64,000 nt of DNA. Origin: Aphelidium insulamus (lineage: Eukaryota; Aphelidiomycota; Aphelidea; Aphelidiaceae). The DNA is taken from assembly GCA_036784855.1 (NCBI GenBank), contig JAZDSV010000011.1, positions 248,001 to 312,000 on the forward strand, in the 5' to 3' direction. Position 1 is the first letter of the stretch. Every line of letters starts with the position of its first letter. Below, in pieces: positions 1 to 64,000 of this stretch. A program made the position numbers and the translations under genes. The notes under the pieces were generated by a model. It searched no databases. It had not been told where the DNA came from and saw only the letters and a program-made list of their open reading frames with translations.

Positions 1-610
1 GTCAGACAAATTCAGCTTGGTGGACATGCCGCTCAGCACGTCAACAGCCTTCTCCGACGCCTTTTGAAAGGACTCGGCGATCGTGGTTGGATGGATGCCC
101 TTGTTGAGCAGCTTCTCTGCGGCCTGCAACAAACTGCCAGCTAGTACCACTACGGACGTGGTTCCGTCACCGGCCTCCACGTCTTGTGCCGCAGACAGGT
201 CAACCAGCTATAGAACATGCATTAGCATAAAACTTAAAACTATGATGCTGCCTACCATCTTTGCGGCCGGGTGCATTACCGACATGTGCTTCAGGATGGT
301 GGCGCCGTCATTGGAGATTACAACCTGGCCAGAGCCCGTTTGGATCTGCGATGCGCGTTATGAGCAAAAAACTCGACGACACTTGCGCACAAACCGCCTA
401 CCATTTTATCCATGCCTTTCGGGCCGAGACTAGTACGCACGGCATCGGCCACAGCTACAAACGGTACCGCATGAGCCGAATTTCCGTGCGCGGAACCGCG
501 TCACACGCACCTTTGCCAGCGACAATGTTGCTGAGACGCACTTCCCGCGGTTTCTCCTTGTCCTTGAATGCACCCTGTTTGGTAGGCGCGGCTGCAACTT
601 CGACGGCCAT
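1..610 (-). CDS. CCT4: T-complex protein 1 subunit delta (CCT4), partial
   Basis: N-terminal part of a subunit of the cytosolic CCT/TRiC chaperonin, which folds actin, tubulin and other proteins. Exons read on the minus strand: 610-511, 454-402, 345-256, 207-1. Introns at 455-510, 346-401 and 208-255 all have GT-AG ends. The spliced protein carries group II chaperonin signatures: the [16 protein letters not shown] stretch, SNDGATILK, and the Walker-like [15 protein letters not shown]-binding loop. The order '[10 protein letters not shown]' then '[15 protein letters not shown]' and '[15 protein letters not shown]' fits the delta subunit best. I chose the ATG at 610 because the reading before it lacks CCT similarity. 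The gene runs off the left edge, so apical and C-terminal domains are missing. Actin, its main client, is encoded 7 kb away. Confidence 0.93.
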
Positions 611-686
611 GTTGTGCGAGCTGATTGAACTGAACTGCGCTTCCCGATAGCCGTGTGCAATTGCCTGTAAACGCCACCCGCAGCCC

Positions 687-707
687 AACCCTGACCTTAA
701 CCCTAAC
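687..707 (-). promoter_or_regulatory. Telomere-repeat-like element upstream of CCT4
   Basis: The minus strand reads GTTAGGGTTAAGGTCAGGGTT, two exact-to-near TTAGGG-type units, about 80-100 bp upstream of the CCT4 start codon. Tbf1-class proteins bind such motifs in promoters of some fungi; this use here is an inference. No other feature was seen in the 227 bp between CCT4 and the next gene. Confidence 0.35.
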
Positions 708-837
708 TTCTATTAATATGTGAACGCAAATAGCAAATCAGCGAAGACAGTCGACAACAATACAACAGCGATCACTCACTCGGAAAAATATAGTCGGATG
801 CTTCATGAGTGTGTATTTAATCATCATTGTCAACAGT

Positions 838-3800
838 TCATCTCCGCCTCCTAGCTCCGCGTGCGGGTGCAATTTTCCTTCCTTGCGGTGGCCCGCTGGG
901 TGTTGCCCCGACATTAAATAAACTGTTTCCAGGCGGGGCAGCGGCAGGTGCACCACTATCTGCTCCGAACGAGAATGACGGCGTGGACACGGTAGGCTGA
1001 CTGGCGCCACCACCACCAAATGTGAATGCCGCAGTAGCAGGCTGCTGTCCAAAGGAGAAAGATGACTGTTGTGCAGGAGGCGGTGCTGTATTCTGCTGCT
1101 GTCCGAACGCAAATGATGGCGTCGCCGATGGTTGCGGCTGAAATGGCGTCTGACCAAATGTGAATGGTGCAGCAGGTGCCGACGCGGCAGTGGTATTGGA
1201 AGTTTCCATTCCACCCATCTCCTCCATATCGTTCTGACTATTTCCACTGGCTGTCCCAAATGCAATTGACGCTGGTTGACCGCCGCCGCCGAATGCAGAT
1301 GATATGCCTCCAAATGATGGAGCGGGCGCCATAGGAGTAGCCGCCCCGCCAAAAGGCGACGCAGTAGTTGCCTGCTGAGTTGAGGCACCAAATGCAAATG
1401 GAGTTGGGGCCGGGGCGGAGAAAGTACCTGCAGCTCCGAATGAAAATGGTGATGCCGTAGATGCCCCATCTCCAAATGGCAAAGCTGTAGCACCAGGTAG
1501 GGGAGCCGGAGTGGTTGCAGATGCACCATTTCCACTACCGAACGTGAATGGGGCGGTACTGCCGGTTGTGGTCGCAGTACCCACGGCAGGTTTACCAAAT
1601 GAGAATTCCGGAGGGCGCAGCAGTAGCCGCAACAGCAGATCCTCCGAAGCTAAACGTGGTCGCAGGCTTGGCAGTGGTGTCGGTTGTTGAAACACTTCCC
1701 CCGCCAAATGAGAATGCAGGCTGTGTCGTGGTAGAAGCTGCTGCAGACTGATTGCCGCCCCCAAATGTGAACGGCGCAGACTCTGGCGTGCTACCATCTG
1801 CTTTTCCAAACGAAAACGCTGGCTTTGCATTAGCATCTGCCGATGGGGCGGTGGACGCTGGCTTTGTGGGCTTCCCGACAGCAGATGGAGCATCGAATGA
1901 AACGGCCGTTTTGTTGGGCTCAGTGGCAGGAGTTGCTGCTTTGCCAAACACAAACCCTGTTGATGGGGTTTCCGCCGGGCTTGCAATGGCGGTTGCTGGA
2001 GGTTGCTTGGCCTCTGCGGATGGCTGTCCAAACGTAAAAGAGGGTGGCGGTGCTGCAGCAGAGTTCGGCTTCGCCACTGGCGTCTGTCCAAACGAGAATG
2101 AAGCAGGAGCCACCGACTTGCTTATATCTACGGGGGCCTTATTTTCCTGGGCTGTTCCACCAAATGCAAATCCTCCCGATGCAACCGGTGCAGCCGCAGC
2201 TTTTTGCGCTTGATCCGAATTGCCAAACGTGAAGCTAGGAGCAGGAACATCTGTTTTTGCGGCGGAATCGACATTTGTTTTGGAAGAAGCCTGACCAAAA
2301 GAAAAACCAGTGACAGGTACATCCGCTTTTGTGGCGGAATCTGTACCTGCTTTGGAGGGAGCCTGACTGAACGAAAAACCCGAAATCGGCGCATTAGCTG
2401 TTTCTGCGCGTTTCATCGGCGCGGCAGGCTGCCCAAAACTAAATACCGAGCCAGAAGTGGTAGATCCCGCGTCGTTGGGTTCCTTGCCAAGTGATAAACT
2501 GCTAGGTGGTTGTGGTTGTCCGAAAGCGAATCCAACAGGTTTCTCAGAAGTCGACGTAGTAACTTTGTCGGCTGGAGGTGCTGCCGGTGTCCCGAATGTG
2601 AATCCAGCTGGCTTTGAGGGTGCAGTAGTCTTTTCTGCGGCTGGTTGTCCAAACGAAAAGCCCGAAGTCGACGGAGCGGATTCGTCGACCTTAGCAACCG
2701 AATTTGATGTTGACGAAGCACTGGGAAAAGAAAATCCGCCAGAGACAATAGATGAGGCGTCTGCCTTTTTCGCAAGTTGGCTGGTTTGTGGTGTTTCTTC
2801 CGAATTCTTGGCGCCAAAAGAGAATGAGGGTTTTGGCACCTCGGCACCAGCTTGTGCAGCATTCGCCGTCGTCTGACTGCTACCAAACTGGAATCCACCA
2901 ACATTAGCATTTGATGAAATCCCAACTGGTGCCTCTTTTGAAGACGATGTTGATGCACTAGCTGGCGCAGTCGTTTTGGCTGATATTTCTGTGCTGGTCG
3001 CACTTTCGACTGCAAATAAGGTTAATAACAAAAGGGAAAAAACCAGTTCAAGCTTACCACTGCTTGATCGTCCAAACGAAAATGACGACTCCACTTGCGG
3101 GGTCTGTGTTTTCGCGCCAGAATTCGCGGCTTCCAGTCCAGCAGGACTTTGCTTCGCTTGCATGTAACTTATCCCGCCTTCATGGGCACTCGTTATTATC
3201 GCCTCGGCTGAAGGTTTTCGCTTTTCTGGCACCTTTGGAATTTTAAATCCATCGCTAGTTACTTGAGGTGGACTTGTAACAGCTTTCGTACCACCAGCTA
3301 CCGCTTCTCCCTCATCCATCTCAGAATCATAACCATCCAAGCCGTACGCGCCAGTCCGTGCAACGGGCACATCGGCACTCTGCGTCTCGGCATCTTTCAT
3401 CTGTGCTTTTGGTGCAGCAATACCGGTTATAGCTGTCGTGTACACGGGCTTCAAGTCATCGTCCATTGCATTAGCCAGATACCCTGATGGACTCAGGCTA
3501 TCCATCATCCGTCGGGCGGCCATCTGGGACGCCTTCATCTGCGCTTGTTGCATCTTGTCATATGCATCGTTAGAAGGCACCTCGCTAAGCCATCGCAACT
3601 TCTTTTTCCCCAGGGTTTGCGTGCCCACAGCCCAATCTGAAGCACTACCTGATCTGGATACAGTCTCCATATCTACTTCAGTATCGTGTGCTATATGGGA
3701 ATTGCGCAGTTGCGAGCGAGGCCGGTCTCTCGATGCAGAGTGTGGGCGAAACGGGCTAGTGCTCGCTCCGTGCAATCTCGGACTACCACCCAGTATGCTG

Positions 3801-4681
3801 GCATGCATCACAGATGGGACACGAGGCTCAAACGTGCGTGACAGCGGACGATAGTAGACCCCTTGATCCCATTCTTGATCAAAAGGCCGCTTCATGCCCG
3901 TCTCGACGTTATATGGCTCGGACGCCTTTTCCTCCGCATACTACGCAAAGAAGTCAGCGCAAAACCCCCCACAACTATACAGTATGCATAAACGTACTCC
4001 GGCGTGGAAATTCGACGCATCTAGCGTAGCTGGAAGGAACGACTGGGAAGCCAGATCGAGCTCATGTTCATAAGACTGATCGTGAATTGGGACTACAGCG
4101 GCGTTGGTGCGTAGACGCCCACCAGGTGTGTTCCTGCTAGCTCTGTCTACCGTGTGGAGGCGGGACCGACGGCTGTGCTGCGAGCCAGGTGTGGCACTGA
4201 CGGAAGGATGTTGCGGGTGCCTAGTTTTCGGCGTCACCGCCACACCCGAAGAACCATCGTCCTGGTATACAGCCGATTCTTCATGCATGTCGTCGGCCGT
4301 CCCTTTTGAGAGGCCAAAGATGGACTTTAGTGGATTTGCCAGCGTCGATATGAAGCGATGCAGCGTTCCACCCCACCCCTGAAACATGAAAGTCAGCATT
4401 ACAGGTGCATCCACCTCGATGTGACACACTTGAGCAGAGTCTTCCTTGTGCGCCGTTGTGCGCTGCTTGTGGCTGGCTGCTGAGCGCGAGTACGGATGCT
4501 TCCGCGCCGACCCTGCGGACCCGCCGTTGGCGTTAGCGCCGTTGGACAGGCTATTTGCACGCAGCCTGTGGCTTGGAGTGGTAGCGGCTGAAGAGTGGGC
4601 ACTAAATACACCCGGGTCATCCGGGCCGGCGTAGTGCCGCGGCGATGGGCGGTGCTGTGAGTGCGCCGATGTTGGCGGCAT
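838..4681 (-). CDS. FG-repeat nucleoporin, Nup1/Nup153-like (one-base frame break)
   Basis: Nuclear-basket type nucleoporin whose FG repeats bind transport receptors. Exons: 4681-4430, 4378-3998, 3940-3058, 3009-838; introns 4379-4429, 3941-3997, 3010-3057. About 1228 residues. Splicing the first intron creates GWGGTLHRFISTLANPLKSI, an amphipathic-helix-like stretch such as the membrane anchors of Nup1/Nup60/Nup153. The middle and C-terminal parts hold dozens of FSFG/FTFG/FGFG repeats in Ser/Thr/Ala/Pro-rich linkers. The end, GRKIAPARGARRRR, matches the basic importin-binding tail found in Nup1 and Nup153. The frame breaks once, at a GGG run at 1613-1615 (plus strand): skipping one base restores FSFG repeats to the end. 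That may be an assembly error, a real mutation or a frameshift site. Introns 4379-4429 and 3010-3057 are multiples of three without stops. Confidence 0.85.
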
Positions 4682-4892
4682 CGTTGAGAGTATTTACGTT
4701 GTAAAACCGTAACCGAAATTGATTATGAAGATCGACTTTATAAATACTCGAACTGCATTTGGTAAAAATATTGCACATTAAAATATTAAGTATTTGGATA
4801 CATATTATAGGCAATACATATGGATACAATATAGGCAGAAACTCGCAACCCAACTCTAGCGATACATATGCATCATATATTTGCACTCCACT

Positions 4893-7088
4893 TCACCGTG
4901 GCTTCCGAAACGGCTTCGAGGACGGAATAGGAGCATTAAGACGCGATTCAATATCTGCCCCAGAGAGTCTAGCTGCAATCGGCTTCTTCTGTTGCGGTTT
5001 CTGCGAGAGCGGTCGACGGTCCGCATCCAGGTCTGCAACGCCTGTGATAGTCATCTTAAGCGGTTTCGAGTCGACACCAATTCCGGTTTCACGTTTAACG
5101 AGCGCCGGTTTGGCCTCGGCGTGCGACCCGTAATATGGAGCAGCAGTATGTGTCGCAGGCGGTGGTCCCGACGTTGTGATGCCTGTAATGCGAATAGTTG
5201 GCGCAGCATCTTCTACTGCTGAATGGCTGGGGCCGTCGCTGAGCTTGACGGAGAATGTTGGCGATACCTGTGCCGCATTGCGGTGACTGTCCATTGAAGC
5301 CGGTCCAGATTTGGTATACTCCACCTTGCGCGGTGGCAGATCACCTTTATGCTCTACCGAGTTCTTTCTCGAGGGTGGTAGTGAGCCCTTTGACATCTTG
5401 TCGCGTCGTACGGGCGACGCACTACCTCTGCGCAATCCATTATCGTCGGAGAAACGCCGTGGTGGGGTCTTGCTGCGGTCTCGGCGCCGTGGAGGTGACC
5501 GGTCTCGTCCGTAGTCGTAATTACGGCGTCGATCGTAATCATTCTGTGGCGACCGCGAGCGAGAACGTTTTCTAGGTGGCTCCAGTCGCCGTTTAGCACC
5601 CTTGGTAGCAGCATTCGACGCTTCCTTGGACCGCGGTCGTTCTCCAGCTGGCTTTGTACGCTGCTCAAGGGGTTCGCTGGGCGGTGAAAATCGGATTGGA
5701 CTCAAATGCACCTTGTTGGTACCGTTCTTGAACTTTACAGCTGTTTCACGCTCTTCGAAAAAGTCGTCTTCCAGTGCATCTTCGTACGGATTGTACGGCT
5801 TTGTTTGCGGCGGCGGCTCTAGCACTTCGTTACGGATCAAACCATCTTCGTTGCTGCTTTCGGTCGGTGGATCGGGGGCAACATTGTAGGTAGGTTCGCG
5901 TTTAACCGGAACATCGGGGATTACAGTAGCTTGGGCAGTAGTTGAGGTGGATGGTTCAAGTTCGGCAGCAGGAAGTTCAGGAAGTTCCGCAGGGGCCAAA
6001 TTTGCCGTTTGGGGCATACTTCCATTTCCCACGTCATCGTCATAAGCAGTGCGCGGGATGTGTTCATAACCATGCGGAAGTGGCGTCTCTTCGAACGTGT
6101 TCATGTTATCAATCGATCTACCACGATCCACTGAACCGTCAGGCTCAGTCTGCTCCGATTCATAATCTGGCAGATCTCGTGCGGCGCCCATTCCTGCACT
6201 GTTATTAGGGGACAATGATTGATTTCTCTCGGCGCGTGAACCAAACGGCGCCAAGGAATTTTGCATCAAATACGAATTGTGCGCGGCAGTATTTCCCATG
6301 TAATCAAGGGAAGGTACACCTTTGCGCGCAGCGGAAACGGGATTATTTGCATTCAAGAGCGGCATCGACGATGCGGGGTTGATCATATTCGTGGGCGCTG
6401 CGATGTTTCCATACTGCTCCATCAGCGCACTGCAAGACAGACGTAGAAACTGTGCGCATCCCGCATCTTGCCGTGAAATCGCCTTGCGAGTCTTGATGTC
6501 AATGTGGTTCACGGCGGCCCAGGGAAGCCGCAGCGCGAGTTGCGTCACCACGTCAATGTAGTGAAATAGTCCGACACAGCGTGTGCCGTCCACCAGTGAC
6601 TGCATCTGCGCGTACACGAGAAATGCGTGCAGCCAGTCAAAGAAGCTGGGAATGGTTACAAACTCTAGATCGCCCGCGCGGACATTGTGCGGATGCACAT
6701 CCACCAAGTCAATATACGCCTCCTGACGTACATCCCGCCACAGGTTGTGCGAAACGAGCGGCAAAATATCGCCGTGCAAACCTTGTGGAACTAGGCTGCT
6801 ACTAGTCTCCTTAACAGCCGGCTGTTTCCATTCGATAGTCGAGGTGGCGCTGTCGCCTCCCGTGGGAGTAGCAGTTGCCTCGGTGGCCGGAGGCGTGGCT
6901 GTGCTAGCACCGGATGCCAGCGACTGCAGGAGCATGTTCAAATTGTTGAGGTCGTTGGCAATTGCGGAAGGATCCAGGCTTTCTTTCTTGGCGGGCGGTT
7001 TGGCGGTGGCAGCCGGCCCCGAGCGACCTCCAGCCTCCAAAAGCCGACGCAAGTGGGCCGCCTGAGCCGCGACATCCTCGTCGGCCAT
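4893..7088 (-). CDS. RS-rich protein of unknown function with an N-terminal globular domain
   Basis: Single-exon gene of about 731 residues starting at the ATG at 7088 (MADEDVAAQAAHLRRLL). I do not recognise a named family. Residues ~100-230 look folded: a stretch with FFDWLHAFLVYAQ, then LALRLPW and an aromatic/basic run. The rest is disordered and acidic, then Arg/Ser-rich (RKRSRSRSP, RSPPRRRDRS) around residues ~490-570, as in splicing and mRNA-processing proteins. Upstream ~885 bp is non-coding. The spacing of tryptophans and prolines in the folded part recalls the capsid-like region of some retroelement Gag-like proteins, but this is pattern memory only and no zinc knuckle, protease or polymerase follows. 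Confidence 0.75.
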   Translation of the reverse strand: MADEDVAAQAAHLRRLLEAGGRSGPAATAKPPAKKESLDPSAIANDLNNLNMLLQSLASGASTATPPATEATATPTGGDSATSTIEWKQPAVKETSSSLVPQGLHGDILPLVSHNLWRDVRQEAYIDLVDVHPHNVRAGDLEFVTIPSFFDWLHAFLVYAQMQSLVDGTRCVGLFHYIDVVTQLALRLPWAAVNHIDIKTRKAISRQDAGCAQFLRLSCSALMEQYGNIAAPTNMINPASSMPLLNANNPVSAARKGVPSLDYMGNTAAHNSYLMQNSLAPFGSRAERNQSLSPNNSAGMGAARDLPDYESEQTEPDGSVDRGRSIDNMNTFEETPLPHGYEHIPRTAYDDDVGNGSMPQTANLAPAELPELPAAELEPSTSTTAQATVIPDVPVKREPTYNVAPDPPTESSNEDGLIRNEVLEPPPQTKPYNPYEDALEDDFFEERETAVKFKNGTNKVHLSPIRFSPPSEPLEQRTKPAGERPRSKEASNAATKGAKRRLEPPRKRSRSRSPQNDYDRRRNYDYGRDRSPPRRRDRSKTPPRRFSDDNGLRRGSASPVRRDKMSKGSLPPSRKNSVEHKGDLPPRKVEYTKSGPASMDSHRNAAQVSPTFSVKLSDGPSHSAVEDAAPTIRITGITTSGPPPATHTAAPYYGSHAEAKPALVKRETGIGVDSKPLKMTITGVADLDADRRPLSQKPQQKKPIAARLSGADIESRLNAPIPSSKPFRKPR

Positions 7089-7974
7089 TCTGGGCACTCC
7101 AGGGTTACGGTTGGGCGGTGGTTGATTGACTGGCCAGGCTCTTTAGCCACCCACTGCAGAAAAAGGTCTTGGAACTTACACCAGCGCACTTTTGACGTCC
7201 ACAATAAATATGTAATCACATCCACTGCCAAGATACTCTCTCCATTATTACATATATACCACTGCCGAAATACTCAAGTTTCTCCCGGATATGTATTCTT
7301 CCTTAATACTGCCAAACTTTATTGAAGATTAAAATTACTGCCGCCCAGTCAGCACCATAATTACTGGCAAAAATATCAGACGAATCAGCCTGAACGCCTG
7401 TAAGAGCACCGATTATATTTATTCGCTTCATCAATTTAGCTAACAGTTGTCATTCGGTGTGCAAGTATAGTAAGGAGAGGCTAGTATGTCAGAAACTTGT
7501 TATTCGATCCTTATTGTTGTTCTTTCCTATTCCTATTCTTTCTTATTCGTGTTTGACCTGAATCTACTGAGGATCCCGGCTTGAACCTTACACCACTCTT
7601 GATAATGGAAAATGAAGATAATGAAGAGAAATAACCACTAAAGATGTCAGTTTTATAAAAGTGATCAGTAATTGTTTGTGCTGTATCGATAGGCGTACAT
7701 GCAGCAAAATTCATGATCCCTATGTGGTGTCCTTGTTATAATACCACCTACTAGAATATCTGGCGTTAGCCTAACCTACCGAAAAATTGGGCGTCGTGGA
7801 GAACAATGGACGCCACCCGCCACATTAAACAATTGAGGCGTCCGGCGCGGGTATAAAACGGCCGGTCGCGGGCGTCGCTTGTCTCTCTTCACAGATATTT
7901 CCTGTATTCTTGGCATCTCTTCATTAACCAAGTCATCCTCATACGCACACACACACGGACACACTCACTCTCAA
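7089..7974. other. Intergenic region between RS-rich gene and actin
   Basis: About 885 bp, AT-rich in its left half, with no convincing gene or tRNA. The right end is the actin promoter: a TATAAAA box at 7852-7858 follows a GC-rich stretch and lies about 120 bp before the actin ATG; the leader between them is C/A/T-rich with a CA run. Confidence 0.6.
7852..7858 (+). promoter_or_regulatory. TATA box of actin
   Basis: TATAAAA in a GC-rich setting, ~120 bp upstream of the actin start codon. Position and match to consensus support a core promoter; transcription start not determined. Confidence 0.6.
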
Positions 7975-9209
<1,235 letters not shown>

Positions 9210-9596
9210 ACTCTGGGTGGAGTAGTCCAATTCATTTCTTCAATAATACAGTTCGTCGCATGCTAAATACGTGTTTCTTGTTGTGTTTAATGGTGTTGTC
9301 GCACTGCTTCTTCCCTGACACTGACTAATATAAAAGATAGCCTAGAAAGGGGCTTCAAAACTTCTTTCGCTGACTGATAGCAAAGATAGCCTAGAAAGGG
9401 GCTTCAAATGATCCGCGTACAACAGGTACATCACAGATTTGTGATGCCGTGACACACTGGAATGACGGGCATCAAATGTTGCCGCGCAGTCGTCGAATCA
9501 CGCGCGGCTCTATAAAAAGTCGCTGATTGTGACACCCAGCTCTGCACACTATCGTCCATATTATATACCGTATTATAACAACTACATATACCATTA
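9210..9596. other. Actin 3' flank and promoter of the next gene
   Basis: No gene seen. It contains a 27-bp direct repeat (9333-9359 and 9382-9408), and a TATAAAAA box at 9511-9518, 79-86 bp upstream of the ATG at 9597. Confidence 0.6.
9333..9408 (+). repeat. 27-bp direct repeat downstream of actin
   Basis: The sequence starting AAAGATAGCCTAGAAAGGGG occurs twice, at 9333-9359 and 9382-9408, with similar CTGACTRAT flanks before each copy. This looks like a local 49-bp duplication in the actin 3' region. Confidence 0.8.
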
Positions 9597-10650
9597 ATGT
9601 CCACATTTGATATCAACAGCGCGCTGGAGATGGAGCAGAGAATGGCACAGTTGGAGTCCAGTCTCCGCAATAACAGCAGCCTCTCAAGCAATGCCACTGT
9701 CGGCCGTATACCCATTGGCGCGACAGACAAGAACGTCAATTTGGCCGACGTGGGCGAGCAGATAATGGACTCGACAGACTCAGTGGGCCTGGCGCTGCGC
9801 ATCATGGACTCGCGGTTCTCCACAAAGTTCTACGGGTGGATTCGGAATGAAAATAACGCGCAGCACATTGCATTGCGCCTGAAGAAGCTAGTGTTCCAGT
9901 ATGACGTGCCGCAGATTGCGCGCATGTTCAACTGGCTGTTCGCTGACTGGTCCATGACCAACATTGCCGGCACACTGATAAAGATATTCTACGAGCGCGG
10001 CCTGGACGATGTTCTCTTTTGCCAGGTGGTGGAGGAGTTGTGCGCGTCTGGCCGCCCATGGGACCAGACAATTGATATGATGTAAGTCTACACTTACTCA
10101 ATATGTGTCAACTTAACTAATGCCACGTAGATCCACACTGGTAATCGGAGAGACACCGCAAGTAACTGCACGATTTGTGCGTAAGGTGACCGTGTCGTGG
10201 GACGTGACGGCCGTGGTGGAACTGCTAGACACGGTGTCCAAGCGGTCAAAGTGGCCCGCCAGCTACTATGAACAGTTTGTGATGCACTACGCGTCGCTCA
10301 ACCCGCGCCTGTCCGACACGGAGGCGATTGTGCGCTGTCACGAAATCCGACTAAAGTTTCAAGATCGCGCCGCGGCAGTGTTGGCCGTGCCATCTGGCAA
10401 CAAAACAATCCACCTCACGCCGCGGCTCTACGCCACCAAGCTGTTTGAGCAGGTGGTGTTGGATGAGGTGCGCAACACTGGCGGTCGCGCCACCAAGACA
10501 TCGATGCGCCGCTCCGCACAGCAGTACCGTGTCCGCATCGACGTGGAAGGCTCCGGCATGTCATCACCAGTGGACTTTTCGCCCACCTCGGTCCCTACCT
10601 CGCCCACCAAAGATCCGCGCTCGCCCCGTCAATGCACGTCGCCCATGTAA
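9597..10650 (+). CDS. Hypothetical protein, 334 aa
   Basis: Two exons, 9597-10081 and 10131-10650, joined by a 49-nt GT-AG intron (10082-10130). A TATA box lies ~80 bp upstream. The protein is mostly helical in appearance, with Trp- and Arg-rich segments (STKFYGWIRNEN, MFNWLFADWSM, ASGRPWDQTIDMI) and a Ser/Pro/Thr-rich tail with TSPTKDPRSPR, which could be phosphorylated by proline-directed kinases. No signal peptide, membrane segment or catalytic motif is visible. I do not recognise the family. It is followed by three hairpins and then GLE1 on the same strand. Confidence 0.75.
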
Positions 10651-10693
10651 TGACGTGAATAGAGTGCATTTTGCATATCTAGTGTCATTTGTG

Positions 10694-10795
10694 CTCTTAT
10701 ATGCTTCAGCATATAAGAGATCTCCTGCTCATTTAGGTATATGAGCAGGTTTCTTGGGGACGCAACAGTGTGTATATGTGTCTACTGTAGTAGAC
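10694..10795 (+). repeat. Three consecutive inverted repeats
   Basis: Hairpin 1 at 10694-10719: 11-bp perfect stem, TTCA loop. Hairpin 2 at 10724-10749: 9-bp perfect stem CCTGCTCAT/ATGAGCAGG, 8-nt loop. Hairpin 3 at 10780-10795: stem GTCTACT/AGTAGAC, GT loop. They fill the gap between the hypothetical gene and GLE1 and may act in RNA 3'-end structure or as a promoter element. Confidence 0.75.
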
Positions 10796-10859
10796 GTTTG
10801 CCAAGCAAGTCCATGCTGATCAGATCATTAATTAGCAGATAATTATTAGCAGATTGAGA

Positions 10860-12806
10860 ATGCGCTTTGGCTTGGCGGACGAGGGCCGCCTTGATGGCAG
10901 CGACGCCAGCGACAGCGACACGTCCACGGTGATGCTGGACGGCATGGATGACAATGGAAGTGACTTGCTGCTCGCTGGTACCCCGCCCGTGAAGCTCTAC
11001 TCAGCAGCAGCGATGTGTTTTTCGGCCACCACGCCACCGTGAGTGCGCCTCACACCTGTCGTCTCCAACTCACCGCACCGCAGCAAGGCCGCGCGGCAGG
11101 CACTGGAAAACACCTGGGCTCATGTGAAGGCATCGGCGTGTGCGCGTGAAAGCGACGTCGACTCGTTGATGCAGCGGCGTCTTAGCCGACTGGCCATCAC
11201 TGCCAGGCAGCGCTCACCTGCCGCCGCCATTGTGTCTTCGCCCGCCCGCAGCAGACAGGCATCACCACGCCACCCGTCTCATCATCAGTCATCGCCGACC
11301 CGTTCGGCACCTGCTGCCGGCGAAGAGAACGCGGCCACCTCCGACGCTGGAAAGGCATCACCGCTACTGGTAGCAACACTGAGCAATGTTCGCTGCGTGG
11401 TGGACAAGTCGCTGGAAGTACTGCGACGCCGCGAAGAGCAGAGGCTGCGTAATTTAACCGACGCTATGGATGCCAGACAGCAGCAACAGCGCCAATTGTT
11501 GTCGGTGACGTTGCGAGAAGCGATGCAGAAGCAAGAGCAAGCAGAGCAGTTGGAGCGCCAGAGGCTTGCGCAGGAGCAGTTGGTCAAGCAGCAGCAGGAG
11601 TTGAAACAACGCGAGCTGGAAGAGAAACAAAAGGAGCAGAGTAGGAAACGTGCTGAAGCCGAGGCTGCGGAGAGTCGCCGACTTGCTGCCGAGAAGGAAA
11701 AGGAGAAACAGCGACTGGATGATTTACGGCGGGAGCAGGAAGAGAAGGAGCGCCAAGCCAAGGAAACTGCAGCACCAGTGGAGGCGTCATCAATAAGTTA
11801 TGCTGCGGCAGAGCTGAATTACGGATGCCCCGCGGCGCTGACACAAGCGCAAGTGTACTTGGACGCACTCAAGGTATGTTCCATTCGATGATATTTTTGA
11901 ACCTCTTTGATGATTATTGCAGACATACAAGCAAATCAATGAGCAAGTGCGCCTGGACCGTGCCATGATGGCAGAGGCACTCAAGTACCGCATGAAATTC
12001 ACCACCAAGCTCGGCGCCGTCACCAATTCGCGCAAGCACATTCTGCAATTCGTCAAGGACATTGACAAGCTACTTTGCGACGGGCGCAAAACGTCACCCA
12101 TGCTGTACAAGTGGCTGTTGGGCAATCTGGCCAAGCAGTTCGTAAAACAGGCCGAGAGCGAAGTGTCGGTAAATTTGAAGAAGGCTTTCCCGCTTGCCGC
12201 TCTGTGCGCCATGATGTTCACCCAACATGGCGATCTTGTCCTGTTTGTCAATGGCAAGCTGATGAAAAAGTGTCCGTACATTGTGCCGCAGTACATTCGG
12301 CGAGGACAGGCAAGCAGTGCTGTGATGTGGATATCTCTTAACTAAATGGATCGTTGCAGGGGGAGGATGAAGCAAGCTTTCGGAGGCGGCTTGGATATAA
12401 ATTGGTTGATGGTAGCCACTTCGAGACTGAGCCGCAGTACCAGGAGCGGATGCGTGGCTTGTTGGCATTCTACATCGCCGTGGCACAGACGGACCTCAAG
12501 CCGTACCGACTCACCACCGTGTACGGCATGAGCCACATATGGGCATGGGTCGCTCGCATACTCAACATGTCACCGCGTAAAATTACTCCGGCACTGCTTG
12601 AAACGTTTCTTCAGGTGGGCGGCAACGCCTTTCTGGCAGAGTATGGACGGCAGGCCGACAAGGTTTTGCGGTTCATTAGACACACATTCCTGGCCCGGAT
12701 GACTGCACCCGGTTTTGAGGGTCCTCGCGTGCGGCTTGAGCTTGCGTTGGACTCTTACAAGCACGGCAGGTACCCCAAACATGAAGGTGCCGATTTTAGG
12801 CCGTAA
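10860..12806 (+). CDS. GLE1: Nucleoporin/mRNA export factor Gle1
   Basis: Gle1 sits on the cytoplasmic face of the nuclear pore and, with inositol hexakisphosphate, activates the DEAD-box helicase Dbp5 in mRNA export. Exons 10860-11038, 11084-11873, 11923-12309, 12360-12806, giving 600 residues. The N-terminus is acidic and disordered. Residues ~180-300 form a long charged Gln/Glu/Lys/Arg coiled coil. The C-terminal Gle1 domain has LKKAFPLAALCAMMF, KKCPYIVPQYIRRGQ, IWAWVARILNMSPRKITPALLETFLQVGGNA and a Tyr-Gly-Arg-Gln segment typical of the family. The third intron (12310-12359) begins with GC (CAG|GCAAGC), and no GT donor keeps the conserved frame. I used the ATG at 10860, since the frame opens only six bases before it. 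Confidence 0.93.
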
Positions 12807-12948
12807 TGCGTATTTTTAATAGAGTATGTACATGTATAAAACATACTGTAAAGGAAAAAGCATACCACACTTTACAGACAGGAAAGTATATAATGGTTAC
12901 TCTTGTCTGTATTGACGATAGCGACACCACGTATAGCAGGCGGAGACC

Positions 12949-13559
12949 TTACTTTTCGGGAATCTCCACCTCGCCCTCGCCGATCTTGTCGCTGAGGTCC
13001 TTTGGTGACTGACCGTCGACAGTGCACCCGACGCTGAACGCGGTGCCCAGAATCTCCTTGACAGTGCCCTCCAGTGACTTGGCCATGGACTTGAACTGCA
13101 TCTTGCGCGCAATGTCCAAAACCTCGTCCATGGTGATGTTGCCGGCGTGCTTGATGTTCTTCTCCTTCTTGCGGTCTCGCGGCGGCTCCTTCAGCGCCTT
13201 GATTACCAGTGCGCTGGCGGATGGCACCACCTCGACGGCGGCTTGACGATTTTGAATGGTCAGTTTGACGGTGATGCGCAGACCCTTCCAGTCGCCGCTG
13301 GCCTTGGCAATGTCTTCACCGACCTTCTTGGGTGACTACAACGCGGTGTCAGCTTAATACGCAAGCATGCACGAACTATCAAGCCACCCACCAGACCCAA
13401 GGGACCGATCTTGGGGGCAAGTGTGGCGGACGCGCCAACCTCGCCGCCTACGGCACGCAGGTACACTATACACCCAGGTTACTATGTGAAGTGGAAATCA
13501 AGACGCAGCCACCACTACGTACGGATCTTGATCTCGTTGGGGTCGGCTTTGGGCGGCAT
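12949..13559 (-). CDS. RPL12: 60S ribosomal protein L12 (uL11)
   Basis: Cytosolic uL11, which binds the GTPase-associated centre of 25S rRNA at the base of the P-stalk. Exons 13559-13523, 13465-13392, 13335-12949; introns 13466-13522 and 13336-13391. The product has 165 residues, the standard eukaryotic length, starting [10 protein letters not shown], with [19 protein letters not shown], the [19 protein letters not shown] block and the conserved [14 protein letters not shown]. The gene stands head to tail with mitochondrial uL10m (146 bp apart), and the stalk protein P1 is found at 63 kb; the closeness is probably chance. Confidence 0.97.
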
Positions 13560-13705
13560 TATGACGGTGGCTGCGTGAGTGAGAGTGGATGGGCAGCGTG
13601 AGCGGCTGGTGGGCAATGGTTCCCCCGTGGAGGCCTATGATTGGTCGGTTGCACAGGTGGAAATTCATGATTGTCAATTTACGGGCTATGGCTACGTATA
13701 TTGTT

Positions 13706-14470
13706 CTACAGTCCCTGTGAATTATCAGTGGAAGCTGATGGAGTCGCCCGTTCAGTGTAGGCAGTTAGCGCGCGGACTAGGGTGGATGGGTGTGTTTGCA
13801 AAAGGCGCGTGAGTGACTGCGCGGGCTGTTGCAGTGTAGCGACCAGCTGTGCATGAAGCTGCGATCTCGAAGCGACACTGGACGCAATAACGTCCAGCTC
13901 CTTTGGGCCGACAAGTGTTTGCTCAAATTTACCGCCCAGCAGAAGCATCCTCTTCTCGGCCGCGTCCATCAACGTAACTTGTTTGACGAATTCAACAATG
14001 TCCGGTTGCTTGTCATCTCCTTCCGCAGCGACAGCACTCGGCCACATGACACAGGTGTGCCCTCCAGCAACAAGCGGCACCAAGTTATGGTATCGTGTAT
14101 CGAGCAGTTGCCCACGGAAGAGCTGGCCATTGACGGCCTGAAGCGCGATGCCGGCCGCGGAAAGCCTTTGCCGTAATTGACGCGACTCTGCTGGCTTCAA
14201 ACTCTGCAGTTGACAAAACACGACCGCTGGCTGTTGCATTATTTGCACGTAGCGCTCTGACAGCCACCGCTCGCGCTCGTCCATGACGCGTAGTTGCTGC
14301 CGTTGCTTGTAGGCCCACCTGTCATACTCAACAGGCTCATACTTTTTGCCCGTGGGTTTCACACGGAACACCGCGTCTAAACCCGATTAGTTGACTCTAT
14401 GAGCAAAGCAAAGTAGAACCACGGCACCAGCAAGCGGCCACTTACATGAACGCGCGCTGGCACGAAGCAT
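13706..14470 (-). CDS. Mitochondrial ribosomal protein uL10m
   Basis: Mitochondrial counterpart of bacterial L10, the stalk base that anchors L7/L12. Exons 14470-14446 and 14376-13706, intron 14377-14445 (69 nt), 231 residues. Splicing gives an N-terminus MLRASARSYAVFRVK, rich in Arg, Ser and Ala and without acidic residues, as in mitochondrial targeting peptides. The body has RQLRQRLSAAGIALQAVNG, LGGKFEQTLVGPKEL and SQLHAQLVATLQQP, all typical of L10m (MRPL10/MRPL11 in other nomenclatures). It shares a 166-bp divergent promoter with CRM1. Confidence 0.88.
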
Positions 14471-14520
14471 TATTGTATTGTAATGATTTACAAAGCGATT
14501 GTTCGCTGCGGCGTTGATAA

Positions 14521-14578
14521 TTGATTGTTGGAATTAGCTAATTCATTGGCTGCCCGCTAATTCCAGCTTCACAATCAA
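14521..14578. repeat. Composite inverted repeat in the uL10m/CRM1 divergent promoter
   Basis: TTGATTG (14521-14527) pairs with CAATCAA (14572-14578), and GGAATTAGC (14530-14538) pairs with GCTAATTCC (14556-14564), forming a hairpin with an internal loop. It lies midway between the two start codons and may bind a dimeric factor that acts on both genes. Confidence 0.6.
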
Positions 14579-14636
14579 TCTTGTCGTCACAGCAGCTGCC
14601 GCGCACTCTCACCCGTCGCATCACTTCCTTGTCGCG

Positions 14637-17600
14637 ATGGAGGGCATTCTGGATTTCTCGCGTGAGCTAGACATCAACCTCTTTGACCAGGTGGTCAATA
14701 CGCTATTCTCTGGTCATGGCGCGCAGGTATGCTCCTCCACAATGCCGCTGTGCACACATGCATGCATCCACGCATCTTCACGTTCTGGTCCCTTGTCGGC
14801 TAAATCTTGGTGCAGCAACAACAAGCGCAGTCGCTTATCTCCCAATTTCAAGAGCATCCGGACGCCTGGTCGCGTGCAGACTTTATATTGACCAGCTCGC
14901 CGTCGCTGCAGTCAAAGGTATGTGCGCCCATCAGAGCGGCATTACAGTCTAACATGTACCATTGGTAGTACATTGCCTTGCAAGTATTGGAAAAGCTTAT
15001 CCAAACCAAGTGGAAGATTTTGCCTCGCGAGCAATGCAATGGTATGTGCTGCCCTGTTGTCGATAATGTAACTGATGGTCCCTTAAAGGAATCAGGGACT
15101 TTATCGTGGGCACAATCATAAAAATCTCCAACGACCCCACCGAGTTTGAGGCGCAAAAAGTGTACTTGAACAAACTAAATCTGATTCTTGTCCAAATACT
15201 CAAGCACGAGTGGCCGGGTCAGTGGCCAAACTTTATGCCAGAGATTGTCAGCTCCAGCCGCACTAGTCTGACTCTGTGCGAGAACAACATGGTCATTCTC
15301 AAGCTGCTCAGGTTTGTTTTTTCTATTGCCATAGAGGTAAATTAAAATAATATTCGATGTAGCGAGGAGATCTTTGATTTTTCCGCGGAGCAAATGACGT
15401 CGGCCAAGACTAAAAACTTAAAGCAGCAACTATGCGGAGAGTTTTCCAAAATATACGAGCTGTGCGAGCAAGTGCTGCAGAAGGCACAGAAACCCAGCTT
15501 GATCAAAGTGACCCTAGAAACGCTTTTGCGGTTTCTCAATTGGGTGCCGCTTGGTTTTGTTTTTGAGACTACTTTGATCGAGATGTTGCGTAGCCGAGTA
15601 CGTTACTTTTGTGTCGTTGTTGTGTACTTAACTTTGTACCAGTTCCTTGAAGTTGCAATGTTTCGCAATATTACTCTCAAGTGCTTGACGGAAATTGGCT
15701 CCTTGTCAACGCTCCCCATGTACGACCAGAAGCTCGGCATGCTCTACACAAGCGTCATTGAATCCTTCAGTAATATTGTTCCCATGAGTCCTTCTCTAGG
15801 TTTGTACTCCCATGTAACTTATTAATTTATCAATTACCAGATTTGGCTTCGGCATTTGAGAACGGATCAGACGAAGAGCAAGAGTTTATACAAAATATGG
15901 CCCTGTTTCTAACGTCGTTCTTTAGCGAGCACTTGACGGTAGGATTCATGTTGAAAGTCCATGTAGCCGAATACATTGATGTAGCTACTGGAGCAAAGCG
16001 AGAACAAGCAGCCGCTTCTATTGGGCCACTTGTACCTACTCAAAGTCTCAAAGGTGGACGACCGCGAAGTGTTCAAAATCTGTCTAGAGTACTGGACTAA
16101 GCTAGTCGCTGCACTGTACAACGAGCTCCCATCTACCCGCGCAGATGCGCCACTGTTTGATAAGGCCCAGCCCGCGCGCAAGCTGCTCTACTCGGAGACG
16201 CTGTCACAGTGCCGCGTTGTCATGATTGAGTCTATGGTGCGCCCCGAAGAAGTTCTCATTGTCGAGAATGACGAGGGTGAAATCATCCGCGAATTTATCA
16301 AGGAAACCGACACTATCCAATTGTACAAGAGTATTCGCGAAGTTTTGGTTTACCTGACGCACCTCGATCCCAAGAACACCGAGTACATTATGAGCGACAA
16401 GTTGACAAGGCAGGTGGATCGCTCAGAGTGGTCGTGGAACAATCTGAACAAGCTGTGCTGGGCTGTTGGATCGATTTCGGGCGCCATGTCCGAGGAGGAC
16501 GAGAAGCGATTCATCGTCAATGTAATCAAGGAGCTGCTTGGATTGTGCGAGAGTGTCCGTGGCAAGGACAACAAGGCCGTGGTTGCGTCAAACATCATGT
16601 ATGTCGTGGGACAGTATCCGCGCTTCTTGCGGATGCACTGGAAGTTCCTCAAGACCGTGGTGAACAAGTTGTTTGAGTTCATGCACGAGACGCACGAAGG
16701 TGTCCAGGACATGGCGTGTGATACCTTCATCAAGATTGCACAGAAATGCAAGCGATTGTTTGTTGTGCTGCAACCTACCGAAGTCCAGCCGTTTGTAGAG
16801 GAGATCATCATGTCGCTGTCAAACATCATTTCGCTCCTTTCACCAAGTCAGGCAAGTGCATTTTTATGTAATTTTCTATGATAATAATTCATGCAGGTCC
16901 ATACGTTCTATGAGGCGGTGGGCACGATAATTAGCGCCCAAACAGTTCGCCCCGTGCAAGACAAGCTTATCCTCGATTTGATGGAAGGACCAAATGCTGC
17001 GGTACTTTCTGATGATAGTATCTTGTTACAGTGTTCTAATTACCATACCATTACAGTGGGCGTCGATCATCAATGCAGCGATGCAAAACCCGGAGCTTCT
17101 CAACAGCGCCGACCAAGTGAAGCAGCTTGGCAACATAATGAAGACAAATGTTGCAGCTTGCACCGCCATCGGTAGCCCGTTCATTGTGCAAATAGGAAAG
17201 ATTTACATGGATATGCTAAATCTGTACCGTGCAAGCAGCGAGCTCATCTCTCAAGCGGTCGCAGAAGGAGGTTTGTTCAAACAAGTTGGTTTTGATATTT
17301 GCTAACTCGGTTTCCTGTGCAGGCCTTGTACAAACGAAAACTCCTCGAGTGCGCGGGCTGCGCACGATCAAGAAGGAAGTGCTAAAGTTGTTGCAGACTT
17401 ACGTGCTAAAGGCAGAAAACCTTGAAGTGGTAGTCAATAACATTGTTCCGCCGCTATTTGACGCAGTGCTGGCGGATTATAAGCGAAATGTTGAGCCGGC
17501 ACGCGACGCCGAAGTGCTCAGCGTCATGGCGTCCATCGTTCAAAAGTTGGGCCCATTGATGACTGACAAGGTGCCTGCGATCTTGGACTCGCTATTCCAA

Positions 17601-18544
17601 GCCACGCTGGACATGATCAACAAGGACTTTCAAGAGTATCCGGAGCACCGCGTCGGCTTTTACACCCTGCTCAAAGCAATCAATTCAAACTGCTTTGTAG
17701 CGCTGTTGGGCCTTCCAGCGCCCACTTTCAAGCTGGTTAGTGTGGATTGATACTTTTAACTGGCAATAACTTAAATGATAAAAGGTGCTCGACTCCATCG
17801 TTTGGGGTTTCAAGCATCCGGGTAGGGACATTGCCGATGTGGCATACGCCACTCTGCTTGACCTGCTGACCAACGTGGCCAACCTCGACAGCACCATCTC
17901 GAGCGGCTTCTTCCAGAACTACTACGTCTCCATTCTGCAGGATGTGTTTTACGTTCTGACTGACCGCGAGCACAAGTCGGGTAAGTGTGGGCAATCGCAT
18001 CTAACAGTTAACTCGCTAATCGTGCGGCAGGATTCAAGTACCAGGCGCAAATACTGGCGCAAATGTGCATTGTCGTGGACAGTGGAGCGATCACGGCGCC
18101 CATGTTCAGCCCGGCGCAGGTGACCGATCCCTCAATGACCAACCAAAAGTGGATCAGGGAGTATTTGGTGCAGCTGCTACAAGCTGCCTTCCCCAACCTT
18201 CAACCGTATGCATTCTGTGTGTCCATATTACCTAGATAACAATAACCCTCGCAGGGCGCAAGTTACTAGCTTTGTTGTGGCGCTGTTTGACAGGAGCAAG
18301 GATATGGACTCGTTCAAGCAGCTGCTGCGCGACTTTCTCATTCAAATCAAAGAGTTTGCCGGCACCGACACCAGCGAACTGTTCTTGGAAGAGCGGTTGG
18401 TCTCGTCAATAATCCTGTGTATATTTATTGACTCTACTGTGCAGCGAGACGGAGCAGGAGCAAAAGAAGAAGGCAGACTTGGAAACGGCGATGCGCGTGC
18501 CTGGAATGCTCAAGCCCAGCGAGCTGTTGGACACGGACGACTGA
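14637..18544 (+). CDS. CRM1: Exportin-1 (CRM1)
   Basis: Karyopherin that exports proteins with leucine-rich nuclear export signals, with RanGTP. Fifteen exons: 14637-14726, 14816-14917, 14969-15041, 15089-15311, 15363-15597, 15643-15799, 15841-15938, 15985-16851, 16897-17001, 17057-17270, 17323-17735, 17785-17980, 18031-18205, 18255-18395, 18445-18544. They sum to 1062 codons plus stop, close to the usual ~1070. Conserved blocks include [15 protein letters not shown], the central [20 protein letters not shown] and [16 protein letters not shown], and the C-terminal [15 protein letters not shown]. The residue equivalent to the leptomycin-B target is Cys ([13 protein letters not shown]), so the protein should be drug-sensitive. 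Intron 8 (16852-16896) is of GC-AG type, CAG|GCAAGT. The gene converges on the next one at 18692. Confidence 0.97.
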
Positions 18545-18691
18545 ACGGTGTCTGTGATATCATGCCATGCATGTTTGCAACCAACTTATCAACACGCATA
18601 TCAACAAGTACTTATCGAGAAATGCTTTATTCAATATTCAACGTTTACGTATATATATATATATATAACATGGTGAGGGACACAGCGCAAA

Positions 18692-19495
18692 TCACAGCAG
18701 GGCCATGCTTCGGACGCTGTCACGCAGCAGCACAACATCCTCCGACGCCATCCACTGCTCGTCCCACTCCTCGGGCACAGCGCCTGATTGCTTCAGCTTC
18801 TCCAATACCAAGTGCAGACAGACACTGCCGGCGGGACATCGCGTGCACATGTGCATCTTGGCGCCGCTGTTGACAAAAGTGGAAGTGCTTGTGGGCGGCG
18901 GTGAAGCTAGTGGCACGCTAGTCGCCGTGTATGTGGGAACGCGCGGAGAATCGGCCGGAGGCGATTCCGGAATCGGTGAGTTGTGATGAGCTTGCGTGTG
19001 GCGACGTGACTTGGCGGCATATGGACTGAGGCGGTATTTGCGACGGTTATAAGAGGTAGTGGACTTGCGGCTGGTGGATGTGGCGGCGGTGGCGGTGGAG
19101 GCGGCAGATGGTGACGACGATGACAATTCTGACCAGTAGGCGTGGTCGTCATCAGTGTCGGAGCAGAGCGACAGCGCGAACCAGGACTCGGGGGTGCCAC
19201 ACTGACTAGAGTAGTCACGAGGCTGCTCGCCGTCCATAGCCACGGCCATGCTGCCAAACTGGTCGGTGTCGGGCGCGTGACACTCTTCCCCGCCAGACCG
19301 GCGACGGCAGTGTTCATGCACGGAGTTTGCGTGCAGTTTGGCGGCGAGGACAGCCAGTCTCTTGGCCGCAGAGTTCAGTATGGCGGTGGTGCTGGGGTGG
19401 CCGGCGCTGCATTTGGACCTGGCGGCAGGCATGCTGTGGCGGTGGTGTCGATGAGAGCCAGATGGGGTATTAGGCGGCGCGACCAGAGAGTGCAT
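18692..19495 (-). CDS. Ser/Thr-rich hypothetical protein, 267 aa
   Basis: Single open frame starting at the ATG at 19495 (MHSLVAPPNTPSGSHR); the frame opens further upstream but without another ATG. The protein is low in complexity, with runs of Ser, Thr and Ala in the middle (SSSSPSAASTATAATS) and several proline-directed phosphosite-like motifs. The last 70 residues look more conserved: a Cys/His pair cluster MHMCTRCPAGSVCLHLVLEKLK followed by an acidic tail with Trp residues. Family unknown. It is divergent to the bZIP gene, with 480 bp between start codons. Confidence 0.55.
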   Translation of the reverse strand: MHSLVAPPNTPSGSHRHHRHSMPAARSKCSAGHPSTTAILNSAAKRLAVLAAKLHANSVHEHCRRRSGGEECHAPDTDQFGSMAVAMDGEQPRDYSSQCGTPESWFALSLCSDTDDDHAYWSELSSSSPSAASTATAATSTSRKSTTSYNRRKYRLSPYAAKSRRHTQAHHNSPIPESPPADSPRVPTYTATSVPLASPPPTSTSTFVNSGAKMHMCTRCPAGSVCLHLVLEKLKQSGAVPEEWDEQWMASEDVVLLRDSVRSMALL

Positions 19496-19745
19496 CTCGT
19501 GGGGGAGTGGTATCGACGGGGATTGCTGGCAACTGAAGTGCGCGTGCAGAGTGTGCAATGGCAGTGTGTGTGCGGCAGGCAGGCAGGCAGGCAGACGGGA
19601 AAGCTGATGCGCACTGATGCAAAAGCAAAGTGAGAGGCGCGGTGCGATAGCGCGGCTCGCGTGAAAATGGCGATGACCCGTCTTGCTGTATATTATAATA
19701 TGCAATATGTATAGATATTAATTATGGCTGTAAATGGCGCCAAGA

Positions 19746-19754
19746 TTATAAATA
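19746..19754 (+). promoter_or_regulatory. TATA-like element in the divergent promoter before the bZIP gene
   Basis: TTATAAATA at 19746-19754; the mirror reading TATTTATAA could serve the minus-strand gene. If it drives the bZIP gene, the ATG at 19800 and the ERSE-like site would lie in the transcript, so its direction matters. Confidence 0.35.
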
Positions 19755-19799
19755 CCACTTCACACACACACGCACACCAGGGTAAAGCATAGGCAGAAT

Positions 19800-20021
19800 A
19801 TGTATGCAACGGGGCGGCCAATGCAGCGCCCTTGCAAACAGGCAATGCTTATCGCGGCCAATCAGATGGCGCCACGTGTGGAACGCAAGATTTCCGCCGG
19901 CTTCCACGCGCTAAACTGCTTTCATTCCTCAAAACTGTTTTCTGCGTGCCGGCCAGGTGCCTCTTATTTGCCACCATGCCTGATCGCTTGGATGGCGTCA
20001 GTCCTCTGGCTGAACGGTTAG
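19800..20021 (+). other. Possible overlapping upstream ORF of the bZIP gene
   Basis: An ATG at 19800 opens a 73-codon frame that overlaps the bZIP start (19976) in another frame and stops inside the bZIP first intron. If the transcript begins upstream of 19800, translation of the bZIP protein would be lowered by this uORF. The transcription start is unknown. Confidence 0.3.
19858..19876 (+). promoter_or_regulatory. ERSE-like element CCAAT-N9-CCACG
   Basis: CCAAT at 19858-19862, nine bases, then CCACG at 19872-19876: an exact match to the mammalian endoplasmic-reticulum stress response element, which binds NF-Y and ATF6/XBP1. It lies 100 bp upstream of the start codon of an XBP1/HAC1-like gene. 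A second CCAAT lies at 19818-19822. Confidence 0.5.
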
Positions 20022-20839
20022 CTGTCTGTTGTCTACATGTTTGCCACCGTGTGCTCACTGTGTGCAGACAGCGAAAGAATCGTGAAGCCGCCCAGATATC
20101 GCGGGATCGGAAGCGCAAGCGTATAGCAGGCCTCGAGGAGGAGAACCAACTCCTTCACGATCAGATCGACTCTCTCAGCAAGCGGATGAAACTGCTTGAA
20201 GACCAGAACGCCCTGCTATTCAGCTTTGTGAAGGGGCAGCAGCGTGAACTGGCATCTAATCTCCCATCGGCACCTTCATGTGCCGCAGAGACCCCCGCAC
20301 TCGACACTGGACAATGTGATGACGTGGATAGTGCGCTGAAGGCCGTGTTGGATGTATCTGATTCCATTGATCCTGCCGGCATCTACTCGACGCCGCCACA
20401 CAATACTACTACTGAACCCGACTATGTTGTCGCTGACCCCACGCTTGCGCCCGCCGTGACAGTCGCCGCAGTAGACGTGACTGAAGAATTGCACTCAGCA
20501 GCAGTGCCAATGGCCGTTCTGCCCGCGCAGAATGGTTTCCCGCAGCGATCTTCAGTCTACTCTACGGCGCCATCGACGTCAACCCCGGCTCGGCTGAACT
20601 TGGTGGCTGTGCTTTTGATCCTTACTCGCATCTGCAAGATTCCGACTTCCATCTGGCGTCCGAATTCCACAGTGCTACTGGCGATGTTTTTCCGCTGGTG
20701 CCATGGAATGATGACGGTAGAGCGAATGTCGAGTCTAACTGAAGCCGAGATCATTTGCCTGGCCCGCCAGTTTTCCCTACAACTGCGCTCCGTGCCGTCA
20801 GCTAATACATTACGTGGGCGTCCCGTCAAGCCGCCCTGA
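19976..20839 (+). CDS. XBP1/HAC1-like bZIP transcription factor (unfolded protein response)
   Basis: Start codon in a CCACCATG context at 19976; exon 1 19976-20016, spliceosomal intron 20017-20067 (51 nt), exon 2 from 20068. The basic region RKNREAAQISRDRKRKRI has the N-x7-R of bZIP proteins and the NR-AAQ-RDRK pattern specific to XBP1/HAC1; a leucine zipper follows (GLEEENQLLHDQIDSL, then further Leu heptads). Unspliced, the frame ends at 20839 with a hydrophobic tail (LNLVAVLLILTRIC). Two CNG|CNGN sites at 20498/20499 and 20542/20543 enclose 44 nt (2 mod 3). Removing them gives a 223-residue protein ending at 20742 with an acidic, aromatic tail (FDPYSHLQDSDFHLASEF) typical of an activation domain. 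This matches Ire1-type cytoplasmic splicing. Likely gene names would be HAC1 or XBP1, but orthology is not proven. Confidence 0.82.
   Translation: MPDRLDGVSPLAERLAVCCLHVCHRVLTVCRQRKNREAAQISRDRKRKRIAGLEEENQLLHDQIDSLSKRMKLLEDQNALLFSFVKGQQRELASNLPSAPSCAAETPALDTGQCDDVDSALKAVLDVSDSIDPAGIYSTPPHNTTTEPDYVVADPTLAPAVTVAAVDVTEELHSAAVPMAVLPAQNGFPQRSSVYSTAPSTSTPARLNLVAVLLILTRICKIPTSIWRPNSTVLLAMFFRWCHGMMTVERMSSLTEAEIICLARQFSLQLRSVPSANTLRGRPVKPP
20491..20546 (+). promoter_or_regulatory. Predicted Ire1-type non-spliceosomal intron (20499-20542) with its splice-site loops
   Basis: 5' site: stem GCACT/AGTGC (20491-20495, 20503-20507) presents the 7-nt loop CAGCAGC with cleavage expected after 20498; the stem can be extended by ATT/AAT past one bulged C. 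3' site: CCGCAGC (20540-20546), cleavage after 20542; its stem is weaker. Both loops have C1, G3 and G6, the bases needed by Ire1. The ends are not GT-AG. Confidence 0.6.
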
Positions 20840-21379
20840 CCATTTCTTCTGTCTTGCAAAATAGATCAATCAATATTCCATTCCTATGAGCAGCAGCTCC
20901 GACAGTTTGGAATATTCGAGGGGCGAGCGACCAGAAGAGGACAGACAGGTCCGCCACCCACCCAACAACCAGCGAGGTGGAAGGCGCAGCGGAACAGCAC
21001 GGCGCAAATAACTTCGGGTGTAAAGTCAAGGTTAAGAGTATTTCACACACGGAACACAGAAATAAATCTTTATTTACTCGCCCCTCTGAGTGCAGAAGGA
21101 TATTAAAACAAGAAAAGGACCATATTCTTTGAACAGATGAAAAGCAGCAAGAAAAAAGAAAGTACAAGAAAAAAAAAGAAAAACTTGGCGGTGAAACACG
21201 CGGCAAATTGGAGACAATGCGCGTGCTTTATCGTGCAAGATCATCGCTGTTTCGCCCCGCATTTTAGTTTGCGCCACTCTGCTATCGAAACACATCGTGT
21301 GCAAGTGTGTGTCGACAAGAGTCTGGTTGCCGCGTCTCATTGCACACATACACGCGTGAGAGCAAACTCTACTATTGCC
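20840..21379. other. Intergenic region bZIP to glutamate synthase
   Basis: 540 bp without a convincing gene. It has purine-rich AAGAAAAAAG runs near 21140-21180. No TATA box is clear. Confidence 0.5.
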
Positions 21380-45940: not shown

Positions 45941-47601
45941 TTAAATGCTGGCCTTTGATGTCGGCGCTGCAATGTCTGCAACGCCAGAAGCAGATGACGT
46001 CGTATCACTTATTGCCGCCGTCATGTAATCGCCGTCATTTTCCACTCCATAATCGCTGGCCTTGCTGGCAACATTTTCGTCCAGTCCTTCTTCCAGCACC
46101 TCATCTTCATCATCTTCGTCACCTTCATCGACATCATCACATTCATAGTCGCCGTCTTTGTCGGCCACCGCGTCACCAAGCATTTCGCCCGCCGAGTGCA
46201 TATGCACACTGAGCAGTTTGTTCATGCCAAACATGCTGACACGGTCACGGCCGCCCATAACAGCCCTCAGCTTGTCATCACATACGATAAATCGCTTATC
46301 TTCCGGGTCCTGCAAGCCATGCAGCCTCACATAGCTCCACAGCTGTTTGACCACAGTTGGTCGGGGTAGCTAAATCATATGTTAGTTTGTGAATGTTGGG
46401 AACTCAACTTGCCTCCTCCGAGCCAACAACTGCACTGAGGGCCGCGCTTAGTCGCAGTGGCTTCATCAGTCCCGACACTTTGCCGCTGCCAGTCTTCTTG
46501 GCTTTCTTCTTCTTTACTGTTTTTGGAATTCTTTCAATATCTTCATCATCAATGTCACTGACAAGATCTGAATTTTTACTGCCACTGCCACCACCAGTAA
46601 TTTCATCCGCAGATGCCACATGCTTGCTAAGAAACTTGTTCATGGCAAATCCGCTAACTCTCGGCTTTCCGTCCATCACGGCCATCAGCCTGGTGTCGCA
46701 CAGAATGAAACGTCTATCCGCGGGATCTTGCAGTCCATTGCCCTTTATGTAGGCCCAGAGCCGTTTGACAATCTCTGGACGGGCCATCTATCCATAGTTA
46801 AACACATATGTATATAAATATACATAATCCATACCGTCACGGCGCCGTCCATAAGTTCGCGGAGCGGCTCTGACAGCACCAGCTCCTTCATAAACCCGGT
46901 ATTTGCGCGCTGCTTCTTGCGCTGGTGCAGCGGGTCCTGTGCGGCAGTTGCGCCGCGTTTCCGGCCACGCGCCACCTTGACATCAGTAGTCGAGCGGTGT
47001 CGCGTGCGTCTATGGCCAGACATTTGCTCGTCGCGCTGCAGTTGGAGTGCCAAACGGTGGTCAGCGTCCGTGTTAGCAGCTGCATCACCATCATCCTCAT
47101 CCTCATAATCACTGCTGCCGCTGCCATCGTCGTCGCGGACAGACTCTGCGGAGAGTGCGACACCGCGTCTCCTCCCCGCAGGCTTGGTGCCAGTCTTTCG
47201 CGGCGACGGGCTGTTGTTTGCGCGTGGCGGAGGGACCGATGTCCCGCCAGGGGCACTGATAGAGCCGCTTCCAGGTGAAGCAGGCCGAACGGAAGCCGCA
47301 GACACACCGCCACTACTCGAGCCACCTACAACTGTCTCCAACTCCTGCAGCGTGATTTGGTCCACGAGCTTGCGGACGGGCTTGAGGTCCACGCCGAATT
47401 CACGTTCCAGCTGCTGTCGGAGCGCCTTGGCTGTCAGCTCTTTCAAATCAGCCGTGGGCAGGATCTCTGCACATCGCCCCTATGTGAGTGTAGGTATTCA
47501 CTACAATATCACTTATGCACACTCTGCACGTGGGTGGCACGCGCAGAGAGAGACTAACCGCGTATACGCCGACGCGATCGCTCCAATAGTTCAGCCGACA
47601 T
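45941..47601 (-). CDS. DEK_C and double SWIB domain protein (Uaf30/Tri1-like)
   Basis: Nuclear chromatin-associated protein, 492 residues. Exons 47601-47559, 47466-46835, 46787-46413, 46369-45941. Residues 1-60 form a DEK_C domain (IREILPTADLKELTAKALRQQLEREFG). A long Ser/Gly/Asp-rich, basic linker follows with RRRGV and RKRGATAA nuclear-localisation-like motifs. Then come two SWIB/MDM2 domains in tandem: RPEIVKRLWAYIKGNGLQDPADRRFIL and RPTVVKQLWSYVRLHGLQDPEDKRFIV, the second followed by an acidic tail. Yeast Uaf30 (RNA polymerase I upstream factor) and Tri1 have one DEK_C and one SWIB, so the second SWIB here is an extra copy. Intron 3 (46370-46412) begins with GCAAGT. Confidence 0.9.
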
Positions 47602-47665
47602 TTGGTGTGTGCGCGTTCAACTGTCTCTGACGGCTTGTTTATTGTTATCAGCGTTGCGCGGTACT

Positions 47666-47950
47666 GATACATATATGAGCACATGATAATTGTCGATACA
47701 TATATGAGCACATGATAATTGTCGATACATATATGAGCACATGATAAGTGTCGATACATATATGAGCACATGATAATTGTCGATACATATATGAGCACAT
47801 GATAATTGTCGATACATATATGAGCACATGATAATTGTCGATACATATATGAGCACATGATAAGTGTCGATACATATATGAGCACATGATAATTGTCGAT
47901 ACATATATGAGCACATGATAATTGTCGATACATATATGAGCACATGATAA
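47666..47950 (+). repeat. 29-bp minisatellite, about 10 copies
   Basis: Units of 29 bp start at 47666, 47695, 47724, 47753, 47782, 47811, 47840, 47869, 47898 and 47927 (last one partial), reading GATACATATATGAGCACATG plus ATAATTGTC. Two units carry AAGTGTC. There are no spacers. The array lies between the 5' end of the SWIB gene and the 3' end of the next gene. Since 29 is not a multiple of 3, all three minus frames stay open and produce false proteins. Confidence 0.97.
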
Positions 47951-47999
47951 TATACATATATATCGTTGCATTTACTTTTTTAGTTAATCTTGCTTCCAC

Positions 48000-48537
48000 T
48001 TAGTCGTCGGAGAGATTGTCGAAGATGCGGTCAATGGTGTCCTTGTCTAGAAACCAGATGCGCTGTCCTCCACGAACCGTTTGTTCATCTTCATCGGTAT
48101 CAGACGGTTTCGTCGACCCACCCTTACTATAATTGTCGTTATCGACAGGAGACTGGACTTTGGGCGATGTAGAGGCATTTTCTTCTTTGATTTCACTCTT
48201 GATCGTTTTACGGGACTTGGCAGAAGGAATTGCTTTCATCCCTGCTTCTTCGCCGCTGGACAAGGACGCTTTCGTTGTTATTTGAACCTTCTTCTTCTTT
48301 TTAACATCCTTGCCATCACTCGTTGCCTGAATTTAACACTTATGTATTGTTGGTTAAATTGCAGGCAATTCAAAGTACCGGACGCTTTTTGGGTGATTTC
48401 AAGCCAGCAATTTTTGGTGCTTTGACAGCAGTCGCAGACGTTGCCTCACTACTGGTATTCGCCTTGCGGCTGCCTGCCAGTTGTTACTTGGTATGTGAAT
48501 AGCGCGACGTACGTGTCACCGGTTTCTCGCTCTGCAT
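48000..48537 (-). CDS. Small Lys/Ser-rich hypothetical protein, 148 aa
   Basis: Three exons, 48537-48513, 48473-48379 and 48326-48000, with 39-nt and 52-nt GT-AG introns; the model closes in frame. The N-terminal half is basic (MQSEKPVTRSRKA, SPKKRP, DVKKKKKVQ), the second half is acidic and ends in a compact helix-like segment GQRIWFLDKDTIDRIFDNLSDD. The composition suggests a nuclear protein, perhaps chromatin- or RNA-linked, but I recognise no domain. It lies just downstream of the alpha-glucosidase gene on the same strand (92 bp). Confidence 0.6.
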
Positions 48538-48628
48538 TTAACCGTTGGTTGAACTGGGAATCTGCTAATTTACCCGTCTGTATAAATGTATCTGTGGTAA
48601 TGGGCAAGTATATTTCGCTCAAATCCCA

Positions 48629-51600
48629 TTAGGACCGCTTGAATGGAACAGATATTTGCCAATTGGAACCAGCGGTAACTTGCGGAGGAACCTTGATGTC
48701 CAGACGCCATGTCGGGCGCACGTTAGTCTCGTCCATCGCTTCATTTGCCTCCTCGGTGCCATAAATATCGGATCGCTCAACTCGTGTGATGGTCAACAGT
48801 GAAGCGGAACTGGCGGTGCTACCGGCGCCATCATCGAGCTTGATCTCGACCGTCTTGGCCGTGTTTGCGACACGTTGAAGTATTGCTGCCGTCGACAGCA
48901 GGGTGATCCGTTCCACGCGGGTCTGCAAGGCGTGACGATACTCTGTCGAACTGACCAGAGTCATCTTGGGTGCTGTGGGTTGATCATCTGACGGCGCATG
49001 ATCGCCCATAAATGGTCTCTGGTGCGGTTTCATGGCAGCTCCAGAGCTGCCATCGCCGGGGACGGATAATTCGCGTGCGCTCACCGTGAGCTCTGTATCC
49101 GATATACGGACAGCGACAAGCTTATGGGTGAATTCTCCAGCAGATGCGTATCGAAATCCATCACCGCCGTCTAAGTAGTACTCGCCGTCAGCGATGTGAT
49201 TGGAATTGAGGGCTGCGCGTAACGTTAGTGGATCAGACTGTTGCGCCACGGTGTTTCGGCGTTCACGCATGCGTAGCGGCAGCACTGTTCCTGCGCGCTG
49301 CAAGGCAACTGCAGGTGCCGACAGTGGAACGCTGAACCGTTTAGTACCGGAGCTGGACCGAGTGTACGCGAGTAACGAATGGAAGTTAAACCAAGTCTAC
49401 CGTGGCGTTAATGCGAGACAAGCGATACGTATTGTAATGTTAAATGTGACTTGCCTGCACTCCTGTCGGCAAGTAGACGTCCAGCTGGTCGCCCTGTTCA
49501 GAAACTGGCTTGGAAACTGGCTTGATCATCAATGCCGATCCAGCCATGTACTGATCGTCCATTGCAAATGTATTTTCATCTTCTGCGAATTCCATAAACA
49601 TCGGACTACGTTGGTCAGGAGTCAATAACATAAAAGCAGTGGACAGTACCGAATGGGAGCCACGCCGTCCAATTGCGCCTGTCGAAACAGAGTGTACCAG
49701 TATGGAATAAGGCGGTAGCGCTGGACTATTGCTTCTCGTATCAGTTGCGTGTACGGCTCGCCAAACAACCACGGCTCTCGACGCTTAGTGTCGATGTGCG
49801 CGTGTGCGCGGAAAAAGGGATAGTACACTCCTGCCTGATACCATCGAGTGAGCAGCTCAGCATCAGGATTGCCAAAGAAGCCGCCGACGTCGGCACCGCA
49901 AAACGCTACGCCAGCCAAGCTGATGGACAAGAGCATAGGAGGCGCGGCGGCCAAGTGGCTCCATTGCGCCATATTATCTCCGGTCCAAATGGCGCCATAG
50001 CGCTGAGTGCCTGCAAAAAAGGCTCTAGACAAAACAAACGGGCGGTGTGGTTCCGATGCGGCAGACTGCAAGCCGGTGGCGCCAGGAAGCCAGTTGGACC
50101 ACACAGAGCCGTCATTAGCGGGCGTAGAGCGAACAATGTGTCCGCTGTAGGTGGCACGGTGCAAGTACATTCCGTAGATGTTGTGTACGTCCCGGTGCTC
50201 CGTCTGTTGCCAGTGCAAATTATCCTTGGGCATAGTAATTTCGGGTCCGGTGAAGACCGACGGTTCGTTCATGTCATTCCACGTGTACAGCGCCGACGTA
50301 CTGCCTACATACTTGTCATATCGAAACAGATTGGCCCACCACTTGCGCGCCTCTGGATTCGTGTAGTCCACCCAAGACGACGAGCCTGGTAACGTTGAAT
50401 ATAAAATAAGTGCATTGCTACAATGATGAATACCTGGCCAGCACCAGCCTTCGTACTCGCCGCCAGAGTTACTCTGAACAAACAGAGACTTCTCGGATGC
50501 CTCCTTCTTCACATAATAGTCATCCACGCGCTTGATATGCGGATCCACAATTGTCACCATCTAATAATATCACAATGTGTTTGTACAGCACAGTTACTGG
50601 GTTACCTTGCGTCCTTTGGCCGCCACGGAATCCAACATCTTGATCGGCTCGGCAAACTTTTGCGCATTCCATGAGAAATACCTTTTGTCATCCGTGTGCT
50701 CAATGTCCAGCCAGATTACGTCCACGGGAATGTTGTGCTCCTCAAAGGAGTCGTGAACCTGTGCCACGTCCGCCTGATCGATATAATTCCATCGGCACTG
50801 GTGGTAGCCGAGAGCGAATTGTGCGGGCAACACTGATGTGCCAGTAAGGTAGGCGTACTGTTGCTGCACTCGTTTCGGAGTTGGTCCCAGCAGGATAAAA
50901 GCATCCACCACGCCCGACTCGGAGATCCAGTGCGCGGTGGTGGATCGCGATATAGCCGACTTCTCCACATCAGCGCTGGGCTGTTGTTGGAAAAATAGTG
51001 GAGACTGGCCGGCATGCTCCTCCTTGCTAATATCGACCCAAGTCTCGGCGGCATTGAGCCAGAAGAATCCCACAGTCTGCGTCGAGCGTGTCGCCGTTAC
51101 AGGCAGTCGAGCATGCGACATCATGAGCGGCACGGAGCCGTACAGTGCTTCACTGCGATCCAACTCGTACTCAAACACATCCAAGTTGTACAATCGGTAT
51201 GGGTCGGTGAAGCGGGCACCGCTACCGCGGGTAGTCATGAGCGAGAGGTTGGCGGCATGTTCCGGAATGCCATACACGTGGGCAGAATGCATAAACGTGA
51301 CGTCCATAGCGACGCTGGCCGGTCCAAACGGTTTCGAGTCCGTGTGCGATCCAAACTTTTCTTCCCACATGCTGCGCTCTAATGGTGCTTCCACTGCACC
51401 CTCAGTACTAGCGGTAGCTGCACTAGTAGTCGTTTCCGAAGCAGGGTCTGCATCATTGGGTTCTGCAACATCCGGTGTAGCTGGAGTGTCGTCTGCTTTT
51501 GGCGCCGGCTTCTCGCGATAATGCTCAAACTGGAACCAGCCGCGACGATTAAGCGACACGGCCATCTGTCCATCCACGTAGACATCGATGGCGAACGGTG

Positions 51601-52152
51601 CCAGGAAGACATCACACGCGTACTCGGTGCCGCTGTCGCTATAGGCCAGCCTGAATCCTCCACTGATTGCCGAGTGCTTGAACGGGGCTCCGCTCAAATG
51701 CTTGCCCTCGCCGATTAGAACATCTCGCACCTGCAATTGCAGCTTTAGTTGGCAATAATTCCCCTTTAGCCATGACTCACTTGATAGCGCTTCCTAATAG
51801 ATGCCACCTCGTCGACGTGGACGCGCACGATGCCCCCGGTATGCGTAGTCACTTGAAGGGCAAGGGCAGGACCGACAGGTTCTCCCGCAGGGTTTGTGGC
51901 TCGCATCTGAGCCACAAACACACCTTCACCTTCCAGTGACCAGTTCACCGAGTCTGCATCTACCACATAGGAGGTGGCGCTGCCGGTGTCTGAGGCGGCG
52001 GCATCTGCGTATGCCCGGTTCCGGGCGCAGAAACCGGCCTGGTCGCAGCGCTTAAAGTCTTCAGCCTTCACTGCGTCGGTGCCAGGCAGTCTGTATAGAA
52101 GGGCGGCGGCGACAACTGCCAGCAGCGCAGCAAGTTGCGGGCAATGAATCAT
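48629..52152 (-). CDS. Glucosidase II alpha subunit (GH31), ER
   Basis: ER enzyme that trims the two inner alpha-1,3-glucoses of N-glycans and so controls the calnexin cycle. Exons 52152-51781, 51730-50606, 50560-50434, 50385-49650, 49605-49455, 49396-48629; 1092 residues. A signal peptide (MIHCPQLAALLAVVAAALLYRL) precedes KAEDFKRCDQAGFCARNR, the family's N-terminal cysteine motif. The GH31 barrel has DVIWLDIEHTDDKRYFSW, the nucleophile motif WNDMNEPSVF and the acid/base segment IWTGDNMAQWSHL, and GVAFCGADVGGFFGNP. No KDEL is expected because the beta subunit retains the enzyme. Intron 5 (49397-49454) begins with GCAAGT. The protein is longer than most by acidic inserts at ~250. In the same window lies a bZIP factor of the unfolded protein response. 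Confidence 0.95.
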
Positions 52153-52692
52153 CCAGGCTTTAAAGTGGCTAGCACAGCGAGCCTGAACCTGAAAAAGAGA
52201 TACCGAAAGCAATAAGCAGCCTGTCAGGGTTATATGTAGACTTTCAGGTGGCTATAATCCCGCCACAACCATACTGAAGCATTTATTTCACGGCAACTCT
52301 ACCAGCATGTTATGCATAGTTAAATCATAGCCAAGCTTAAGATAAAAGATGCGCGGTAACGTGGACCAGCTTGGCCATCATTCGGCAACCGGAGCAGCCA
52401 ATCAGCCGGCGTCAGTTGGGACAAATCGTCAGTCGCTGAATGCGCATACGTCGATCATCACTGCAGTTCGGCGTTAGAGTGAAGACACAGAGTACAGAGA
52501 GTGAATACGCGCATACGTATTAGCAGTAGCGGCGTCGGGAAGAGACCGCATCGTCCCCTATCGTCCAGATCGTTTACGCGCCTATTGGCGACGCTATAGG
52601 CAGTGACACGTCCGCCTGCCCCGCTAGTCAAAGCGCATAGTTAAAAACAACAACAACCATTATTAAACACAAAAACTATTTTCAAGCACGCC
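52153..52692. promoter_or_regulatory. Divergent promoter region, glucosidase II alpha / MOK kinase
   Basis: 540 bp between two start codons pointing apart. It contains a CCAAT box (~52396-52400), repeated CGCATACGT motifs and CAACAACAACC just before the kinase. No ERSE was found. No extra gene seen. Confidence 0.5.
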
Positions 52693-55363
52693 ATGACGGA
52701 CATTGGAGGCATGCATTAGTTACTTCACCGTCCGTAACTGATGCCCGAGTAGATTACCGTGTGATGGGCAAGCTGGGCGAGGGCACGTTTAGCGAGGTGA
52801 TACGCGTCCGCAACCGCCGCACCGGCAAATACTATGCCATGAAGCGCTTCAAGAAACACTTCAAAGGGTAATTACTCCGTAACGTTAGTAGAGCATGTAT
52901 TGTGTGTTAACTGGATGAACATGCAGCGTGGACGAGATCGAGTGTTTACGCGAGATCCAGGCTCTGCGCCGCTTGAACCACCACCCAAACATCATTCAAC
53001 TGGAGGAAGTCATATTGTACGTGCTACATGTATACTACTGTAAGCTATTTGCATACGGACGCCTAATCCTTCCAGCGACTCCAAGTATGGCGTGCTGTCG
53101 TTGGCCTTTGAGCTGATGGATGCAAACCTGTACGAAGTTCTGTCCAAGAAGGGGTCGCCACCCATACACGAGACTCGCGCCAAATGGATAATGTGGCAGG
53201 TTATGAAGGCGATGGACTTTGTGCACAGGTATGTGTCTGCACCAGCACCATCTATATACAGTCCATAACGCTGTAATCGGCAGCAAGGGCATATTCCACC
53301 GCGATATCAAGCCCGAAAACATTTTGGTACGCGGCGATATCCACGCCATTTCGCTGCCATTCCCGAACCCGGACGCCGCCTCGCCTTTCCACCACTCGTC
53401 CAGCTTCCCGCTGATCAAGCTGGCCGATCTGGGGTCATGTCGTGGTGTCCACTCGGCGCCACCATTCACCGAGTACATTGCCACTCGTTGGTACCGCTCT
53501 CCCGAGTGCCTCATGTTTGACGGTGTGTACGGCTTCAAGATGGACATGTGGGGTCTGGGCTGTGTGTTCTTTGAGCTGATCACCAAGATCCCGCTGTTCC
53601 CCGGTGATGACGAGATTGATCAGCTGCACAAGATCCACAACGTGCTGGGCACCCCCTCGGAGCGCCTCCTAAAGATAATGGTGATGGCTGGACAGCAGGC
53701 GGTGGCCAATGGTAAATCCGACAAGGGCACCAGCAGCGCCTCGGTCATCAACGATCAGGACACTCTGACAGGCAATGCGGGCGGTAATGGCAGTAACGGC
53801 GGTGGCGCAGCTGCTCCGGCGGCAGCCGCTACAACCAAACCAGGCACCCGAGGCATATTCAAGCGACCGTATCAGTTCCCCGCCACCAAAGGCTGTGGAC
53901 TGCGCGCCGCCTTCCCGCCGCATATTTTGTACGGTGCACACCGTGTCCCGCCCAAGACAGCCGCCAGTCAGCCCGGCTACCACCCAACCGACTATCCGGG
54001 CATCACGGACGACTGCGTCAACTTGATCGAGCTGTTGTTGCAGTACGACCCGGACGGCCGGCCATCGGCGCGACAGATTCTCAAGCACCCATGGCTCAAG
54101 GAGTGCCGCGACGTGGAAGCGCTGGAGAAACAGCGACTGAAGGAGCTGCAGCAGGTGTTCGAACAGCAACCGCCCGAGATACTCAAGAGTGCTCCGCTGG
54201 CAGCAGCACCGAGACGGTCCACGAACGGTTCGTCAGTGGCTGCCAGGGACGAGGCCGTCGCCGCCGCCGTGGCATCGGTGTCAGCCTTACCGCCAGCAGG
54301 TACTTTGGCAACCGGAGACGGATCGTCTGCTACTAGTGGCGGCGCCTCCTGGACCAAAGCTGGTCGTAGGGCCAATATGGCCGCAATGGCAACCAAGCTG
54401 TCTGCCATCGCCGCGCACGCCGAGTCGATGTCCACTTCATCGGCCGAGCAGTCACCGGCACTCCCACCACGAATTGCAAACGCCACCACAAACGGCGGTG
54501 CCAAGGTGCTCGCCCCGCTGGGTGCTGGCGTTGTTCGCGGTCTAGTCGCTGTTCCGAAAGCGCATGCGACCGACTTGACGGCGGCAACCACATCCACGAA
54601 GTCTCCGCTGGTCAAACCGCGGTTGGACCACATTCAGCGTGGTGCCAGTCTGGTGGCACAACAACCGGCTGTAGTCGCCCCGGTCGCCAGTGTGAATCCG
54701 CGACTGGCGGCACTGGGTGAATCGGGTCTGACTATACGCCGAACAGGTTCCATAAAGTACAAGGGTGCCCCACCGGTCGCTGCAGGCCCGACAACGCTGC
54801 CTAGGTTAATGCGTGCGGCAACACTGCACGGCGGCGCCGCGACAGTTGCGCCTCACCACGCTCAGAGCACCGAGAATGTCGTGACGGAACCGCAGCGCAA
54901 TAACAATGCACTTGAAGGAGCAGGCGAAGTGAAGGCGCTGGATCACGCCCCGACCTCCAAGCAGGCATCCGTGTCTGTGCTTGGATTTAGTCAACCTGCT
55001 GCCGCCACTATTGCCGCCGAACTCATTGAGCCGGTGCTCAGCAACGCCATGGACACGCTGGACGTGGAGGCTGTCGCCGCACAGCACAGCAAAAAGGTTG
55101 AAGATGATAGGAATATTGCCGGCGATGATGACGGAAATGATGTTCTACGTTCACAATCAAAGACAATGTCCACCTCCTCCTCAACTAACATCAATAGCAC
55201 CATCAACAACAGCAGCAGCAGCAACGACTACCACACGGACAGCATGCCACCGTCGCTGACCTCCACCGGAGCGTCGAGAACAGCGGCCGATGACCGAATC
55301 CTAGCTGACAGTGACGTTGAGGCTGTTGATCCGATTTCAGTTCGGCCCAGTGTTCGTGTATAG
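52693..55363 (+). CDS. MOK/LF4-type protein kinase (RCK family)
   Basis: CMGC kinase related to MOK (RAGE) of animals and LF4 of Chlamydomonas, which shortens flagella. Exons 52693-52708, 52753-52867, 52927-53016, 53076-53228, 53284-55363; 817 residues. The kinase domain starts GDYRVMGKLGEGTFSEVIRV; Lys in YAMKRFKK, catalytic loop FHRDIKPENIL, activation loop TEYIATRWYRSPE with the TEY phosphorylation motif. DLG replaces DFG (KLADLGSCRGV); the SC-x-x-V after it is specific for MOK. Insertions occur before LIKLADLG and after the APE helix. The ~450-residue tail is Ala/Ser-rich and disordered. The first intron (52709-52752) begins with GC (GCATGC), the least certain GC donor here; the first exon codes only five residues. 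Confidence 0.9.
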
Positions 55364-55479
55364 TCAGTCGCCACGTTTTACATAGAATTTACATATTTCA
55401 CCTATTCAGTTACCACGCCACGCCTTATATTCATGTCACATAATCTATATCTTATATTCGTGTCACATAATCTATATAA

Positions 55480-56797
55480 TTAAGAAAAGAACTGCAGCGG
55501 TTGGCGCATGTATTTGCAGGCGACAGAGTGGTTGCGGGTATTCAACGCTCGGCATTCCGTGCTGCAATACATGGCCTGATCACACATCTCGCATCGCACC
55601 ACTTTATGCGATGCGGCGCCGCCATCATTATGTCGGCGGCCGCAGTGAAGGCAGTGACCAATGCAACCGGGACAAGAGCAGATAAAATGTCGCCTAGAAG
55701 CCAACAATTGCAGTCTCCGTGCCGGCTCACTGGGTATGAGCGATGGGTGAACGTATGCAATGGTTAGTTCGGTGCCTTCTGCAATGTCCACAGTGGCCGT
55801 GTAGTGCATGATTGCCGCAGTATCTGCCGAAAGTTCCCACCGCACATTTGGCTGGCAAGAGTGGTTGAGGATGGCTGCAGCAGGGCACAGTGCACGGCCA
55901 ATCTCTTGCTGATCGCCATGCATTATTGCATGCTGGTTGCTGACCATTATACGGCAAGCCAGCTCAATATCCTCCAAGGACATTGCCGCAGATGATGCTT
56001 GGCCATCAGATGCTTGCGGAGCGTTGGCTGCCACAATTGTGTGCACAATGAAAGCGATGCGTCGAATATCATCTTCAATTTCGACAGTATTTGCAGAGTC
56101 GGCCGCAAGCATTGCTACAGCCTCCAGGCCTAGGCACACGACATCATCTGCCAAGGCATTTCTCCTGGAGCCGCCATATTCCTGCAAAGCATCAGATACA
56201 AAGCAGGGCAGTGAACGGATAGTGACATACCATAAATAGTCGAAAGAATGCGCGGTAGAGAAAGGTATCTGCGTCGGCTGATGAACCGCTGGCATTGATG
56301 CGCAGGTCGAACGCGTGGAAAAAGTTGTTCAAGCTGACGGCATAGTTGTTGGCAGAGCACAGCTCACACAAAGGACTGGCCAGATCGTGCCCAGGCCGGG
56401 TGTCACTAACGGTATCGTCTGTCGCCCCTTCACGCGCCACCCTTGTCTTCACTTCGTGTCCACGTCGCCATATGCGCTGGTCCAGCGGTGTGAGACGGGT
56501 AGCGCACATATTGCAAAACTTGTCGGCGTGCCGCGAATCGATGGCCATAGCCACCGGGCATTCACGGAGCACAGTCTCCCCGCGTCGAATAGGTCTTGAT
56601 GCTACGGCGTACAATCCGCGCCCTGGCTGGTACTGCAACCGCATTGGTGGCGTGCATTCCACCCCACTGAATAGCTTGGCGGTGATCGCGTCACTAGCGT
56701 CGTGATTTCTCCGAGCAGCATCCACAGCGGCTGCCACACTAAGCTGCTTGACGAGGCGACCGCGCGCCAAAGGATTGCCTGTGCGCGATGAAAGCAT
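55480..56797 (-). CDS. SMYD-like SET-domain protein with C-terminal MYND zinc finger
   Basis: Probable lysine methyltransferase, 422 residues, two exons 56797-56231 and 56181-55480 (intron 56182-56230). The SET domain starts with RGLYAVASRPIRRGETVLRE, has a cysteine-containing insert (CNMCATRL ... CELCSANNY), the cofactor motif ILNHSCQPNV and a TIAYVHP tail that fits the SET-C Tyr. A post-SET-like CSCPGC follows, then a MYND-type finger at the very C-terminus (CLHCGRR ... CEMCDQAMYCSTECRALNTRNHSVACKYM). In SMYD proteins MYND usually lies inside the SET domain, so the arrangement here is different. Targets are unknown. The gene shares a 218-bp divergent promoter with CTK3. Confidence 0.87.
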
Positions 56798-56909
56798 TAT
56801 TATGCAAAGAATAGGATAATCTCTTTCTTGCTTCCGAATGAAAAAAAAAGTTTCGTTTTTCTTGCTTCCGAAAGAATGAACGACTTTCCTTACGACTAAA
56901 ACCTTAAAC

Positions 56910-57008
56910 CTAGTAAACCTTAAACCTAGACTTAAACCTAGTACTACTACGCTGTATACAGCGAGTAGTAGTAGTAGTAGTAGGTTTACGCTGTATACAG
57001 CGTAAACC
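56910..57008. repeat. Palindromes and AAACCT/GTA repeats in the SET/CTK3 promoter
   Basis: Three AAACCTTA/AAACCTAG units (~56904-56941), then the 14-bp palindrome CGCTGTATACAGCG at 56950-56963 flanked by ACTACTAC and AGTAGTAG, a (GTA)n run, and a 26-bp perfect palindrome at 56983-57008 centred on the same CGCTGTATACAGCG core. It ends seven bases before the CTK3 ATG. Confidence 0.9.
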
Positions 57009-57015
57009 TAGATTG

Positions 57016-57957
57016 ATGGACGACGCGCCAGATCCATTCGAGGTGCGCCTGCAATTCGTGGAGATACTCGGCCGCTTGTCCGCCAGACAGCAGTCAGTAC
57101 TGGACGCGTGTGCATTTGCTCTCAAGCACCGCGATCTGGCCGAGTCCCTATACACTTGCGTGGTGGAGGAGCTGTGGCAGGTATGAAGGGGCAGCGTGCT
57201 GGCATCTACTGATTTGGCATGCAGAGCAACTCTCTGAACCACCGGCTGAACCTGTTCTACCTGCTGGACGCCCTTTGCCAGTCAAGTCGGAAAATTGGAT
57301 TCACCGACTACATTTCCCTGGTTGGGGGAGATTTACTGCGCACCGTGGATTCTGTCGTGCCGCAGTCTACAGTGGGTGGCTGTTCAGGGACCGTTAATGC
57401 CACCAGCGTTCTTAAAGTGAGTGCCGTGTAAATTCTCGGTGCATGCATTGTGCAAATTTGATGTTCAGGTGGCGCGGCATTGGGAAAAGAAGAATGTATT
57501 TGATGCCGATCTGATCTCGCAAGCTGTCCAGCTGGTAGAGAGTCGCTTGGCCGCCATGTAGGTCCTTGCAGGGGGTCAAATGCAACTAATTTAATTTAAC
57601 TGCCAGACCCGATGATATGGTTGTGGACGGAGGTGCCGAATCTATAACTAAGCAGGATGATACTGCCGTTACCACGACAACTACATTCACCAAGAACGAT
57701 ATCTTGCGCCGCATAGAAGAGGACAGGGAAAGGGTAAACATTTATGCGCACATACTGTTTTAACATGTACTAATGTTTGTCAGCATAAAAAGGCCAAAGA
57801 GGAAGACTGGCTGGAGGCTAATCTACTGGAGCGAGCGGAATTCGATCAGATGTGGACCGAGCTGGGCGCATTCACCGACGATGCTGATATGGAGCTGCTG
57901 CGGGCGGAGCAGCAGATATTCCAGCGCGACATTTGTCTGTACACTAAAAGTTCGTAG
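57016..57957 (+). CDS. CTK3: CTD kinase subunit gamma (Ctk3-like CID protein)
   Basis: Third subunit of the CTDK-I complex, which phosphorylates Ser2 of the RNA polymerase II tail. Exons 57016-57180, 57225-57416, 57469-57557, 57607-57733, 57784-57957; 248 residues. The N-terminal CTD-interacting-like domain has DPFEVRLQFVEILGRLSARQQSVLDACAFALKHRDLAESLY and LNHRLNLFYLLDALCQSS, the Ctk3 signature. The C-terminal half is a charged helix (DILRRIEEDRERHKKAKEEDWLEANLLERAEFDQMW) that would bind Ctk1/Ctk2. A palindrome ends seven bases before the ATG. Ctk3 is mainly known from fungi, which supports the fungal assignment. Confidence 0.9.
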
Positions 57958-58029
57958 TATATATTTTTTGTATATATCATGTCTATTGTGTGTATACAAT
58001 ATTATATACATTGCGCATATGTGCAGCAG

Positions 58030-59319
58030 TCAGTGCCGCTTCCGTTTGAATGGCGAAGATTCATGCGGGGCATCTGTTGCTGTACTTTTGGTTGCAAAAA
58101 CATCAGGAGATATGTCACGCATATCCGCAGCCGGGGTGACCACGTCCGACAGCGACTGTGTAGACACGCTGCTCTCGCTCAGCATGGACATTGTCAGCGA
58201 TCGTGGCCGTTTCCGTGTGCTTGTGGGCAATTGGTGCTGATCATTGAGCATCCCGAATGTCATCATTGGCGTCACTGGCGACGACTCTGAGGAGTTTCCT
58301 GGGCGCTCCACCAGCCGCCCAAACTGCAGCAGCTCGGGCGAGAGTGTGCGCGGCCAGCTGCTTGGAGCGGCAAATAGCTGTTGCTGTCTGGTGTCCGAGT
58401 CGGTGGATTGGACATTGCCGCCAGAGCTGGAACTGGACTGCGACGCGGCAGACAGCGGCCGGGATATCAGCGCCGACAGGGTGGGTGACCGGGTCGCGGC
58501 TGTCAGAGAAAGCGCGCGACTCCGTGGCATTGGCGATGGGGAGCGGTGGCGCGACGGCAGACGTGAAGGCGCCAGAAGATACCCGCCAACCCCACTGCTG
58601 ATACTGTTGTTGCTGTTGCCGCCGGTGCCGTGCAGCAGAGCACCGCGCAGACTTGTCCGCCGACCAGCCGCGGATACTGAGCGGCGTCTGTTAGTGGGAG
58701 GCGGGACACAGAGCCGGTTGCGTCGCAGGGACAGGGCCTGTGAGAGCGCGCGCTCCACCTGCACAACAGTGGCGCCAGTAGGATGTCCATTCAGTTCCAG
58801 CGGCGAAATCAGCATCGGTGTCGGCGCATTCGTCGAGACATCTGCCATGGACTCCCCGCCAGCAGTGGTGGAGAGTATGTGCGTGTTGACAGAGTGTTCG
58901 CCGCGAGTCTCGGCCGCCACCGGATTCTCCACGTCCAGCATCTGTGACTGCACGCGGCGGAATGCTCGGGTGCGCGGTGTGGCCATGTCTGGACGGCGCC
59001 GATACTGCGTTGTCGACGATGACACGGAGCCGGTGGACGGTGTGGGCGGAGACGGGGCCTGTCCATGCGGTCGAAGCGGGGCGGCGAAAAGTTGGTGTGA
59101 TGGTGGCCACGGCTCCGTGGAGATGACGGACGACATGGTGGACACTGAGGAGACTGAGGAGCGGCGAGCCGGCCGCAGCTCCATCGGAATGTCGGTAATG
59201 GACACACGACGGCTGGGCGGTGGTGGGGCTGTGCCGCTGTCATTGCCCAGGCTCCAGCTGGCGTCGATGGAGAGCGCAAGCGCATTCACGGCGGCATCGC
59301 GCTGCCCGCTCGACTGCAT
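58030..59319 (-). CDS. Ser/Pro/Arg-rich hypothetical protein
   Basis: Single open frame; start chosen at the ATG at 59319 (MQSSGQRDAAVNALALSID), giving ~429 residues, since the 32 residues before it (from 59415) read through TATATA-rich leader-like DNA. The protein is disordered, with many SP, TP and RRxS sites (RRVSIT, RRSSVSSVS, RHRSPSPMPRSRALS), which suit phosphorylation by basophilic and proline-directed kinases, and ends with SSPFKRKRH, a nuclear localisation-like tail. No folded domain visible. Its antisense frame is equally long because of codon bias; this strand was preferred for its ATG and for ending just after the CTK3 3' end. Confidence 0.5.
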   Translation of the reverse strand: MQSSGQRDAAVNALALSIDASWSLGNDSGTAPPPPSRRVSITDIPMELRPARRSSVSSVSTMSSVISTEPWPPSHQLFAAPLRPHGQAPSPPTPSTGSVSSSTTQYRRRPDMATPRTRAFRRVQSQMLDVENPVAAETRGEHSVNTHILSTTAGGESMADVSTNAPTPMLISPLELNGHPTGATVVQVERALSQALSLRRNRLCVPPPTNRRRSVSAAGRRTSLRGALLHGTGGNSNNSISSGVGGYLLAPSRLPSRHRSPSPMPRSRALSLTAATRSPTLSALISRPLSAASQSSSSSGGNVQSTDSDTRQQQLFAAPSSWPRTLSPELLQFGRLVERPGNSSESSPVTPMMTFGMLNDQHQLPTSTRKRPRSLTMSMLSESSVSTQSLSDVVTPAADMRDISPDVFATKSTATDAPHESSPFKRKRH

Positions 59320-59421
59320 AACAGTGCCGTAACACACGGCACAGCATATATGTGCACTCCCTTCCCGTACCGCTACACATATATATATGTACATACACGC
59401 CGCCGGTATCTGCATGTAAAT

Positions 59422-60164
59422 CTATTGAGGGTCCGGGTTGTTTCGTCCAAGTCTGAAAGATATGACTAACGGGCTGTCGTTGCGGTTGACGGTGTCGTCT
59501 TCGCTCAGCTGCCGGCCGCCCACAGTCTCCATAATGATGCCGCTGCGGTCCACCTGGGTCGGCGGGAACAGCATGCGCGCCACGCTGCCCAGCGTTATTC
59601 CGACGCGAATCAGGTAGCAGTCCTCAAAGACGGCGCGACGATGTGCCGCGGAGTCGCCCAACACCTGCTGACTATGCTGCTGCTGCGGCTGCTGTTGGCC
59701 GCCATGCAGTGCGGCAAAGCTGTGACAGCTGCGCACAGGGAATAGAGCAATCATTTGAGCGGCTTCGACCGCCTGCGCAATCACTTGCAGACACCCCGTG
59801 GATCCGTACCGGAACACAACCATATCGAGCACCTTGTCAAGTCTCGCCTGATTCTTATCATCAATTGGCTTCAGCTGACATGACGAGACATTATCGCTGT
59901 CTGCCAGCGTGGTTACTTTGTCCGTCCCAGCCACATAATCGATAAAGTGGTCGCGCTGCAGCTTGCGCAGGAAATTCTCGGCCAGTGCAGACACCGGTAC
60001 TATGCGTTGCTGTGCACACTCGGCAGCATACTTGCGGCATATATTGTTGATATTCTTGTCCGAGTCGGGCAAGTCAATCTTGTTTAGCGCCTGGTGTTGC
60101 ATTAGCATCTTGTATGTGCACAACCCTGGTGCGGCTAAACACCGGCTAAATCCGCATACTCCAC

Positions 60165-60201
<37 letters not shown>

Positions 60202-61140
60202 ATGTTGTATGTATACTATTATAAACTTTGAGATGATGCATATGACTTACAATGACGGTGGGGAAGCGCAGAGACAAAAAGACATCGACCAGGTGCCCAA
60301 TATCGTCGTCTGTCCACTGTTGAAGCGGGGTGGAGCGCGTTTGTTCCCGCAGCGAGGAGACCACGCGCGCACACAGGGCCGGTCCCGCGCCGTACCCGCT
60401 AAACTGTCTGAGCAGATTCTTGTCCAGCGACAAGGCACCCGCGCCATCTTTGCGCACCACTGCACTCCAGTTCTTGTCCAGGTTGCCGCGCACCCACTCG
60501 CGCACTTCAGACTGCAGCCACGTAACATCGTCCACCGGGTCGTAGCCGACGGTTTCCTTGCCGCCCGCGTCCGTGGTGCCGCTCACATCCACCACGTGTA
60601 TGAGCACATGGGCGGCGCGCAGATCATTGAGGAACTGGTTGCCCAGCCCTTGCCCCTGTGCAGCGCCCGGCACCAGTCCGGCCACGTCCAGAATCTTGAC
60701 GGGGATCCAGCGCCGCCCATTCTCGCAACGGCCGTACCGTGGTCTGCATGCCGCTTGGAGTCCGAACCTACAGGCAATTGATCGTACATGTCATTGTAGT
60801 CTACGTAGGCATTACCGGGCACACGCGCAGTCGACCACGTGATATGCCACGCCCGTGTTGGGCTCGATAGTGGTGAATGGGTAGTTGCCAACTTTGGCGC
60901 GTGCATTCGTGACGGCATTGAGGAAGGAGGACTTGCTGGGTGAGCACATGATGAGTACGGCGCGATGTGCAGTTTGACCGCTTACCCCGCGCTCGGTTTT
61001 CCGACACTACGTGGCGCCAGTTGAGCAGGGCGGAATAAACACAAAGCATTTATGTAGGTGGTGACATGACGGCGCCGTGCTGGCTGCCGTAGACGCGACA
61101 CACGGACTCACCAGGCGATCAGTAGTTCGGGCGGCGACAT
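59422..61140 (-). CDS. Obg/YchF-related GTPase, Ygr210 type
   Basis: Cytosolic TRAFAC GTPase of the Obg family, probably ribosome-linked, 451 residues. Exons 61140-61112, 61006-60986, 60935-60816, 60767-60251, 60090-59422. Exon 2 has only 21 nt and, with exon 3, encodes the P-loop (VGKPSAGKSSFLNA). Other G motifs: YPFTTIEPN (G2), [20 protein letters not shown] (G3), [11 protein letters not shown] (G4), VPVSALAE (G5). The Cys-rich piece [20 protein letters not shown] and the C-terminal TGS-like domain ([21 protein letters not shown]) match yeast Ygr210c and archaeal relatives rather than OLA1. The last intron (60091-60250) is 160 nt, the longest in the window, and holds a TA microsatellite. 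Confidence 0.93.
60165..60199 (+). repeat. TA dinucleotide microsatellite
   Basis: A run of about 16 TA units inside the last intron of the Ygr210-type GTPase gene. It explains the length of that intron. Likely length-variable. Confidence 0.95.
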
Positions 61141-61149
61141 TTGTGTGGA

Positions 61150-62712
61150 TTATCGCCGACGAAAATCGGTGCAATAGGAATCTACGCGCCGCTGCAGATC
61201 CTTAAAATCCTCAAACAGCCTGTTCAGCGCTCGTTCGTCGTCCATGAAAGCTTTGATACGGTCTGCCGGGTCTGCATTATCGTCGGCGGCGGAGTGTCGT
61301 GCCAATTCTGTGTTGATCATCTGCAACAGTCTCCACTTGTAGTGGTGAAGTTGGTGGTAAAAGTCGCAGCGGTCCGCACAGAATCGCCCCACACTATACT
61401 CCACGGTTGGCGGAAGTTTTCGCCGCTTTGTCGCCGGCAGCTACGATGTATTAAGGGTTGAGGTACAAGTTAAGGTTCGCCGTGTGTACATTGCACAGAG
61501 TCCGCCGGTCATACGGCTCGCCAAACAGCCTCAACTGCAGGCTGACTATTCTGTTTTTGCGCCGGCAGGCTTCGCATATATCGTCAGATTGTATTGGCAC
61601 ACAATTGAGCTCTGGAAAGAGTTCCAGGTCCATCTACATTGTTATTGACAATTCCTGCATGCATAATAATCCATCCATCATTCATACTCGAAATTCTCGC
61701 GTCCAAACACTGCTCTGCACCAGGGTGCTCTTTTTCATATCGGTAATGCCGTCGATTTTATCCACGGCATCTGAGAAGTATTGATCTGCCGCGCGGTGTA
61801 AGCGTTAATAGACTGCAATGAGCACACAACCTTTCAAGTTTCTCCTGATGAAGCCAGGTTGCAGCGCTTCGCTGGCCAGAAAATGGCACAGCGTAAAGAA
61901 TGTAACGGATAGTGGCTGACTGGCCTTACGCGAAAACTCGGCTACGTGTGGTGTAAGTAACAGGCTGCCCGCAGAATAGCAAGCATACTGGGCATTTCAT
62001 CGCGCCAATTTGTCACAACGCCGTCATCGTCCGAGATATCGTCGTCGTCTTCACCGTCATCAACGTCATTGTCAGTGGCATCTTCAGGCATTGACGCAGC
62101 ATCCGACGACGAGGACGAGGAGTCGTGGATGTTGGACTTGATGATGCGGGCCTCCGTCCGCGTGGATGATCGTTGGTGTGATGCGGCGCCACTGGTCTGT
62201 CGCAAGTCTGGCAGCATCGGCATCGGATCCATCGGGGTGTTGGTCACGTCGTCGTTCTCGTCATTGTCGCTGACGATGAAATCACGCAACTCTTCCTCGC
62301 TATCGTCGCCTGCACCGTCGTCGCTGGCGCCAGTGGACTCATCGCCGCCGGAGGATTTGCCGCGTCTTCTCCTCCTCAGTAGCTTCAATGCCTCCTTGTT
62401 GTGCGACTTTTGCCGCGCCGATTCTCGCTGAGCGTTGGCCTCGCGTAGCTGCGCTGTCTTTTGCAGTCTGCGCTTGCCTGCCGCACTTGATGCCCCAGCT
62501 GCAACAGTCGGTGTGTTCACGCTGCCGTCGCCATTCCCATCCGAGTCGTCGTCGTCACTTATGCGCATTGCGTTGCTGCGCGGGGTATACGGAGTGCCCA
62601 CGCCCGCGCCATCAATATCAGGCGAGGAATCTCTTTCCTGACCGTCTGCGAGATTGTCTTCATCCTCGTCCGACGAGGAGCTGGTGACTATGACAGCCGC
62701 CGTTCGTTTCAT
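61150..62712 (-). CDS. DUF4211-domain protein
   Basis: Protein of 455 residues, five exons: 62712-61989, 61941-61831, 61785-61688, 61633-61490, 61440-61150; introns 45-54 nt, all GT-AG. The first ~240 residues are acidic, Ser/Asp-rich, with a basic patch KLLRRRRRGKSS. Then the DUF4211 domain: FTLCHFLASEALQPGFI, a segment around QYFSDAVDKIDG and SSVWTREF, the cysteine pair DICEACRRKNR, LFGEPYDRRTL and FCADRCDFYHQLHHYKWRLL. This domain is known from fungi and plants with no clear function; some members are nuclear. The ATG at 62712 gives MKRTAAVIVTSSSSDEDED; an in-frame ATG at 62784 is less likely. Confidence 0.87.
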
Positions 62713-63053
62713 TATTGCAGTGTGAACAGTTACACCGCGTGATGCGGCTCCATGCCATATTGCTATTCCTTCAGTAGCATGCATTCAGAACATATTGCCC
62801 GATATGAATATATGTTGGTGTGTATGTAAGTAAATACGAACACAGACACACAGAACTCCGCGTTAGTACTTGCGCAATGGAAATTGCCTGTATAAGATTT
62901 GCTGCAACATGATTGGCTGACGGACTAGGGTTGGCGGCGGCGCACCCATGCAACCAGGCAGCCATCCACCTCGGGTTTCCTTCCGTCGCGACTTGGTCTT
63001 CACAGAAGTTAAATACTTGTCCGCATTGCCACTCCACCTCCACTCTGAATATT
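62713..63053. promoter_or_regulatory. Divergent promoter, DUF4211 gene / ribosomal P1
   Basis: 341 bp. AT-rich towards the DUF4211 side, with a reversed CCAAT box (GATTGG at 62910-62915) and GC-rich tract nearer P1. No TATA box on the P1 side and no gene seen. Confidence 0.5.
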
Positions 63054-63512
63054 ATGTCTGATACCGCCGAGAAAGCCTGCGTGTACGCCGCTCTGATCCT
63101 CGCCGACGAGGGCATCGAAGTCACGGTCCGTTGATTGATGTGAATATGTGTACATGCATGGCGTGCATGCTAATCACGCACCCGTAGGCTGACAAGCTGT
63201 CTGCCCTGATCGATGCCGCCGGTGTCGATGTCGAGAGCATCTGGGCCACCGTGTTTGCCAAGGCTCTGGCCGGCAAGAACATCACCGACATGGTGACCAG
63301 CGTTGGCTCCGGTAAGTGACCACCGTGTGTCCATATCATATACTATTCTTTTGAACTAATTTCAAATAGCTGCCCCGGCCGCCGCCGCTGCCCCCGTTGG
63401 TGGTGCCGCCGGCAACTCATCTGCCCCGGCCGAGAGCAAGAAGGAGGAGAAGAAGAAGGAGGAGGCTGCCGAGGAGTCTGACGACGACATGGGCTTTGGT
63501 CTGTTTGACTAG
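63054..63512 (+). CDS. RPP1: 60S acidic ribosomal protein P1
   Basis: Stalk protein of the large ribosomal subunit; pairs with P2 on P0 and recruits elongation factors. Exons 63054-63125, 63188-63311, 63370-63512; introns 63126-63187 and 63312-63369; 112 residues, the normal size. N-terminal helical dimerisation domain ([39 protein letters not shown]), Ala/Pro/Gly hinge, Lys/Glu stretch, and the conserved C-terminus [12 protein letters not shown]. The early start of the domain and '[11 protein letters not shown]' favour P1 over P2. The first donor is GTCCGT, an uncommon form shared by three other introns here. Confidence 0.97.
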
Positions 63513-63673
63513 AGCAGTGCATAGCCGCCTTGAATGTCGTGTCTGGCCAGTACTACACGGACATCAATAGACATTTGACCCGGGATACTGTATATAATTG
63601 TTATCGTTGAGTTCAATCCATATAAAAAAGTATGAGATACATATGTAGGATACTTATCAAACTAAACTCTATT

Positions 63674-64000
63674 TCAGCTGGGATCGAGCTGTAGGAACAT
63701 GCGCACCAGCGCTTCGTAGCTGAGCAGAGTGACGGCGCTGGCGGGTACGGTGCGCACCAAGTTTGTGGCCAGGCCTTTGTAGAAACCGCGCCATCCCTCC
63801 TCCCGCAGGATGGTCTTGAATGTCTGGCCCAGTGACGAGTACTTTGTGGGCGGTGTGGTCTCGTTCTGTAGCCGTGTGCGCACCACCTCGTGCGGGTAGG
63901 TGGTGACGGATGCTACGAGCTTGGAAGCGGTCGATGCAAACAGCAGCGTAAGCTGTGATGGAGACGCGTGGACAGTGGCGTCACCGTGACTGGAAGAGCC
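63674..64000 (-). CDS. Mitochondrial carrier, Rim2/SLC25A33-36 type (partial)
   Basis: C-terminal ~108 residues of a mitochondrial carrier, cut by the right edge. It has the third-repeat signature with YPHEVVRTRLQNE (in this subfamily HEVVRTRL replaces the usual PxDxxRTR), FKTILREEGWRGFYKGLATNLVRTVPASAVTLLSYEALVR, which fits pyrimidine nucleotide carriers (Rim2; SLC25A33/36). These import nucleotides for mitochondrial DNA and RNA synthesis. No intron in this part. Converges on P1. Confidence 0.85.
   Translation of the reverse strand, partial: GSSSHGDATVHASPSQLTLLFASTASKLVASVTTYPHEVVRTRLQNETTPPTKYSSLGQTFKTILREEGWRGFYKGLATNLVRTVPASAVTLLSYEALVRMFLQLDPS

Follow-up and report, generated by a model that had tools for sequence, protein, structure and literature searches.

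The bZIP gene that begins at 19976 of the window (the whole 64-kb stretch of Aphelidium insulamus DNA analysed here) is very probably an XBP1/HAC1-like switch of the unfolded protein response, predicted to be spliced by Ire1 at an element whose 3' stem has 2 bp and whose match to the Rfam family RF04247 falls below the cut-off. A bZIP domain, IRE1-type loop motifs, a strong fold and a switch of reading frame are all found in its sequence, and genes for IRE1, RTCB and archease are found in the genome; from these features we propose Ire1 cutting, an excision of exactly 44 nt and control by ER stress. Under ER stress, IRE1 would cut after G20498 and G20542, an outer helix would hold on to both exons as the 44-nt piece, internal hairpin included, departs, RTCB would ligate the cut ends, and translation would enter an acidic tail to give a 223-aa activator. 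The unspliced mRNA would encode a 270-aa form instead, whose hydrophobic tail may direct the transcript to the ER membrane, like that of animal XBP1u.

Gene layout and change of reading frame

As read from the sequence, the first coding exon (19976–20016, + strand) starts with an ATG in GCCACCATG context and is followed by a putative conventional GT-AG intron of 51 nt (20017–20067, +), which lies directly 5' of the basic-region coding sequence and whose removal joins LAER to QRKNREAAQ. The second coding exon extends to the predicted 5' Ire1 cut (20068–20498, +), is read in frame 2 according to the codon score, and encodes a linker and the bZIP domain (Pfam bZIP_2, 8e-8, and bZIP_1). The basic region had been described as XBP1/HAC1-like, and indeed KNREAAQISRDRKR is identical to human XBP1 (in the form printed in the available text of PMC7564462) at 10/14 positions, compared with 5–8/14 for the other eight bZIP_2 matches of the genome and 7/14 for c-Jun; among the nine bZIP_2 matches it is the closest to XBP1. 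In the PDB, the closest chains, bZIPs of AP-1 and CREB, score weakly (best E 0.0034), so that the family assignment relies on the basic region together with the RNA element and not on overall similarity. The protein is single copy, a search of its own genome returning this locus only, and no orthologue was found in the protein database with either the spliced form (440 candidates, none at E 0.001) or residues 1–78 of the unspliced form (22 candidates, none at E 10). Directly downstream lies a glutamate synthase gene with several exons (window ~21380–27444).

A switch in codon usage, which owes nothing to the loops, provides the strongest evidence. The codon model was built from 16 segments (5108 codons, mostly from ORFs with a family match) and in 636 leave-one-out tests of 198 nt its choice of frame was correct in 95%. 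Frame 2 scores +36.5 over 20069–20498, and over 20543–20742 frame 1 takes over with +11.2 (frame 2, -2.2; frame 0, -42.2). Within the 44 nt between them the scores of frames 2 and 1 both lie slightly above zero (+4.0 and +2.1, respectively), and past the frame-1 stop, at 20743–20839, no frame is positive. Codon usage follows frame 2 up to ~20490–20520 and frame 1 afterwards. Three 99-nt windows, starting at 20669, 20699 and 20729 and extending beyond the frame-1 stop, weakly favour frame 2 (+3.4, +3.2, and +2.0), against this reading. A change-point test gave a log-likelihood ratio (LLR) of 19.6 with the best switch at 20535, within the predicted intron, a value reached by none of 182 overlapping control windows in each direction (maxima of 4.4 for the same and 7.8 for the other). 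The claim that a functional C-terminus lies in the frame reached by a 2 mod 3 removal between 20498 and 20543 agrees with this pattern. Codon usage demonstrates a change of frame and leaves its mechanism aside; cutting, and the loss of exactly 44 nt, are what we infer from the rest of the sequence.

A change of frame could also be brought about by an ordinary spliceosomal intron, and the gene already has one, at 20017–20067. We enumerated GT-AG and GC-AG introns of up to 140 nt that restore the right frame without a stop (donors at 20400–20559, acceptors before 20640) and obtained 15 candidates, only one of them with a GT donor (20535–20638, 104 nt), whose removal would cost the coding stretch 96 bases; the remaining 14 have GC donors with 2–3 of 6 consensus bases, and we regard a spliceosomal origin of the switch as extremely unlikely.

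The region 5' of the gene was examined as well. An exact match to the pattern CCAAT-N9-CCACG, which we take to be the ER-stress response element (ERSE) of animals, lies at 19858–19876 (+), 100 bases before the bZIP ATG. The pattern occurs twice in the 64-kb window (chance mean 0.19) and 36 times genome-wide, against 16 for a reversed-pattern control. A link of ERSE matches to ER genes was not seen in a Pfam scan of 10 ORFs from 10 of 30 ERSE loci, some of these ORFs not being downstream of the motif on the motif's own strand, and near the start of the HDEL-ended Hsp70 gene no ERSE is present, even with two mismatches allowed, a point against the reading proposed here. As a hint of ER-stress control, the site upstream of the bZIP gene is suggestive only. 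The 19-mer CCAATTGTGGCCCACCACG is present four times (loci L037, L038, and L049, and C165:30170–30188), and these copies probably sit inside a dispersed repeat.

The RNA element and its chance expectation

Ire1 needs C1, G3, and G6 in the loops that it cuts, and both sites of the original prediction are present with these bases. At the 5' site (GCACU[CAGCAGC]AGUGC, 20491–20507, +), the loop CAGCAGC at 20496–20502 is carried by a perfect 5-bp stem (20491–20495/20503–20507), with the predicted cut after 20498; the 3' motif is CCGCAGC (20540–20546, +), with the predicted cut after 20542. Cuts after the third loop base of each would take out 20499–20542 (+), the predicted Ire1 intron of 44 nt (2 mod 3), and according to the part of PMC4891664 available to us the stem-loop of IRE1 substrates, with its 7-nt loop, is cut after G3. 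Two second sites with C1, G3, C4, and G6 and the right frame exist within ~90 nt, at 20540 and at 20591, the latter implying a 95-nt intron that would take out part of the coding stretch.

The minimum free energy (MFE) structure adds two elements to the earlier description. Both sites are enclosed by an outer helix of 16 bp (5' arm 20471–20487, 3' arm 20549–20565, both +), composed of 20479–20487/20549–20557, 20477–20478/20559–20560, and 20471–20475/20561–20565, and an 11-bp hairpin (20512–20537, +; 20512–20522/20527–20537) is located inside the predicted intron. The fold of 20470–20565, a stretch picked after the element had been seen, has -40.0 kcal/mol and a z of -5.1, with none of 200 shuffles as stable; calculated with 60 shuffles its z is -4.9, and the minimum of 609 sampled windows (96 nt each, from both strands of the 64-kb window) is -3.74. 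Folding of the RNA, proposed earlier as a check, bore the element out in part: the strong fold encloses both sites, but the 5' hairpin is absent from the MFE structure. Forcing that hairpin costs 2.0 kcal/mol and forcing both hairpins 3.3; in the free ensemble the 5' stem has a pairing probability of 0.05–0.20 and the 3' stem one of 0.01, the latter stem being as poor as had been conceded, with 2 bp only. When forced, the 5' stem can be extended to 8 bp with one bulged C, and in isolation the stability of the 5' hairpin does not stand out from that of its shuffles (z -0.66), and a C1–G6 pair forms inside the loop.

These structures also bear on -1 programmed ribosomal frameshifting, which would make the frame-1 tail without any removal of RNA. 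It would take place at T TTC CCG (20536–20542), the sole XXXYYYZ heptamer of the bZIP frame from 20069 to 20829 and coincident with the inferred switch point at 20535. However, CCC in the second half of a heptamer is not known as an efficient slippery set, the downstream stretch (20547–20626) folds in an ordinary way (z -0.16), and the strong structure begins upstream of the site and encloses it. With frameshifting, moreover, most of the protein would still carry the frame-2 tail, whose coding signal is weak, and the IRE1 loop motifs would be left unpredicted; we consider this mechanism very improbable.

How often such an arrangement appears by chance was estimated by searching for a hairpin with a stem of 5 bp or more and C1, G3, and G6 in its loop, a second site of this kind (with C4 in addition) within ~90 nt and in the right frame, and a stem of 8 bp or longer enclosing the two. 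On both strands of the 64-kb window this full architecture occurs once, as the 20471–20565 element; a search of other loci (147,490 strand-bases, overlaps entering more than once) found no instance, and 12 Markov sequences, each 128 kb long, contained a single one (0.083 per sequence). Some twenty would be expected by chance genome-wide, so the element counts by its location, in a bZIP gene and at the frame switch.

No family reached its gathering score in an Rfam scan of the 64-kb window, and on a 1-kb stretch the Hac1/Xbp1 intron family (RF04247) was the top of 4227 families (20470–20561, 18.1 bits, E 2.8). The alignment spans the whole model, but the 3' hairpin is unmatched and the score is far below the gathering score of 41. 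The genome-wide list (73 of 1876 candidates scored) comes without the bZIP locus and is headed by a match of 23.1 bits at 37413–37471 (-) of the window, followed by one of 18.5 bits. The former lies in CAG (glutamine) codons of an EH-domain-like gene (judged by eye) and is probably due to chance, reflecting how the model behaves in CAG-rich coding DNA; matches to the family at E up to 10, all below the cut-off, also turn up among the prokaryotic control genomes (7 of 14). We rejected the RF04247 match as strong proof because of this higher-scoring match in a glutamine-codon stretch elsewhere in the genome, and for the same reason it is taken as support for the narrow region only; at the bZIP locus it supports, and does not prove, an element of Hac1/Xbp1 type.

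A single-base error or a true frameshift mutation (one base more or less near 20535) in an ordinary bZIP gene, with loops and fold there by chance, would yield an identical frame switch. It would, however, have to coincide with a rare architecture, with a fold that beats 609 sampled windows, with an Rfam match at the same place and with an XBP1-like basic region, a combination that renders it highly unlikely. A less remote variant, although still unlikely, is that IRE1 cuts with a different 3' site, so that the intron is not 44 nt (in this form it is part of the splicing reading favoured here), or that it cuts for decay. The poor 3' stem speaks in favor of another site, as does the RF04247 alignment, which sets the 3' hairpin of the model on the internal hairpin near 20519–20522 with a 21-nt gap. 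Yet the CUGCCCG found there lacks G6 and is buried within a strong stem, whereas CCGCAGC has C1, G3, and G6 and sits at the frame switch.

The two tails and the partner genes

Under the preferred reading, splicing at 20498/20543 would exchange one C-terminus for another. The spliced-frame tail (20543–20742, +) was confirmed to run for 66 codons, junction codon included, to the stop at 20742, and it is as acidic and aromatic as had been claimed, with a net charge of -9 and 10 D/E, 1 K/R, and 8 aromatic residues of 66; 3.3% of control windows are equally acidic. The unspliced-frame tail (20543–20839, +) had been said to end in a hydrophobic segment: hydrophobic segments are there, at 20594–20635 and 20672–20692, but the frame ends at 20839, after RGRPVKPP. 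Its maximum 19-residue hydropathy (1.73) is reached by 1.1% of 713 open shifted control windows, and it stays open across the 66 codons, as do 18% of 4036 overlapping shifted control windows. Human XBP1u has a mildly hydrophobic region, ~52 residues from the arrest site, that brings in SRP during a pause, according to the text available from PMC6624018; in the gene studied here, the first segment has 67 residues after it and the second 48. By analogy, the unspliced tail may act like the XBP1u hydrophobic region.

An IRE1 gene that looks complete is found on the same contig, ~122 kb from the bZIP gene (C12, ~143.2–146.2 kb), with a luminal part and a transmembrane segment (both judged by eye), a kinase and an RNase with RNKKNHY. 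Of 7999 candidates scored, 638 are related to its kinase-RNase region at E 0.001, and the named relatives among the best 120 of these 638 are fungi. A tree built from the query plus 59 of the best 120 matches (60 rows, with 61 matches left out; midpoint root for drawing only) groups it with rows P0003 and P0044, the latter on a long branch, with 99% SH-aLRT, and these three stand apart from the other 57 rows, including every named fungus in the tree. Adjoining IRE1 there is a pair of ORFs (L017 241–1384) with the look of what we take to be a transposase-nuclease of PD-(D/E)XK/Rpn type.

The ligase is also represented. RtcB-like sequences occur in three places (C85:138534–139946, C94:37392–38615, and C129:498311–498937), one animal-type, one divergent and one a partial match, and RTCB scores 459 bits against solved chains that bear the name RNA-splicing ligase RtcB homolog, presumably the human ones, and 352 bits to the PH1602 chain. 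Archease is found at C97:447359–447802 (87.5 bits). In a genome search run without a positive control, the fungal Trl1 parts PF08303 and PF09511 had no match, and neither did PF10036. The organism probably branches deeply, close to where the fungi begin. Among the chaperones, Hsp70 (PF00012) gave 14 matches (L059–L072) in five places, four of them with gene ends that look cytosolic (EEVD), mitochondrial or Hsp110-like or that finish in HDEL, one each, plus a fifth place; BiP was not recognised among these 14 matches, which counts against the reading proposed here.

Comparison with known systems

The IRE1-bZIP branch is described as the most ancient branch of the ER stress response (PMC4891664), and the cases described in the literature excerpts available to us come from animals, plants, and well-studied fungi. 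A broader idea, possible but rather doubtful at present, is that we are looking at an animal-style Ire1 switch on the fungal side of the tree, with an XBP1-like bZIP, an unspliced tail whose hydrophobic segments dock its own message at the ER, and RTCB plus archease instead of Trl1. If it were true, the animal scheme would be ancestral for animals and fungi and the HAC1/Trl1 scheme derived, and a deep near-fungal lineage keeping RTCB would help to show ancestral features. The 44-nt intron, the inner 11-bp hairpin, and the nearly stemless 3' site would then make up a form of substrate absent from the excerpts of HAC1 and XBP1 literature examined, and the gene would offer a natural test of the minimum 3' stem for IRE1.

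Likeness to animal XBP1 is seen in the basic region (10/14), the loop motif, the 2 mod 3 frame change, the hydrophobic unspliced tail, and the presence of RTCB and archease in the genome. The gene differs from it in the length of the predicted intron (44 nt against 26 in XBP1), in the large hairpin inside this intron, in the 2-bp 3' stem, and in the short N-terminus and the conventional intron that precedes the basic region. With fungal HAC1/HacA it shares an Ire1-type element 3' of the bZIP domain and the gain of an acidic tail by the predicted splicing. The RNA ligase in fungi is Trl1, in contrast to the genome studied here, where Trl1 domains were not found by the search without positive control.

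Regarding intron length, the available part of PMC6222058 places HAC1 introns between 19 and 379 nt, with lengths extending to almost 850, and sorts them into classes of <50, 50–500, and >500 nt, and that of PMC3154848 gives 19–29 nt for mammalian XBP1 and some other fungal Ire1 introns; a 44-nt Ire1 intron is not among the lengths in these parts of the two papers, the literature search not having been aimed at every species. The nearest layout is perhaps that of Cryptococcus HXL1, with a 55-nt conventional intron and a 56-nt Ire1 intron (PMC3154848), since both genes have a conventional intron upstream and an Ire1 intron of middle length, predicted in our case, 3' of the bZIP domain. They differ in that Hxl1 is described in the same text as very divergent from Hac1/Xbp1, whereas the basic region of the gene presented here is XBP1-like.
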